64,000 nucleotides of DNA from Pelotomaculum sp. (GTDB lineage Bacteria > Bacillota > Desulfotomaculia > Desulfotomaculales > Pelotomaculaceae): positions 124,001-188,000 of the forward strand of contig JAHDOA010000004.1 of NCBI GenBank assembly GCA_018435055.1, written 5' to 3'. A program made the position numbers and the translations under genes. The notes under the pieces were generated by a model. It saw only the letters and a program-made list of their open reading frames with translations. It did no database searches and was not told the DNA's origin. Positions 1-64,000 of this stretch are shown piece by piece. Every line of letters starts with the position of its first letter. Positions within the stretch are counted from its first letter, which is position 1.

Positions 1-215
1 TCCACAGTTTTGGCGTTAAATAAATCGAAGGTAAACCCTTTATTATAAAACACACCCTCAATATCTTCCTCTCCCCGGGCGCCGAAATTCCATTTGGCCA
101 CCAGGGCGACGTCAGAGCCGGTATATTCATCGGTAAACCTGGCCAGGGTCGACAAAAAAGCGGTACTGGCCAGCGCCAGAATGATCAGTATTAATAGAAT
201 CTTCCCCTGTTTCAT
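1..215 (-). CDS. TasA/camelysin-like secreted protein, 3' end cut by window edge
   Basis: The first 71 residues of a secreted protein are present; the C-terminus lies beyond the window. It starts at an ATG behind a GAGGTG ribosome site. The N-terminus has two lysines, a hydrophobic segment, then ARFTDEYTGSDVALVAKWNF. This is the same pattern as the two TasA-like proteins at 2278 and 3664: a SipW-type signal peptide followed by a T/S-rich cleavage zone and an ALVAKW motif. It lies 11 bp downstream of the signal peptidase gene that probably processes it. A biofilm fibre or surface role is inferred from the family, not shown. Confidence 0.7.
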   Translation of the reverse strand, partial: MKQGKILLILIILALASTAFLSTLARFTDEYTGSDVALVAKWNFGARGEEDIEGVFYNKGFTFDLFNAKTV

Positions 216-226
216 TTGTCACCACC

Positions 227-763
227 TCATTTGCCGTCCTCCCGGCGCCGCGCCTTCTTCACCTTTACACAAATATTCCCGCCATAAATATAAAGGAGAA
301 CCAGCAGGGCTAGAAACGCCATGCCGGCTGGCCTTTTTAAAAACACCATGGCCACACCGACCCTGGGGATAGTCAATAACACCTTTCCTACAAACTGTTC
401 CGGCCTGACCGTGTCGTCCGCGGTATTGTTATTGTCGCCCTTTAAAACAAACATGCCGTTTTCCTCGCCGACAATACGGTGGGTAAAAATCGTCCGCCCA
501 TCCAAATATGAGGCGACGTCGCCAATCTTATATTTTTCCGCCGCCTGTTCGCGGATGATCACCACGTCACCGGGGTAGATGGCCGGCTCCATGGAGCCGG
601 AGAGCACAATCAACGGGGCAAAGCCCCACACTTTGGGTACCGGGTTGTGGGTGACGGCTTTGTTAATCCCCAGGTAGAAGTTTATTATAATCAGTAAGGT
701 TAAAAAGCCCAGCGGCACATAAATAAGCAGCGCGATCAGCGTTTTTTTTCGTTTTTCATTCAA
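227..763 (-). CDS. Signal peptidase I, SipW/archaeal (S26B) type
   Basis: A 178-residue membrane serine protease. An N-terminal transmembrane segment (about 10-30) is followed by LSGSMEPAIYPGDVV, which carries the catalytic Ser. A second block, FTHRIV, has His where bacterial SPase I has Lys, which marks the ER/SipW class. The GDNN block and a C-terminal hydrophobic helix (about 145-165) complete the fold. SipW enzymes cleave TasA-type signal peptides, and this gene sits directly between a surface protein and a TasA-like gene. It is a paralogue of the enzyme at 4812. Confidence 0.85.
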   Translation of the reverse strand: MNEKRKKTLIALLIYVPLGFLTLLIIINFYLGINKAVTHNPVPKVWGFAPLIVLSGSMEPAIYPGDVVIIREQAAEKYKIGDVASYLDGRTIFTHRIVGEENGMFVLKGDNNNTADDTVRPEQFVGKVLLTIPRVGVAMVFLKRPAGMAFLALLVLLYIYGGNICVKVKKARRREDGK

Positions 764-783
764 TGATTTTTACAGCCCCTCTA

Positions 784-1947
784 TCAACTTTGCGCCTTGA
801 CCTTGATGATTAAGCTGTAGGAGTAACCGGAGTTATCCGCAAAACGGGCATAGTCATTATCCCTTTCTCCCTCCGGCCAATACCAGTCCAGGGTATACTT
901 CACGTCTTCCCCTCCGGCCAGCGTCGCGTCCTGATTTAGCTCTTGCACAGTACACCAGTCGCTATCGTTTCCTGCCACATAAAAGCCTTGCGCTTTGAGC
1001 CGGTAGACCATGGGGATCTTATTAGTGGCGGGCAGGGTATCGAATGCTGTAAAAGAGACATTATAACTGGTGGGATGATCATTCCTACTGTTATCCACCG
1101 TGAATTGGTAGCTGCCCCGCATGCCCGGGGCAATGCGCTTTTTGGCCCCGAAAATATTCACATTTACCGCGCTCTCCCGGCCATAGCGCACCGTGGTCGC
1201 CGTGTCAAAAACGCCAAAATTATCCGGCGGAGACGGAGGGTTAGGACCGTCCGGCGGCTCTTCCGGTTCCTCCGGGGGAACCGGGGGTACGGGAGGTTCT
1301 TCCGGCTCTGCCGGGGGAACCGGCGGCGCCGGAGGATTTGGCGGCAAGGGCTCTTCCGCCTTTTCAGGTTCCAGGCCCAATTCCACTTTTTCCAGGCCGA
1401 TCACTTTGCCGTCCCCATCTGTTCTCAGGACAAGGGTAACCACTTCCAGCACCTTGACGTCCACTGCCACTTGAAAAACGAGCGTCCCATCGGAGAGGCG
1501 GACTAATTCAACGTCTTTTACCTCTAAGGTCCGTTCAATTTCAATATCACATTTGGCTAGCACATTTCCGTCCTTGTCCAGAACACCGACGATATGCGCG
1601 CCCTCCTCCACGTCCAAAAAGATAAAATACCCTTCGGCGTCAGTCCAGGTATAGCGCGGCGCGCTTTGTAGCTTAATCATCCCATGCGCGTAAGGGGTTT
1701 TGTCCGTATAAACAACCCTGCCTTTTAAGTCAATGCGCCGCAGGACCGGCACGGGCACCTCTTTGGCGGGAAAGAGAAAATCATGGATCCTCTCCAATAT
1801 GCCGGGGCCTGGCCTGTTCATGCGCGCATCGGGCAGGGGTGAATCCAGAACAAACACCGCTTCCCCCGGGCCCACCGTATCGCGGATCATGCCATAAGTA
1901 GGTACGGCAATGTAGGCGATGATCATGGTCAGGATTAGAACCAGCAC
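784..1947 (-). CDS. Secreted or membrane-anchored proline-rich protein with carboxypeptidase-regulatory-like domain
   Basis: A 387-residue protein with one N-terminal transmembrane segment (LVLILTMIIAYIAV). It has a carboxypeptidase-regulatory-like beta domain (about 70-125, with DAEGYFIFLDVEEG), a long Pro/Glu spacer (about 195-245), and a C-terminal beta domain ending YSLIIKVKAQS that resembles the TasA-like proteins. The listed GTG start has no ribosome site. The open frame continues upstream through the basic KKNYGNKFK to a CTG at 1998, which lies 5 nt behind AGGTG, so translation may begin there. It is probably a cell-surface or matrix protein of the TasA locus; its exact function is unknown. 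Confidence 0.6.
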   Translation of the reverse strand: MLVLILTMIIAYIAVPTYGMIRDTVGPGEAVFVLDSPLPDARMNRPGPGILERIHDFLFPAKEVPVPVLRRIDLKGRVVYTDKTPYAHGMIKLQSAPRYTWTDAEGYFIFLDVEEGAHIVGVLDKDGNVLAKCDIEIERTLEVKDVELVRLSDGTLVFQVAVDVKVLEVVTLVLRTDGDGKVIGLEKVELGLEPEKAEEPLPPNPPAPPVPPAEPEEPPVPPVPPEEPEEPPDGPNPPSPPDNFGVFDTATTVRYGRESAVNVNIFGAKKRIAPGMRGSYQFTVDNSRNDHPTSYNVSFTAFDTLPATNKIPMVYRLKAQGFYVAGNDSDWCTVQELNQDATLAGGEDVKYTLDWYWPEGERDNDYARFADNSGYSYSLIIKVKAQS

Positions 1948-2250
1948 AAAAGTCTTGAATTTGTTCCCGTAATTTTTTTTTAAGATAGCCTGACCCAGAA
2001 AATCACCTCGCTCCGTGTGTTGGTCCGCCCCCGGCGCCGGGCTCTACAGCAAGGGCCGCAAAAAGTTTTGCAGCACCTGCCGGAGAGCCGAAGAGGCCCT
2101 CTATTATATATTAGATTCTACGATCCGCTCTGGCAACCGGCCCTGCGGGGCCGGCGCTACTGGTCCTGCCTGGTAGCCGGTACAGCAGGGTTACTGGTTC
2201 CAGCGTGTTGCCTGCCCACCCGTGTCACTGATCCCACGGGGGCGCCGTAC

Positions 2251-2268
2251 CAGCGGGTTCTTGAACCC
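2251..2268 (-). terminator. Hairpin just downstream of the TasA-like gene
   Basis: A perfect inverted repeat, GCGGGTTC then GAACCCGC, lies 10 bp beyond the stop codon at 2278. There is no clear T-run, so it may be an mRNA-stabilising or processing hairpin rather than a true terminator. The rest of 2000-2250 is GC-rich with imperfect repeats and shows no supportable gene. Confidence 0.35.
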
Positions 2269-2277
2269 GCCGGGTTA

Positions 2278-2952
2278 TTAGCCCTCCGGGGTTGTTGGTG
2301 CTATTTGCGTTGCTGTTGTAGTGATTGTTAAAACATAGTTCGTTCTAGAGGCGCCTGCAGAGGCCTGACCAAGTTCGGTATCTTCCTCATCACTGGCAAC
2401 TAAGCCAGCACCGTCGCCAACTTCATAAGGCCATCTCCAATAAACTGTTTGTGTAGCAGTACCATTTGTTTCTGCCACTTTCTTAAACTTATTTAGTAAA
2501 TTTAAGGCATTTTGAAGAGCGGTGAGACTATTATATATAGTATCCTCCTCCCCGAAATTTCCCAGGCAATACTGAATTGGTACATCAGCTCCAGTTTTAG
2601 AGAAGGCAAATTCAACTTTTGCCGCTACATCACTGTTGTTTGTAACACTTAAGATAAAATCCCCACTAACGCCCGGGGCAATAATATTTTGTGTGCCGTC
2701 TGTAGCTATAATATTTTCATTATATGCGTGGGAAAATAAATCAAGTTCCGCTTCCGCTGGGTCGTCTGGTGAAATTGCGAAATCATGGCTCCCATCCGTT
2801 ACATCCAAGTCCCACTTGGCAATTAGCGCCGTGTCCTGTCCCGAGTACTCGCTGGTATACTTGGCGAAGGTGCCCGAGATCATCACGGTGGAGATAAAGC
2901 ATAGCACCAGCAGCAGCGCAGAGACGCGAAAAATGCGGTTTTTGTTTTTCAT
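2278..2952 (-). CDS. TasA/camelysin-like matrix protein (copy 1)
   Basis: A 224-residue protein with a SipW-type signal peptide (basic KNKNR, hydrophobic core, cleavage region near SGTFAKYTS). A mature beta-rich domain follows, containing ALIAKWDL, IIAPGVSG and a terminal NYVLTITTTATQ strand, as in TasA/CalY proteins. The first 30 or so codons and the upstream DNA are almost identical to the neighbour at 3664, while the mature domains diverge strongly. It probably forms surface fibres or matrix after processing by the adjacent SipW-type peptidase. Expression is likely linked to the c-di-GMP riboswitch upstream of 5474, if read-through reaches here. Confidence 0.75.
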   Translation of the reverse strand: MKNKNRIFRVSALLLVLCFISTVMISGTFAKYTSEYSGQDTALIAKWDLDVTDGSHDFAISPDDPAEAELDLFSHAYNENIIATDGTQNIIAPGVSGDFILSVTNNSDVAAKVEFAFSKTGADVPIQYCLGNFGEEDTIYNSLTALQNALNLLNKFKKVAETNGTATQTVYWRWPYEVGDGAGLVASDEEDTELGQASAGASRTNYVLTITTTATQIAPTTPEG

Positions 2953-3385
2953 GTTTTCATCCCTTCTTTCCCTTCTTTTATTTTTTTACAGATAAACCTT
3001 TCTGCCGCCCTATAGTAATTAGCGCATTTTTGGCGTGGGTATTGATCTACCCTGCGCCGCCTCTCAATCACCTCTCCATATAAGAGTACAAATTACGCAA
3101 GAACAAAATGTTTGTTATTTAACGCATTCACGCAGCCCGCGGGGGATCATTGCTTGCCCCCGTCCCGCGCGCTTTTGGCGCGGCTGGCTCAGATAATGAT
3201 CACGGGGATGATCAGATAAGCACAAAACTCCGGAGCGATGATATAATTACCTTCGGCTTTTTTTCTTATATTTTAGCATATAAGCGTGAGAAAAAGTATA
3301 TGACTGCCCCAAACAAAAGGTTATTATTTACTGTATTAACGTTTTCTGCGGCGGGTCGTTGCCGCCCCCGTCCTGGCCCGCTTTC
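2851..3385. repeat. Segmental duplication, copy 1 (partner 4333-4869)
   Basis: About 535 bp nearly identical to 4333-4869. It covers the signal-peptide codons of the TasA-like gene, its leader DNA, and the last 45 or so bp of a signal peptidase gene (matching 4812-4869). Here the peptidase tail is an orphan, because the rest of that gene is absent. The gap 2953-3663 holds this duplicated leader, then non-repeated sequence with a GC-rich hairpin near 3612-3646 (TTGCAGGGGCTGCG pairing with CGCAGCCTCTGCAA). Confidence 0.85.
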
Positions 3386-3663
3386 GGCTTCACGCTGCTT
3401 TATTTCTATTGTATTTCAGGCGTTTCCTGCTCCGCATATACAACAGATTTGGTTGTATCATAGGGCCATACCCATTTTACTAAAATCAAGACGTTTTCAT
3501 CAATATCCAAGTCGGGCCTTATAGTACATGGGGATGTGTGGAAAACCTGTATGATATGCCTCAAGCAGCGGTCGCCCTGTGCGGTTAACCGGCGCCCGGC
3601 TTTCGGCTGCCTTGCAGGGGCTGCGCGAACCCCGCAGCCTCTGCAAGAGAGCCGAAGGCTCTC

Positions 3664-4434
3664 TTAATTTTCTGGTCCTGGAGTTTTTTGGGTCGCTGCA
3701 ATTTCGAGTTTAAGAACATAACTATCACGCGTTAGCCCGGCGGGCTGTGATGCATTACCAATAGCAGTATCATTGGCATCTGTCCATGCACCGCCATATC
3801 CTGACCCCACAAAATCTGCGCTTGCTAATTTGGCAGTATCATGTTCACTTACATTATACGGCCATTTCCAACTAACTGTTTCATCAACTAATATTGGCCC
3901 GGCAGGGTTTTCACCTTTCGCAGTAGCTGTATTTGTAACAACATATGTCCCATCAGAACCTGTTATTGTTGATGTGGAATCACTTTCTGCTTTGCCTATA
4001 ATAGCATCCGCTAGTTCATCCAGATCATAATAAATGGTTGTGAAATTATCTATCGAATACTGAATAGGCACTGTGTCGCTCGCATCTCCACTTTTTGTAA
4101 ATTTAAAAGTTAGGTCGGCGTCTACATCCGCGTCATAGGAAAATTGGACACCAAACGATCCTTTTATGCCGGGAGCAATTAGATAATTGTCACCGTCTTT
4201 TTCATAAATGTTGGTTGTATAGTCATGATCCCAAATCGGAAGATCATAGATGCCTGCTACCGTCTCCCCAGTAAATGAAGTGCTTGTCAAACTCCATCTC
4301 GCCACCAGCGCCGTATCCTGCCCGGCATATGTGCTGGTGTACTTGGCGAAGGTGCCCGAGATCATCACGGTGGAGATAAAGCATAGCACCAGCAGCAGCG
4401 CAGAGACGCGAAAAATGCGGTTTTTGTTTTTCAT
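3664..4434 (-). CDS. TasA/camelysin-like matrix protein (copy 2)
   Basis: A 256-residue secreted protein with the same signal peptide as the copy at 2278, then TSTYAGQDTALVARW and the IAPGIKG block, ending in a YVLKLEIAAT strand. The mature part carries acidic and Thr-rich inserts absent from copy 1. It follows the SipW-type peptidase gene (4812) in the same direction, the usual sipW-tasA order. The shared signal peptide with divergent mature domains suggests duplication followed by diversification or recombination of the exported part. Confidence 0.75.
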   Translation of the reverse strand: MKNKNRIFRVSALLLVLCFISTVMISGTFAKYTSTYAGQDTALVARWSLTSTSFTGETVAGIYDLPIWDHDYTTNIYEKDGDNYLIAPGIKGSFGVQFSYDADVDADLTFKFTKSGDASDTVPIQYSIDNFTTIYYDLDELADAIIGKAESDSTSTITGSDGTYVVTNTATAKGENPAGPILVDETVSWKWPYNVSEHDTAKLASADFVGSGYGGAWTDANDTAIGNASQPAGLTRDSYVLKLEIAATQKTPGPEN

Positions 4435-4869
4435 GTTTTCATCCCTTCTTTCCCTTCTTTTATTTTTTTGCAGACAAACCTTTCTGCCGCCCTATAGTAA
4501 TTAGCGCATTTGTGGCGTGGGTATTGATTCACCCTGCGCCGCCTCTCAATCACCTCTCCAGATAAGAGTACAAATTACGCAAAAACAAAATGTTTGTTAT
4601 TTAACGCATTCACGCAGCCCGCGGGGGATCATTGCTTGCCCCCGTCCCGCGCGCTTTTGGCGCGGCTGGCTCAGACAATGATCACGGGGATGATCTGATA
4701 AGCACAAAACCCCGGAGCGATTATATAATTATCTTCGGCGTTTTGACTGATATTTTTAGCATATAAGCGTGAGAAAGAGAATATGACTGGCGCAAAACTA
4801 AAGCTTATTATTTACTGTATTAACGTTTTTCGCGGCGGGTCGTTGCCGCCCCCGTCCCGGCCCGCTTTC
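4333..4869. repeat. Segmental duplication, copy 2 (partner 2851-3385)
   Basis: The complete version of the duplicated block. It spans the start of the TasA-like gene at 3664-4434, the 377-bp leader between it and the signal peptidase, and the peptidase's 3' end. The gap 4435-4811 contains only this leader, including A/T-rich stretches and a conserved TGATCACGGGGATGATC near-palindrome at about 4679-4695 that is also present in copy 1. Confidence 0.85.
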
Positions 4870-5474
4870 AACGCGGCCAGCTCCGCTTCCAGTTCCGCTT
4901 CCCGGGCGCTCTTGTTCTTATTGCGCCTGCCCCGGGAGAGGATGTCGTAAATAATAAACAAACAGAGGGGTGTCACTACAAAAACCAGCATGCCGATTGG
5001 CGTTTGCAGGAACAGGGCAAACCTCCCCAACCCGGCCCCCCGCCAGATATACAGGCCCTCAATTTTTTCCGGCAGCACACTGGTCGCGTCCATGCCGACG
5101 TTGGCGTCACCTTTGGTTAAAAAGGACAACCCCCCTTCGGTTTTGATTTCCGTCACCCGGTGTGACACCATGATGTCGTTTTCCACCCGGAAAGAAATCA
5201 CATCGCCTACTTTAACGTTCTCCGGGGCAACCTCTCTGGTAACAATTAAATCTCCGGCCATTATCTCCGGTTCCATGGAGCCGGATAAAACAATAAACGG
5301 TTTATATCCCAAAAAATCTGGTACTTTATCCGGGTATGCGTAAGACTTGATAATCATGGTCATGTTGATGATGAAAATACTTGCCAGAACCAGGCATACA
5401 ACATAGCCAACGCCTGTTAACGCTTTCCCCAAGGTTGATTTTTTATTAGCCAGCTCTTCAGTCTGTCCTCCCAT
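4812..5474 (-). CDS. sipW: Signal peptidase I, SipW type, with coiled C-terminal tail
   Basis: A 220-residue membrane protease. An N-terminal transmembrane helix (about 25-45) precedes VLSGSMEPEIMAGDLI (catalytic Ser), VSHRVTEI (His replacing the usual Lys) and TKGDANVGMD. A second helix (about 165-185) and a charged E/A/R-rich tail ending in a GGG linker follow. The ATG at 5474 was chosen over the upstream one at 5507 because AAAGGGG lies at the right distance. It is the first gene behind the c-di-GMP riboswitch, so it probably leads the TasA-type operon and processes those pre-proteins. Confidence 0.85.
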   Translation of the reverse strand: MGGQTEELANKKSTLGKALTGVGYVVCLVLASIFIINMTMIIKSYAYPDKVPDFLGYKPFIVLSGSMEPEIMAGDLIVTREVAPENVKVGDVISFRVENDIMVSHRVTEIKTEGGLSFLTKGDANVGMDATSVLPEKIEGLYIWRGAGLGRFALFLQTPIGMLVFVVTPLCLFIIYDILSRGRRNKNKSAREAELEAELAALKAGRDGGGNDPPRKTLIQ

Positions 5475-5598
5475 TAACAATGCCCCTTTCAAAATGTTAT
5501 AAATCACCAGAAAAATTATACCATATTAACTAGCATATTTTCTAATAATTTACTATTATTATGGGTTTAAGGAAAACATTGTATTTGTTTTTGCGATT

Positions 5599-5632
5599 AA
5601 AAAAGACTGCGCGAAAAATAATTTCGGCAGTC
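5599..5632 (-). terminator. Intrinsic terminator of the riboswitch expression platform
   Basis: On the minus strand GACTGC-CGAAA pairs with TTTCG-CGCAGTC, followed by six T. It directly abuts the aptamer, and its 5' arm (GACTGCC) overlaps the aptamer's 3' strand. This is the geometry of a transcription-termination riboswitch in which ligand binding and terminator formation can be mutually exclusive. Confidence 0.85.
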
Positions 5633-5710
5633 GGACCATCATATCACCTCTTGGTGATTTAGACTCCTGACTTTGCGCCCCAGCCTTTCAGCTGGTTTGC
5701 CTTTTCAAGT
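5626..5710 (-). ncRNA. Cyclic-di-GMP-I (GEMM) riboswitch aptamer
   Basis: On the minus strand the elements occur in the family order: GGCAAACC, a short stem with a GAAA-type loop (AGCTGAAAGGCTGG), GGCGCAAAG, a GTCTAAA stretch, a stem ATCACC/GGTGAT, then GGTCCGACTGCCG closing the helix. This matches the GEMM-I consensus seen in clostridia. It sits between a TTGACA promoter and a terminator, 150 bp upstream of the SipW/TasA-type genes. Control of a matrix locus by c-di-GMP is therefore inferred. Ligand specificity was read by eye only. Confidence 0.85.
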
Positions 5711-5728
5711 CATTTGTAATTCTTAACA

Positions 5729-5757
5729 GTTACTAGCTAAAATTAAATAGATGTCAA
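5729..5757 (-). promoter_or_regulatory. Promoter for riboswitch/sipW transcript
   Basis: A perfect -35 TTGACA (5752-5757) is followed at 16-17 bp by a weak -10 (TAGTAA/AGTAAC). It lies about 20 bp upstream of the aptamer. The -10 is poor, so the start point is uncertain. Confidence 0.45.
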
Positions 5758-5830
5758 CGCTTATCACAAATAGATAATTTTTCAAACCACCCTCTGAACA
5801 GTATATGCCAGGGTTACTACTCAGTCAATA

Positions 5831-5934
5831 TGTGTCAGGGGGACGGGGTTGTTGACACTTTTTTGCCTCAACCTGCAGTATTTGTGTCAGGGGGACGGGG
5901 TTGTTGACACCTTTTTTGCCTCAACCTGCAGTAC
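5831..5934 (+). repeat. Two tandem copies of the dispersed GTGTCA hairpin repeat
   Basis: A unit of about 50 bp occurs twice. Each has a GTGTCA...TGACAC hairpin core (5832-5858 and 5884-5910) with GGGGGACGGGGTTGT between the arms, then a T-run, then GCCTCAACCTGCAGTA. Further copies lie at 6677, 39997 and 45901. It looks like a REP-type or small non-autonomous mobile repeat; the T-run after the hairpin could also end plus-strand transcripts. Confidence 0.8.
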
Positions 5935-5998
5935 TTACGTTGCAGTGATATATTTTTTTAAGGCCGCCCCGGGCTATAACCATCATCGGGGATAAGCC

Positions 5999-6028
5999 TT
6001 AACAATCGTTTACATAGTGTGGTATAAT
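5999..6028 (+). promoter_or_regulatory. Promoter of toxin-antitoxin operon
   Basis: TTAACA (5999-6004), an 18-bp spacer and a perfect TATAAT (6023-6028) lie 50 bp before the antitoxin start. Short A/T repeats between the -10 and the ribosome site could be an autoregulatory operator. Confidence 0.65.
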
Positions 6029-6077
6029 TAGCATACAATAATACAACAATATTACTTATTTTTTAGGAGAGTGGGAA

Positions 6078-6362
6078 ATGATGAATATACGGCCATCTGC
6101 AGCAATACGTAAAAATTACAATGAAATTTCTGAACTTTGCAAACGCACAGGTGAACCCGTTTATTTAACCAAAAATGGCAGCGGCGACCTTGTAGTCATG
6201 GATATAGTTGCTTTTACCCAGCGCGAAAGTTTGCTGAAGCTTAAGGGAAAGCTCATGCAATCGGATATTGACATCCAAAAAGGGCGTACCTATTCCGTGG
6301 AGGAAACAGCAGCCGCCATGCGCAAGGCTGTGGCGGAGGTTGCTGATGCCGGAAAAGAATAG
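6078..6362 (+). CDS. Phd/YefM-family antitoxin
   Basis: A 94-residue protein beginning MNIRPSAAIRKNYNEIS, with the PVYLTKNGSGDLVVMD core typical of Phd/YefM DNA-binding antitoxins. The C-terminal half is helical and charged, which would neutralise the toxin. AGGAGAG lies just before the start. Its end overlaps the toxin start by 17 bp, so the two are translationally coupled. It probably represses its own promoter at 5999. Confidence 0.85.
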   Translation: MMNIRPSAAIRKNYNEISELCKRTGEPVYLTKNGSGDLVVMDIVAFTQRESLLKLKGKLMQSDIDIQKGRTYSVEETAAAMRKAVAEVADAGKE

Positions 6363-6663
6363 GCCTTATACGGTAAAAATCACTGAAACCGCCTGGGAAA
6401 TGCTCATTTTTCATGCGCGTTTTCTCGCTAATGTGAACATGCCGGCCGCTAACAGGCTTATAGATACCTTCGTTAAAATGACCGACAGTCTTGCCGCACT
6501 GCCGGAGCGCAACCCCTGGCTGGAACATGACGCCATTCCTTTTCAAAAATACCGCAAGTTGCTGTTTGACAAACACTATATGGCTCTATATCAGGTACAG
6601 GAAAACACTATCTATGTAACAGCCGTTTTGGATTGCCGGCAGGATTATATTTGGCTGCTGTAG
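6346..6663 (+). CDS. RelE/ParE-family toxin
   Basis: A 105-residue protein. The ATG at 6346 (MPEKNRPYTVKITE) was chosen because it lies inside the antitoxin's end, as is usual for these pairs. It shows the RelE/ParE fold pattern: an N-terminal strand, a helical pair (AANRLIDTFVKMTDSLAALPERNP), then YRKLLFDKHYMALYQV and a final VTAVLDCRQDY strand. The family cleaves mRNA at the ribosome or poisons gyrase; which applies here cannot be told. A dispersed hairpin repeat starts 14 bp after the stop. Confidence 0.8.
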   Translation: MPEKNRPYTVKITETAWEMLIFHARFLANVNMPAANRLIDTFVKMTDSLAALPERNPWLEHDAIPFQKYRKLLFDKHYMALYQVQENTIYVTAVLDCRQDYIWLL

Positions 6664-6709
6664 GTGTCAGGGGTAGGTGTCAGGGGGACGGGGTTGTTGA
6701 CACCTTTTT
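6664..6709 (+). repeat. Dispersed GTGTCA hairpin repeat with a partial copy in front
   Basis: A broken half copy (GTGTCAGGGG at 6664) is followed by a full GTGTCA...TGACAC hairpin (6677-6703) and a T-run. It sits just behind the toxin stop and may act as its terminator. Confidence 0.75.
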
Positions 6710-6768
6710 GTTCCTCCAAGGCAATACCCCCGTTTACACTAATAAATATACCTTTATTCAGGCAATCT

Positions 6769-7047
6769 TTATTCCGTATCCCGTTTCACATAGCCATACA
6801 AAGTACATTCAAATATATGGGCAACTACAAGATTTGCGCCCTCGGGCAAAGAAGTCCATGTCCTGCAATAGGGGCAAGCCGGCTGTAAAACTCTGCCCGA
6901 CATGGACCCGCTTTCGTTAAAACATTTTCCCGGTCTGGGAAACTCTCCCTCCTGCAGGCAGCAATCATTGCCTGCTCCTGTGCCCCCGCCTATATTTGCC
7001 AGCAGCTCATCATCCAATGGTATAGTTTTGATTTTTTTATCACTCAT
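6769..7047 (-). CDS. Small Cys-rich peptide with double-glycine-type leader (putative bacteriocin/RiPP-like)
   Basis: A 92-residue peptide from the ATG at 7047, which has GGTG six bases upstream (the in-frame start at 7059 is less likely). The first 22 residues end in LDDELLANIGGG, like the leaders of double-glycine secreted peptides. The remaining 70 residues contain six cysteines (CC, KCF, ACPYC, FEC). No modifying enzyme is adjacent. Its promoter carries the same heptamer direct repeats as the neighbouring transporter and gldA genes, so it is probably part of that regulon. A secreted signal or antimicrobial role is a guess; a zinc-binding peptide is an alternative. Confidence 0.55.
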   Translation of the reverse strand: MSDKKIKTIPLDDELLANIGGGTGAGNDCCLQEGEFPRPGKCFNESGSMSGRVLQPACPYCRTWTSLPEGANLVVAHIFECTLYGYVKRDTE

Positions 7048-7128
7048 AATGATCACCATAGATCTTTTCTACGAAATGATGGTTATGGAGCCGGGCTTTT
7101 CTTGAGCTTTTATACTTTTATCTATTTG

Positions 7129-7162
7129 ATTGTATCAAGCAATGACTAACAAAAGGACTAAC
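7129..7162 (-). promoter_or_regulatory. SARP-type operator and -10, site A (peptide gene)
   Basis: On the minus strand: GTTAGTC, 5 nt, GTTAGTC, 9 nt, TACAAT. The spacing is identical to sites B, D and E. There is no -35 box, as expected for an activator-dependent promoter. It lies about 70 bp upstream of the small peptide gene. Confidence 0.7.
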
Positions 7163-7189
7163 AAAAAGTAAAAAAATAGAAATGCTCTT

Positions 7190-7273
7190 TAATCTTTTCC
7201 ACCAAAGACCAATTGAATGTTGTTATAATAGTTTTCAATTTTTGTGTGGCGAGTTGTGCCAACAAAGCATCAT
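7190..7273 (+). pseudogene. Deletion scar: regulator promoter joined to serine-hydrolase gene fragment
   Basis: 7190-7232 matches the promoter of the regulator (about 11045-11087, sharing TTGTTATAATAGTT). It runs straight into 41 bp (7233-7273) matching the AmpC-like gene at 15602-15642 with one mismatch. That in turn abuts the ABC ATPase stop codon. This is the same gene order as the intact copy to the right, with regulator and hydrolase almost wholly deleted. Confidence 0.8.
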
Positions 7274-8346
7274 TACAATGTCAGCCGCAGTGTATTGACC
7301 CCGTTAACAAACGTATGTACAATCTCACCCGCCGTGTTATGGATCATTAACCTGGCCAGGTCGTCCGTCGCAGTTACCAGCGCGTCTTCACTGTCGCCGG
7401 GATAGGTGACGATTACCTCATAGCGGCATAGCTGCTCTGAAAAACTGACACTTAAGTCACACACACCAAATCTGGGAACAACGATATTGATCACCAGTTC
7501 CTCCGCAATGAGCCTTAGCTTCTTAGCAGTCTTATCCTCCAGCGCATGTCTGAAACAAAAATTGTCTATGCCGTTGAGCATAGCCACATAGTCAAAATCC
7601 CTTGATTCTACCTTATAATGGAAGCTCCGGATCATATAGATAAACGCCTGTGTCCTGGGTTTTTGGGGGGCCTCAAATATCTCTGCCGGCGTCCCCTGTT
7701 CGTAAATCCCGCACTCGTCCATATAAAACACCCGGCTGGAAACCTCTTTCGCAAAGTTCATCTCATGGGTAACAATCAACATCGTCAGCCCGGTTTTTGA
7801 CAAGTTGCGAATTACCGCCGTGACCTCGCCCACCATGGTAGGGTCGAGCGCGGAAGTCGGCTCGTCAAATAAAATGACCTCCGGCTCCATTGCCAGGCAG
7901 CGCGCAATCGCCACGCGCTGTTTCTGGCCGCCCGACAGCTGATGGGGGTAATGACGCGCCCGCTCTGACAGCCCCACTGTTCTTAAGAGATCCTTGGCTT
8001 TAGCCTCCGCTTCGGTGCGTGATTTCCCAAGGAGCTTTATTGGACCTGCGCAGATGTTTTCCATCACATTCAGGTGTGAAAAAAGCCCAAAATTCTGGAA
8101 CACCATTCCCATATTACGGCGAATCCCGTCAATGTTCTTCCTATCTATCTTCAGACCGTTAAAATACACTTCCCCGGAAGTGGGCGGGTCCAGGAAATTA
8201 ACAGCGCGCAAGAACGTACTTTTCCCTGTACCGGAGGGGCCGATAATGGAGACGACCTCACCTTTTCCGATTTCCACAGTCACATTTTGCAGAATAATAT
8301 TTTCACCATATCTTTTAGTGAGGTTTTCCGTTCTTAGAATGCTCAT
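7273..8346 (-). CDS. Amino-acid-type ABC transporter ATPase fused to RsbW-like (HATPase) domain
   Basis: A 357-residue protein. Residues 1-240 are a GlnQ/HisP-type ATPase with Walker A GPSGTGKST, Q-loop MVFQNFGLF, signature LSGGQKQR, Walker B VILFDEP and the H-loop VTHEM. Residues about 250-357 are not part of normal GlnQ. They contain AEELVINIV, which resembles the N-box of RsbW/GHKL ATPases, but no clear G-boxes. The ATG at 8346 lies behind GGAGG and overlaps the upstream stop (TGATG), so it is coupled to the fused binding-protein/permease gene. It probably powers that importer; the tail may sense or relay a signal. Confidence 0.8.
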   Translation of the reverse strand: MSILRTENLTKRYGENIILQNVTVEIGKGEVVSIIGPSGTGKSTFLRAVNFLDPPTSGEVYFNGLKIDRKNIDGIRRNMGMVFQNFGLFSHLNVMENICAGPIKLLGKSRTEAEAKAKDLLRTVGLSERARHYPHQLSGGQKQRVAIARCLAMEPEVILFDEPTSALDPTMVGEVTAVIRNLSKTGLTMLIVTHEMNFAKEVSSRVFYMDECGIYEQGTPAEIFEAPQKPRTQAFIYMIRSFHYKVESRDFDYVAMLNGIDNFCFRHALEDKTAKKLRLIAEELVINIVVPRFGVCDLSVSFSEQLCRYEVIVTYPGDSEDALVTATDDLARLMIHNTAGEIVHTFVNGVNTLRLTL

Positions 8347-10664
8347 CAGCACACCTCCTTGTTAATCATCCCAACCAGCTTCTTAAACAGGTAGACGCAA
8401 ACGCTTGTGACAATTAGATAAATCACCGCCACAAACAGTAACGGGAAAAACGCGTCATATGTGCGGCTCCGGATGATATCTCCTGCTCTCGTCAGATCCT
8501 GAATAGCAATATAGCCGACGATTGCGGTCGCCTTGACAAGCTCAATAAAGCCGGCACAATAGGCGGGCAGGGCCCGTTTGACCGCCTGTGGCAGTGTCAC
8601 TGTCAGAAAAGCGCCAAAAGCGGTAAACCCCAAGCTGCGAGCCGCCTCTATCTCCACGGTGTCCACGGTATCTATCGCGCCTTTGAGGTTTGATGCGACG
8701 CCTGCGCCCTCGACAAGCGCGAAGGCGCACACCGCGATTAACATCGCCTTAACATCCGTTTTCCCAAATATGATGTAGTAGCTGATCATTAATAAAACCA
8801 CCATGGGCAAGCCGCGGATCAGATAGCAATAAAGTCTGCCCAGACCGCTTAAAAATTTATTCTTATGCATCAGCGCAAAGCAAATAACCCCGCCAAGCAA
8901 TGTGCCGAACACCTGTGCCAGCAGCGAGATCGTTATGGTGACGCCCATACCGTCCAGAATCATCTTCCAGCGGTTCTCCGTAATCAAGTTGCGGTGTATT
9001 GCGGATTTGAGCCATTCGATAAATCCGGCCCCCGTCTTATCCCTCGCGGCATCCACCGAAGCAGCATCCACCCCTGCCGGTGTTTTTAGCGTAAGAATAC
9101 CCTGCTGGTCGTCGTACATCGAGTTACTGAACAGCACCGACTTCTGGCGCTCTTCGGTAATGGAAACGCATGAAATCGCTATATCGGCCTTACCGCCGGT
9201 CACTGCGGGGATCAGGGCGCCGAATTCCATAGGATAATATTTCACAGTATAGCCCGCATGGGCAGCAAAACGGTTCATCAGCTCGATGGAATAACCTTTT
9301 AACTCGCCATTCTCTCCGAAAAAATCAAAGGGAATATTCGTACCTACCGTGGCAACATTTAAAACACCCTTCTTGCCCGTGTATACCAGCTCCGGCATCG
9401 GCCCCTTGAGATCGGGCGGGCTCTTGAACCAGCGGTTCTTCATCTTTTCAAGCGTACCGTCGGATTTGGCAATAGCCAAAAAGGCGTTAAACTCATCGAT
9501 CAGAGCCTGATTGTCAAGTCTGGCAAAGGCGCCCATGGGACTGACAAAAAACGAGGCAGGGATCTCAATAACCTCCATGTCTTCATTACCCGGTTCACTG
9601 ACCAAAACTCTAAGCGCGGACAAATCTGAAGCTAACCCCGCGATCCTGCCGTTTCGCACATCCTCAATCCCGGTGGGCAAATCCTGGTAATATACCGGAA
9701 TCGCACCGAACTTTTCCACAACCGACTCCGATACAGACCCGATAACCGTGCCCACCGCCTTACCCGAAAACCAGGCATAGGAACGCCCGGGAACCGGTGT
9801 TTCCTGCTGGCGCTTCCTTACCACCAGCACGGTCTTGCTCACATAGTCGGGGTCGCTGAACAGGAAGCTCTCTTTCCGCTCGCTGGTTATATAAACGCTT
9901 CCCCCGATATCCGCCTTTCCACTGGCTACATAGGCCATCATTCCACTGAAATCCATATCGACAAACCTGATGTCCTTACCTAACCACGCGGCAAAGCGGC
10001 GGAGTTGCTCGATGTCAAAACCTGTATATTCCCCACTTTCTCCCGCAAAGGTAAATGGCGGATAAGTAGCCATAATACCCGCGGTTAATGTCCCGTTTTC
10101 ACCGGTTAGGGGGATCTCGGGCATGACCGCCTCACACGCATTGGATCTCAGCCAGCGTTCCTGCATCTCCTCGAGCATGCCGTTCGCCTTAATATGCGCT
10201 AAAAATTCGTTGTATTGCTCAATGATATCCTGCCGCACGGAGAAAACACCGTACTCAAAATTAAGCTCCGCAAGGGGGACGGGCAACACCTGCAAGCCGT
10301 CATACTGTCCTGAGCACAAGCTAAACGTGGCGGCAAGGTCGTCCATCAGCGCGGCATCCGCCTTGCCCAGCTTCACCGCTTCGATCTCCTCAACGGTATT
10401 CTTAAAGTAGAGTTTCTCTGAAGCGTTGAATATCCTGTCGGCAACCCCGTCAAACAGTGAACCGGTCAATATCGAAAACCGCTTCCCTTTGAAGTCTTCA
10501 TAGGTCGCCGGCTCTAAATTGCCACCTGACTGGTTAGTGAAAACCTTGTCGCCACCGACAATATCTTCGCTATGCGCCATTTCCGCCTGCGCCTTTGAAT
10601 GCCCCAACAGCAGTGCGGGAACTGCGAATAAACACAGTAAAACTACTGCTATGCCTTTCTTCAT
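8346..10664 (-). CDS. Fused multi-SBP and permease protein of amino-acid-type ABC importer (intact copy)
   Basis: A 772-residue protein with a signal peptide (about 1-27). It is followed by a series of SBP_bac_3 lobes: one C-lobe-like unit (50-170), a full N+C pair (about 185-430), another N-lobe (445-540), then a HisM-type permease (about 565-765) with the EAA loop (EIEAARSLGFTAFGAF) and several transmembrane helices. Binding-protein/permease fusions exist in Gram-positives, but this lobe arrangement is unusual. The ATPase partner is the next gene. Amino-acid or peptide uptake is inferred. SARP-type site B lies 220 bp upstream, with a phosphatase remnant in between. Confidence 0.85.
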   Translation of the reverse strand: MKKGIAVVLLCLFAVPALLLGHSKAQAEMAHSEDIVGGDKVFTNQSGGNLEPATYEDFKGKRFSILTGSLFDGVADRIFNASEKLYFKNTVEEIEAVKLGKADAALMDDLAATFSLCSGQYDGLQVLPVPLAELNFEYGVFSVRQDIIEQYNEFLAHIKANGMLEEMQERWLRSNACEAVMPEIPLTGENGTLTAGIMATYPPFTFAGESGEYTGFDIEQLRRFAAWLGKDIRFVDMDFSGMMAYVASGKADIGGSVYITSERKESFLFSDPDYVSKTVLVVRKRQQETPVPGRSYAWFSGKAVGTVIGSVSESVVEKFGAIPVYYQDLPTGIEDVRNGRIAGLASDLSALRVLVSEPGNEDMEVIEIPASFFVSPMGAFARLDNQALIDEFNAFLAIAKSDGTLEKMKNRWFKSPPDLKGPMPELVYTGKKGVLNVATVGTNIPFDFFGENGELKGYSIELMNRFAAHAGYTVKYYPMEFGALIPAVTGGKADIAISCVSITEERQKSVLFSNSMYDDQQGILTLKTPAGVDAASVDAARDKTGAGFIEWLKSAIHRNLITENRWKMILDGMGVTITISLLAQVFGTLLGGVICFALMHKNKFLSGLGRLYCYLIRGLPMVVLLMISYYIIFGKTDVKAMLIAVCAFALVEGAGVASNLKGAIDTVDTVEIEAARSLGFTAFGAFLTVTLPQAVKRALPAYCAGFIELVKATAIVGYIAIQDLTRAGDIIRSRTYDAFFPLLFVAVIYLIVTSVCVYLFKKLVGMINKEVC

Positions 10665-10669
10665 GTACT

Positions 10670-10745
10670 TTGCTCCTTATATCTTAGTAACCAGCATTAA
10701 CATCATCTGCCTGTTCCGCTCCATTGACGAATTGCTCGAGCTCAA
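10670..10745 (-). pseudogene. Remnant of a PP2C/SpoIIE-type phosphatase gene end (copy 1)
   Basis: The minus strand encodes EQFVNGAEQADDV, the usual C-terminal signature of SpoIIE/RsbU-type phosphatases, then breaks after a small deletion. A longer version lies before the second binding-protein gene (18965-19171). The rest of the gap 10746-11115 holds site B and the regulator promoter. Confidence 0.6.
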
Positions 10746-10883
10746 ACGGATGGCAATCCCAATTTGTTTCTTAGTTTTCGCCTTGTAGATGGCCTTGAAG
10801 GCATTCAACACTGCTCATCTCAGGTTTCCTGGATGTTTTCGGCCGGGGCCATTGTTGTTTTTTTTTCAACCTGTTATTTTTGC

Positions 10884-10917
10884 ATTATATAGCCTGAGGA
10901 CTAACAAAACAGCTAAC
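10884..10917 (-). promoter_or_regulatory. SARP-type operator and -10, site B (importer gene)
   Basis: On the minus strand: GTTAGCT, 5 nt (GTTTT), GTTAGTC, 9 nt, TATAAT. It matches sites D and E base for base in layout. It drives the fused importer gene starting at 10664 after a long leader of about 210 nt. Confidence 0.75.
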
Positions 10918-11057
10918 AAAACCAGTCAAATATTATTTACCTTTTTCAGGTAGTATGGTGTATTCAGACTTGATCGGAGAATAGGCCTAAAGGCATAACA
11001 CGCCTTACTTCAATTAACATAATTTAATTTATTTTGGTTCTTTCGATCTTTTTCACC

Positions 11058-11084
11058 AACAACTTAATTGAGTGTTGTTATAAT
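11058..11084 (+). promoter_or_regulatory. Regulator promoter with overlapping palindrome
   Basis: TATAAT (11079-11084) overlaps an inverted repeat AACAAC...GTTGTT (11058-11079). No good -35 is seen. The palindrome covers the -35 to -10 region and could be an operator, perhaps for autoregulation. A partial copy lies at 7190-7232. Confidence 0.5.
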
Positions 11085-11115
11085 AGTTATAAGCAAAAGA
11101 ATGGGAGTGCAGGAT

Positions 11116-14055
11116 ATGTCTACCGTATCAAGTGTAAAAATTTCCGTTCCATCGAAAACTGCCGGCGAAATTTTACGTGAAGGGCTTGTATCACAAATTC
11201 TCAACTGTCAAAAAAAACTTGCATATGTCCATGCCGGAGCAGGGTACGGCAAAACCACCCTGCTGGCGCAGGCGGCCAATTCAGTGAAAAACGCTGTCTG
11301 GCTCACACTGGATGAAGAAAGCGACATCTTCTCCTTTCTCGGCCTTTTAAGCGAAGCCATCCACCATACATTTCCCTGCTATGAGCTTAACTTTTCCCAG
11401 TACCTTCCTTTTGAGGGGAAAAAAAATTTTATCACCATACTTGCTAATGCGCTCATCAGCAGCATTGAAAATCTTTCACAGGATTGTATGATTGTGCTGG
11501 ATGATCTGCATACCATACAAGACGAGAGTATTAAGGATCTCATCACCTGCATCATAAAATATAAGCCTGAAAATATCCGGATTTGCGTGGGCAGCCGGGA
11601 AACTCCCTGGCAGGAGTTTGTAGCTTTGCAGGTCAGGGGTAATATTTTAGAGCTTACCCAAAAAGAACTTGCCTTCACCAGGGAGGAAGCAGCCAGGGTG
11701 CTAGGCTTCGAGGACGAGAATATCTATGCTGTCACGGAAGGATGGCCTCTGGGAATCCGCTCCTTCAGGGTGCTTTTCGAAGATGGCGTAAACCTTGTTG
11801 ACATCCCCGCCCAGGGCAGCAATATTCTAGATTCCTACCTTTTTTATGAATGCGCCAGCCGCCTGCCGGCCGAAACTATAGATTTTCTCAAAACTTCAGC
11901 CTGTTTTGAGGAATTGGACCCGCAAATGCTTGACGCGGTTACCAACAGGAAGAACTCCCTTCTTCTCTTAGACAGCCTGGTAAAACGCAATATCTTTACT
12001 ACCAGGACGGAAGGCGCACAATTCCGTTACCACACACTTTTCAGGCAGCACTTGCTGAGAGATATGGAGGCTTCCCAAAAAAAGCAGCTGGAGCACAAGG
12101 CTGGTTTATATTACTATGAACAAAAGCAGTATTCCCGGGCCGCCAAATACGCCATGCTTGCCAGTGACAACGAAATGCTGGAGAAAATTATCCTTGCCGG
12201 CTACGAAGACCAGATAAAAAACGGCGGTTTCAGTGAACTGCGGAACTGGTTTAAAGCCCTCGGCGGCGCCCCCGCCACCTCCAGCCAGAGAATTTCCCTG
12301 GTCAGGGGGATTTCTCTCTCCAGCATCGGGAACTTCAGTGAGGCCGAAACATGGCTGGATAATGTGAAACCACGGGCAAATGGAGCCGGAGAAGACCTAT
12401 ATTTTGACGCCATGGTGCATAAAGCAAGGATTTTAAGGAACTCTGCCTCCTTTGAGGAATCAAACCAGCTGCTGGACAGCCTGCTGTCAGATATTAACAG
12501 CATAGATCCCAACAGATTGTATCAAGCCGGCATTGAAAAAATCTATAACCTCTGCTGGAATTCTCAAATAAGGGAAGCTTATGATACCGCATACCTGCTG
12601 ATTGAAACATGCGCCCGGGCCGGGAATGTCAGGGTCAAGGCCTGGTTTGAGAGGTATTTGACAGCCGTTCATTTCTTTGCCGGGCGGATGCAGGACACTG
12701 TTCACTGCTATGAAAAATCTTTAGCGCTTCCGGAGCAGGAACGCCGGTATCTGGACATGCACAGTACCGGCATGTATGCGGCAAAAGCGTATCAAATGCT
12801 GGGCGACCGCGAGAAAGCTGAGACCATCATCGCCGCAGAGATTCAAAAGCTCAGGAGTGCGGGGCGATATGAGGAATTGTGGGCGGCTTATCTCTTGGCG
12901 GCGGAAATCTACTATCACATTGCCGACATGGACAGAAGAAGCGGCGCCGGCCCCAACTATAATACGCCTAAGAAATATTTTACCCTCGGCATTGAATATG
13001 CGTCTCTCTACCGCACTTCAAAATTCCAATTAGAATGGGCAAAAATGCAGCGCCTTGTCTACAGTCTAATATTCACAAATGACTCAAAAGCAGCAGTTAT
13101 AGATGAAATCCTTGCCAATCTGGAAAATGTAAGCGACTACCTGAAGACTATTGTCCTGGGCAGGCTTTTCGCCTATTATTTATCGGTATCTGATTTCCCC
13201 AACGCCGTTAAATACGCGATGATGTCCATCGAGGTTGGCGAAAGGTCAAGTATAATGATGATCCCCACCATTGCCTATGGTCTTCTGACAGAAGCAGCCA
13301 TTTCAGCAAGGGACCATGCTCAGGCTTGTGGTTTAGCGGCCCGCTACCTCAAGCTCTGTTCCGAAAACGGCATCTATGATTATTTCAAAATCCGGGGCTT
13401 ATACGGATCTATTCTACAATTTGCCCTGGATCATGGGATCGAGTCTGATTTTGTACAAAAAATGATGGCTTTTGCCGGACACAAAACGAAAAAGGTATAT
13501 GTTTCCACCTTTGGCGGGTTAAACATCCACCCGTATAAAGACAGGCAAAAGCCGCTTAAAATGCGTTCGAAAAAGGAACGTGAACTTTTGGCCTTCCTCC
13601 TTGACGCAGGCAGGGCAGGAGTGACTAAAGAACAGATCTACAATGCCGTCTGGTCGGAAACCGAATCAGATAATGTGAAAAAGCTGATCGGGGTAAACCT
13701 GGCTCATATAAAAAAGGACCTTGCTTCTCTCGGTGTTGAGGATCTTATTATAAACTACCAAAATCACTATCGTATTTGCCGGGATGAAATCCAGTGTGAT
13801 TACGAACTATTCGAAGAAGCCGCAGAAAAATTCAGGTTGCAGAATAGCGATGAAGCAGCCCAAAAAATTCTGTCCCTGTATAAAGGTGAATATCTCGCAG
13901 ACTTTGAAGCATTCTGGGCAACCGGTAAAAAAATCAGATACCGGGAAATATATGAAAAGGCCTTGGATTTCATGAAGTCTTATAAGAACACCACAATTAT
14001 TGACCCTGTGACCGCCTATGTCCGGGCAAATCCTCAAAAGGTTCAAAATGATTAA
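11116..14055 (+). CDS. Large ATPase/TPR/SARP-type transcriptional regulator
   Basis: A 979-residue STAND-type regulator. Walker A GAGYGKTT (about 41-48) and Walker B IVLDDLH define the MalT/AfsR-like ATPase. A long TPR-like helical middle follows (about 330-790). An OmpR-type winged helix (KERELLAFLL...VTKEQIYNAVW, about 815-890) and a bacterial transcriptional activation domain close the protein, ending in ALDFMKSY. This is the SARP architecture. The ATG at 11116 was chosen for GGGAG eight bases upstream; the upstream TTG at 11068 overlaps the -10 box. It probably activates the promoters bearing GTTAGYY direct repeats on either side. Confidence 0.85.
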   Translation: MSTVSSVKISVPSKTAGEILREGLVSQILNCQKKLAYVHAGAGYGKTTLLAQAANSVKNAVWLTLDEESDIFSFLGLLSEAIHHTFPCYELNFSQYLPFEGKKNFITILANALISSIENLSQDCMIVLDDLHTIQDESIKDLITCIIKYKPENIRICVGSRETPWQEFVALQVRGNILELTQKELAFTREEAARVLGFEDENIYAVTEGWPLGIRSFRVLFEDGVNLVDIPAQGSNILDSYLFYECASRLPAETIDFLKTSACFEELDPQMLDAVTNRKNSLLLLDSLVKRNIFTTRTEGAQFRYHTLFRQHLLRDMEASQKKQLEHKAGLYYYEQKQYSRAAKYAMLASDNEMLEKIILAGYEDQIKNGGFSELRNWFKALGGAPATSSQRISLVRGISLSSIGNFSEAETWLDNVKPRANGAGEDLYFDAMVHKARILRNSASFEESNQLLDSLLSDINSIDPNRLYQAGIEKIYNLCWNSQIREAYDTAYLLIETCARAGNVRVKAWFERYLTAVHFFAGRMQDTVHCYEKSLALPEQERRYLDMHSTGMYAAKAYQMLGDREKAETIIAAEIQKLRSAGRYEELWAAYLLAAEIYYHIADMDRRSGAGPNYNTPKKYFTLGIEYASLYRTSKFQLEWAKMQRLVYSLIFTNDSKAAVIDEILANLENVSDYLKTIVLGRLFAYYLSVSDFPNAVKYAMMSIEVGERSSIMMIPTIAYGLLTEAAISARDHAQACGLAARYLKLCSENGIYDYFKIRGLYGSILQFALDHGIESDFVQKMMAFAGHKTKKVYVSTFGGLNIHPYKDRQKPLKMRSKKERELLAFLLDAGRAGVTKEQIYNAVWSETESDNVKKLIGVNLAHIKKDLASLGVEDLIINYQNHYRICRDEIQCDYELFEEAAEKFRLQNSDEAAQKILSLYKGEYLADFEAFWATGKKIRYREIYEKALDFMKSYKNTTIIDPVTAYVRANPQKVQND

Positions 14056-14056
14056 A

Positions 14057-16138
14057 TTATTTGATGGTAATCGTAAAATGGACTCCAGGGGCTTCTCCTA
14101 TAAATACAACTTTTCCGTTTTCAGGAAGCTTGACAGGCTGATTACCTTTTACTGTAGAATAGTAAACACAGCTTTCTTCATCATAAACAGCAAATGAAGC
14201 GTTTTCAGGCAAATTAACAGTCATCGTTTTGCCGGCATCCTCTTTGTTGATAGTATACCAACGGGCATGTCCGTTTCCTTGGATTGTACAGACGGCATTG
14301 TCACCGGCATAGATATCCACTATATCCTTCTCGCTAATAAAAATCCAGCCGGCAATTGAAAGATATTCTCTACCGTCAACGTTTGAAATTTGGTAGATTC
14401 CCAAATCTCGTCCTGCCATAACAGGGATTTGGACATCCTGGACAGCTGTGTCCAGATTAAAGATTTTATATTGCCCGACATAACCTGGTAGCTCTTTTCC
14501 AGTGGTTATTTCGAAGCATATCCTTTCTACTACGTGGTAGGCCTGACTGGTTGGGATTTCATTGACAACATAGTACTTTGTGCCGCTTCGTTCATCCCAG
14601 GACTTTTGTGTTGCATTATCGACAATATTATGTACTACTTTCTCAGAATCGTATGCAGTTATTACCGTCTGCCCTAAATTTGCCGCGTTAATAGTTTGGA
14701 TAATACGCGCATATGTTTTCCCGTTGGATTCATTCACAAACGTCAACTTCTTGTCGCCGGCTTCATTTACAAATTCACCGTGTGACGTGTAATGGTAAGT
14801 TTCATCAGGTGAATCTGTATCAGACAAAACTGACACAGTTATTTTTCCATCCGTTCCAATTTCCATATTCTTAACTATGCTGTTGTTAGCATAGAGGCCT
14901 GAATATGAAGTTAATTCCGATGGCATTGCAGACGGGACTGGCGCCTTAATTTCCAGAGGTGGAAGAATTTCTTCAATTTCACCTTCGGCTAATAAGGTTT
15001 GAAGCAGCAGGGGCAGACCCATCAATTGGCCAAACATGCTGGAACCACCAGAAAGCACAGCCGCAAAAACCATATTGTGCTCAGGCAGCACTATCATGCA
15101 ACCATGATATAAGCCAGTGTCACCGCCCTTGATCAAGGCTTGTATATTGTATTGGCTGAAAGGATAGGCATCAACTGAATCCCAGCCCAATCCATAGCCG
15201 ATAGAGCTGTCACTTTGTTCAGGCCAGATACCTCTTAGGTATTCTTTTTGCTTGAAGGCTATTTTAGCATCTTCAGACAAAAGTTCCGCTGCTGGTACAA
15301 ATCCCGGATCATTCATATATACTTGCCCTAGTCGACATAGGTCTTCAGCAGTCGAGTAAACTCCGCCTGTGCCAATCATATTGAAAGTTTCAACCGGTGT
15401 CTCTTCTTCATTTAAAAATGTTCTTGCCAGACGGTTCAGGTCAAAGTCGTCCTGTGGTGTTTTTGTGTTGGTCATGCCGAGAGGCCCGGTAATATTCTGT
15501 CTGATAAATTCTGAAAAGCTCATGCCGCTGACTTCCTCAACAATAAGCTCTGCAAGTGTAAATCCGTCATTGCAATAAACTGAGAATTCTCCTGGATCCG
15601 CTTTCAATTTTTGTGTGGCGAGTTGTGCCAGCAAAGCATCATGATTGAGGGTATTAGGGTAATCATATGTGGCGCCGTTAACATAGACGGATCCCATTAT
15701 TCCTGAAGAATGGTTAAGCAACATCCGTACAGTTATCTTTTTATAGCGCTCGTCAGCCATTTTAAATTCCGGAAGGTAGGTTACGACCGGTTCATCCAAA
15801 TCCAATTTACCTTGATCTGAGAGCAGCATGATGGCTGTGGTCGTAAACATTTTGCTTATAGAACCGATTCCAAACATTGCTTGACTATTCAATGGAATAA
15901 CATTAGATTTGTGAAAAATTCCAGCAGTACCCGAAACGACAATTTTTCCGTCGGAAACCAATGCATACTGAAGGCCGGAAACACCGTGATCATTTACAAT
16001 AACTTCAGCCATTTCATATGCTGAATTTTTCACATCAGCATAAAGATCGTGTTCAGCAAAAGTTATACTTGGAAGCATCATCAGTATTGCCAGCATCAAT
16101 AATATTATTAGGCCTGAATGTTTTAAACGAGTTATCAT
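14057..16138 (-). CDS. Secreted AmpC-like serine hydrolase (beta-lactamase/D-Ala peptidase family) with C-terminal extension
   Basis: A 693-residue protein with a signal peptide (1-28). The class C beta-lactamase fold (about 35-370) shows the three motifs: SISK (catalytic Ser and Lys), YCN, and KGG in place of KTG. About 300 residues of beta-rich extension follow. GGGGGAAG precedes the ATG. It converges on the regulator gene, with stops 1 bp apart. It may process cell-wall D-amino acids or a peptide product; true beta-lactamase activity is not implied. It is paralogous to 19451-22396 but lacks its SLH domains. Degenerate SARP-type site C lies 190 bp upstream. Confidence 0.8.
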   Translation of the reverse strand: MITRLKHSGLIILLMLAILMMLPSITFAEHDLYADVKNSAYEMAEVIVNDHGVSGLQYALVSDGKIVVSGTAGIFHKSNVIPLNSQAMFGIGSISKMFTTTAIMLLSDQGKLDLDEPVVTYLPEFKMADERYKKITVRMLLNHSSGIMGSVYVNGATYDYPNTLNHDALLAQLATQKLKADPGEFSVYCNDGFTLAELIVEEVSGMSFSEFIRQNITGPLGMTNTKTPQDDFDLNRLARTFLNEEETPVETFNMIGTGGVYSTAEDLCRLGQVYMNDPGFVPAAELLSEDAKIAFKQKEYLRGIWPEQSDSSIGYGLGWDSVDAYPFSQYNIQALIKGGDTGLYHGCMIVLPEHNMVFAAVLSGGSSMFGQLMGLPLLLQTLLAEGEIEEILPPLEIKAPVPSAMPSELTSYSGLYANNSIVKNMEIGTDGKITVSVLSDTDSPDETYHYTSHGEFVNEAGDKKLTFVNESNGKTYARIIQTINAANLGQTVITAYDSEKVVHNIVDNATQKSWDERSGTKYYVVNEIPTSQAYHVVERICFEITTGKELPGYVGQYKIFNLDTAVQDVQIPVMAGRDLGIYQISNVDGREYLSIAGWIFISEKDIVDIYAGDNAVCTIQGNGHARWYTINKEDAGKTMTVNLPENASFAVYDEESCVYYSTVKGNQPVKLPENGKVVFIGEAPGVHFTITIK

Positions 16139-16326
16139 TTTCTTCCCCCTTAATCTAGTTTTTGTGCAGTGTTGCCCTAAATGGGATATTTTTCAATTAA
16201 TTATATATTATCATACATAACTATATAAGATTACCCCTGGGTAAAATCCATTTTAATTTCGTTAATTATTATCATTTGTCAGCCAATACGCACGTTGGGT
16301 GTATCGTGTTGACAGGTTATATTTGC

Positions 16327-16348
16327 ATTATATAGCAAAACGGCTAAA
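16327..16348 (-). promoter_or_regulatory. Degenerate SARP-type site C
   Basis: On the minus strand TTTAGCC lies exactly 9 nt before a perfect TATAAT, but the distal heptamer is lost. The flanks (TGCAAATATAAC) match sites B and D, so it is a decayed family member upstream of the serine hydrolase. The remainder of 16139-16425 shows no gene. Confidence 0.5.
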
Positions 16349-16425
16349 AGTCTAGTTTGAGTCTTAATATTTTTTTATCTTTAGCGCATTTAGTGTCTCA
16401 GATGATAATTCAAAGTGTAGTTGCA

Positions 16426-17322
16426 TTACAATGTCAGCCGCAGTGTATTGGCCCCGTTAACAAACGTATGTACAATCTCACCCGCCGTGTTATGTATCAT
16501 CACCCTGGCCAGGTCGTCCGCCGCAGTTGCCAGCGCGTCTTCACTGTTGCCGGGATAGGTGACGATTACCTCATAGCGGCTTAGCCGCTCTGAAAAACTG
16601 ACACTTAAGTCACATACACCAAATCTGGGAACAACGATATTGATCACCAGTTCCTCCGCAATGAGCCTTAGCTTCTTAGCACTCTTATCCGCTACCGCAT
16701 GGCTGAAACAAAAATTGTCTATGCCGGCGAGCATTGCCGCATAGTCAAAATCCCTTGATTCCACTTTATAGTGGAAGCTGCGGATCCTATAGATAAACGC
16801 CTGTGTCTTGGACTTTTGGGGGTTCTCAAATATCCCGGCCGGCGTCCCCTGTTCGTATATCCCGCGCTCGTCCATATAAAACACCCGGCTGGAAATCTCT
16901 TGCGCAAAGCTCATTTCATGGGTAACAATCAACATCGTCAGCCCGGTTTTTGATAAGCCGCGTATTACTGCCGTGACCTCGCCCACCATCGTAGGATCGA
17001 GCGCGGAAGTCGGCTCATCAAACAAAATGACCTCCGGCTCCATTGCCAGGCAGCGCGCAATCGCCACACGCTGCTTCTGGCCGCCCGACAGCTGATGGGG
17101 GAAATGACGCGCCCGCTCTGACAGCCCCACTATTCTTAAAAGGTCCATAGCTTTCCCCTCCGCTTCAGTGCGGGATTTCCCAAGGAGTTTTATTGGACCC
17201 GCGCAGAGGTTTTCTATCACGTCCAGGTGTGAAAAAAGCCCAAAACTTTGAAATACCATCCCCATTTTACGGCGAATCTCGTCAATGTTCTTCCTATTTA
17301 TTTTCACGCCGTTAAAATACAC
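16426..17322 (-). pseudogene. ABC ATPase with RsbW-like tail, N-terminus deleted (copy 2)
   Basis: 298 codons about 85-90% identical to residues 59-357 of the ATPase at 7273, with the LSGGQKQR signature, Walker B and the RsbW-like tail intact. A deletion of about 160-190 bp has removed the start codon, ribosome site and Walker A. The upstream binding-protein frame now runs into the former ATPase sequence. Without Walker A it cannot hydrolyse ATP. It could be dead, or the tail could be expressed alone. Confidence 0.85.
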
Positions 17323-18968
17323 TTCCCCAAGCGCATCTCCTTGTTAATCATCCTAACCAGCTTCTTAAACAGGTAGACGCAAATGCTTGTGACAATCAGA
17401 TAAATCGCTGCCACAAACAGTAATGGGAAAAAGGCGTCGTATGTGCGGCTCCGAATGATATCTCCTGCTCTCGTCATATCCTGAATAGCAATATAACCGA
17501 CAATCGCGGTCGCCTTGACTAGCTCAATAAAACCGGCGCAATAGGCAGGCAGCGCCCGTTTGACCGCCTGTGGCAGTGTCACTTTTTGAAAAGCGCCAAA
17601 AGCGGTAAACCCCAGGCTGCGCGCCGCCTCTATCTCCACGGTGTCCACGGTATCTATCGCGCCCTTGAGGTTTGACGCGACGCCGGCGCCCTCGACAAGC
17701 GCAAAGGCGCATACCGCGATCAACATCGACGGAACATCCGTTTTCCCAAATATAATGTAGTAGCTGATCATCAACAAAACCACCAGGGGCAAGCCGCGGA
17801 TCAGATTGCAATAAAATCTGCCCAGACCGCTGATAAATCTGCTCTTGTGCATCAGTACAAAGCAAAGGACCCCGCCCAGCATTGTGCCGAGCACTTGCGC
17901 AAGCAGCGAGATCGTCATGGTGACACCCAGGCCGTCCAGAATCATCTTCCAGCGGTTCTCTGTGATCAAGTTGCGGTGTATTGCGGATTTGATCCATTCG
18001 ATAAATCCGGCGCCCGTCTTATCCCTCGCGGCATCGACCGAAGCAGCGTCCGATCCTGCCGGTATTTTTAGCGTAATAATACCCTGCTGGCCGGGGGCCG
18101 GTGTTTCCTGCTTGTGCTTCCTTACCACCAGCACAGTCTTGCTCACATAGTCGGGGTCGCTGAACAGGAAGCTCTCTTTCCGCTCGTTGGTGATATAAAC
18201 GCTCCCCCCGATATCCGCCTTTCCACTGGCTACATAGCCCATCATGGCCCCGAAATCCATATCGACAAACCTGATGTCCTTACCGAGCCAGGCGGCAAAG
18301 CGGCGGAGCTGTTCAACGTCAAAACCTGAAAATTCCCCGCTTTCCCCCGCAAAGGTAAATGGCGGATAGGTAGCCATAATAGCCACGGTTAATGTCCCGT
18401 TTTCACCGGTTAGCAGGATCTCGGGCATGACCGCCTCAAACGCATAAGATTTCAGCCAGCGTTCCTGGATCTCCTTGAGCGTGCCGTCCGCCTTTATTTG
18501 TGCTAAAAATTCGTTGTATTGCTCAATGATATCCTGCCGCACGGAGAAAACGCCGTACTCAAAATCAAGCTCCGCAAGCGGGACGGTCAACGCCTGCAAG
18601 CCATCGTATTGGCCTTCCTGCAGGCTTAGCGTGGCGATGACGTCATCCATCAGCGCAGCATCCACCTTGCCCAGCTTCACCGCTTCGATCTCCTCAATGG
18701 TATTATTAAAGTAGAGTTTCTCTGAGGCGTTGAATATCCTGTCGGCCACCCCGTCAAACAGTGAACCGGTCAATATCGAAAACCGCTTCCCTTTGAAGTC
18801 TTCATAGGTCGCCGGCTCAAAATAGTTATCTGACTGGTTAGTGAAAACCTTGTCGCCACCGATAAAATCTTCGCTCCGCGCCATTTCTGCCTGCGCCTGT
18901 GAACACCCCCATAGCAGTGCGGGAACTGCCACTAAACACAGTAAAACTACTGCTATACCTTTCTTCAT
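17304..18968 (-). CDS. Fused SBP/permease protein, internally deleted (copy 2)
   Basis: A 554-residue paralogue of the 772-residue importer at 8346. An in-frame deletion joins APG to QQGI and removes about 218 residues, exactly one C-lobe plus one N-lobe. The signal peptide, first C-lobe, one N-lobe and the HisM-type permease with EAA loop remain. The last residues (RLGKCILTA) come from out-of-frame reading into the truncated ATPase gene. The reading frame is open, so it may be expressed, perhaps using the intact ATPase of copy 1. Confidence 0.75.
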   Translation of the reverse strand: MKKGIAVVLLCLVAVPALLWGCSQAQAEMARSEDFIGGDKVFTNQSDNYFEPATYEDFKGKRFSILTGSLFDGVADRIFNASEKLYFNNTIEEIEAVKLGKVDAALMDDVIATLSLQEGQYDGLQALTVPLAELDFEYGVFSVRQDIIEQYNEFLAQIKADGTLKEIQERWLKSYAFEAVMPEILLTGENGTLTVAIMATYPPFTFAGESGEFSGFDVEQLRRFAAWLGKDIRFVDMDFGAMMGYVASGKADIGGSVYITNERKESFLFSDPDYVSKTVLVVRKHKQETPAPGQQGIITLKIPAGSDAASVDAARDKTGAGFIEWIKSAIHRNLITENRWKMILDGLGVTMTISLLAQVLGTMLGGVLCFVLMHKSRFISGLGRFYCNLIRGLPLVVLLMISYYIIFGKTDVPSMLIAVCAFALVEGAGVASNLKGAIDTVDTVEIEAARSLGFTAFGAFQKVTLPQAVKRALPAYCAGFIELVKATAIVGYIAIQDMTRAGDIIRSRTYDAFFPLLFVAAIYLIVTSICVYLFKKLVRMINKEMRLGKCILTA

Positions 18969-19171
18969 GTGCTTTGCCCCTTATATCTTAGTACCAGCAT
19001 TGCAACATCACCTGCCTGTTCCGTTCCATCGGCGAATTGCTCGATCTCACGCTTTATAGACATGACAAATTCACTTGAGGAAAGGTCTATGAGGCAGTTC
19101 GCCGTTTCCCGCAGCCGCAAGTCGGAAAATGGCTCGTTTCCCCAATTTGTCGCTTCCGTAAGGACATCGGT
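18965..19171 (-). pseudogene. Remnant of PP2C/SpoIIE-type phosphatase (copy 2)
   Basis: 68 open codons on the minus strand end exactly at the ATG of the binding-protein gene (ATGA overlap). They include REIEQFADGTEQ, then GDVAMLVLRYKG, the C-terminal motif of SpoIIE/RsbU phosphatases. Upstream is an in-frame TAG and no recognisable catalytic core. A phosphatase gene once headed the operon, matching the RsbW-like domain on the ATPase. Confidence 0.7.
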
Positions 19172-19254
19172 CTATACTCCGTTAAGCTTTCGCTTATCCA
19201 GATTGGATTTTTTCGCCTTTGGGATGCCCGGCGTTCTTGGCCTGTTATATTTGC

Positions 19255-19288
19255 ATTATATAACCTAAGGACTAACAAAACGGCTAAC
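19255..19288 (-). promoter_or_regulatory. SARP-type operator and -10, site D
   Basis: On the minus strand: GTTAGCC, GTTTT, GTTAGTC, 9 nt, TATAAT; the 12-nt unit CCGTTTTGTTAG is directly repeated. It precedes the phosphatase remnant and the second importer gene. Confidence 0.75.
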
Positions 19289-19390
19289 AAAACGGGTCTA
19301 ATCCCGATGTTTTTTACTTTTTATATAAAGCCGTTGATATTGAAAGGTTGGGTGATGTGATTTAAAAAAACCAGCCGTATCAATTTTAGT

Positions 19391-19442
19391 AAAAAAAAGG
19401 GGCTGTTGGCTACGAACTTTTAAGTTCGTAGCCAACAGCCCC
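19391..19442 (-). terminator. Strong intrinsic terminator of the SLH serine hydrolase gene
   Basis: A perfect 22-bp inverted repeat (GGGGCTGTTGGCTACGAACT and its complement) is followed by eight T on the minus strand, starting 9 bp after the stop at 19451. Confidence 0.9.
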
Positions 19443-19450
19443 TGCATGCC

Positions 19451-22396
19451 CTAGAGCAGGCTTGACAAACTGTAGATAAACACAGCCGCTTCTGCCCGGG
19501 TCGCATTTCCATTGGGATTAACCATGTTTCCGCTGCCTTTTACCAGATCCATGGATACCAGGGTGGCCATGGCTTGTCTGGCATACTGGGAAATACCGGC
19601 GCTATCGGAAAACTGGTTCAACACGCCGGGATCCCCCTCAATCTTAATCAAACCTTGCCGCTGCAAAATCCGATAGGCCAGCACAAACATATCCTGTCTG
19701 GTGATGCTCGCTTCCGGCTGGAAATTGGAGCCGTCGACGCCGCTGGCTAAACCCAGGGCCCTGGCGATACCAATTTCCTTGTAATAATATGTATTTTCCG
19801 CCACATCAGCAAAGTTCCCTGCCACATCCGCCGTTACACCCAGCAATCTCATCATTATGAGCATAAAGTCAGCCCGTTTGATCTCGTTGGCCGGGGCAAA
19901 ACTGGTATCGCTGACGCCTTTGATGAGGCCTTTTTCTGCCAGGGCCGTAATTGCTTCCCCGGCCCAGCTATAGTCTGCGATATCCGTAAACATGGCCGCG
20001 CCGGGGGTAACTGTATCCGGGCTGACCGGTTCGGGGACGATCGGTTCAGGGGTTTCCGAGGGAGTTGTTTTTCCTTTGCTGTGGCTACCACCGGAACTGG
20101 AACTGCCCAAAACGGTAACAGCGCAGGCTGCCGACCTAATGCCGCCCGCTTCCGCCGTAATCAGGGCCGTTCCCGGCGCAATTGCCCGGACCTTGCCTGA
20201 ACTGTCAACAACAGCCACACTCGCATCACTGCTTTTCCAGGTGAGCTTATTGGCGTTTGTGGCATCTATTGGATCAACCACAGCGGTTAATATCTCGTAA
20301 TCCCCCACCCGGAGGGAGGTTTGGGCTTTGTTTAAGCTAATGCTCACAACGGCTACAGGCATTTCCGCAGCAGAAGCTGTTACCTGGAATGAATCTCCCG
20401 GATCGCCGGCAAATTCGATCAGACTGCCCGCCGGGACAGAGATATCCCCGCTGTCTACCATGCTGTCGTAGAGTACGCCTTCTGCTCCAAATACAATGAC
20501 ACGTCCTTTAGCAGGTACTTCAAAACATAGGGTAGTATCAAAACCCACTGTCAGCCATTCGTTTCTGCCTGCGCTGCCGATGGCCAGGGTATTGGCGCCG
20601 GTGTCCAGCGGCTGGGCCAGCTCGGATGGCATGTAATCCGCTCCCGATAACCAGGCCCAGGTAGCGCCGTTTTGTTCAACCAGGATCAGCTCGGTGAGAT
20701 CCCTCATTGATTTGACCGGCATGCCGGCATAATCAGGAGATTTTACAATTTTCATCCCGTCAAAAACCACATATCCGGGCAAAGCGGGGATTTGGCTGGA
20801 AGATACTATATGGTTCGGCAAAAACATTGCTGCTTCAGTTGCTTTTACATTTCGCCTCAGCCATACTTTGCCGTCCATGGGGATAGATAATTCCTGGGGA
20901 TCCGCAATAGCCTGAAGCTTCTCGGCTTTAACGTTATGGAAATCAAAAACAGGGGAGTATACCACAAAAAAGCGGGTTCCGTCCACGGTGGTGAAGTAAT
21001 ACCTATTCTCGCCATCGTAGAAGAATCCATCGTTATAGACTGCGGAAAGCAGGGCAGACTCATCGCTGCCGTCTACAAGATACAGAATCAACATGCCTTT
21101 TTCATCGTCCAGGGCAATCCGCAAGGTGATGCCGCCACTATCGTAGTATCCTTCATAAGTCAACAGGCCGGATGGAATGGTCTGTGCCTCGACCGGCTCT
21201 TGGACCACTTTCTCCTCCTGGGTAATGAGACCTTTTTCCTCAAGATAAGCCGATAATATGCTCAAGGCGATCCCCGGCGAGTCGCATTGTGCGCCGCTGG
21301 CAATCACGGCTACCGAGATCCGCTGAGACGGTACAGTATAGAGCATCGCGTTATAATGGCCGGTGCCACCGGTTTTGCCGTAAAGATGGAGATCCTTTTC
21401 GGAATAAGGTGAAAGTTCAGCAAAATCCCAGCCCAGACCAAAGGGAAAACTATCCCCCCGTAGTTTGCCTTGAAGCTCACTGGGTTGTCTCTTCAGCATC
21501 TCTATCCGCGACTGAGGCGATAGGATTGCTGAACCCTCGGAAAAAGAATCGGCGAATTGACACAGGTTTTCCGCTGTGGATGATATTCCGCCTGAACCGA
21601 GCAGCGACACTATCTCCAGCGGCTCGCTTTTGCCGTCCGGACGATAGAACCTGGCCGGGGTCATCCCTTGCGGGAGCCCGCCGACACCGAGGCCGGTGTG
21701 ATCCATGGCCAAAGGTTCAAAAATCCGTTCGGTCAGGAAATCACCATAGCTTTGGCCTGAGACTCCAGCCACGATCATTTCCGCCAGCGTAAAACCGTCG
21801 TTGCAGTAAGTCGCCAGTTCCCCCGGCCGATGCTTGAGGGTGGACCGGGACAGGGAGGCCAGGAGTTCTTCATAAATATTCCGGTTGTACTCGGAACCAA
21901 AGTTATTCCAGATGGTAGACCCGGGCAAACCGGAGGAATGGTTGAGCAGCATTCTTACCGTAATATCTTGGTACCGCTCATCCGCCATAGTAAATTCGGG
22001 AAGATAGTCGGTCACGGGATTATCCAAAGCAACCTTGCCCTCGTCCGCCAGCAGCATGATCGCAGTAGCCGCAAACACCTTGCTTACCGAGCCGATATTA
22101 AATACCGTGTCCTGATCCGCCGCAATGTTTTTCTCCCGGTCGGCCATGCCGAATCCTGCCGCGTAGATTAATTCACCCCGGTCCACTATGGCCACGGAAG
22201 CGCTGTTCGCCGTTCCCGCGGTAATTGCTTCTTCAATTGCAGCGCGGGCCGTGTTTTTGGTATTGTCAAAGGTTTTTGCTCCCGTTGTTTCGCCGGCTAA
22301 AGCGAAATTACCCGCACCTGTTACTATGGCCAGCGCCATTGTAAGGCAAATTGTCATCAGTAATAGCCTAAAGATCTTGTTTTGCGTTACACTCAT
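19451..22396 (-). CDS. S-layer-anchored AmpC-like serine hydrolase with Ig-like and SLH domains
   Basis: A 981-residue secreted protein from the ATG at 22396 (GGGGGAG five bases upstream). In order it has a signal peptide, a class C beta-lactamase-like domain (about 50-400) with SVSK, YCN and KTG, a beta-rich middle, a Big_2 Ig-like domain (about 685-760), a Ser/Pro linker, and three SLH repeats (about 800-981). The SLH repeats should hold it on the cell wall. The gene lies 47 bp downstream of the Nif11-leader peptide gene on the same strand, so the two are probably co-transcribed. A role in cell-wall D-Ala trimming or peptide processing is inferred only from the fold. Confidence 0.85.
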   Translation of the reverse strand: MSVTQNKIFRLLLMTICLTMALAIVTGAGNFALAGETTGAKTFDNTKNTARAAIEEAITAGTANSASVAIVDRGELIYAAGFGMADREKNIAADQDTVFNIGSVSKVFAATAIMLLADEGKVALDNPVTDYLPEFTMADERYQDITVRMLLNHSSGLPGSTIWNNFGSEYNRNIYEELLASLSRSTLKHRPGELATYCNDGFTLAEMIVAGVSGQSYGDFLTERIFEPLAMDHTGLGVGGLPQGMTPARFYRPDGKSEPLEIVSLLGSGGISSTAENLCQFADSFSEGSAILSPQSRIEMLKRQPSELQGKLRGDSFPFGLGWDFAELSPYSEKDLHLYGKTGGTGHYNAMLYTVPSQRISVAVIASGAQCDSPGIALSILSAYLEEKGLITQEEKVVQEPVEAQTIPSGLLTYEGYYDSGGITLRIALDDEKGMLILYLVDGSDESALLSAVYNDGFFYDGENRYYFTTVDGTRFFVVYSPVFDFHNVKAEKLQAIADPQELSIPMDGKVWLRRNVKATEAAMFLPNHIVSSSQIPALPGYVVFDGMKIVKSPDYAGMPVKSMRDLTELILVEQNGATWAWLSGADYMPSELAQPLDTGANTLAIGSAGRNEWLTVGFDTTLCFEVPAKGRVIVFGAEGVLYDSMVDSGDISVPAGSLIEFAGDPGDSFQVTASAAEMPVAVVSISLNKAQTSLRVGDYEILTAVVDPIDATNANKLTWKSSDASVAVVDSSGKVRAIAPGTALITAEAGGIRSAACAVTVLGSSSSGGSHSKGKTTPSETPEPIVPEPVSPDTVTPGAAMFTDIADYSWAGEAITALAEKGLIKGVSDTSFAPANEIKRADFMLIMMRLLGVTADVAGNFADVAENTYYYKEIGIARALGLASGVDGSNFQPEASITRQDMFVLAYRILQRQGLIKIEGDPGVLNQFSDSAGISQYARQAMATLVSMDLVKGSGNMVNPNGNATRAEAAVFIYSLSSLL

Positions 22397-22443
22397 AAAA
22401 ACTCCCCCATGCTCATTTGTTTCAGGCAACTAATTAGTTGTTA

Positions 22444-22890
22444 TCATTTTTTTTGGTAGTGCTTACAGGTACTACAGGATTTACGACCATACGTCATCCC
22501 CCGAAAAATATATTCGTGGCTGGGACAATAGACATCGCCACTACCCTTATAAATCCTCAAGAAAGTCTCGTCATCAGGCGCTAATTCACAAAAAATTATA
22601 TGTTCCGTTGCAGGAACCAAAAACTGCCCCCTGCCCCCAACCGCTTGACCAAGCTCTGCATCGGTTAATTGCTTTTCAACAGACTGCAGCAATTCCTTAA
22701 AATCCTCCGTACTCAAATCAAAACCCTTGCTGCCGGCTAAAGGTATCATTTCCTCCAGGATAATTTTCTCCTGCTCCTGTTCTGTTAAGTTTTTCACCTT
22801 GTACCTGTTCACAATGCTCCGGAACTCCCGCTTCAAGTCCTCGTCTCCCTCTGTAAGCAGCATAAACCTTAAAGCTTGTTCTTTTGACAT
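22444..22890 (-). CDS. Nif11-type leader peptide precursor (putative RiPP)
   Basis: A 148-residue peptide from the ATG at 22890 (GGAGG eight bases upstream). The N-terminus (SKEQALRFMLLTEGDEDL) and the helix ending LTDAELGQAVGG match Nif11 leader peptides with a double-Gly cleavage site at about residue 86. The 62-residue remainder has four Cys and two His in a zinc-ribbon-like pattern (FCE, YCPSH, SCSTC). No lanthionine, radical-SAM or YcaO enzyme is in the window. It heads an operon with the SLH serine hydrolase. It could be an exported natural product or a leader-bearing small protein of another kind. Confidence 0.65.
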   Translation of the reverse strand: MSKEQALRFMLLTEGDEDLKREFRSIVNRYKVKNLTEQEQEKIILEEMIPLAGSKGFDLSTEDFKELLQSVEKQLTDAELGQAVGGRGQFLVPATEHIIFCELAPDDETFLRIYKGSGDVYCPSHEYIFRGMTYGRKSCSTCKHYQKK

Positions 22891-22960
22891 AGTATCTACC
22901 TCCATATTTTTTATCTTTACTGTCCCTTCCGGTATCGCAATTATTACCTGTTGTGATAAT

Positions 22961-23018
22961 GATTGCAGATACCGTGAAATATATGAGCAGGCCCTGGACT
23001 TCGTGAAAACCTCCCACG
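22961..23018 (+). pseudogene. 3' remnant of a second SARP-type regulator gene
   Basis: The plus strand encodes RYREIYEQALDFVK, nearly identical to the C-terminal RYREIYEKALDFMK of the regulator at 11116. The rest of the gene is missing. It shows a third copy of the regulator-hydrolase unit once stood here. Confidence 0.7.
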
Positions 23019-23025
23019 TTTGGAT

Positions 23026-24856
23026 TCATGAGTTGATCTGAAACGCAGCTTCATGCAACCAGATGTGATCCAGTTCCAGGCCTTTTTTTCCCCTGGAACG
23101 CCTCTCTCTGACCACCCGGGCAGGACTGCCGGCCACCATCATTCCCGCAGGAACATCCTTGTTAACCACCGAACAGCCTGCCACCAGCGCTTCTTCACCT
23201 ATAGTCACTCCGGGAAGCAGCAAGGCATTGACCATTACTTTGGCATTTGCTTCAGCCGTTTGCGCAACGACAAAAGCGGCATAGTCCTCTTTTGTAAAAT
23301 TGATAAAAAACCGCAGCTGCAGCAGGCAGCGGGTGGTGTAAATTTCGTTGTACAGCGCATCCATTTCCTTAAACAACGCCACCATGGCCGTAAGATCCCC
23401 GCCGGTCCGCGTCAGTTCCGACAGATCGGCCAGCTTCTGTTCCAGAAGGGACAGATCCAGAGACCCGGGATGCATGTCCGCATAGTTTAGATTTGCCCGT
23501 TCGGTGGTCTTTCTTGGCGGGAGGACTGTTTCAGACGCCGATCCATCGCCATTGCCATCCCCGGCGGGCGTTCCGCCGACAGTTTTACCGCCCACAGTTG
23601 CGGTAACATCCTTTGCTGTCGCTATCCTGGTGGGAATTTGCTCGATGCTTGAACCACTGGCGTTAATGATCGCCGTTTGGATAGCGCCTTTCCCGGTAAC
23701 GGCGGCCCTGGCGTCAAGGGTCAGGTCCTTGACGGCGCCTTCTTCAATCTCGATCCGGGTATCCTCTGCTTTAACGATCACCGCCTCGAAGTCGCCCGCA
23801 AGGATGACCCGGGCTCCGGCGGGAACAACCTCGGACACAGTCACCGTTTTAAATCCCTCTCCGGTTACCGTTACCTGAACAAGCGTCGCACCGGACAACA
23901 ACGTGACTACGTCAACGGTGGTTTTTCCGGCGGCGACAACCCGCACGCCGTCCTTTTCCACTGTGAGGCCGGGCATGGCGCAGTCTTTAAGGGTGATACT
24001 GTTTGCGCCGCCGCCTTTAATGGTGGTCTTTCCCTTAACCGTGACATTGTTCAGGGTGACGTCTCCCTCACCGATGCCTTTGGTCAGGAGAAGATCCCCG
24101 GCAATAGTCACGTTCTGCAAGGTAACACCGGCAGATTCGATAATTACGCCGGCGTTGACGGCCTCTGTTCCACCAGCGGGCCCGTATGTTCCTGCCTGGT
24201 TATAAATGACCGTGGCCGCCTCCGGTGTTTCCGGTACGGACAGGTTTAACGCCCTGTCCACGGTTACCACAGCTTCGGCCCGGGTGATCGGGCTATTAGC
24301 CATGAAGGCGCCGTCGGTGTAGCCGCCCATGATCCCCGCAGCGACAACGGCATTGACCGCGCCTGCCGCCCATGCGGCGATCGATCCGGCATCCCTAAAG
24401 GAAACCCCGGCCGCCCCTTCTCCCAGCTGCAAGAGCCGGGACATGACGGAAGCGACCTCTTGGCGGGTGATCAAGCTATTCGGTTTGAAGGCGCCGTCGT
24501 TGTAGCCGCTCATGTACCCGGCGGCAACGGCGACCGTCACTTCGCCATAGAACCAGTGGGATGGGTTGATATCCGTGAAGTCAATCCTTGCCCCGGCATC
24601 CTGTTTGTTAAAAGCGCGGTTCACCAACGTGACGAATTCCGCGCGGGTGATCTGGTTATCCGGCTTGAAGGTACCATCCGGGTAACCCGCCGCAAGCCCT
24701 TTATCCGCCCATGCGGTGATCTGCCTTTGCGCCCAGTGGCCCTTGATGTCCGCCAGCTGGGCAAAGGCTGCCCGGACACCACCCAGCACAATCGAAATCA
24801 GGAAGGAAAATTACCGCAATACCTGTGGAAAGACAACGGTGTTGTTTATACTCCAC
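23026..24856 (-). CDS. SLH surface protein: SLH x3, beta-helix-like middle, M3-peptidase-like fragment, acyltransferase-like tail; apparent frameshift in signal peptide
   Basis: The main open frame (23026-24789, 587 codons) starts inside a signal peptide (LISIVLGGVRAAFA). A ribosome site GGAGGGG and GTG at 24856 start the missing N-terminus (VEYKQHRCLSTGIAVIFL) in another frame; dropping one C near 24803 (CTTCCTG) joins them. Domains follow: three SLH repeats (about 10-180), Val/Thr-rich beta-helix-like repeats (195-400), a segment resembling the N-terminus of M3 oligoendopeptidases (about 425-510), and a hexapeptide-acyltransferase end (GVTIGEEALVAGCSVVNKDV). The join looks like a fusion by deletion, and neither enzyme is complete. 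Confidence 0.65.
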
Positions 24857-24971
24857 TATGAATCCCCTCCAGGAGGCACATTTGGCCGCGGCCCCGCCTG
24901 AAACACGCTTTTACACCTTTCGCCCAATATCCTCCTAAATCCTGCTACACTTTTTGAACTCTATTTCCCCT

Positions 24972-25005
24972 AAAAACAAAAAACCAGCTGTTTTCTTTCA
25001 GCTGG
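24972..25005 (-). terminator. Intrinsic terminator after gldA
   Basis: CCAGCTG pairs with CAGCTGG across an AAAGAAAA loop, followed by TTTTTTGTTTTT on the minus strand. It ends the gldA transcript. Confidence 0.8.
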
Positions 25006-25050
25006 CCTACTCAACATAGTATTGGCTATCTTGATATAAAATGATACAAA

Positions 25051-25097
25051 TGCACACCCCTAATCAATCTTTCCACGATTTCAAAGAGGGGTGTGCA
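25051..25097. repeat. Inverted repeat downstream of gldA
   Basis: TGCACACCCCT and AGGGGTGTGCA (11 bp each, 25-nt loop) lie 12 bp after the gldA stop and before the terminator. They could form an mRNA-stabilising hairpin. Confidence 0.6.
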
Positions 25098-25109
25098 ATC
25101 TGCCAAATA

Positions 25110-26213
25110 TTATCCCGCTATCCCTTTTCTCCGCCGTCCCTCCCCATCTGCGGCTAGCAGCGCGTGGGAAACCATTTGCGGGGTGATATCGCCCCCTTCG
25201 TGGTGGATGCTTTCGCCCTCAATACAAGCGCGGGCAGCTACTTTTTTCAGTTCGTCAGGTGAAACGCCGGTCAGGCCCAACCCGGCCAGGGTAGTCGGCA
25301 ACCCCACGCTTTCGCAGAAAGAATAGACCTCATCAATTAAGGCTTTTGATTTGCCGCTCATGAACAGGGAAGCTAAAACCCCCAGGGCAACTTTCTCACC
25401 GTGGTAATAATTGTGGGTCCCCGGAAGCGCCGTCAAGCCGTTATGTATAGAGTGGGCCGCGGCTATACCGCCGCTTTCAAAACCGAGGCCGCTTAGCAGG
25501 ATATTGGCTTCAATCACATGCTCCAGGGCCGGGGTGACGGCATTGGCTTTACATGAGACCAGCGCGGCCACGCCGTATTCCAAAAGAGTGTCGTAACAGA
25601 GCCTGGCCAGGGCATAGGCGGTCAGGGAGCCCGATTCTCCCGCCTCATTTTTGGCTTTTGTTTTCCGGCATGATTCCGCCTCAAACCAGGTGGCCAGGGC
25701 ATCCCCCATACCTGCAATTAAAAAACGTTCCGGCGCATTGGCGATAATCTCAGAATCCACCAGGACCAGGTCGGGGTTTTTTTTCTGGTATTCAACCCGG
25801 ACTACAACGCCCTCCTCGCTGTACACAACCGCGCAGGCGCTACAGGGGGCATCGGTGGAGGCAATAGTAGGGACGACGGCTACAGAAACCCCAAGTCGAT
25901 CCGCTACTATCTTGCCCGTGTCAATGGTTTTTCCCCCGCCAACGGCAACGACAAACTGCGCCTGACATTCCTGTCCCAGGTTGGCAAGGCGTTCTATTTC
26001 CCGATCACAGCATTCCCGGTTGAACTTCTCGCAGATTAAGCGCAGACCTGCTGTTTGTTGCCGTATCCTGCCACTCAGCATCTTCATAGCCGAGGGCGCC
26101 ATAATACACAAACCCACTTTGCCGAAATTCAGCAACTCATTTTCCAGGCGCCCAGTCGCTCTAAAACCCTGCATATAGCGCCCGGGAAATAAAGTTTTAG
26201 TAATCATCGCCAT
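25110..26213 (-). CDS. gldA: Glycerol dehydrogenase
   Basis: A 367-residue iron-type alcohol dehydrogenase oxidising glycerol to dihydroxyacetone with NAD. The NAD site VAVGGGKTIDTGK (about 90-102) and the metal-binding residues in GMGDALATWFEA and AAAHSIHNG and the later GTHNYYHGEKVA block are visible. The length is normal for GldA. AAGGGGG precedes the ATG. The promoter is the cleanest SARP-type site (E), only 32 bp upstream, which places a central metabolic enzyme in the accessory regulon. A terminator follows at 24972. Confidence 0.92.
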   Translation of the reverse strand: MAMITKTLFPGRYMQGFRATGRLENELLNFGKVGLCIMAPSAMKMLSGRIRQQTAGLRLICEKFNRECCDREIERLANLGQECQAQFVVAVGGGKTIDTGKIVADRLGVSVAVVPTIASTDAPCSACAVVYSEEGVVVRVEYQKKNPDLVLVDSEIIANAPERFLIAGMGDALATWFEAESCRKTKAKNEAGESGSLTAYALARLCYDTLLEYGVAALVSCKANAVTPALEHVIEANILLSGLGFESGGIAAAHSIHNGLTALPGTHNYYHGEKVALGVLASLFMSGKSKALIDEVYSFCESVGLPTTLAGLGLTGVSPDELKKVAARACIEGESIHHEGGDITPQMVSHALLAADGEGRRRKGIAG

Positions 26214-26244
26214 TATAACCCCCTTGTTTGCCTGTCATATTTAC

Positions 26245-26278
26245 ATTATATAGCCTGAGGGCTAACAAAACGGCTAAC
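26245..26278 (-). promoter_or_regulatory. SARP-type operator and -10, site E (gldA)
   Basis: On the minus strand: GTTAGCC, GTTTT, GTTAGCC, 9 nt, TATAAT. The two heptamers are identical. It is the promoter of gldA with a leader of about 25 nt. Confidence 0.75.
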
Positions 26279-26366
26279 GAAATGAGTATATTCCTGGTTT
26301 TTTTTATTATTCATTCCGGCGGCAATTATGAGAGCTTAGCCAATAAAAAAGAAGGCCGCTTGTTTC

Positions 26367-26834
26367 TCAATTTATTTCAAAAATTCCTACGCCTAACGCC
26401 TGATTATCCCATAGAACTTTATTTACCATTTCATACTGGGTTTCTTCACATTTAACTACAAGGACAATTTCAGCAGAGTTGTCCTTTGCCCTTTTTTCAT
26501 CTTTGTAGCTGCGGATTTTACTTATTGAGGTATCTAGTATAAAACCCAATACAGCCCCGGTAAATAATCCGATTAACCCCCATAATATCGGACCCCACTT
26601 CAATATGAAACCGTATATGGCCCCCAGCAGCATGAAAACAGTCCCCAGTATGGCGGCCCCGTCAAATACGCTTATACCGTCAGCCCGGTGGATGCTGTCG
26701 ATAATTCTTCTTTCCTCAATCCTTTTATCCAGTGGTATTCCCCCAATATTATTCCTGGGAATGCCTCTCTTTTCCAGGTCGCTTATAGCTAATTCAAGGA
26801 AAAAGGAATATTCAAAAGTGGCTGCTACGAACAC
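26367..26834 (-). CDS. Small membrane protein with Gly-zipper segment, unknown function
   Basis: 155 residues. A soluble alpha/beta N-terminus (EYSFFLELAISDLEKRGIPRNNI) looks like a ferredoxin-like sensor strand-helix. Two closely spaced Gly-rich transmembrane segments follow (about 60-100, GAILGTVFMLLGAIYGFI and LFTGAVLGFILDT). A C-terminal strand-rich part ends in ALGVGIFEIN. The layout resembles general-stress-type membrane proteins, but the family is not recognised with certainty. It overlaps the end of the upstream gene by 10 bp, so they form a pair. Confidence 0.6.
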   Translation of the reverse strand: MFVAATFEYSFFLELAISDLEKRGIPRNNIGGIPLDKRIEERRIIDSIHRADGISVFDGAAILGTVFMLLGAIYGFILKWGPILWGLIGLFTGAVLGFILDTSISKIRSYKDEKRAKDNSAEIVLVVKCEETQYEMVNKVLWDNQALGVGIFEIN

Positions 26835-27628
26835 TTTCCAAATTCACACTCCAGTGATTTGTATATATATTTACTCTGATAGTTGTCTCTTATAAAGCGG
26901 GACTGCTCCATACCAAAAAGCCTGTTATACTCAACTGTATTCACATATGAATCATAAATGGCAAAACCGTATAGTGAAGGTATAAACAGGAGCCATTGGG
27001 GGTCAATTACAGCCGTGGCCTGCGCAAATGCTCCCATAAAGGTATAGTGTATGGCAGGCAAAAAGTGAGAAAAATAGGCGATAACTATAAATTTAACCAG
27101 CAGAAAAAAAGATGTGGGCACTCTGTGTGTATACAAATGGCCCAGACCCGGGGCAAGTATTGACAGAACCACCGCCACCCAGGGATTTCTTTTGTCAAGG
27201 TAACAAATTTCCACTGAACTAAGTTGAACTGGGATCAGAGTTGAATCTTCCCTGTCAGCCAGTATGGATAGTTTATTTAAATCGACCGTCAGTCCATAAG
27301 TCCCCCAGATAGAGATTATATATACCGCAATGTAAAGAAGAAACCAATCCAGGTTTATAACCTCTTTAGCCAGCTCGAACCTACCAGTCAGGGAATACAT
27401 AATGGCTGTATTTGTTTTGGAGGCGATGTTTATGAAGAACTCCCAGCCGACTAACAAAAACCCCTTGGCATAACTCCCCAGGATTATATAGCCATATCCG
27501 GGAAAAGCCGCGGACCACCAGGCTGTCACCCAGGGGTTTTTCATATGCAAAAAATTTATTGTAAAAGAGCTGGTCAAACCTTTAGGCCGGCGCTTATTTC
27601 TAATTGATAAAGGCTGGTTCTTTTCCAT
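26825..27628 (-). CDS. Polytopic membrane protein, unknown function
   Basis: 267 residues with about five or six hydrophobic helices. Two similar halves each begin KNPWV/RNPWV and contain PGYGYIILG or PGLGHLYTH, a TM2-like pattern of internal duplication. No catalytic motif is seen. It is transcribed with the small membrane protein downstream. The leader 27629-27887 contains no gene apart from the terminator of the large protein gene. Confidence 0.6.
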   Translation of the reverse strand: MEKNQPLSIRNKRRPKGLTSSFTINFLHMKNPWVTAWWSAAFPGYGYIILGSYAKGFLLVGWEFFINIASKTNTAIMYSLTGRFELAKEVINLDWFLLYIAVYIISIWGTYGLTVDLNKLSILADREDSTLIPVQLSSVEICYLDKRNPWVAVVLSILAPGLGHLYTHRVPTSFFLLVKFIVIAYFSHFLPAIHYTFMGAFAQATAVIDPQWLLFIPSLYGFAIYDSYVNTVEYNRLFGMEQSRFIRDNYQSKYIYKSLECEFGKCS

Positions 27629-27817
27629 AATTAATTGATACCTCTGTTTTAGATAACATTTTAATTGTTTCCGGCGTAAGAAAAATTATTATATAATTCC
27701 TCCGGAGGATTTCAGTATTTGAAAATCCTGCAACATTGCTTTTACTTTTGTCTGGCAATCTAAAATATGTGTCTCCAAGCGGTCATAAGTAAACTAGTAA
27801 TACTATCAACCTCTTGA

Positions 27818-27856
27818 AAAAGACAAAGAAACCGGGGGAAAGGCCCCCGGTTTCTT
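27818..27856 (-). terminator. Bidirectional-looking terminator after the 2031-residue protein gene
   Basis: GAAACCGGGGG pairs with CCCCCGGTTTC; on the minus strand it is followed by TTTGTCTTTTT. It lies 32 bp after the stop at 27888. Confidence 0.8.
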
Positions 27857-27887
27857 TTGCTTGCAGATTACCCACAAACCTGATTAA

Positions 27888-30800
27888 TCAGTCAATAGTT
27901 TTTTCTACAAAGTAAGTGTAATACCGCTGCATGATGACTGCAAATTGGGCCCTGTTTGCACCGGTCTGTGGAGAGACTAGATTGTTTCCAACACCTACTA
28001 TGAGGCCATTACCAACAGCCCATTGCATTTCGGCTCTGGCCCAGCCGGAAATATCAGCCGCGTCATGATATGCGCCCAGGTCGTCTTTTTTGCTTACATC
28101 GTATCCCATGAACTTGGAGTATTTGTGTAAAATGGCAACCATTTGCTCCCTGGTCAATATATCTTCAGGGCCGAAATTTCCATTTCCATAACCGGACACA
28201 ATGTTATTTTTCGCGGCCCAGGTTATGGCTTCTGTATACCATTTACCCTCCTCCACATCTGCGAAAATATTCTCCGGCATATCATCACTTTGAGAGAGCC
28301 GATAAAGTACGGCCACGAGCATAGCCCGGGTGGTATCTACATCACCGTCAAACCGTCCCTCGCCTGTGCCTTCCATTAAACCGTGTGCCGCACAAAACCA
28401 TGCGGCTTCATCATACCAATCATTTTGATCCACATCATCAAAATAATCTATTTTTGTGTACTCTATGTCTATATCGACTCCCCCTGCGGGCATCTGAAAA
28501 CTGTAAGCGCCGTCACTGTTTTTTGTAACCGTAAGCGGATTTCCGTTTTGGTCAAGGACAGTGGGTATATTGTTTTCATAACCCGGGTCAGGCTCTATTG
28601 TGATAAAGACACTGTCACCGGCCTTAGCCTGCTGACTGCTGAGTTTTATTTTACCATTGGCTTTTTGAGCGGCTTCGCTATTGTTTATTACAGGGTATTG
28701 GGCCGGCGCTTGAGAATCGACACGGCCGCCACCACCGCCGCTGACAGTCTCCCAAGTTGCTGTTACGGTTACATTTTTGGCGGGCATGGTGAAGCTTGTG
28801 GTCTGTGCATCGGCATCAGCAAAAGTCACATCTGTTGAAGTCCAGCCGTTAAAAGTATAACCAGAACGGTTACCGGCATTTATGGTGACGGTATCATTTT
28901 CGGCATAATCACCTGCGCCGGCGGCGCCCGCGCCCACATCGTTCAGGGTAACCGCGTAAGTTCCGGGTACTACAATAGACCCATCTTCCAATTCAACATT
29001 TACCGTTACAGGCTTTGCCGGCATAATGAAGGTGTATTCCCGGCCTGCTGTTACCTCTGTTGTTTCTACATTATTGCTGTCGGCATCAGTAACGGCAATA
29101 GCCTTGAATTGCTTTCCGCTTTGCACACTGTCTATATTTACCGTTACAGTGGCCCCTTCTTCAGCCAAAGCGGCCGGAGCAGTTGTCACCGTAGCTGTAC
29201 CGCCTACCACATCTGCTACAGTTATTGCGTATTTAGTCGCCGGTATATCCCCGCCATACTCATTGATATCTTTGAAAGTAATATTATTCGCAGTAGCGTA
29301 GGTATTTGCACTTGAGCCGGGAACACCGTAGATAATTAATTCAGGTGAACATCCGGAAAATACTCCATCTCCAAGAGCGGTTTCCCCATTAGGGATTACA
29401 GCTTCAGCTAAACCATCGTTATTAGCAAAAGCATAAGCACCAATTGCAGTAACGCTATTTGGAAAAACCACCTTGGTTAACTGATTATTGGAAAACGCAT
29501 GCATACCAATTGCAGCAACACCGTTGGGAATAATTACCTCTGTCAAAGCGTTTGAACCAAATGCATATTGGCCGATATTTATTAGTGTTTCAGGAAGATT
29601 TACGCTTTTGATTCCCTTTGAATAAAAAGCCATATCCCCTATACCTGTGACCGGATAGCCTTCTATCTCATCTGGTATTGTAATATCTTCTAAAACCGCA
29701 TCTGCAAAGCCTGTAATAATAACTTTGTTGTCCTCGATGTAATAGTTGAAAACCGCTACTTCCTCAAAATTTGCCACCAGATTCCTGTCTTTTGCAGCCT
29801 TAAACATATATACCGGGTCAGTGCTGACAACCACATCATCCTCTGTCCAGCTAATGAATTTATACAATTCCCCAGGCACAGCTTCCACTGTTACATATTC
29901 TCCGGGCTTATATAGCCCGTTGCCATAAACCTGCCCTGCTTCGGTTGAAAGAGCCTCAAGGGATATTGTAAATAAATTTAGGTCTTGTATCTCGGCAATG
30001 TTAAACATCACCTCAGCGCTATTTCCTGATGGGTCCGTGGCCGTTAAGTATATGGAATGGGCGCCGCTGACATTAGCCGGCCATTCAATCCTGCCGGAAT
30101 TTCCAGTATCCTTGATTAGCTTTAATCCGTGCTCCAATAAATTACTATATACATTTATATCTAATGTATCACCATCTGGGTCACCTACTTCGTATGGTAT
30201 AGTAATCGTTTCCCCTCTTTGAACAACTCCGAGATTATTTTCATAAGTCTTTGGTTCTACAAAAGCAGGTGGTGCATTGGGTGCTTTTATACTAAACTCA
30301 AAATCATATCCTGCTCTTTCTTCCCTTTCGTGGCCCGATTCCAGGTCCTTTAATTTTATATAAACGCCGTAGTCACTGACTGAAAGCCCCTCATGCTCCC
30401 AATAGTAGGTATAAGCGCCGGGCTTGTGATAATTCTCATCCATCAGTTCATTCAGAATCACATTCTTATTATTTTTATCTTCTATAATCACTGTGGCTTC
30501 TAAACCTCTTTGCCCTGCTGCCGCACAGGCATCAAAGATGACTTGTATAGCTGAACCACTGACTCCTTCTTTAAAACCGGGGGGAGTTGTTGAAAAATCA
30601 GCTAATTCCGGTTTTAAAGCATCTTCCGTATATTCAACTTTAATTTTAAGATCAGTTGTTGGCTTGTCCGGGTCATTTGATATTAAATGAATTGTTTCCT
30701 CAAAAGTGTTTCCCGCCTCGCCAACCGGCAAATCCAACGGCATGGCTATTAGCTGGCTTTGGCCCGGATAAATGGTATATTCCTTGATAAATAAAGGCGA

Positions 30801-33800
30801 AACAAATGTTGCTGTTTCATCAGCCGGTGAGAACTCCACATTTAGCTCCTCTTTGCCACTGTTGCCCAATTCAAAATAGGCGGCGGCTTCTTCTGTCCCC
30901 GGGTTTAACCGTACAGTTACTTCCGTTTCAGACAGAATCAGTTCCGGCTTTCGCTCATAACCTGCAATAGTATATTCGTTATCTGAAATGGCTTCAGTTG
31001 AACGCATTCCGTCAGATACAACTACTTTAAATTTATAGTTTCCACCTTTAGGGAAGTTTGCGGCATTTAACCTATGAGAATACATGCCACTTGCATTATC
31101 AGGAATATCCGCGGCAATGGAATCCCAGGTATTTCCGCCATCAGAACTAACTTGTATTTCTGATAGCAATGCATCTCCATCAGCATCGCCGGCCTCCCAG
31201 GTAATCATAAAATCTCCGGCAAGGGAAGCATCACTAGGCCCGGTAATGCTTACAACAGGTGCATTTGCGGAATACTCGTACCTTTGAAATAATTGGGTTA
31301 TGTTGCCCCCACTTTGTTTCCCTATTTCAATAGCTTTCACATTATCGGCAGGTAAACCGGCTAAAAATGTAGCATAATATTTGCCTTCAAATTCATAATC
31401 TGAGAAGAAGTATTGTGATAAAATGCTGTCATCAGATGCAAGGGTTTGAATTACATAACCATTACTATTATAATCACTACTTTCATCCGCATAATCGTTA
31501 TATTTTACAATGGGGTCAAAATAAACTTTTCTTTGGTTTGATCTGGCATCCTCAATACACCCCGACAATAATAGAACTTCTGATTTTGGATTTTCCGAAA
31601 ATGAACTCATGCTAAGTAAGCTCATTTTTCCTGAGGCAGGTTTGGTTGCGTATTCCAACAGGGCATTGTATTCTGCCCCGGTCGGCCAGGGCCAGCTAGC
31701 ATGATCATACATGATTCCTTGATAGGGTTGAGGATCTCCCGTAACATTAATTATCGGAGTTTCATCATAGCCGTTAGCAGACGGATATTTGTCATATTCT
31801 GTCGGATAAACATCGTCCAAACCCAGACTGTGGATAAATTCATGGATAGTAGTATGTTGTAATACTTGACTAGAATCAATCAAAACCGCGCCATGTCTTG
31901 CCCCAAAAAATTCCCAGTTCATGAACATACCCGGGTCATACAACCCTGTTGCTTCCAGAAATCCAGGTGGTGTCATACCTACGTAAAGGTCATATCCATA
32001 TTTATCGTAAAAACGTTTTTGCTCACGGTCCAACTCCCGAAGTATCCTGGCTTTATACATGTCATGGGTGATAAATCTGGGTTTTGCTATAAACATAGGG
32101 CTTTTTTCTACAAATTTTATGGGAGCTGGGAATATCTTTCTTATGAATTCCTTTTGCTTACTTATATCACTGTAAGCTATAGAAGAGTTATTTTCCCATG
32201 CACCCACTTGAAGGGGAACAAAGGCAAAAGTAAATTCCTTTTTAGGTTCATAGAGTTGATGACTATCAGCCGGATCCTCTACATAGCCTCTAACCTGATA
32301 TTCCTCCCGGGCTCCCACGTCCTTATTGGGAACCACGGCTCTGATACCTAAACGCTTACCTGCCCAATCCTGTGGGCTGATTTTAATATAGGCACGATGA
32401 GGTGCCCTGCTAATATTAACATATTTTTCCATAAAAGACGATATTGCTTTAGTTTCGTACAATGTTTTTCCGGGGTTATTTACATCATATACTTGAAGTT
32501 TCACATTCTGTGCTACCGATATATACTCGTTTTTAAAGTACCCTTCGGAAACATAGACTTCCGGAGAAAGGTAAAGGGGGGCATTATGACCGTCAACTAT
32601 ACGTGAAGGGTTATCTATTACTTGGGTTAAATTCCATTTAAGCTCGAATGTTGGCAACTCTGTCATAGTTAGTTCTGTCCGGTCCTCAGATGTGGTGTCA
32701 CGCGGGAATCTGATTTCTGCTATACCCTCTTCATTGGTTTTTCCCCCATTGTAGCCATCGAATTTTGCCCCACCCCAAAACTGCACCGTCCTGCCTTCTA
32801 ATGGTTCCCCCAATGTATTGACAACTTTAACTTCAATAATACCTTTAAAATCCTTCAAATCGGGATAGGTATAATATTGGTACAGATTCGTTTTAGACCA
32901 CTCTTTATAAAGTACTCCGTAAAGAGCCGGTGCAGCAACACCTATCTCTCGCTCAACGAGAAAATCTCCACCACCTACGGTAAATGTAGCCATTCCCTCG
33001 GTATCGGTTGTTACCCAGTCTTCTGTGGGCTTAAAAATACAATAAGGCTTATTAAAATTAGAACTTTTCTTCCCCCAATAATAATAGATGTTTGTAGGAA
33101 CGTCTGCCACCGGCTCTGTTCCCTTATCAAAATCGTCTTCAGCGGATTCGCGAATAATTTTTACATTCACCGTGGAATTCCATATATCCCCATCAATGTA
33201 TTTAGCCCAATATACATCATAATCATCATGTGAGCTAATTTGCCCCTCATAATCAACTTCAATACAAAGATAAGGTGTATCATATACTTGTACTCCGGCA
33301 CTTAATGTCCCAATCAACTCATCAGGAACCTTTAAGGAATAGAAATCCACCTCAAAAATAATATCATACCACTCATCCCACTCATCAGAAAAAGTAATGC
33401 GTGGTTCACCTGCTTTTACAAGATCAGGCTTTTCAATATAGATATCTTCTATGTTAATATCTGCTCTATCATATACATCATTATCTCTTATGGTAAACAC
33501 TGCTTCTTTTCCATATAGACCATTAGCTATATAAAAGGGTGTGTCACCTTCTTTTATAATTGGAGTAAAACCTACCTTGCATTCATAGACATCTTCCCCT
33601 TCTTCACCTTCCTTGGGAACATGAACAAAGAAATATCCTGTTACCTCCGGAAATTCATATGATGTTTTCAAATCGGACACTCCCATTATTGGTGGGTCCT
33701 CGCCATTGTCCCCTGTTTCCATTGTTTGCATCATATTTGCACCTGTTGGGGTTGGAACGGGCATTTCAGGTTCATCTGCAGTGTTCATATCATCCAAAGA

Positions 33801-33983
33801 ATTGTCACAAAGCCCATTATCATTATCATTGCCCGGTTCTGCGTATACAACTTCAGATACCGAGATATCCTGTTCATTATCTTCTGCCACAAAATGGTCA
33901 CTTTTGGCCGCCCCGCTTAAAGGAAATAATGACATAACAAAAACCAAACACAGAATTACACCTAAAAGCCTTTTTATTCTCAC
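27888..33983 (-). CDS. Giant secreted S-layer protein with zincin motif, LRR_5, InlB-like repeats and SLH domains
   Basis: A 2031-residue protein from the GTG at 33983, which directly follows GGGGAGG; an upstream ATG at 34067 would overlap the next gene. A signal peptide (RIKRLLGVILCLVFVM) is followed by beta domains. A zinc-protease motif HEFIHSLGLDD (HExxHxxGxxD) lies near residue 720, then Ig/fibronectin-like repeats, BspA-type leucine-rich repeats (about 1480-1560), InlB-type B repeats (GYTFNGWTS), and three SLH repeats at the end. It is probably a wall-anchored protease or adhesin. Confidence 0.82.
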   Translation of the reverse strand: MRIKRLLGVILCLVFVMSLFPLSGAAKSDHFVAEDNEQDISVSEVVYAEPGNDNDNGLCDNSLDDMNTADEPEMPVPTPTGANMMQTMETGDNGEDPPIMGVSDLKTSYEFPEVTGYFFVHVPKEGEEGEDVYECKVGFTPIIKEGDTPFYIANGLYGKEAVFTIRDNDVYDRADINIEDIYIEKPDLVKAGEPRITFSDEWDEWYDIIFEVDFYSLKVPDELIGTLSAGVQVYDTPYLCIEVDYEGQISSHDDYDVYWAKYIDGDIWNSTVNVKIIRESAEDDFDKGTEPVADVPTNIYYYWGKKSSNFNKPYCIFKPTEDWVTTDTEGMATFTVGGGDFLVEREIGVAAPALYGVLYKEWSKTNLYQYYTYPDLKDFKGIIEVKVVNTLGEPLEGRTVQFWGGAKFDGYNGGKTNEEGIAEIRFPRDTTSEDRTELTMTELPTFELKWNLTQVIDNPSRIVDGHNAPLYLSPEVYVSEGYFKNEYISVAQNVKLQVYDVNNPGKTLYETKAISSFMEKYVNISRAPHRAYIKISPQDWAGKRLGIRAVVPNKDVGAREEYQVRGYVEDPADSHQLYEPKKEFTFAFVPLQVGAWENNSSIAYSDISKQKEFIRKIFPAPIKFVEKSPMFIAKPRFITHDMYKARILRELDREQKRFYDKYGYDLYVGMTPPGFLEATGLYDPGMFMNWEFFGARHGAVLIDSSQVLQHTTIHEFIHSLGLDDVYPTEYDKYPSANGYDETPIINVTGDPQPYQGIMYDHASWPWPTGAEYNALLEYATKPASGKMSLLSMSSFSENPKSEVLLLSGCIEDARSNQRKVYFDPIVKYNDYADESSDYNSNGYVIQTLASDDSILSQYFFSDYEFEGKYYATFLAGLPADNVKAIEIGKQSGGNITQLFQRYEYSANAPVVSITGPSDASLAGDFMITWEAGDADGDALLSEIQVSSDGGNTWDSIAADIPDNASGMYSHRLNAANFPKGGNYKFKVVVSDGMRSTEAISDNEYTIAGYERKPELILSETEVTVRLNPGTEEAAAYFELGNSGKEELNVEFSPADETATFVSPLFIKEYTIYPGQSQLIAMPLDLPVGEAGNTFEETIHLISNDPDKPTTDLKIKVEYTEDALKPELADFSTTPPGFKEGVSGSAIQVIFDACAAAGQRGLEATVIIEDKNNKNVILNELMDENYHKPGAYTYYWEHEGLSVSDYGVYIKLKDLESGHEREERAGYDFEFSIKAPNAPPAFVEPKTYENNLGVVQRGETITIPYEVGDPDGDTLDINVYSNLLEHGLKLIKDTGNSGRIEWPANVSGAHSIYLTATDPSGNSAEVMFNIAEIQDLNLFTISLEALSTEAGQVYGNGLYKPGEYVTVEAVPGELYKFISWTEDDVVVSTDPVYMFKAAKDRNLVANFEEVAVFNYYIEDNKVIITGFADAVLEDITIPDEIEGYPVTGIGDMAFYSKGIKSVNLPETLINIGQYAFGSNALTEVIIPNGVAAIGMHAFSNNQLTKVVFPNSVTAIGAYAFANNDGLAEAVIPNGETALGDGVFSGCSPELIIYGVPGSSANTYATANNITFKDINEYGGDIPATKYAITVADVVGGTATVTTAPAALAEEGATVTVNIDSVQSGKQFKAIAVTDADSNNVETTEVTAGREYTFIMPAKPVTVNVELEDGSIVVPGTYAVTLNDVGAGAAGAGDYAENDTVTINAGNRSGYTFNGWTSTDVTFADADAQTTSFTMPAKNVTVTATWETVSGGGGGRVDSQAPAQYPVINNSEAAQKANGKIKLSSQQAKAGDSVFITIEPDPGYENNIPTVLDQNGNPLTVTKNSDGAYSFQMPAGGVDIDIEYTKIDYFDDVDQNDWYDEAAWFCAAHGLMEGTGEGRFDGDVDTTRAMLVAVLYRLSQSDDMPENIFADVEEGKWYTEAITWAAKNNIVSGYGNGNFGPEDILTREQMVAILHKYSKFMGYDVSKKDDLGAYHDAADISGWARAEMQWAVGNGLIVGVGNNLVSPQTGANRAQFAVIMQRYYTYFVEKTID

Positions 33984-34024
33984 TTTTTTCCTCCCCTTTA
34001 AATAGAATTTTCCATGCCGCCTCA

Positions 34025-34534
34025 TTACCAACCACTCACCTTTGCTGTTACACCGGTTTCCCGCCATAATCTTTCCTTTACTTCAAATACTTCCTGCTCA
34101 TCCATCATACCATGGAGCAGGCGCACCCACATGGTCTTGGCTTCGTCGCCGAAAGTCAGCCGAATATGGGCCTTCTCAATGACAACGGAAGAAAGTCTTA
34201 CACCATGCACGCCATCACTGCCCCATTTGTAAATTTTGTTGCCCATAAGAATGCCAAAGACGGATACCACCGTTTGTTCGGCAACACTCCTTTCTTTGCT
34301 GTTTCCTGTGGAAATAACCGCAGAGGGCACCACTAAGATGCAATTATCCCAGATTAGTTCGGCGTCTTTTAATAACTGACTTTGTTTTATGAGGAGTATG
34401 AGTAATACTATATTTGCACATCCAAAAACAATGGCCATTTCAAGCATACACCTTTTAAAAAACCACACTGTAATAAATACACTGATTATTAACAGTATGA
34501 CATAAATTTTGTGCCATTTCCGAATTGCTTCCAC
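34025..34534 (-). CDS. Two-helix membrane protein, unknown function
   Basis: 169 residues. Two adjacent transmembrane segments (about 10-50) precede a beta-rich cytoplasmic or PH-like domain with HGVRLSSVVIEKAHIRLTFGD. It lies immediately upstream of the giant SLH protein gene (41 bp to its GTG), so it may be co-transcribed. No specific family is recognised. Confidence 0.6.
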   Translation of the reverse strand: MEAIRKWHKIYVILLIISVFITVWFFKRCMLEMAIVFGCANIVLLILLIKQSQLLKDAELIWDNCILVVPSAVISTGNSKERSVAEQTVVSVFGILMGNKIYKWGSDGVHGVRLSSVVIEKAHIRLTFGDEAKTMWVRLLHGMMDEQEVFEVKERLWRETGVTAKVSGW

Positions 34535-34607
34535 GGACAGCCCTCCCCCTGTCTCTCAATTTAAAACATGGTAGAGAATTTATCATCACCTTTAAGTATG
34601 AAATCGC

Positions 34608-34641
34608 AAAAAAGGCCTCTCGTACTTTAGTATGAGAGGCC
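34608..34641 (-). terminator. Intrinsic terminator
   Basis: GGCCTCTCATAC pairs with GTACGAGAGGCC, followed by six T on the minus strand, 5 bp behind the ParE-like fragment. Confidence 0.85.
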
Positions 34642-34645
34642 AGAT

Positions 34646-34882
34646 TTACCAGTATCTATAAGGCTTATCTAAAAGACCGGGTATACTTTTGAAAGAGAGC
34701 AGAATCTTGATTATATTCCGGAAACGATAGCCGGTTTCAAAATCAATAATAGATGACAGCGGTGCGCCCATCAGGGGAAATTTCGCAAGCTCTCGGATTC
34801 GTTTGGTGATTATGGAGAGCACATTGGCTGCCGCTGCGGGGTTACACAGTTCCTCGGATACATATTCTTTTATCTTCAGCAA
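34646..34882 (-). pseudogene. Degenerate ParE/RelE-type toxin
   Basis: 78 codons matching the N-terminal two thirds of ParE toxins: LKIKEYVSEELCNPAAA, RIRELAKFPLMGAPL, then TGYRF. The last strands and catalytic tail are replaced by unrelated sequence ending YRYW, probably after a frameshift. No antitoxin is adjacent. It is likely inactive. Confidence 0.6.
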
Positions 34883-35000
34883 ATCTTTTTGTGCTCTGGG
34901 GGAGATTTAATACTAACCATTTGTTATTCCCAGAGATGTTTTAGTTGTTCCTTTTTACGGCCCAGCATTTTAAATTACCACCTTGTATCTTTTAATATCT

Positions 35001-35594
35001 TTAATATTCGCCATAATGCTGGGGTTTCCTGCCTTGTAATTGGTTTTTGCTAGATTTGTATGGGTTTAGTGGGCTTTTTGAGGGTGTTTTGCAACACTCT
35101 CCTAGATAGTCCTTGATTTCCTCACAACATTTTTTATATTTTTTGCCGCTTCCACAAGGGCAACGGTCATTACGCCCCAGCTTTCCGAGCGTATGCCCCA
35201 GAATCCCCATCCGGTTTACAAAACTCTCTTCATTAAAGGGTTCCTTTTCTTTCAACACTTTAAATATAAAGGGTATCAGCAGTGAAGCTACGGCTGCCCT
35301 GGCCGCATGACCGGAGAATCCTTCCTTTACCAATCTTTCCACCGTTTTCTTTGTTTCCGGTGGATTCTTATCCTGCACTTGTTTTTCCACGACAGCTTCC
35401 AATAAAACATGCAGTACCGGATTTGTAGCGTTAATATCAATTGGAGACCTTAAATTAATCCTGTGTCCCCATAGGACTTTTAATTCCGGATGCTCAGATA
35501 AAATTACATCAATATAACAATCCTCTGCAAAGTCCTTGGCAAGCTGAGACTCCATATCTGTGGTTACTTCATTCTCCAATTCTTTTACCCCCAC
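35001..35594 (-). CDS. SEC-C motif protein with DUF1841-like domain
   Basis: 197 residues. The helical N-terminal part (about 20-130) resembles DUF1841. The zinc-binding SEC-C motif RCPCGSGKKYKKCC follows (about 143-156), as found at the SecA C-terminus and in many small proteins. A Lys/Ser-rich tail ends it. The listed start is a GTG; an ATG 13 codons later is possible. The function is unknown, with protein or nucleic acid binding implied by the zinc finger. Confidence 0.75.
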   Translation of the reverse strand: MGVKELENEVTTDMESQLAKDFAEDCYIDVILSEHPELKVLWGHRINLRSPIDINATNPVLHVLLEAVVEKQVQDKNPPETKKTVERLVKEGFSGHAARAAVASLLIPFIFKVLKEKEPFNEESFVNRMGILGHTLGKLGRNDRCPCGSGKKYKKCCEEIKDYLGECCKTPSKSPLNPYKSSKNQLQGRKPQHYGEY

Positions 35595-35673
35595 CCCCGA
35601 TTATGAATATCGAAATTTAATTTCGACAGTTAAGGAAATATTCCTGTAAACTACCCAGCTGTACCGTATCAAA

Positions 35674-35856
35674 TCAACAGCGGACAAATATACCCTTAAA
35701 GAATCCGTTTTTATTGACTAACCTTTGATAGTCGCCAATTTCCACTACCGCGCCCCTCTCCAAGATAATAATCTGATCCGCCTCTTTAATGGTGGAAAAC
35801 CTATGGGCAATAAGCAATATGCTTAGCTGACCCCGTAAATCTCCAATGGCTTTCAA
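35674..35856 (-). pseudogene. 3' fragment of an ABC exporter ATPase
   Basis: About 60 codons containing LIAHRFSTIKEADQIIILERGAV, the H-loop and D-region of an MsbA/lasso-exporter-type ATPase, followed by the usual C-terminus. The membrane domain, Walker A and signature are gone. Confidence 0.75.
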
Positions 35857-35873
35857 GGGCTTTTAGGACTTCA

Positions 35874-36140
35874 TCAAGACAAAAAATGCTGGGCTGCCTC
35901 CCTGGCCAGGGCAATTTTGCGGTCCCGTTGGAATTTTTCCAGCGCCTCCGGATCAGGCTGCTGTCCTGACAACAATTTTTTAATCCCATAACAAGCCATA
36001 TTTGATAAGCGTTGGCGGGAGGAAAACCGGTGGAGCCTGTCCCAGTCCAAATTTTCGGGAGGACTTGCAGGGGGTGTATCACGCACTAATGGGGCGATTA
36101 AATGTATAAGATAATTTTTCTCAGGATCTGGAATTCCCAT
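35874..36140 (-). pseudogene. 5' fragment of RiPP-cluster-type nucleotidyltransferase family protein
   Basis: 88 codons with a proper start (GGGGGTG five bases upstream) and the N-terminal pattern of the NTP_transf_5 family (NYLIHLIAPLV, DWDRLHRFSSRQRL, CYGIKKLL, ALAREAAQ). The frame stops before the catalytic region and the sequence then joins the ABC fragment. Such proteins are often found in lasso-peptide clusters. Confidence 0.55.
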
Positions 36141-36321
36141 AGGAACACCCCCTTTTTTTATGGGGCAGTTCTTTTGTGTCGTTGAAAACCGCCCTGCCTA
36201 TTAACTGCCCGCATTCTTTGTTGATATATAAATTGATTTATAAGTTGATAAATTTCACGATGTAGCGTATACTGTGATTAGCCCCGGAAACACTATATTC
36301 AAAGAAGGCGAGGTGAGTATT

Positions 36322-36654
36322 ATGCTGGAAAACAACCCGTCCGTAAAATCCATCCTAGACGCAATTGTCCCAATTACTCGTTTCAATCGAGGTGAAGCAA
36401 GCAAGATTTTTGACGAAGTCAATGCCAGAGGGGTAAAGGTCGTTTTGAAAAATAATGTACCGGCCTGTGTTCTGATCCGGCCTGAGCAATATGAAGAAAT
36501 GGTCGAAGCACTGGAGGATTACGCACTCTTCTTTGAAGCCGAGCGCCGCTTAAAAGCATCAGATTCCAGTCAAACTATTCCGTCTAAAAACATCATGGAG
36601 CATCTTGGCATCAAGAAGGAAGAACTGCAGGATGTCGAGGTGGAGATTGAATGA
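36322..36654 (+). CDS. Phd/YefM-family antitoxin
   Basis: 110 residues from the ATG at 36322, behind GAGGTGAG; the upstream start at 36274 is less likely. The core PITRFNRGEASKIFDEV then VLKNNVPACVLI matches Phd/YefM DNA-binding antitoxins, with a charged helical C-terminus. Its stop overlaps the toxin start (ATGA). Confidence 0.85.
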   Translation: MLENNPSVKSILDAIVPITRFNRGEASKIFDEVNARGVKVVLKNNVPACVLIRPEQYEEMVEALEDYALFFEAERRLKASDSSQTIPSKNIMEHLGIKKEELQDVEVEIE

Positions 36655-36971
36655 GCACGTGGCATATCGAGTACATCAAAGCAGCGGAAAAGGATTTGCT
36701 TGCACTTGACCGGTCACAACAATTACAGGTCCTCAAGGCCATAGAAAAGGTCTCGGTAAATCCTTTGCCTATAAATGAAGGAGGGCTTGGCAAACCGTTG
36801 GGAAGTCACAGCGGGAACAACCTGTCAGGCTATCTGAAGATCAAGCTGCTGAAGCTCGGCATTCGTGTGGTTTATCAGGTGGTGCGCGAAGATTCTGTCA
36901 TGAAAATTATCGTCATTTCTGTACGCGACGACGAAACTGTTTATAAACTGGCAAGGGATCGCACGAAATAG
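36651..36971 (+). CDS. relE: RelE-family toxin
   Basis: 106 residues of RelE/StbE type: HIEYIKAAEKDLLALD, then NPLPINEGGLGKPLG, then YLKIKLLKLGIRVVYQV and a final VISVRDDETVYK. The family cleaves mRNA on the ribosome. It is coupled to the antitoxin by a 4-bp overlap. The module lies between remnants of the RiPP-like locus, suggesting it inserted or persisted during decay. Confidence 0.88.
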   Translation: MSTWHIEYIKAAEKDLLALDRSQQLQVLKAIEKVSVNPLPINEGGLGKPLGSHSGNNLSGYLKIKLLKLGIRVVYQVVREDSVMKIIVISVRDDETVYKLARDRTK

Positions 36972-36989
36972 AGGCTGTCCTGCGATCTC

Positions 36990-37282
36990 GGTTGATGTAC
37001 CCAAAAAAACAGCCCCCGCCATTTACGGAAGCTGTCTCGCCCTCGTCCGCAAACGTCCTGACATACCCCTCGTCAGCGCCGAGGGAAAAAGCCCAGTCCA
37101 AAGCGGTTAAAGCGCCGTTCAAATTGCCTTTCATATCGTAACCTAGCGCTTCAAGGCACAGAACCTCAACCTGGAGGCCGAGCTGGTTTTCCTGATTTGC
37201 CGCATTTGACAGGCGCCCCAGGAGGATGAGCGCGTCATCCGGGCGGTTTGCCGCCAAAAGATATCGGGCATAGACGATGTTT
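36990..37282 (-). pseudogene. Fragment of MalT-like LuxR-family regulator
   Basis: Minus-strand codons give VYARYLLAANRPDDA, EVLCLEALGYDMKGN and EGYVRTFADEG, the conserved TPR end of MalT-type LuxR regulators just before the DNA-binding domain. Upstream is a stop and downstream the HTH is missing. Confidence 0.7.
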
Positions 37283-37365
37283 ACGGCTGCTCTCTAAAGA
37301 GATATAGCCTGTTCTTTAAATCACCGAAAAAGACGATCCCCACCGGCCCCCCCCATTTTTCACCA

Positions 37366-37500
37366 TTATTGCATATCGTCAAATTCCAGGTGATCACTAT
37401 CTATTAAATTACCGCTTGTTCCTGCAAGCAAATCCTCTACTTCAAATACTGCAATCTCAATTTCCGGAGTTTCATATGGCTTCTTCATTTTTATAGCCAT
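37366..37500 (-). CDS. Small peptide, lasso-precursor-like
   Basis: 44 codons starting MAIKMKKPYETPEIEI; an inner ATG at 37488 gives 40 residues. AAAGGA precedes it. Pattern points: YETPEI fits the YxxPxL/I leader motif bound by lasso B1 proteins, a Thr lies two residues before GNLIDSDH, and that putative core would have Gly1 and an acidic residue (Asp) at position 7, as lasso ring formation needs. No B or C enzymes are near, but fragments of an exporter and an NTP_transf_5 protein lie downstream. Other RiPP or non-RiPP small peptides also share such leaders. Confidence 0.45.
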   Translation of the reverse strand: MAIKMKKPYETPEIEIAVFEVEDLLAGTSGNLIDSDHLEFDDMQ

Positions 37501-37546
37501 TCCTTTCGCTTCGCTCAAGGCACAAAGCCCAGAGAATTGACCGCCC

Positions 37547-37643
37547 CTACCGTCCCCAGCGCCCGCCTTCGCGGGCGGTGATTTCGGAGTGGCACGTCTT
37601 GCAGAGAGCCATAAGGTTGGCGTAGTCGTTGGTACCCCACCAA
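37547..37643 (-). pseudogene. HNH endonuclease 3' fragment
   Basis: The minus strand encodes WGTNDYANLMALCKTCHSE then ITAREGGRWGR and a stop, the typical phage-type HNH C-terminal half. The N-terminal half is missing. Confidence 0.6.
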
Positions 37644-37766
37644 AAGCAAAAAGCCCCCAAACATTTTACATCTGGAAGCTTTGGCGGTTGTTTCTATGAT
37701 ACGATTATAAGGTCTCAATTAACAGATATCATCTCATGTTTTTCTCATCCAGTCAGGAAGATAACC

Positions 37767-38297
37767 TTAAAGGGATTGAAGATAAGCAGAGAAAGTCGGG
37801 GTCGGCAATTTTCTTTGCTTCTGGACCATCTTGGCCCATATCTGATTCCCTGTGTTTTCGTCTATAAGTCCTTGATTCAACGATTCGACAAGTATATCGC
37901 CGGTTGTCACATGCGCCAGATGAAACTGCGCTATGTACTGGCTAATGTCTTTCAGGTTATTGCTAGCGACAATTCCGTTGTTCACCTTGGCTAAAGCCAA
38001 CGCAGCAGCCTCGCCGCGGCCAATTACCATTCGTCCTTTTAGAGGGGATATGGCTAAATCATGGTAAATCTCATATTCTTCAGTATTTGTCATAATCTGC
38101 ATCGTAGAAATACTCCTGCTTGAAACCAGTGAAAGAATTTTTGCTTTTATATGCGGTATAAATGGATACAACAACTCATTATAGACGTCTTGGGGCAAAA
38201 TAATTCTTCCTGGATACAACTGCAGAATCAGATTTTCCTGCTTAACCCACAGAAAAGAAGAGATGCAATCTGTATCAAAAAATAACTGATCAGTCAT
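37767..38297 (-). CDS. PIN-domain-like protein
   Basis: 176 residues. It starts LFFDTDCISSFL with the first PIN aspartate, and has GRGEAAALALAKVNNGIVASNN in the region where PIN nucleases carry their second acidic cluster and DUF3368-type sequences have SN(D). It overlaps the ImmA/IrrE gene by 8 bp. Together with the XRE gene it forms a three-gene unit that may be a toxin-antitoxin or stress module. It would be an RNase if active. Confidence 0.65.
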   Translation of the reverse strand: MTDQLFFDTDCISSFLWVKQENLILQLYPGRIILPQDVYNELLYPFIPHIKAKILSLVSSRSISTMQIMTNTEEYEIYHDLAISPLKGRMVIGRGEAAALALAKVNNGIVASNNLKDISQYIAQFHLAHVTTGDILVESLNQGLIDENTGNQIWAKMVQKQRKLPTPTFSAYLQSL

Positions 38298-39048
38298 AGC
38301 TTTCTCCCTCTTCAGTGTCTAGCCCAAAAACAATGTCACTTCTGAAGGCATTAAGCAGGAGCTCTTCATATTTCCCGTTCGAAATGAGCTCCCGCTCCTT
38401 TAGCTCTTCGGCTACGGCAATATATCTACCAAAGGTGAAATACTGCCGGGTTTTCGGCGAAGGAATATATAGTTTGTCATCATATCCCAAGCGTAAAGCA
38501 GAGCGAATTATGCCTGTTTTCATGGTTTCTACCGCGTCGCGGCTTAAATAGTCCTCGTTGGTCAACCGCCACAAGGTAGCCTGCCTGCTCAATCCATAAT
38601 GCTGTTCAATTTTAACAATATCATTAACATCCAGGCTACCCTTTTTCTTGTGCAGCTTATTTTTGATAAAATCGTTCAACGAATCGTATGGAGCCAGGAA
38701 ATACGACGCAAACCTATCGGCTTCGATTTCCATCGGATCTTTGGTTTTATCGATGTCTTTCGCGCAAATAGTGGTTTTCAACTCATCATGAAAATAGAGG
38801 TGGCATAGCTCGTGAGCTGCGGTGAAACGCTGCCTTCCGTAGGTTAATGCTGAATTTATCGCGATTAGCTTGTTGTCATCGTCACGGATGCAAATGCCGC
38901 TTATCCGCTCGCTCATTGGATAAAACAGGCTTGTCATCTCTTCATTATTGCTGAGCATCGTGAAAATATCTATAGGAGAGTAGACATCCTCTCCGAAATG
39001 TTTACGCAATGACAATGCATCCGAATTGATCTCAATCTTTTCCTTCAT
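38290..39048 (-). CDS. ImmA/IrrE-family metallopeptidase
   Basis: 252 residues with the zinc-protease motif AAHELCHLYFH (HExxH, about 79-83) and a C-terminal helical domain containing YGLSRQATLWRL. ImmA/IrrE enzymes cleave XRE-type repressors to relieve repression. The partner repressor gene is directly upstream with a 4-bp overlap, and the PIN-like gene is downstream. GGGAG lies before the ATG. Confidence 0.85.
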   Translation of the reverse strand: MKEKIEINSDALSLRKHFGEDVYSPIDIFTMLSNNEEMTSLFYPMSERISGICIRDDDNKLIAINSALTYGRQRFTAAHELCHLYFHDELKTTICAKDIDKTKDPMEIEADRFASYFLAPYDSLNDFIKNKLHKKKGSLDVNDIVKIEQHYGLSRQATLWRLTNEDYLSRDAVETMKTGIIRSALRLGYDDKLYIPSPKTRQYFTFGRYIAVAEELKERELISNGKYEELLLNAFRSDIVFGLDTEEGESYD

Positions 39049-39389
39049 GCCTGTTCTCCCTTTAAGAGGCCTTCCATCTCCCTTAAATTTAAGGCAATTT
39101 TATTAATAGCCGCTACGGTATGGAGGTCCTCGGAGGTAATGCTGGATGCCCGCAACGCGAACGGAAGCGGCGTGTATTGACTGTCCTCCGATGTAAAATA
39201 ATTGATCGAACACCCAAAGAGGGTGGACAGCTTTTCAAGTAGTTCAGTGCTTAATTGACGCTCGTCTTTTTCATATCTCGATATATAGCTTTGATTGACA
39301 CCAAGGTATCCCGCTATTTGTCCTTGAGTTAGGCCACTTTCTTCTCTTAATTTTTTGAACTTTTCTCCAATCTGGCTAAAGTTCAACAT
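39045..39389 (-). CDS. XRE-family transcriptional repressor
   Basis: 114 residues from the ATG at 39389, which has AAAGGAGG eight bases upstream; the longer 39422 start is not needed. A helix-turn-helix (LTQGQIAGYLGVNQSYISRYEKD as the recognisable core, about 20-42) is followed by a short helical tail. It probably represses its own operon and is the substrate of the ImmA/IrrE protease encoded next. Confidence 0.85.
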   Translation of the reverse strand: MLNFSQIGEKFKKLREESGLTQGQIAGYLGVNQSYISRYEKDERQLSTELLEKLSTLFGCSINYFTSEDSQYTPLPFALRASSITSEDLHTVAAINKIALNLREMEGLLKGEQA

Positions 39390-39544
39390 ATGTGATCCCT
39401 CCTTTAGGATTATTATATGCAATTGTTGTCATTAAAACAACAGCTTCTATTAAAAGATTTATGACAAATAGGCTCAAAGTATCCTTCTACGCTCCATAGA
39501 GAAAAATTGCAAGCCGGTTCAAACCAGGACATGAATTCCATTGC

Positions 39545-39735
39545 CTGCTGGTAACGGAGGATTTAGTGAAAGGCGATTTTAAATCGGAAACTCCCAATAC
39601 CAAATGGCTGACCGATATCACCGAGTGAAATGCCGGGACGGCAAACTTTATCTATGCGCCGTATTAGACTGTTTTGATGCTTCCATTGTCGGATTTTCCA
39701 TGGACATCAACATGAAGACACCGTTATGCACATCA
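39545..39735 (+). pseudogene. IS3-family transposase fragment
   Basis: The plus strand reads GDFKSETPNTKWLTDITE, then after a frameshift KCRDGKLYLCAVLDCFDASIVGF in pieces, the first part of the DDE domain of IS3/IS150 OrfB. Both ends are missing. Confidence 0.75.
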
Positions 39736-39736
39736 G

Positions 39737-39996
39737 TGTTACTGGCCACTATAAAATGAACACAAATGGCCATGAAAAGTAGGCCACCTGCAACTGGGAA
39801 TGCAGGTAAAACAAGGCCCACTCCCTAAATGTATCCCTGGTGTGTGAGCAGCACCGTAACCAGAGAATGAGGGAGTGATCCAAAATTGACGGAGGTGGCC
39901 ACCATCGTGGACATTGTGCGCCTAAAAGAAGAAGGTCTATCACAAAGGGCAGTATCCAAAAGGCTGGGAATAAGCCGGGCTACCGTAAGCAAGGAA
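39737..39996 (+). mobile_element. Truncated IS21-family element (left end and start of istA)
   Basis: The element end begins TGTTACTGGCCACTATAAA, with the usual IS21 GGCCA-type internal repeats. A TTG start at 39886 behind GAGGGAG gives LTEVATIVDIVRLKEEGLSQ and then RAVSKRLGISRATVSKE, the IstA N-terminal HTH. The gene is cut at 39997 by the dispersed GTGTCA repeat. Confidence 0.7.
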
Positions 39997-40030
39997 GATG
40001 TCAGGGGGACGGGGTTGTTGACAACTTTTT
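39997..40030 (+). repeat. Dispersed GTGTCA-type hairpin repeat
   Basis: ATGTCA...TGACAA with the common GGGGGACGGGGTTGT centre and following T-run. It interrupts the IS21 remnant, so this repeat moved or recombined after the IS arrived. Confidence 0.75.
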
Positions 40031-40067
40031 TCCTTTGTGTGGCGCAAGTACATTATTAGCCTTGGTT

Positions 40068-40298
40068 TTATTTGCCATATTTTAGCCGCCTCACATTAAT
40101 AGGATAGCGGATGATATTCTGCACCTGTTCAATGAAAACAGAAAACACCCGTTTGGCCGTGTTGGCATCTGTATCCTCCAAAGACAGTTTATTTTTGAGG
40201 GCATCCCCCAGTGCAAACAGAATCCCCTCGGAAATAGAAAAAATAACGCCGTCCTGGTCAAAGTACCGCTTATACTGATAATAATTTTGGGCCAGCAT
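40068..40298 (-). CDS. SiaB-family-like protein, C-terminally truncated
   Basis: 76 residues: YYQYKRYFDQDGVIFSISEG, then LGDALKNKLSLEDTDANTAKRVFSVFIEQVQNIIRY, closely resembling the start of SiaB-type HATPase-like protein kinases of clostridia. The normal protein is more than twice as long, and the ATP-binding half is missing. It may be a pseudogene. The stretch 40302-40722 shows no supportable gene. Confidence 0.55.
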   Translation of the reverse strand: MLAQNYYQYKRYFDQDGVIFSISEGILFALGDALKNKLSLEDTDANTAKRVFSVFIEQVQNIIRYPINVRRLKYGK

Positions 40299-40722
40299 CA
40301 AATCCCTTCCTGTGTCGCCTAAGTCGAATTCGGTCAGATATGCTATTCAATTTTTCGGCATTATAGCATTATTATCCTTCTTTAAATCTTCAGCCGTTCT
40401 GCCCTGTTATGATATCGGCGATAACAACAGTTTTTAAGGCAAAACAAAAACCACCCACCGATAAGTTTCTTTTTATACTAATAAGGATTTGGTCTGTTCG
40501 CATTGCAATGCGGAAAAGTCTATCCAATTCGTGGCCGCTCCCATTAGCAAACGATGGCGGTTACAACCGGAAAAACAAGAATCGAAGCCAGCGGTCGCTA
40601 TCCATATCAATCTTGCTATGGTAAGTGCCACAGATGTATTCGCCCCCGATCTTCGATGGCAGAAGCCACGAAATCTTGCCGCCGAGCCTATAATCAGCTC
40701 ACTTTTTTGCGTATAGAGCGCC

Positions 40723-41277
40723 TCATTTCATGCTGGGCATATCAGCCTTATCAGCCTGCTCCACAAGATATTCTCTTTGCCGAAAGCCCAGCATCCCGGC
40801 AATCATAGAGACCGGGAACATGCGGATTTCACGGTTGAGCTTGGTCACGCTGTCGTTGTAAATCAGGCGGCTGGTGCGCACCATATTTTCAAAGGTTTGC
40901 ACCGCGTCCATAGTTTTGATATAAGTTTCGTTGGCCTTTAATTCGGGGTATTGCTCCGCTACCATGGCAATCCGGCCCAGGGCTTCGGAAATAATTCCCT
41001 CTTGGCGCAGCACATCATCCGGGGTGGATTTGGCCGTGATGACGCTTCTCCTTGATTTGATTGTTTCAATCAACGCTTCGCTTTCGTGCCTGGCATAGCC
41101 CTTGGTCAAGTCCAGAAGCGCCGTCAGAGCGTCGAAACGGCTTGACAGCTGCACCCCGATCTGACTCATGGCGTTGCTGATATTCTCATCAAGCACCACC
41201 AGTCTGCGCTGGGTGGAGATGATCCATAGCACAATGACCGCAGCAATTACGGCGATTGTGATGAAAGTTGGCAGCAT
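40723..41277 (-). CDS. lemA: LemA family protein
   Basis: 184 residues. One N-terminal transmembrane helix (ITIAVIAAVIVLWII), then the LemA helical core with NISNAMSQIGVQLSSRFDALTALLD, and NREIRMFPVSMIAGMLGF near the C-terminus. LemA proteins form an outward helical bundle of unclear role. The YGK/YF motif of the classic form is altered to MLGF. The partner TPM gene often found next to lemA is absent. Confidence 0.88.
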   Translation of the reverse strand: MLPTFITIAVIAAVIVLWIISTQRRLVVLDENISNAMSQIGVQLSSRFDALTALLDLTKGYARHESEALIETIKSRRSVITAKSTPDDVLRQEGIISEALGRIAMVAEQYPELKANETYIKTMDAVQTFENMVRTSRLIYNDSVTKLNREIRMFPVSMIAGMLGFRQREYLVEQADKADMPSMK

Positions 41278-41406
41278 AATAAAGTCTCCTCTTTGTTTAT
41301 TTTTTATGGGCAGACAGACCGCTATTTTGTCCGTCTGCCCATTTTACAGCTTGTATAACCGGCGGGCAAAGGAAGCTCCCCGCCCGCCGCCGGTACATGA
41401 GGGTTA

Positions 41407-41590
41407 TTAATTCAATGTGATGCTATCGATAATATCCGCCGGATTCGCTTCAAGGGAGGTGTTCGCCCCCGTGTCATAAGTAAAGCCTACTTGCTGCTCA
41501 CAGTCCTGACCTTCTATTGAAAAGAACAAAGTAAGGTGACAAACGGTTTTGTTTTTGCCGCTTGCAGCGCCGTCACCCGTGCAGGTCAGT
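41407..41590 (-). pseudogene. Open 3' fragment of an unrecognised extracellular protein
   Basis: About 60 codons without a start, ending SITLN and a stop, with KNKTVCHLTLFFSIEG and VGFTYDTGANTSLEANPADI. It looks protein-like (two Cys, amphipathic strands) but is out of frame with the copper-amine-oxidase-like fragment it follows. The family is not recognised. Confidence 0.35.
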
Positions 41591-41964
41591 CCTCCGTGTA
41601 CGGTGACACGCCGGGCTCAATCCAAGCCTTGCCGTCGCGCCAGTCCACATCAAAGTCGAACAGCTTCGCGATGTCGCGCAGCTTGATGTAGTTGTTGCCG
41701 CCGATATTGTAAGCGGTCAAGTCTGTCACATTGCCGGCCCACTCGCCCCATTTGTCGTACAGCATAAACCCGGTAGTGCTTAGCGTTGCATTCTTGCTGT
41801 CCGTGCCGATTGCGGCAAGCTCTCCGCCCACAGCGGAGTAAGCCGCCAAGTTGTATAACTTCGCTTTACCGTCCTCCCAGCGGACATCAAACCGTGTTTT
41901 CAAGAGCGCCGCAACATTTTGGAGCTTGACGTAGTTATTGCCGCCAATGTTGTATGCGGGCAGA
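41586..41964 (-). pseudogene. Copper-amine-oxidase-N-like (stalk) domain fragment
   Basis: Two repeats of the YNIGGNNYVKL/YNIGGNNYIKLRDIA motif followed by DVRWEDGKA or DVDWRDGKAWIEPG, typical of Cu_amine_oxidN1/stalk domains of clostridial surface proteins. The 5' part is replaced at 41964 by the 87-bp repeat, which brings a stop codon. It is probably the tail of a paralogue of the next gene. Confidence 0.65.
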
Positions 41965-42048
41965 TTTTATTTCACAGCTTCACGCTACCATAAATTCCCC
42001 TCAAAAACCGTCCGCTGCATGAAACATGATTTTTTCGACATGAAACAT
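41962..42048. repeat. 87-bp direct repeat, copy A
   Basis: Identical or nearly so to 43705-43791. It contains TACCATAAATTCCCC, the reverse of the GGGAATT...TTATGGTA motif found before the LytTR regulator. It truncates the stalk-domain fragment. Confidence 0.9.
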
Positions 42049-42105
42049 GGTGTCAGATACAGCAAAACCGCCCCCGGAGTTGTCCGTGAGCGGTTCTTAT
42101 GATGA

Positions 42106-43668
42106 CTATGATGCAGTCCCCGTATAGGCCGCGCCGGGCTGGATGACCGCCTGACCCGCCGCGTTGTCATAGTACACATTAAACTGCGACGCCGTTCCGG
42201 AGAGTTTCTGCGCGAACTCACGCAGCTGGAGGTAGTTGGTATCGCCGTCAATCAGCCGCGCGTCCGCAAAGGTAAAGACTTCGCCGTTCATCTTGAACTT
42301 CGTTCCGCTGGGCCGGATATTCGTTGTGTTTTGAAGCTTGGTTTGGGCAACCGTGCCGCTGTACGGCTTGCCGGGCTCAATCACGGCATACTGGCCGTCG
42401 TAGCCCACGTCGAACTGCGCGGCGGTGCCGCTGAGTATGGCCGCGACGGCGCGTAGCTGCAAGTAGTTGGTGTTGTTTATCGAGTACGCCGCTGTGACGG
42501 ATACGGGCTGGCCGTTCATAACAAAACTCGTCTGGCTGGGCGCTGCGGTAAGCCCCGCATGCGCGGCGGGGGTGGGCTGCTCAGACGGTGCGGGGGCCCA
42601 ATCAGTCGTCTTCGGGATTTCATCGCCGCTCAATTCCCAAAAAACGACTTCGGAACGACCGTAAGCTCCCTTACCTCTAAACACAGTGATGGGATCTCCT
42701 AAATTGTAACCTACTGTGTAGGCTCTGACTACCAAGTCAGTGTCAGATGCCGGTCGTAGGCTGTACTTACGGTGGCTGTTTGCTACACCGAGGCTTTCAG
42801 AGTAGGTGTTCCAAAGAAACGGGCTTTTCACAGCCGCCACCTTCCACCCGTAATCGGAAACGGCATCGGTACCCACTCCCAAATACCTTCCGTCAGCAAT
42901 TCTCAGCGTTATTTGATTGTTCCCCTTGTTTTCCACATAAAACGCTCGCGTCCAAGGCGTCGCACAGTTCCAAGCGTTAAGCTCCACCAAGTCGGCTCTT
43001 ATGACGTCAATAATACTGTAAGCTTCGTGAACGTCAAAACGGAGGCTGTACCAACCATCGGCTGGTGTTTTTGGGGTGCCGGGAGCCGTCGCTCCGGCTG
43101 GGGCATCCGTGGGGATAAACCTGAACTCGCTATGTTCGGGCCCGTCAGGGACGGGGTGACTCGGACAAACCCATTTGTCTATATGGCTCCATAAAATAAT
43201 AGCGGTTCCGTCCGCTTTTTGCTGACCGGAGGCGTTTAATATCATATCTCTATTCGCCATTGGACGCAGGCTGCAAATATCCTTGCTAGGTTTATTTTCA
43301 CCGCAGAGTCGCCAACTCTGCAAATGACTATCGGAGCCACGCGCCAACGCCTTTACCCGCGCTCCGTTCGACACGCCGTCTACACCCAAATACCTTCCGT
43401 CCATCGTCTCCAAAGAGTATGCATCACCAAGTCCACCGTTTCCGAGGTAGTACAAAAAAAACTTGGCGTTTCCTTCCGGGGTGTTGGTTTTGTCGCGCAA
43501 TTCCGCATTGCCATTGGCGTCTAAATTAAGATAGTTGCCCATACACCGAAGATAGTACCAGCCGTTTTTAGGTGTGGGGTTGTTGGGATGGGATGCATGT
43601 GCAGTCATCGGCAGCATGGTCAGCGCCATGCATAGAACGAGCAGGATACTCATAAATCGTTTTTTCAT
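42106..43668 (-). CDS. Secreted beta-trefoil/ricin-like lectin protein with stalk domains
   Basis: 520 residues. Signal peptide (KKRFMSILLVLCMALTMLPM); two beta-trefoil-like halves (about 35-190 and 200-345) with repeated GWYYLRCMGNYLNLD, DGRYLGV and YSLRPA motifs as in ricin-type lectins; a Pro-rich linker; then two stalk/copper-amine-oxidase-N-like domains with NTNYLQLRAVAAILSG. It is probably a wall-associated carbohydrate binder. It is divergent from the LytTR regulator, and both may respond to the motif repeats between them. Confidence 0.75.
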   Translation of the reverse strand: MKKRFMSILLVLCMALTMLPMTAHASHPNNPTPKNGWYYLRCMGNYLNLDANGNAELRDKTNTPEGNAKFFLYYLGNGGLGDAYSLETMDGRYLGVDGVSNGARVKALARGSDSHLQSWRLCGENKPSKDICSLRPMANRDMILNASGQQKADGTAIILWSHIDKWVCPSHPVPDGPEHSEFRFIPTDAPAGATAPGTPKTPADGWYSLRFDVHEAYSIIDVIRADLVELNAWNCATPWTRAFYVENKGNNQITLRIADGRYLGVGTDAVSDYGWKVAAVKSPFLWNTYSESLGVANSHRKYSLRPASDTDLVVRAYTVGYNLGDPITVFRGKGAYGRSEVVFWELSGDEIPKTTDWAPAPSEQPTPAAHAGLTAAPSQTSFVMNGQPVSVTAAYSINNTNYLQLRAVAAILSGTAAQFDVGYDGQYAVIEPGKPYSGTVAQTKLQNTTNIRPSGTKFKMNGEVFTFADARLIDGDTNYLQLREFAQKLSGTASQFNVYYDNAAGQAVIQPGAAYTGTAS

Positions 43669-43704
43669 AATGTTATCCCTCCTTTAGAAATTTTGTTTCA
43701 TATA

Positions 43705-43791
43705 AGATTTTATTTCACAGCTTCACGCTACCATAAATTCCCCTCAAAAACCGTCCGCTGCATGAAACATGATTTTTTCGACATGAAACAT
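43705..43791. repeat. 87-bp direct repeat, copy B
   Basis: Partner of 41962-42048. It lies in the leader of the lectin gene and carries the inverted TACCATAAATTCCCC motif. Confidence 0.9.
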
Positions 43792-43797
43792 TGTTTC

Positions 43798-43847
43798 GGG
43801 AATTCAGCTTTTATGGTAATATGGGAATTCGGTTTTTATGGTAAAAT
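43798..43847 (+). promoter_or_regulatory. Tandem 25-bp repeats upstream of LytTR regulator
   Basis: Two adjacent 25-bp units of the form GGGAATTC-N5-TTTATGGTAA-N-AT. Inverted single copies lie in the 87-bp repeats. LytTR proteins bind short direct repeats, so these are candidate operators for the regulator encoded just downstream; the TAATAT/TAAAAT ends could also serve as -10 boxes. Confidence 0.55.
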
Positions 43848-43888
43848 TGGGTAGGAGAAGTAGAATTATAAAGAAAGGAGGAATACTT

Positions 43889-44614
43889 ATGTTTCAGATC
43901 GCAGTCTGTGATGACAATATTGACGAGCTATCCAATATGGTACAGCTTATTAACCTGTATAGAGCATCAAAAAATTTTAGCTGCGAATACGCCGTCTTTC
44001 CAAACGGATTTGATCTGGTTTCGGCCCTGGAAAGAGGAAAGCGGTTTGATATATATTGTTTGGATATTATTATGCCGGGCTTTACGGGCATTGATGTGGC
44101 AAAGGAAATACGCACGTTTGACAAAACCGCGCCGGTTTTATTCTTTACCTCATCACCTGAGTTCGCTTTGGAAAGCTATTCAGTGAAAGCCATCAACTAT
44201 GTACTAAAGCCAATCTCAAAAGAAAAACTGTTCTTCACCTTCGATGAAATGCTGGAGCAGATCAAAGCGGAAAAAGATGGGGATGCGGTTATCGTAAAGA
44301 GTAATGAGGGCATTCAAAAAATACTGATCTCCAATTTGGTTTTTGTCGAGGTCATCGGCAGAAATGTGCTCTATCATCTGCGTTCCGGCAAGGTTGTCGA
44401 ATGTACGCAAGCCTTTTCCTCTGTCTGCGATAATCTGATGAAATATGGGTGTTTTATCAAACCCCACCGTTCCTATCTTGTGAATATGCAGTATGTGGAT
44501 ACTATTGAAAATCACCGGATAACCCTGCAGACACTTTCATCGGTTCCCATTGCTCAGGGAAAATCGCGGGGAATTAAGCAGCAGTATCTGGCTTTTCAAA
44601 TGGAGGATAATTAG
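43889..44614 (+). CDS. LytTR-family response regulator
   Basis: 241 residues from the ATG at 43889, seven bases behind AGGAGG. An N-terminal receiver (1-120) shows CDDN, the phosphoacceptor Asp in YCLDIIMPGFTG, and the KPI block. A LytTR DNA-binding domain (about 135-240) contains VEVIGRNVLYHL and KPHRSYLVNM. It pairs with the GHKL kinase gene 2 bp downstream, an AgrA/AgrC-like arrangement typically responding to peptides or cell-surface state. Confidence 0.92.
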   Translation: MFQIAVCDDNIDELSNMVQLINLYRASKNFSCEYAVFPNGFDLVSALERGKRFDIYCLDIIMPGFTGIDVAKEIRTFDKTAPVLFFTSSPEFALESYSVKAINYVLKPISKEKLFFTFDEMLEQIKAEKDGDAVIVKSNEGIQKILISNLVFVEVIGRNVLYHLRSGKVVECTQAFSSVCDNLMKYGCFIKPHRSYLVNMQYVDTIENHRITLQTLSSVPIAQGKSRGIKQQYLAFQMEDN

Positions 44615-44615
44615 G

Positions 44616-45881
44616 ATGAATCATTTAATCATAATCAACTTTGCCTTTGTCCTCTTTTTTGGAGTTGCTCTAAGCCTCTCTTTTGCCGATATCGGAATTA
44701 AGAAAAACAGCCGGCAATATGTCGTGATATTTGGTTTCTTAGGAATAATTCAGTTGCTTGCATATTACACTGGGGGAGATCAACTTTTATTTAAATCATA
44801 TCCGTTCTTAACGCATATTCCATTATTCCTGCTGTTAAAATACTTCTACAAAAAGAACTCCTATATAGCCGGAATTTCCATACTTTCGGCTTATCTGTTT
44901 TGTACGCCCCGAAAGTGGATCGGAACCGCGGCCTCCTTTTTTTGGGGTTATGATATGGGTGTTTCCCTTATAGTTCAGATTTTCATCACTATACCCTTGT
45001 TAGTGCTTATCATAAGGTATTTTTCCCCCTATGTGGTACGCTTGAGATTCGAAAGCAACCAGATATTGAGGCTCTTTATTTCGGTACCGCTCGTATATTA
45101 TATACTTGAATATACTCTTACGGTTTATACCGACCTGTTATATCAAGGCGGCGCCGCCATCGTTGAATTCTTGGACGCTGCGGTAGTCATTGTTTACTTT
45201 ATTTTTTCAATTATATATCTTAAAACCCTTTACGAGAAAAAGGAAATTGAACTTGAACAAGTTTTGTTCAAAGTCCTGGCTGCTCAGTCCCAAACAGAAA
45301 TAGAAACCCTCAGAAAATCTCAGGAGCAGTCCGTTATTTACCGTCATGATTTAAGACACCATTTGAATTATCTACATGGCTGTATTGCTGAAAATAATTT
45401 AAAAGGGGCACTGGCTTATATAACTGAAGTCTCTAAGGAAATCGACAATGCCCGGATAACACGGTATTCGGAAAATGAGCCGGTAAACCTGATCCTTTCC
45501 TCTTATGCGGCTAAAGCAGCCGAAAAGAAGATTCACACTGAAATCCATGTTTCCGCTGGGGATTTCAGTAGATTTACGATACCGGATTTATGTATTTTAC
45601 TTTCCAACGGCTTGGAAAACGCCATACAAGCCTCTGAACAGATAGCTGACAGCAATAAACGCTATATCAAGTTGCGTTTGTATTCCAAGAATACAAAGCT
45701 GTGCATTGATATCCGCAACAGCTATCAGACAGAACCGGTCTTTCATCAGGGTCTGCCTGTATCAAAAGAACAGGGACATGGCTTTGGCACAAAAAGTATG
45801 GCTTATATCGTGGAAAAGCATGTCGGTGTATTTCAGTTTGCCGTCAAGGATGGCTGGTTTATATTTCAGGCTACTGCATAA
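44616..45881 (+). CDS. GHKL-domain sensor histidine kinase (AgrC/LytS-like)
   Basis: 421 residues. Six or so transmembrane helices (1-205), a dimerisation helix with the phospho-acceptor block YRHDLRHHLNY (about 247-258), and a GHKL ATPase with LLSNGLENAIQA (N-box) and GHGFGTKS (G-box). It follows the response regulator directly. No agrB or agrD-type gene is adjacent, so the signal is unknown. A dispersed hairpin repeat with T-run follows the stop and may end transcription. Confidence 0.92.
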   Translation: MNHLIIINFAFVLFFGVALSLSFADIGIKKNSRQYVVIFGFLGIIQLLAYYTGGDQLLFKSYPFLTHIPLFLLLKYFYKKNSYIAGISILSAYLFCTPRKWIGTAASFFWGYDMGVSLIVQIFITIPLLVLIIRYFSPYVVRLRFESNQILRLFISVPLVYYILEYTLTVYTDLLYQGGAAIVEFLDAAVVIVYFIFSIIYLKTLYEKKEIELEQVLFKVLAAQSQTEIETLRKSQEQSVIYRHDLRHHLNYLHGCIAENNLKGALAYITEVSKEIDNARITRYSENEPVNLILSSYAAKAAEKKIHTEIHVSAGDFSRFTIPDLCILLSNGLENAIQASEQIADSNKRYIKLRLYSKNTKLCIDIRNSYQTEPVFHQGLPVSKEQGHGFGTKSMAYIVEKHVGVFQFAVKDGWFIFQATA

Positions 45882-45900
45882 AAAAGGGTGTCGGGGAAGG

Positions 45901-45935
45901 GTGTCGGGGGGACGGGGTTGTTGACACCTTTTATA
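45901..45935 (+). repeat. Dispersed GTGTCR hairpin repeat
   Basis: GTGTC...GACAC around GGGGGGACGGGGTTGTT, with a partial GTGTCGGGG copy in front (45889) and a T-rich tail. It follows the kinase gene by 19 bp. Confidence 0.75.
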
Positions 45936-46344
45936 CCTTCTGCGCCGGCGCCCCAGAACCAGGCGCCGTGCACCGGGCTAGACATTTAATGACCAGGCAA
46001 AGCTGAATCTGGCGGACGGCTGTCACCTGTAAATTTATGCCTAATCGTGTTGATCAGATCGAACAAAGTGCATGTTATCCAAGATGTTTAGCAGTTTTTA
46101 CAATCTACTTGAATTTGGAAATAAAAAGGTCCGCGGGTCCATAAATCTGCAGACTCAAACTGTCCGTGTTTGCGGTAGTCAAGATGCGCCATGCCCAGCT
46201 TGGCGAAGAAAAACACGGCTAGAATCAGGTCGATGGCAGGGAAACCACCTTGTTGACCACGGTTTTGATCCGGCAAACGTCTCCGAGATTACTATTGAAT
46301 ACCAAAAAGCGCCGTCTTAAACGATGCCTTATTTTTCCCGGAAA
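45936..46344. other. Intergenic stretch, possible transposase C-terminal debris
   Basis: No intact gene is seen. On the plus strand near 46245-46310 a frame reads NHLVDHGFDPANVSEITIEYQ, which vaguely resembles the end of a Mu-type transposase, but nothing upstream supports it. Confidence 0.25.
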
Positions 46345-46370
46345 TAATAAAAAACCCAGCGGTTCTGGGC
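46345..46370 (-). terminator. tmRNA terminator
   Basis: CCCAG pairs with CTGGG, followed by TTTTTTATTATTT on the minus strand, 32 bp beyond the CCA end of the tmRNA. Confidence 0.8.
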
Positions 46371-46401
46371 TTTTCATTGTATCAATTATTGAGTTTACTT
46401 T

Positions 46402-46754
46402 TGGTGGAGGCGGGGGGATTCGAACCCACCGTCCGGAAGACCGACCACAGGAGTTTCTCCGAGCGCAGGCTGCAGTTTAGGTTTCGTTCCGCGGGCGCCT
46501 ACAGCCGGGCTCCCTTGGGACTATCTCGATCAGTCTTGCTTAAACCCTCCGAGAATTGGACTTAAGCCAGCCCGTTTAAATGACCCTCTAGCCCGGGCCA
46601 CGGGCCCAACGCGGGTAGAAGGTTAGACAGCAATTAAGCTGCTAAGGCGTATTCGTTATTGGCAATTATATTTTTTCCACCGTTTTGCGGGCTGATGGAC
46701 ACCCCGGCTCGCTCCTCCTGCCACCGCTTCCCCCGTCGAAACCATGACGCCCCC
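46402..46754 (-). ncRNA. ssrA: Transfer-messenger RNA (tmRNA)
   Basis: On the minus strand the 5' end reads GGGGGCGTCATGGTTTCGAC and the 3' end GGTTCGAATCCCCC then CGCCTCCACCA, which pair as the tRNA-like acceptor and T-arm. The tag frame (46634-46663) encodes ANNEYALAA and a stop. Length 353 nt is normal. It rescues stalled ribosomes with SmpB, whose gene lies directly upstream. Confidence 0.97.
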
Positions 46755-46798
46755 ATATTTTAGCAAACGTGACAGCTATTTATATTAATATTTCCTTT

Positions 46799-47260
46799 TT
46801 AACATTTTTTCATTCTTTCCCTGACCGCCCGTTCCATTTCCCTCTTGGCGTCCCTTGCGGCGAGATCTTCCCGGCGGTCATAGAGTTTTTTGCCTTTGGC
46901 CAGGGCCAGCTCCACCTTGGCCAGGCCGTTTTTAAAGTAAACCTTCAGAGGGATCAGGGCTAACCCCTTTTCTCTGGTCTTGCCCAGCAGCCGCATGATT
47001 TCCTGCTTGTGCATCAGCAGCCGGCGGGTGCGCTTGGGTTCGTGGTTAAACCGGTTACCCTGCTCGTAAGGGCTGATATGCATATTATACAACATTAGTT
47101 CGGCATTTTCAACGCGGGCATAGCTGTCCTGCAGGTTGGCCTTGCCGGCGCGCAATGACTTGACCTCCGTCCCGGTGAGAGCCAGGCCGGCCTCGTATGT
47201 TTCCAGGATGTGATACTCATGCCTGGCTTTGCGGTTTTCGGTTACTGTCTTAATGGACAT
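46799..47260 (-). CDS. smpB: SsrA-binding protein SmpB
   Basis: 153 residues with family motifs [31 protein letters not shown] and [11 protein letters not shown]. The basic C-terminal tail ([22 protein letters not shown]) enters the ribosome mRNA channel. Length and start are typical. It is encoded 45 bp upstream of its partner tmRNA on the same strand. Confidence 0.97.
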
Positions 47261-47448
47261 TGGGGTAATCTCCTGAAAAATAAACCCTTTTCCGCCCGGC
47301 GACTGGAATAAGGGATTTTGTGACGGTTATCTCAAATGCAATTTAATTATAGCAGTGAACTTTTTTTTGTCAAGGTGTTGAAGGAATGGGAACTTTGATG
47401 GGGTATAACCCGCCGGTACATCTGGTTGAAGACGGCACCACAATGATA

Positions 47449-48381
47449 TCAGCCCGGGAAAACACACCCAGTTGAACGCACACGGGAACCATCCCTGTTT
47501 GTTCGTACCGGTTTTAGGTCGAGGGTTTCTTCCTGTCCGTCCCAGGTAATCGTAAGCGCATGGGAGCCATTATCAACAGGGTAACTGCTGCTTCCTTCTT
47601 GACCGTTAAAATAATAGCAATTTTCATCCTTTTTGTATATACCGTTCCCGCTGCCACTCCTGGTTGGGGTTTCATATGAGTACTTTACCGCCTGGACGGA
47701 TTCGGGATTAGGCCCGGTGTACCTTGCCGACCATTTGCCTATGCTATACTGATCCGCATGGGTGACCCCGGCTGAATCTTTAAACCAGTGTTGGTAGTAT
47801 TTAACTAAATACTGCGCATCCCAGTTTCGGCTTTGAGCCATAAAAACGATCTGCTGACTGTTATTTAAAAAGTCCACAGTGTTTTCTAAGTTTTCTAGTA
47901 CCTGTCTCTCATATGATGGGATATTCTTCACCGCACTTAAGTCCAGCAGATCGACGATTAAAACATTCCGTGCAGTATAGGAATTGGTCAGATACCCGTC
48001 AGGGACTGCTTCAAATGTTGGCGGTAAACTTGTGGCCGGATTTTCGCCTGTCCAGACAACTTGTTTGCGTTCGGAAATATCATCAAAAACGTAGATATAG
48101 ATGGTTTGGTCACTGTCATTGATCGAGAAAACTGCCGGGGCAACTGTATTGATCACATAATTAGCGGGCTCGACAGCTTTTTCGTCAATGAGCGTTAGAC
48201 CGGCCTCTTGAAAAGCAAGCTTAACTTCATCCAATGTAAAAGGTTGCTCATATTGAAACCTGGAATCAAGACTCTCACTTACCGGGTCAACTTTGCTGAG
48301 GTTTTCGTTTTGCGTCCTTTGATTAGAGCAGCCTGACACAATAAAGGCCAAGACTAACATGGTAATAAATATTTTTTTCAT
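47449..48381 (-). CDS. Lipoprotein, unknown function
   Basis: 310 residues. A lipobox signal peptide (VLAFIVSGCSN, Cys about residue 18) marks a membrane-anchored lipoprotein. The middle has a mixed alpha/beta layout (FDDISERKQVVWTGENP), and the C-terminal half is beta-rich with NGIYKKDENCYYFNGQEGSS. No known family is recognised. Coding density and lone position suggest a single-gene transcript. Confidence 0.75.
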   Translation of the reverse strand: MKKIFITMLVLAFIVSGCSNQRTQNENLSKVDPVSESLDSRFQYEQPFTLDEVKLAFQEAGLTLIDEKAVEPANYVINTVAPAVFSINDSDQTIYIYVFDDISERKQVVWTGENPATSLPPTFEAVPDGYLTNSYTARNVLIVDLLDLSAVKNIPSYERQVLENLENTVDFLNNSQQIVFMAQSRNWDAQYLVKYYQHWFKDSAGVTHADQYSIGKWSARYTGPNPESVQAVKYSYETPTRSGSGNGIYKKDENCYYFNGQEGSSSYPVDNGSHALTITWDGQEETLDLKPVRTNRDGSRVRSTGCVFPG

Positions 48382-48529
48382 TGATAAATCCTCATTTCCC
48401 GCAGATGGCAGCTTATCATTCTAAAATACTTCGATAGATCATACGCCTTGCCCCTACAATGAAAGGCGGTAACCAGCTGTGGAAAAAAAGTTTGGCCGGC
48501 TGAGCGCACACGAAAACCGTCCCCGCGTG

Positions 48530-49081
48530 TTAAAGGTTCAATTCTTTGGCAATGCCCTGCATGGCTTCCAGGCCGAGGGCCATGAATTCCTCCAGGCTGA
48601 GGCCCGTTTCCGTGCAGGCGGAGATTGTTTCCCTGTTGGCGCCGCGGGCGAAGGCTTTTTCCCCGAACCGTTTAAGCAGAAAAGGAACGTCAATCGCCGC
48701 CAGCTTTTTCTCCGGGCGGATCAGCGCTCCGGCCACGATCAGGCCGGTCAGCGGGTCGGTGGCGAAAAGGGCCTTGTCCATCAGGGAAAGCCGCGGCAGG
48801 CCGTGGATATCGTTATGGACCTTTACCGCGTACACAATGTCATCGGGCAGCCCCAGGCCGGCCAGCATTTCCGCTCCCTCTATGCTATGCCGCGCGTGGT
48901 CGTCCTTGGTCCTGTCGTAGTCGATGTCGTGCAGCAGCCCGGCCAGGCCCCATTTCTCCACGTCCTCGCTGAAATGCTCCGCCAGCCTGCGCATTACTGC
49001 CTCAACAGCCAGCGAATGGTTAAAAAGATTTTTATTTTTTAAATTCTTTTTAAGAAGCGCCAGGGCTTCATCCCTGTTCAT
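48530..49081 (-). CDS. HD-domain hydrolase
   Basis: 183 residues of the HDIG-related type: LFNHSLAVEAVMRRL gives the first His, GLLHDIDYDRT the HD pair, and HNDIHGL the later His residues. Such proteins are metal-dependent phosphohydrolases. It overlaps the stop of the thioesterase gene upstream by 4 bp, so they are co-translated. Confidence 0.88.
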   Translation of the reverse strand: MNRDEALALLKKNLKNKNLFNHSLAVEAVMRRLAEHFSEDVEKWGLAGLLHDIDYDRTKDDHARHSIEGAEMLAGLGLPDDIVYAVKVHNDIHGLPRLSLMDKALFATDPLTGLIVAGALIRPEKKLAAIDVPFLLKRFGEKAFARGANRETISACTETGLSLEEFMALGLEAMQGIAKELNL

Positions 49082-49518
49082 CCCATTCCCTCCTTCTCCG
49101 GCGTCGCAGCCGGCTCAACCTTGAGAAATTTTGCCCTGGCCCGGGCGGCGACAGTCCCGTCAGGCAGGGTAACGCTGGCGGCCATCTCCAGCAGACGGCG
49201 TTTTTGCGATACCATCTTTCCCTCGATGGTCAACTCCGCCCCTATGGGCACGGCGGCGCTGTAGCGGACGGTCATTTCCGCCGTCATAGCCGTAAAGCCG
49301 TGATCCCACAGCCACTTGCCCATGATTTCGTCCATCATGGTGGCAATCAGTCCGCCGTGCACCACGTCATTCCAGCTCTGGTGTTCCGGGCCGGTTGTAA
49401 TGCGTGAGCGGCACACCTCCCCGTCATGTTCAAAGACCATCTTCAGACCGATGGGGTTGTTGGGGCTGCAGCCAAAGCAAATATTGTGTTCGTCTTTCAG
49501 CGGCCTGATCATATCCAA
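49078..49518 (-). CDS. PaaI-type hotdog thioesterase
   Basis: 146 residues. CFGCSPNNPIGLKM at the N-terminus and the catalytic loop WNDVVHGGLIATMMDEIMG are characteristic of PaaI/YbgC-like acyl-CoA thioesterases; the FLKVEPAA C-terminus is normal. The substrate is unknown. It is co-transcribed with the HD hydrolase. Confidence 0.88.
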   Translation of the reverse strand: MDMIRPLKDEHNICFGCSPNNPIGLKMVFEHDGEVCRSRITTGPEHQSWNDVVHGGLIATMMDEIMGKWLWDHGFTAMTAEMTVRYSAAVPIGAELTIEGKMVSQKRRLLEMAASVTLPDGTVAARARAKFLKVEPAATPEKEGMG

Positions 49519-49816
49519 GTTCCTTCTACCCCCTTCCAGCCTTTGTACTTGCCCATAATAGGAACAAATTCGCCCTTCGGGCGACCTGCAGGCTTACAAC
49601 GCGGCTTAAAGTTCGCCCCTTACCCTTATTATTGTCCAGGCTCATTCCCCTCGGGCTCGGCCAAACTCGGCGCTTCGCGCCTCAAACAGTGGCCTCGCTT
49701 TTCCTCGGGGTCATTTCGCTCTTTGAATTAGGGCTCAATATCACCGCTAACGCAAGACTGCAGGTCACTTATCCACAAAGTATACTTTCCTAAACAACAA
49801 GGTAAATTTCCATAAA
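49519..49816. other. Intergenic region without supportable gene
   Basis: 298 bp of GC-rich sequence with a short hairpin (CGCCCTTCGGGCG near 49570-49582) and an A/T-rich end. No ORF, tRNA or riboswitch pattern is seen. Confidence 0.6.
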
Positions 49817-49846
49817 GTGAAAATGCCGGGTTCCCCCGGCGTTTTT
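49817..49846 (-). terminator. Terminator downstream of hppA
   Basis: GCCGGG pairs with CCCGGC around GGGAA, with T/A-rich flanks (ATTTTC on minus). It lies 3-30 bp after the hppA stop. Confidence 0.7.
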
Positions 49847-49848
49847 CT

Positions 49849-51924
<2,076 letters not shown>

Positions 51925-51952
51925 TGACTTATTACCTCCTTACTAAATATTT

Positions 51953-52186
51953 TTATCTCAAGATAGCTAATATTAAACATAGCGCCCCTAATAAAATGGC
52001 TACCGCGATAGTGACCTTGCCCAGGAGCTCGTCCAAACCTTTTTTCTTGCCGAACAATGTTTCCGCTCCTCCGGAAATTGTCCCGGAGAGACCGGCGCTT
52101 CTGCCTGATTGCAGAACAACAGCGGTAATAAGGGCTATCGCCAGAAGCACTTGAACTACAGTCAAAATAATTTTCAGTACGTCCAC
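51953..52186 (-). CDS. secG: Preprotein translocase subunit SecG
   Basis: 77 residues with two transmembrane helices. The family pattern is visible: [36 protein letters not shown] between them in pieces. It works with SecY (60238) and SecE in protein export. Confidence 0.92.
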
Positions 52187-52258
52187 TTAATCCCCTCCTT
52201 ACGATGGAAAATAACAAAAGGAAAATACCAAGAAGTATTATACCATAATGTGAAAAAA

Positions 52259-53023
52259 CTAACAAACCAGGGTGTGCTCAGGGTATTCGATTCTATCCAA
52301 AAACAAACCCCGCGCAGGCGCTGCCGGTCCCCCTTGCATACTGTCGCGACCGGCCAGGATGCCCGCCACTCCCCCGGGTTTAAGCTTGCCCAGGCCAACC
52401 CGGATCAGCGTCCCGGTAATCATCCGGGCCATATGATATAAAAATCCATCCGCCCGCATTTCTATGCAAATCAGTTCGCCTGCCCTGCTCACCTCTATTC
52501 CGAAGAGGCTGCGCACAGTGGTTTTGACCGGCGTTCCCAGCGCCCGGAAGGCGCTGAAATCCTGCTTTCCCACCAGGCTCCTGGCGCCGTCCCGCATAGC
52601 CTCTATATCCATAGTACGGGGTATATGATAGCTGTAAAGCCGCATAAACGGGGAAGGCATTCTGCCATTATAGATCACATACCGGTAGGTCTTGGCCGCC
52701 GCCGAAAAGCGTGCGTGAAAAGAATCCGGCGCCGCCACTGCGTCCAGGGCGACAATATCCGCCGGCAGAACACTGTTCAGGGCGTATGTGAGGCGCTCAG
52801 GCGGGATTCTCAAACCACCCGGTTCAAAATTAACCACCTGGCCGCGGGCATGCACACCGGCGTCAGTCCTGCCGGCGCCAATAACCCTGATTTCCTTTTC
52901 AGCCAGCCTGGACAGCCCTTCTTCAAAAACCCCCTGCACAGTCTTAAAGCTTGTACCGCGCTGTTCCTGGAAACCATGATAATTTGTGCCGTCATAGGCT
53001 ATTGTCACCTTGATGTTAGCCAT
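52259..53023 (-). CDS. truA: tRNA pseudouridine(38-40) synthase
   Basis: 254 residues from the ATG at 53023 behind GAGGATC; the longer ORF start (53041) is less likely. Catalytic Asp lies in GRTDAGVHARGQV; FSAAAKTYRY and GDGFLYHMVR-like MRADGFLYHMARM are also present. It modifies the anticodon arm of many tRNAs. It follows the ECF transporter genes, a normal clostridial order. Confidence 0.95.
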   Translation of the reverse strand: MANIKVTIAYDGTNYHGFQEQRGTSFKTVQGVFEEGLSRLAEKEIRVIGAGRTDAGVHARGQVVNFEPGGLRIPPERLTYALNSVLPADIVALDAVAAPDSFHARFSAAAKTYRYVIYNGRMPSPFMRLYSYHIPRTMDIEAMRDGARSLVGKQDFSAFRALGTPVKTTVRSLFGIEVSRAGELICIEMRADGFLYHMARMITGTLIRVGLGKLKPGGVAGILAGRDSMQGGPAAPARGLFLDRIEYPEHTLVC

Positions 53024-53071
53024 CTGATCCTCTAAAAACATTTTAAAATCCTGTTAATCCTGTGATATTTT

Positions 53072-53869
53072 TTAAACAAACCTTAGGGCAATAACCCCTG
53101 CCAGTACAGCCATCGTCACCCCGATGACCACATAATCCGCTGCGCTGAATTTGAGGGCGTTCATCCTGGTCCTGTTGGCGCCGCCCCTGTAACAGCGGGA
53201 CTCCATGGCGACAGCCAGGTCATTCGCCCGACGCAGCGCTCCTGCAAAAAGAGGCACGAATAACGGGAGGAGGCTCCTGGCCCATCTGGCCGGGCTGCCG
53301 GTGGTAAAACCCGCCCCCCTGGATCGCTGGGCGCTGATTACTACCTCCGCCTCCTGCAACAGGGTAGGAATAAAACGCAAGGCCAGGGTCATCATCATAG
53401 CCAGTTCATGCGCCGGCACGCCCAGCCGCCGCAAAGGAGATATTATGCTCTCCAGGCCTGCTGTAAGTTTGATCGGGGGAGTCGTCAGCGTCGGCAGAAA
53501 GGCAATTAAAATCAGCAGCGCCAGGCGCAAGACTATCTCAACGGCGGCGAACATTCCTTCCCGTGAAATCTTCAGCGGACCCAGTACGGCCAGTAGCGTC
53601 CCGGGCGTTAAAAAGGCCTGGAGCAGGAAAGTAATAACAAGAAGCAGCCAGAGTGACTTAAGGCTGCCTAATATTATACCTGGAGGCAGCTTCGATACTA
53701 GTAAAGCTGTTAAAGTCAGCAGTGCGGCCAGGAGGAACCCCTGCCAATTGGCAAATGCCAAAATCGACACGGCGGCAGCCAGGACACCGATTACCTTTGT
53801 CCTGGGATCCAGGCGGTGCAGCAATGAATCACCGGGTATATACTGCCCCAGGGATATGCCGCTTAACAT
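53072..53869 (-). CDS. ecfT: ECF transporter transmembrane protein EcfT
   Basis: 265 residues, 5-6 hydrophobic helices, and the coupling motifs SRCYRGG and AQRSRGAGF near the C-terminal half. It forms the shared vitamin-uptake module with the two ATPases. It overlaps ecfA2 by 7 bp. Confidence 0.93.
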   Translation of the reverse strand: MLSGISLGQYIPGDSLLHRLDPRTKVIGVLAAAVSILAFANWQGFLLAALLTLTALLVSKLPPGIILGSLKSLWLLLVITFLLQAFLTPGTLLAVLGPLKISREGMFAAVEIVLRLALLILIAFLPTLTTPPIKLTAGLESIISPLRRLGVPAHELAMMMTLALRFIPTLLQEAEVVISAQRSRGAGFTTGSPARWARSLLPLFVPLFAGALRRANDLAVAMESRCYRGGANRTRMNALKFSAADYVVIGVTMAVLAGVIALRFV

Positions 53870-54726
53870 AGCGTTTCTCCCAGCAGGACGGCGATTTCTT
53901 CCTCAGCCTCAGCCACAGTCAGCACATCAGTCCGGACTGGTTTACCCAACAAACGGAGCTGGCGCATCAAGCGGGCCGGCGCCGGCAGATCCAATCCGAT
54001 CGCCGTTAACTCCGCCGCGCGGCTGAATATTTCCCGGGGAGAGCCTTCCATAACAAGCCGCCCCCGATTAAGCACCGCCACACGCTCTGCCATGAGCGCT
54101 ACTTCTTCCATGTCATGTGTAACCAGGATAATAGTAGCGCCTTCCCTGCGCCGGAACTCCTCGACATGTTCCATCAACTGCCGCTTGCCCTGCGGGTCGA
54201 GCCCCGCCGTCGGCTCATCCAGGATTAGTATCTGCGGCCTCAGCGCCAGCACCCCGGCGATGGCCGCTTTTCTGCGCACGCCTCCGCTCAGGTGAAACGG
54301 GGACATCCGGCTTGCTGCAAGCGGGTCAAGGCCCACCAGCCGCAGCGCCTCATGTACGCGCTCCGTTACCTCAGCCTCAGTGAGGCCCATATTTCTGGGG
54401 CCAAAGGCTACGTCGGCAAAAACCGTCTCTTCAAAGAGTTGCTGCTCGGGCTGCTGAAAAACCAGTCCCACGCTACGCCAGAGATTACGCCGCTGTCTTT
54501 TGTCCGCAGTATCAATCCCACACACCCGCACCTTGCCGGCGGTAGGCGTCAGGAGCCCGTTAAAATGCCGGACCAGAGTTGATTTGCCGGAGCCGGTAGA
54601 GCCGATAATCGCGAAAAAAACGCCTTTTTTTATATCCAGAGAGATACTGTCTAAGGAAGTAACCTGGAACGGCGTACCCGGAGAGTATATATGCGTTAGC
54701 TGAACAATCTCGATAATAGATGACAT
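53863..54726 (-). CDS. ecfA2: ECF transporter ATPase EcfA2
   Basis: 287 residues with Walker A IGSTGSGKSTL, the signature LSGGVRRKAAIAGVLA, Walker B ILILDEPTAGLDP and the H-loop VTHDM. LSGG followed by VRRK is characteristic of the second ECF ATPase. It pairs with EcfA1 to energise S-component vitamin uptake. Confidence 0.93.
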   Translation of the reverse strand: MSSIIEIVQLTHIYSPGTPFQVTSLDSISLDIKKGVFFAIIGSTGSGKSTLVRHFNGLLTPTAGKVRVCGIDTADKRQRRNLWRSVGLVFQQPEQQLFEETVFADVAFGPRNMGLTEAEVTERVHEALRLVGLDPLAASRMSPFHLSGGVRRKAAIAGVLALRPQILILDEPTAGLDPQGKRQLMEHVEEFRRREGATIILVTHDMEEVALMAERVAVLNRGRLVMEGSPREIFSRAAELTAIGLDLPAPARLMRQLRLLGKPVRTDVLTVAEAEEEIAVLLGETLC

Positions 54727-54761
54727 AAAGAAGCGCCCCCTCTAACGTCAGGGTTCCCCCC

Positions 54762-55613
54762 TTAGTCCTCCAGGGCCTTATTTTTGAAATAAGCCAATAA
54801 ATCGTAAATTGTAAGAATTTCTTGCGGCAGCGGAAAACCCCGTTTTCTCAAACCGTGCGCTATTTCAAGCGCCGCGGGCAATTTCAAGCCTATTCCCGCC
54901 AATAATTCAACCTCGGCAAATACCATGGCAGGCGGACCGGATATTGCAATTCTGCCGTCCGACAAAACAACGACCCTATCCGCCAAAACAGCCTCTTCCA
55001 TAAAATGGGTAACAAGTACTACAGTTACTTTCATGGTCCGGTTCAGACGGATAAGCGTTTCCATCAATTCATCGCGACCCGCCGGATCGAGCATGGAAGT
55101 AGGTTCGTCCAGGACCAGACACGAGGGACGCATGACCAGCACCCCGGCAATAGCCAGTTTTTGCTTTTGCCCGCCGGAAAGCAGGTGGGGAGCATGACTG
55201 GCGTATTGCGAAAGGCCGGTCAAACGCAGGGTTTCTGCCACCCTTTTCTGCACTTCCTCAGCAGGCAGACCCAGGTTTTCAGCGCCGAACGCCGCATCCT
55301 CCTCAACGAGGGAACTGACGATCTGGTTGTCCGGGTTTTGAAAAACCATGCCCACCCGGCGGCGGATCTCCCAGACATTTTCCGGAATCATGGTGTCCAT
55401 CCCGGCGACAATGACACGACCGCCTGAGGGCTTTAACATCGCATTGAAAAGCCTGGCCAGGGTAGACTTGCCCGACCCGTTGGGACCGGCAATCACAAGG
55501 AACTCCCCTGCTTTGACCTCAAGGTCTATGCCGGACAAGGCCCTGTACCCGCCGGCGTTGTCACGGTTATAAATATAAGTGAGATCCTTGACAGCTATAA
55601 ATACTTCATCCAC
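54762..55613 (-). CDS. ecfA1: ECF transporter ATPase EcfA1
   Basis: 283 residues with Walker A AGPNGSGKSTLAR, the signature LSGGQKQKLAIAGVL, Walker B CLVLDEPTSMLDP and the H-loop VTHFM. The GTG start shares its first base with the rplQ stop, so it is translationally coupled to the ribosomal operon. Confidence 0.93.
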   Translation of the reverse strand: MDEVFIAVKDLTYIYNRDNAGGYRALSGIDLEVKAGEFLVIAGPNGSGKSTLARLFNAMLKPSGGRVIVAGMDTMIPENVWEIRRRVGMVFQNPDNQIVSSLVEEDAAFGAENLGLPAEEVQKRVAETLRLTGLSQYASHAPHLLSGGQKQKLAIAGVLVMRPSCLVLDEPTSMLDPAGRDELMETLIRLNRTMKVTVVLVTHFMEEAVLADRVVVLSDGRIAISGPPAMVFAEVELLAGIGLKLPAALEIAHGLRKRGFPLPQEILTIYDLLAYFKNKALED

Positions 55614-55951
55614 TACACTAGTTCTAAAATAACCATTTCCGCAGCGTCGCCGCGACGGTGTCCCACTTTAATCAACCGGGTATAACCGCCGGAGCGGTCG
55701 GCATACTTCGGCGCTATTGTATCAAATAGTTTTTTGACCACTTCTTCTTCGTACAGATAGGCAAGCGCCTGGCGGCGGGCCGCGAGATCCCCCTGCTTGG
55801 CGGTTGTGACCAGTTTTTCGGCAATGCTCTTTACTTCCTTGGCCCTTGTTTCGGTTGTATTAATCCGTTCATCCCGGAAGAGGGATGTGACCAGGTTGCG
55901 GAGCATGGCTTTGCGGTGGTCTGTTTTAAGACCTAATTTCTGGTATCCCAC
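55613..55951 (-). CDS. rplQ: 50S ribosomal protein L17
   Basis: 112 residues, full length, starting [17 protein letters not shown] and containing the conserved RNLVTSLF and [15 protein letters not shown]. It follows rpoA as usual. Confidence 0.97.
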
Positions 55952-55969
55952 TTTTCAAAAAGCCCTCCC

Positions 55970-56917
55970 TTACTCGTCGTCTTTCCTTAGCGAGAGGCCT
56001 AGTTCACCCAGCTTGTTAATGACTTCCTCCAGGGACTTTTTTCCCAGGTTTCTTACCTTCATCATGTCTTCTTCGTTCCGCTGGATTAGTTCCTCTACAG
56101 TATTTATTCCGGCCCGTTTCAGACAGTTATATGAACGCACTGAAAGGTCCAGTTCCTCAATAGTCATCTCCAGGAGCTTGTCTTTTTGCTCCTCTTCTTT
56201 CTCTACCATGATCTCAACCTCGCTGACACTTTCCGTAAGCCCAATGAACAGACGCAGGTGATCGTTCAGTATTTTAGCTGAGAGGCTGGTAGCCTCATCG
56301 GGCCTGATGCTGCCGTTGGTCCATACTTCCAGCGAAAGCTTGTCAAAATCGGTAATCTGGCCGACCCTGGTATTTTCCACGTTGTAATTCACTTTTTTTA
56401 CCGGTGTGAAGGCCGAATCCATCGGAATAATCCCGATGACATGTTCACCTTTTTTGTTGCGCTCAGCAGTGACGTATCCCCGTCCTTTGGATGCCGTTAT
56501 CTCCATAACCAGCCGGGCATTACCGGACAGGGTGGCTATTTTGAGTTCCGGGTTAAGGATTTCCACATCCGCGTCGTGGATGATGTCACCTGCCGTTACC
56601 ACACCTTCTGTTGTCGCTTCAATCCTCATCGTCTTCTCATCATCGCCATGAATCTTTAAACAAAGGCTCTTCAGATTGAGGATGATATCTGTGACGTCCT
56701 CGACAACACCGGGTATAGTTGAAAATTCGTGCAGTACGCCGTCTACTTTAACAGATGTTACCGCAGCGCCGGGCAGGGATGAAAGCAGAATGCGGCGCAG
56801 GGAATTACCCAGGGTTATTCCGTAACCCCTCTCCAGAGGTTCCACCACAAATTTCCCATAGGTATTATCATCGCTCATTTCGACGATTTCGATTTTTGGT
56901 TTCTCGATTTCGAGCAT
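55970..56917 (-). CDS. rpoA: RNA polymerase alpha subunit
   Basis: 315 residues. The N-terminal dimerisation domain ([17 protein letters not shown]) and the C-terminal domain ([22 protein letters not shown], about 245-300) are complete. Core transcription enzyme; it sits between rpsD and rplQ. Confidence 0.98.
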
Positions 56918-57002
56918 ATAGGTTCCCTCCTAAGATGGTGTCCGGCAATCGGCGGTCAGCGTTGGTGTGAATGGATATCACCGGAGCGGATCCATAATTT
57001 TA

Positions 57003-57037
57003 AACCAACAGCCAGCAACCAACAACCAACAACCACA
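57003..57037. repeat. Low-complexity GTTGTTGGTT repeat in rpsD-rpoA gap
   Basis: Plus-strand AACCAACA-type units in tandem within the ribosomal operon spacer. Such simple repeats are rare here and may be of replication-slippage origin. Confidence 0.7.
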
Positions 57038-57040
57038 ATC

Positions 57041-57667
57041 CTATCTGGAGTACAGCTCTACGATCAGGTGCTCCTGCACCGTAGCATCAATTTGATCCCG
57101 CGCCGGCAGATCCACTACCCTGGCCCGGGCCTGTTCAGCCTCAAATTCCAGCCAGGCTGGTGGTGTGCGGTCGCCTGCTCTCTCCAACAACTCTTTAAAT
57201 TTGGGTGATTCCTTGCTTTTATCCCGGACGGTGATCACATCACCGACCCTGATTAAGTAAGAAGGAATATTCACCTTGCGGCCGTTGACAAGAAAATGGC
57301 CGTGCAGCACCAGTTGCCTGGCCTCGCCACGTGATGAACCAAGGCCGATGCGGTAGACAACATTGTCCAGACGTCTTTCTAAAAGGCGAAGCAGGTTTTC
57401 ACCGGTGACACCGGGTTGTCTTTCAGCCTTTGCAAAGTACCTTCTGAACTGGTTTTCTAAAATGCCATAAATTCTGCGAGCTTTTTGCTTTTCCCTCAGC
57501 TGCAGTCCGTACTCTGAAAATTTTTTGCGCCCCTGCCCGTGCTGTCCGGGAGCGTATGCCCGGCGCTCAACCCCGCATTTCGGAGTAAAACACCGATCTC
57601 CTTTTAAATAAAGCTTTTGGCCTTCCCGGCGGCACAACCGGCAGACTGATTCAGTATATTTTGCCAA
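57041..57667 (-). CDS. rpsD: 30S ribosomal protein S4
   Basis: 208 residues. The N-terminal [18 protein letters not shown] and [13 protein letters not shown] blocks are present, as is the S4 RNA-binding domain (about 98-160). The four N-terminal Cys are of the zinc-binding (C+) form. Confidence 0.97.
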
Positions 57668-57682
57668 AAATGGTGCACCTCC

Positions 57683-58072
57683 TTAAACTCTCCGGCGCTT
57701 GGGCGGCCGGCATCCGTTATGGGGGATAGGTGTGACGTCCTTAATTATGTTTACCTCCAGGCCGGCAGCCTGCAGGGAGCGTATAGCCGCCTCCCGGCCT
57801 GCGCCCGGCCCCTTGACCATTACCTCTACTTCCTTCAGGCCGTGTTCCATAGCCTCTTTGGCGGCGTTTTCGGCTGCCTGCTGGGCAGCGTAGGGGGTGC
57901 TTTTTCTGGAACCCTTAAATCCTACCCCGCCGGCGCTGGCCCAGGAAAGGGTATTGCCTTTAGTATCAGTGATGGTAACGACGGTGTTATTAAAAGTAGA
58001 TCTAATGTGCGCAACCCCATTTTCTATGTTTTTGCGTTCACGTTTTTTTGATCTGGCTACGCGACGCGCCAT
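57683..58072 (-). CDS. rpsK: 30S ribosomal protein S11
   Basis: 129 residues with [12 protein letters not shown] and the C-terminal [11 protein letters not shown], conserved in S11. Confidence 0.97.
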
Positions 58073-58090
58073 TGCACAACCTCCTTTATA

Positions 58091-58462
58091 TTATTTTTTT
58101 CTCCGGACACCGACTGTCCTCTTCGGCCCCTTGCGGGTCCGGGCATTGGTTTTTGTCCGTTGACCGCGCACGGGCATGCCGCGGCGATGCCGCAGGCCCC
58201 GGTAGGAGCCAATTTCAATTAAACGCTTGATGTTAAGGGCAATTTCCCTGCGCAGATCTCCCTCTACCTTCAGGTTTTTCTCAATAACATCCCGCAACTT
58301 GTTTATTTCTTCTTCTGCCAGGTTCTTTACCCTGGTATCCGGATTAACACCGGTCTGGCTCAAAATCTTTTGGGACGTGGGCTTGCCGATGCCAAATATA
58401 TAAGTAAGGGCAATCTCTACTCTTTTATCCCTCGGCAAGTCAACGCCAGCAATACGTGCCAT
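58091..58462 (-). CDS. rpsM: 30S ribosomal protein S13
   Basis: 123 residues with [20 protein letters not shown] and the [20 protein letters not shown] block, normal length. Confidence 0.97.
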
Positions 58463-58484
58463 ATTCTATTCAACACCTCCCGTT

Positions 58485-58601
58485 TTATCCCTGGACCTGT
58501 TTGTGTTTTGGGTTTTCACAGATAATCATAACTTTACCATTTCTGCGAATTATTTTACATTTTTCGCACATAGGTTTAACCGATGGCCTGACTTTCACCA
58601 T
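58485..58601 (-). CDS. rpmJ: 50S ribosomal protein L36
   Basis: 38 residues, MKVRPS-like start ([12 protein letters not shown]) and the zinc ligands [12 protein letters not shown]. It is between infA and rpsM as expected. The product ends KQVQG, slightly longer than usual. Confidence 0.93.
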
Positions 58602-58888
58602 CAACCCTCCTTAATCCGGTCGTCAGCCGTCGGATGGCTTGTTGGAAATCGCCGAAGCGATTTCCACATAAATCTGACTGCCGCTCCTCCTGACCACCGA
58701 TTTCACTTTAGTAAGAATGAGGTGGTCCTCATTCCTTTGTAGGGCGGGTTTTAACCCGCCATTCCAATCGGGGACATTCCTTGGCCCTAGCGCCGGGCTC
58801 TGAATAGAGGTATGTCTCCTTTCCGCTATCGGCCGAAGCCGCGCCTACAGCTCCCACATCTCACTTTTCACGTCTCACGTCTCACTTC
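58602..58888. other. Unusual 287-bp spacer between rpmJ and infA with simple repeats
   Basis: It contains two short hairpins (GGAAATCGC...GCGATTTCC near 58649, and GGCGGGTTTTAACCCGCC near 58744) and tandem CTCAC/CGTCTCAC units at 58857-58890. No gene is supportable. This is long for this operon position. Confidence 0.6.
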
Positions 58889-59107
58889 TCACTTGTAGCG
58901 GTAAACTATTCTGCCGCGGGTTAAGTCATAAGGGGAAAGTTCCACCATCACCCGGTCTCCAGCCAGGATGCGGATAAAGTTCATCCTAATTTTCCCCGAT
59001 ACGTGCGCCAAAACCTTATGACCGTTTTGCAGCTGCACGCGGAACATCGCGTTTGGCAACGGTTCGATCACGGTTCCTTCAACTTCAATCATATCTTGCT
59101 TTGACAT
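58889..59107 (-). CDS. infA: Translation initiation factor IF-1
   Basis: 72 residues with [20 protein letters not shown] and the OB-fold end [15 protein letters not shown], full length. Confidence 0.97.
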
Positions 59108-59175
59108 CAGAGAGATAGCAAACCTCCTTATGGTTAAATATGGACACTATTCTTACTGCCGCATCCGCAATAGTT

Positions 59176-59460
59176 TTATAGCGGCAGTTGGCTGACAAGA
59201 CTCTTAAGTTCCTTCTGGACATCCTCGTTAGTAACCCTTTTCCCGGTTTGCGCCTTTGCAAAAATATCTTTTGCAACCGTATCATAAAACTTCAAGTGTT
59301 TAATATTTTTACGCTTAGGCTTTTCCACTTTTCGCCCGTCACCATCTGCAACCAGGACCCTGGATTCATTATCAACCTGCATCACCAGGTAGAACATACC
59401 GCTGTCCCTGCCTTGTAATGATGAAACCAGTTGTCCGATCCACACCTCATTTTCTGACAT
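59176..59460 (-). CDS. KOW-domain RNA-binding protein
   Basis: 94 residues. A KOW-like beta fold (VWIGQLVSSLQGRDSGMFYLVMQV, DGDGRKVEKPKRKNIKHLKF) followed by a helical tail. It is a usual member of this clostridial operon between map and infA, perhaps a ribosome-associated L14e-like protein. Confidence 0.8.
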   Translation of the reverse strand: MSENEVWIGQLVSSLQGRDSGMFYLVMQVDNESRVLVADGDGRKVEKPKRKNIKHLKFYDTVAKDIFAKAQTGKRVTNEDVQKELKSLVSQLPL

Positions 59461-59482
59461 GGCCTATCCTCCTGAGACGGTC

Positions 59483-60229
59483 TCACATCCTGGTAAGTAT
59501 CTCCGGTTGGTCGTCAGTGATTGCAATTGTATGTTCGAAATGGGCTGAGAGTTTTGCGTCTAAAGTTACCACAGTCCAGTTGTTCGAAAGAGTCCGTACT
59601 TCATAAGTGCCCATATTGATCATCGGTTCTATCGCTAATGTCATACCAGCTCTCAACCTGGGTCCCCTGCCGGGTTTCCCAAAATTTGGCACCTGCGGTT
59701 CCTCGTGTGGTTTTCTGCCGATGCCATGACCTACATAGTCACGGACTACGGAATAACCGTAACCCTCCGCACAGGTCTGAACGGCATGAGAAATATCTGA
59801 TAACCTGTTTCCCGCCCTGGCCATGGCAATCCCTTTGTACAGGGACTCTTCTGTTGCCTGCAACAATTGTAAGATTTCCGGGCTTACATCTCCCACCGGA
59901 TAGGTGGCGGCGCCGTCACCGAAATATCCATTTATTTCCGCCCCGATGTCAATACTGATAATATCACCGTTTTCCAATTTTCTTAAACTGGGGAACCCAT
60001 GCACAACTTCCTCATTTACCGAGGCGCAAATCGTATATGGAAACCCATAAAGCCCCTTAAACGCTGGTTTGGCGCCCTCCTTGACAATGACCGCTTCTGC
60101 CAGCCTGTTCAGTTCTAAAGTTGTTATTCCCACCCTGATCGCCCGGGACAGTTCGGCGTGCGCTTTGGCCACTACCCGCCCGGCTTCACGCATATAGACA
60201 AGTTCTTTCTCAGATTTACAGGTAATCAT
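59483..60229 (-). CDS. map: Methionine aminopeptidase type I
   Basis: 248 residues with the five metal ligands in [15 protein letters not shown] (two Asp), [12 protein letters not shown] (His), MTLAIEPM (Glu) and HFEHTIAI (Glu). It removes N-terminal Met from new proteins. It directly follows secY with an 8-bp gap; adk is absent. Confidence 0.97.
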
Positions 60230-60237
60230 ATCATCAC

Positions 60238-61497
60238 CTACCTGATAAAGCCCTGGTAGCTGCGCATTAAAAGGTGTGATTCTACCTGTTTCATGGTGTC
60301 CAGCGCGACACCCACAACAATTAGCAGCGACGTGCCGCCGAAGTAAATGTTGGGTATCTCGGTGGCCAGCAACACAAAGTTGGGCAGGACCGCGATCAGC
60401 GCCAGGAATATAGCCCCGGATAGGGTAACCCTGCTCATAATCCTGCTAATATATTCAGCGGTAGGCCGCCCGGGACGCAAGCCCGGGATAAATCCACCGT
60501 ACTTTTTAATGTTGTCCGCCACATCATTGGGGTTCATCACTACAGCGGTATAAAAATAAGTAAAGCCAATAATCAGCAGTGCAAAGGCAATCGTGTGCGC
60601 CGCTGTTCCCCAGCCCAGGTATGTACCGTAAAAATTCGCCACCGCGCTGCCCTGGAACATCTTAATGATTGTCTCCGGGAACATTAGCAGGGAGGAGGCA
60701 AAAATTATCGGCATAACGCCGGCCTGGTTAACTTTAAGCGGCAAGTGCGTGGTCTGTCCCCCGTATACCCGGCGACCTACTACCCTTTTGGCGTATCGCA
60801 CGGGAATACGGCGCTGTCCTTCCTGTACCGCGACTACCGCAGCGATTACCAGCGCTGCGATAACGGTAAGAAGTATAAGGTTGAAAATAGTAATGGTTCC
60901 GGCATTCAGATATTCGCCAAGTCTCGCTGCGCCCTGGGGCACACGGGAAACAATGCCGGCGAAGATTAAAAGTGAAATACCGTTGCCGATACCTCTTTCA
61001 GTAATCTGCTCGCCCATCCACATCAGGAAGGTGGTCCCGGCCGTAATAGTAAGAGCGGTAATGACGTAAGTTAGCAGACTGGGATTCTGCAGCGAGCCGC
61101 TGACTCCCACAACCATACCGATACCCTGGATGAAGGCGAGGACAACTGTCAGGTAACGGGTATACTGGCTGATTTTTTTGCGTCCTTCTTCTCCTTCTTT
61201 TTTAAGCTTCTCCAGGTGCGGTATTACTACCGTAAGAAGATTTAAGATAATGGACGCGTTGATGTAGGGCATGATACCCATGGCAAATACAGAGAAGTTC
61301 TTTAATGCGCCCCCGGATATGATATCAAAAAAGCCAAAAATAACCCCGCTGTTCACCAGTTCGGCAAACCGTTCCGGGTTGACCCCCGGCACCTGTATAT
61401 GCGCGCCCAGCCGGAAAATAAAGAGCATTCCGAGGGTATAAAAAAGCTTTGTCCTTAATTCAGAGACTTTAAACGCCGTCTTGAAACTTTGTAACAA
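60238..61497 (-). CDS. secY: Preprotein translocase subunit SecY
   Basis: 419 residues, ten transmembrane helices. Signature blocks include [13 protein letters not shown] (here [13 protein letters not shown]) and [18 protein letters not shown]. It forms the Sec channel with SecE and SecG. Normal length. Confidence 0.98.
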
Positions 61498-61947
61498 TTA
61501 AATCACCTCGGTTTTACCACCGGCAGCCGCAATTTTTTCTTCAGCCGACTTGCTGAACGCCTGGGCTTTAACTGTCAGAGATTTCTCCAGGTTGCCTTTA
61601 CCCAATATTTTAACACCATCGGCTGTTTTCTTAATCACCCGCGCGGCAAGCAGTGTTTCTGGAGTCACAACGTCGCCGTTTTCAAAACGATTCAATTGGC
61701 TGATGTTTATAGCAATAATTTCTTTAGAAAAAGGATTATAAAATCCACGCTTGGGCATGCGGCGCTGCAGCGGCATCTGTCCGCCTTCAAAACCGGGGCG
61801 TACACCGCCGCCAGACCGGGATTTTTGACCCTTGTGACCCCTGCCTGCCGTTTTGCCCAGTCCGGAACCGATACCCTGTCCCTTGCGGGTTGGCCTGGTC
61901 CTTGCCCCAGGGGACGGCTTTAAATCATGCAGTTTCACTTGTCCCAC
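61498..61947 (-). CDS. rplO: 50S ribosomal protein L15
   Basis: 149 residues: [20 protein letters not shown] start, [20 protein letters not shown] core. Its stop abuts the secY start. Confidence 0.97.
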
Positions 61948-61952
61948 CTCCC

Positions 61953-62132
61953 TTATGCTTCCTCAACCTTGAGCAAATGGCTTACCTTATTAATAGCGCC
62001 CCTTATTTGCGGTGTGTCTTCTTGTATGACAAAGCGGTTTGTCTTGGTCAGGCCCAGGGTACGCACAGTAATCCGCTGGTCTTCCGGGCGGCCGATCAGG
62101 CTTTTGACCAGGGTTATCTTCAACTTAGCCAA
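61953..62132 (-). CDS. rpmD: 50S ribosomal protein L30
   Basis: 59 residues from a TTG start behind [28 protein letters not shown] and [19 protein letters not shown] identify L30. Confidence 0.94.
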
Positions 62133-62148
62133 AATTCTCCCTCCTAGC

Positions 62149-62643
62149 CTACAACTCTTCTACAGTTTTTCCTCTTAGCCGGGCAACTTCTTCTACGGTC
62201 TTTAAATTCTTTAAGGCGCTCATAGTTGCGCGGACCATATTATTGGCATTGTTCGATCCAAGCGACTTGGTAAGGATGTCCCGAATCCCGGCCAGTTCCA
62301 AAACGTACCGCACCGGACCGCCGGCGATAACACCTGTGCCAGGGGCGGCGGGTTTTAAGAGCACCTTGCCCGCGCCAAATTCGCCTGTAATTTCATGAGG
62401 AATAGTCGTACCGGTAATAGGAATTTTGATCATGGATTTTTTAGCGTCTTCAATACCTTTACGGATCGCTTCCGGCACCTCCCCGGCTTTACCCAGGCCG
62501 GCGCCCACGTGGCCATTGCCGTCCCCGACCACCATCAGGGCTGAAAAGCTAAACCTCCGTCCACCTTTGACCACCTTGGCTACACGATTAATATATACCA
62601 CTTTTTCAGTCGTTTCCAGTTTACTGGCGTCAATTCTCGCCAT
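62149..62643 (-). CDS. rpsE: 30S ribosomal protein S5
   Basis: 164 residues with [18 protein letters not shown], the [20 protein letters not shown] block and C-terminal [18 protein letters not shown]. Confidence 0.97.
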
Positions 62644-62696
62644 CTATATCCCTCCTTTTCACTGCACTACCGGCAATATTGTCTGCAAGAAAAATT

Positions 62697-63065
62697 TTAA
62701 AATTCCAACCCGCCAGCCCGGGCGGCATCCGCCAGGGCTTTGATCCGGCCATGGTAAACGTAACCGGCGCGGTCAAATACCACCTGCTTAATCCCGGCTT
62801 CCAGCGCTTTTTTTGCCAGCAGTTCGCCCACAGCAGCCGCTGCGGCGGAATTGCTGCTGGAAGGCAACTTTCCTTTTAGTTCAGGCGCCAGGGTTGATGT
62901 TGCCACCAGTGTTGTCCTGTTTTTATCATCAATAATCTGCGCGTAAATATTTCTCAGGCTGCGGAACACATTTAGCCTGGGCCGCTCGGGGGCGCCCGCT
63001 ATTTTCCTGCGCACCCTCTCGCGCCGAATTCCCCGCAGCTCCTTGCGGCTTGGTTTGTTCAGCAT
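62697..63065 (-). CDS. rplR: 50S ribosomal protein L18
   Basis: 122 residues from the ATG at 63065 ([12 protein letters not shown]), the length usual for L18; a GTG four codons upstream (63077) is possible. [20 protein letters not shown] and [21 protein letters not shown] are diagnostic. Confidence 0.96.
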
Positions 63066-63132
63066 GTCATCATTCACTCCCTTCAGGCCGTATGCATAAG
63101 CCTTATGAAACCGGATAACTCCGTCTTGCTAC

Positions 63133-63675
63133 TTATCTTTTGGCCCCGGCTTTGCCGGCCTTGCGCCTGATTTTTTCGCCTTCGTATTTAATACCTTTTC
63201 CTTTATACGGTTCAGGCTCCCGCACCGCGCGCACTTTTGCCGCCAGCGCGCCGACCTTTTCCTTATCAGTACCCTTGATATTAATTTTGGTTGGCGCGGG
63301 GACCTCGATCGCCAGTCCTTCTTCCGGTTCAATTTCGACCGGGTGAGAATACCCCACGGCCAGCACCAGTTTATTGCCCTGCTTGGAGGCGCGGTAGCCG
63401 ACCCCGACCAATTCCAGGTTTTTCTGGAATCCGGCAGTAACTCCCACCACCATATTGCTCAACAGGGTGCGGGTTAAACCATGCAGTGACCTGTGCAGTT
63501 TATTGTCAGACGGCCGTTCTACAACCAGCTGTCCTTCTTCATGTTTAATAATCATATCCCGGTGCAGTTCCTTTTCCAGCTCACCCTTGGGACCTTTAAT
63601 CCAGACCCGCGTCCCATCAATTTTCACTTCAACGCCAGAGGGCACTGGAATGGGCTGCTTGCCAATTCTGGACAT
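63133..63675 (-). CDS. rplF: 50S ribosomal protein L6
   Basis: 180 residues with [18 protein letters not shown] and the [20 protein letters not shown] end. Full length. Confidence 0.98.
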
Positions 63676-63730
63676 CCATTACACCTCCCAATTCAGACCG
63701 TCATCCGCTTAAATAGCAGCGTCGGGCCGC

Positions 63731-64000
63731 TTACCAAACGTAGCAGATAACCTCGCCGCCAAGCCCTTCCTTGCGGGCCTTTTTATCAGTCATAATCCCT
63801 TTAGAAGTTGAAATTATCGCAATACCAAGGCCGCCGAGGACCTTCGGCACATCATCTTTTCTGGCATAGACCCGCAAACCAGGCCTCGATATGCGCTTTA
63901 ATCCGGTAATCACCCGCCCTTTATTGGCGCCGTATTTCAGATAAACCCGGATAATGCCCTGTTTTCCGTCTTCAATATACTCGTATTCCTTGACGAAACC
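63731..64000 (-). CDS. rpsH: 30S ribosomal protein S8, 5' end beyond window
   Basis: The last 89 residues are present, open from the window edge. [20 protein letters not shown] and [19 protein letters not shown] are the S8 C-terminal signatures. It precedes rplF as in other spc operons. Confidence 0.95.

Follow-up and report, generated by a model that had tools for sequence, protein, structure and literature searches.

Cyclic di-GMP (c-di-GMP) drives the biofilm matrix in many Gram-negative bacteria, and in Bacillus the control of tasA falls to protein repressors. The tapA-sipW-tasA operon of Bacillus subtilis, in which a SipW-type peptidase is encoded beside its secreted fibre subunits, is under the control of the proteins SinR and AbrB, and we know of no riboswitch for it. 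The locus described here has the same pairing of peptidase and subunit genes, although its cluster is longer and encodes two peptidases. No SinI was found in the genome that carries it, in a search for which the B. subtilis control was positive. The sipW-bsaA genes of Clostridium perfringens specify a clostridial SipW-dependent extracellular polymer, as appears to be the case here (PMC7395162). That system is temperature-regulated, and no c-di-GMP riboswitch is described for it in PMC7395162.

Several described riboswitches resemble the one reported here. The GEMM-Ib riboswitch before pilM in Geobacter metallireducens, which responds to c-GAMP, is a proven ON-switch whose aptamer and terminator are mutually exclusive (PMC9262584). 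The present locus is like it in that the 3' strand of the aptamer is part of the terminator, the two folds are predicted to exclude one another and the target is a putative surface fibre; it differs in its selectivity base (G, of the c-di-GMP type), in a fibre that is SipW/TasA-like and not a type IV pilus, and in its Bacillota host. Cd1, before flgB in C. difficile, belongs to the same aptamer class and is an OFF-switch in which aptamer and terminator coexist (PMC9262584, PMC6200980). A flgB aptamer in the genome studied here has the same kind of layout as Cd1, whereas the copies linked to sipW and tasA are laid out the opposite way, for ON. In C. difficile, all working switches of class I are OFF and those of class II ON (PMC6200980). 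In Bacillus thuringiensis, Bc2 places a class I aptamer on a surface-adhesion gene, the collagen adhesion gene cap, as here on a SipW/TasA-like cluster, and tandem c-di-GMP switches are known from the same species (PMC4933901); a triple tandem is cited in PMC11218506.

Neither the riboswitch class nor its tandem copies are new, and both ON and OFF platforms are known for it. In the open full-text literature that was searched, we found no description of a c-di-GMP riboswitch tied to sipW or tasA-type genes, nor of any direct action of c-di-GMP on TasA-type fibres. Within that literature, what is new is an unreported and recurrent target of an ordinary aptamer.

The aptamer and the gene cluster behind it

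The window, the whole stretch of 64,000 nucleotides analysed here (positions 124001-188000 of contig C6 in genome G000, 3.28 Mb in 70 contigs), holds one c-di-GMP-I aptamer by Rfam scan (Table 1). The analysis shows the aptamer, the terminator overlapping it, the order of the genes that follow and the recurrence of the linkage in relatives. RF01051 matches at 79.4 bits (gathering score 35) over its full length, model positions 1-87, and a chance match is excluded by the E-value of 5.8e-14. A preliminary description had proposed a GEMM-I aptamer, an intrinsic terminator and, downstream, a SipW-type peptidase gene with TasA/camelysin-like genes. The covariance score bears out the first, and the terminator and neighbouring genes lie as it described them; the ON direction argued for below was not part of it, nor were the two further aptamers beyond the window or the recurrence of the linkage across Clostridia.

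Table 1. Features of the riboswitch and the downstream cluster, with positions in the window.
Feature	Position	Strand	Basis
Promoter of the riboswitch transcript, TTGACT-17 nt-TATACT	5828-5800	minus	consensus scan, 10 of 12
c-di-GMP-I (GEMM-I) aptamer	5711-5623	minus	Rfam RF01051
Intrinsic terminator, GACUGCCGAAA/UUUCG-C-GCAGUC + U6	5632-5599	minus	fold
Possible second promoter, extended -10 TATGGTATAAT	5544-5515 (extended -10 about 5524-5514)	minus	scan, 10 of 12 with TG
sipW1, SipW/ER-type signal peptidase	5507-4812, probable start ATG 5474	minus	TIGR02228, 87.4 bits
tasA1, TasA-like secreted subunit 1, signal motif GTFAKYTS	4434-3664	minus	ORF, alignment
tasA2, TasA-like secreted subunit 2, signal peptide same as subunit 1	2952-2278	minus	alignment
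Secreted protein, weak carboxypeptidase-regulatory-like domain, C-terminal part SipW-substrate-like	1947-784	minus	CarboxypepD_reg
sipW2, second SipW/ER-type signal peptidase	763-227	minus	TIGR02228, 87.6 bits

The probable start codon of sipW1 is preceded by the ribosome site AAAGGGG. Both peptidases exceed the TIGR02228 cut-off of 51.85 bits, and in sipW1 the residues Ser77, in the motif SGSMEP, and His116 are invariant in the alignment. Against NF046067, the Bacillus SipW equivalog, sipW1 scored 92.1 bits, under the cut-off of 190; it is a SipW-like relative and not the Bacillus equivalog. The two subunits share the signal peptide ISGTFAKYTS. The gene after tasA2, whose product matches CarboxypepD_reg at E 0.0023, under the Pfam cut-off, is kept in the same place in relatives.

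The cluster continues past position 1 of the window (flanking stretch L006) with a 435-aa protein carrying a similar signal motif. Two near-identical tandem c-di-GMP-I aptamers follow on the minus strand just outside the window, at L006:16582-16669 and 16359-16446 (G000:C6:122582-122669 and 122359-122446). Each has its own overlapping terminator, and they precede distal genes of the same cluster, which encode three proteins: one of 203 aa (GVSFSRFS motif), one of 266 aa with a membrane anchor, and one of 1040 aa that carries ten GLUG repeats.

Part of the cluster is repeated. The minus-strand stretch between sipW1 and tasA1, including the 3' end of sipW1 (4440-4860, with a leader of about 370 nt), recurs between tasA1 and tasA2 (2945-3410), so tasA2 or tasA1 looks like the product of a duplication. 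The duplicated leader holds strong hairpins, and its first copy contains a frame of about 38 codons, with a stop codon overlapping the start of tasA1; this frame was sought in relatives and is not clearly conserved there. A hairpin at 3666-3645, after tasA1, was rejected as the end of the operon because no clear run of U goes with it on the minus strand.

Nature of the secreted subunits

The subunits matched none of the TasA, camelysin and BsaA models (NF046066, TIGR04088, TIGR04090) at cut-off, and the BsaA model TIGR04090 gave E = 2 for one cluster member. A structure model of subunit 2 built from 17 sequences reached a pLDDT of 71 (63 when built from 7). With this model, the best Foldseek match among 350,542 chains was 8aur, a cryo-EM structure of the TasA fibre (probability 0.98, E 3.8e-3). 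The TasA fibre also came first on VIA, a modest match with Z 5.6 over 141 residues, the longest alignment among the top rows, tied with other beta-sandwiches. The earlier designation of these genes as TasA/camelysin-like thus stands as regards context and best structural match, but finds no curated family model at cut-off: we call the subunits TasA-like for their context and probable fold, and place them outside the family.

The operon might instead make something other than a TasA-type matrix fibre, such as a surface layer, a donor-strand pilus for contact with a syntrophic partner, or a GLUG-repeat adhesin with accessory subunits. Consistent with this are the missing family match and a gene content (two peptidases, at least three distinct SipW-substrate-like proteins and the 1040-aa GLUG protein) richer than tapA-sipW-tasA of B. 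subtilis. However, the substrates of SipW-type peptidases include the TasA-type fibre subunits of B. subtilis and the BsaA of C. perfringens (PMC7395162), and it was the TasA fibre that headed the structural search. We therefore regard a different product as possible but rather unlikely, and treat the cluster as one for probable TasA-like fibres.

Promoters and transcription

That a promoter lies upstream of the aptamer, as first proposed, was upheld, but its position was not. The upper coordinate of that proposal pointed to TTGACA at 5759-5754, a hexamer that is not conserved in the closest relative and was dropped. This relative, Candidatus Syntrophopropionicum ammoniitolerans MAG 62 (G005; contig identical to JABMJD010000044.1), belongs to the same genus as the genome of the window, which is therefore related to that propionate-degrading lineage. 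The promoter now assigned (Table 1) lies about 90 nt upstream of the aptamer, and alignment shows both of its hexamers kept in G005 despite diverged surroundings.

A putative extended -10 element, TATGGTATAAT, sits between the terminator and sipW1, and a counterpart, TATGGTACAAT, occupies the same place in G005. Because this conserved element is downstream of the terminator, sipW1 may also be made without c-di-GMP, and its transcription from there could be independent of the riboswitch; this is the chief reservation about the proposed control. The gaps of 378 nt between sipW1 and tasA1 and 712 nt between tasA1 and tasA2 leave room for further promoters. Taken to its limit, this evidence would have sipW1 and the tasA-like genes transcribed mainly from promoters past the terminator (the extended -10 and possible ones in the tasA leaders), with c-di-GMP only adding to a basal level. 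No extended -10 is seen, however, in Ca. Formimonas, Sporobacter or locus L056, where sipW closely follows the terminator, and in two relatives (G010 and G017) aptamers stand immediately before a tasA-like gene. We consider such a minor role for the riboswitch doubtful, and favour transcription through it as the main route.

The surroundings of the riboswitch promoter hold further features. Five exact copies of GGGGGACGGGGTTGTTGACA occur at 5838-5857, 5890-5909, 6683-6702, 40004-40023 and 45907-45926 (chance expectation 0), and this interspersed repeat adjoins both the riboswitch promoter and a toxin-antitoxin pair. The pair, a Phd/YefM antitoxin and a ParE-type toxin, is encoded on the plus strand at 6078-6663, divergent from the riboswitch transcript. 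At 6769-7059 on the minus strand lies a gene for a 96-aa protein with a double-glycine-type leader, LLANIGGGTGAG, and several cysteines. It is possibly a small secreted peptide and has no NCBIfam match.

Terminator and predicted direction of the switch

The aptamer runs straight into GACUGCCGAAAUUAUUUUUCGCGCAGUC-UUUUUU, an intrinsic terminator that ends at 5599. Its hairpin (5632-5605) has a predicted stability of -13.8 kcal/mol, and six U follow. The terminator 5' arm (5632-5622) shares 10 nt with the end of the aptamer, among them GACU, the 3' strand of P3, which in the aptamer fold pairs with AGUC of P3. Since this strand is shared, the aptamer and terminator folds are mutually exclusive. 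For the full transcript, the terminator ensemble is predicted to be 12.5 kcal/mol more stable than the fold without a terminator, and for a transcript that stops before the terminator 3' arm the predicted fold is the aptamer. An advantage of 12-14 kcal/mol for the terminator fold, exclusive with the aptamer, is found in all three copies in the cluster.

Among six close sequences, 98.5% of cells in the terminator stem still pair, although both sides have changed at two of the pairs, and sliding the partner by 1 to 3 columns lowers pairing to 27-56%. The covariation count was made on these six sequences, distant-lineage terminators being left out because the MAFFT alignment misplaces their 3' arms.

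As the terminator uses the aptamer's own 3' strand, an ON layout is predicted: judged by its anatomy, c-di-GMP should prevent termination. The reverse, in which binding would cause termination, is what the working class I switches of C. difficile do (PMC6200980), and at some of the Lachnospiraceae copies before sipW (L054, L165) the terminator is separate and lies downstream. At the present locus, however, aptamer and terminator cannot form together; in the same genome it is the flgB aptamer that is laid out in the contrasting way, with the two coexisting. On account of the strand overlap an OFF-switch is rejected here as highly improbable, and we retain the ON prediction.

Ligand

Position 11 of the aptamer, equivalent to G20 of Vc2, steers the choice between c-di-GMP and c-GAMP (PMC9262584). 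Here it is G, which favours c-di-GMP as the predicted ligand. The genome encodes ten GGDEF domains and one EAL domain, and should thus be able to make c-di-GMP and run its signalling. Sensing of c-GAMP or another cyclic dinucleotide is very improbable and was dropped: GEMM-I variants with A at this position do bind c-GAMP (PMC9262584), and the base influences selectivity without acting as a strict filter (PMC9262584, PMC7288161), but G is present in all five aptamers of the genome, is invariant across 21 aligned aptamers, and stands beside the ten GGDEF domains.

Other aptamers of the genome

A c-di-GMP-I aptamer on the minus strand at L007:8098-8207 (G000:C11:73097-73206) precedes flgB, flgC and further flagellar genes. 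Its predicted fold, from which the terminator was read, holds the aptamer and a separate downstream terminator together. Because the two coexist, as in Cd1, this switch would by analogy be of the OFF type.

The remaining aptamer, at L008:8291-8381 (G000:C60:34290-34380), also on the minus strand, is followed by a strong hairpin and then by genes for an ABC transporter ATPase and permease.

Recurrence in other genomes

Aptamers of the c-di-GMP-I class are present in 37 of 41 related genomes. One lies directly upstream of sipW1 in three of these relatives (G005, G024 and G010), G010 having another between sipW1 and tasA, and in G017 one lies directly upstream of a tasA-like gene. In a further close relative (G019; L035/L052), the entire cluster occurs without a detectable aptamer.

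A search for sipW across 84,980 species genomes, made without using the riboswitch RNA, returned 67 loci. Of the 14 that ranked highest, seven carry an aptamer immediately upstream of sipW: G005, G024, Ca. Formimonas warabiya, Sporobacter termitidis, [Clostridium] asparagiforme, a Peptococcaceae UBA5318 genome and a Bacillota MAG. Most of the 67 loci come from Bacilli or Mycoplasmatota-like genomes and have no aptamer. In a phylum-wide sample, same-strand aptamers within 1.5 kb of sipW were found at 9 of 30 loci. At L143, L144 and L140 the aptamer stands immediately before a gene with a SipW-type signal peptide, tasA-like in the first two, and proteins of the riboswitch-linked loci L143, L140 and L125 pass the TIGR04088 cut-off. 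The family of [Clostridium] asparagiforme (Lachnospiraceae) shows the linkage at four loci in three genomes. In the 2.7 Mb UBA5318 genome, the sole c-di-GMP-I aptamer is the one linked to sipW. For five aptamers spread over 3.28 Mb, the probability that a given gene has one by chance in the 400 nt upstream of it, on the right strand, is about 3e-4 (range about 1e-4 to 6e-4), and chance proximity of aptamer and sipW is rejected on this recurrence in a sample of genomes and loci.

The expression platforms differ between lineages. An overlap of 8-18 nt between the terminator 5' arm and the end of the aptamer is seen at nearly all related sipW1-cluster aptamers, the set comprising both tandem copies of the present genome (G000 R2a/b), G005, G010 (three copies), G024, G017, Formimonas, Sporobacter, L056 (two copies), UBA5318 and G111. 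A separate downstream terminator is found in [Clostridium] asparagiforme and L165. At L125, L128, L140, L143 and L144 there is no clear terminator and the aptamer is close to the ribosome site; since the aptamers of L143, L144 and L140 lie just before the start codon, translational control is possible in other Bacillota. These differing platforms suggest that the link between sipW and the riboswitch arose, or was rewired, several times.

Proposed mechanism and implications

We consider it likely that a class I c-di-GMP riboswitch controls an operon for SipW-processed extracellular protein fibres. Ligand binding, the way in which the switch responds, transcription of the entire cluster as one unit and a function in fibres or biofilm are the parts of this that we infer. 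In the proposed mechanism, polymerase would start at the promoter at 5828-5800 and transcribe the aptamer. Without c-di-GMP, the aptamer 3' strand GACUGCCGAAA would be captured by the downstream arm UUUCGCGCAGUC, and transcription would stop at the U tract. With c-di-GMP, the aptamer would keep this strand in P3, allowing read-through into sipW1 and the tasA-like genes. A signal favouring sessile life would in this way lead directly to more fibre peptidase and subunits, and the two tandem copies of the switch would repeat the control ahead of the distal genes of the cluster.

On balance, though with less assurance, we favour a broader view: that direct control of SipW-dependent fibre operons by c-di-GMP-binding RNA may be a widespread clostridial alternative to SinR and AbrB of Bacillus, reached with different platforms, and that in the genome of the window one c-di-GMP pool may switch fibres (ON) and flagella (OFF) in opposite directions through the same aptamer class.

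If this is true, a single genome would run a class I ON-switch for matrix genes alongside a class I switch for flagella that is apparently OFF, where C. difficile uses class II for ON. The second messenger would then be tied to the protein matrix by a simple route across Clostridia, Lachnospiraceae of the gut among them. It would also concern relatives of syntrophic propionate degraders, for which aggregation is important in anaerobic digestion.
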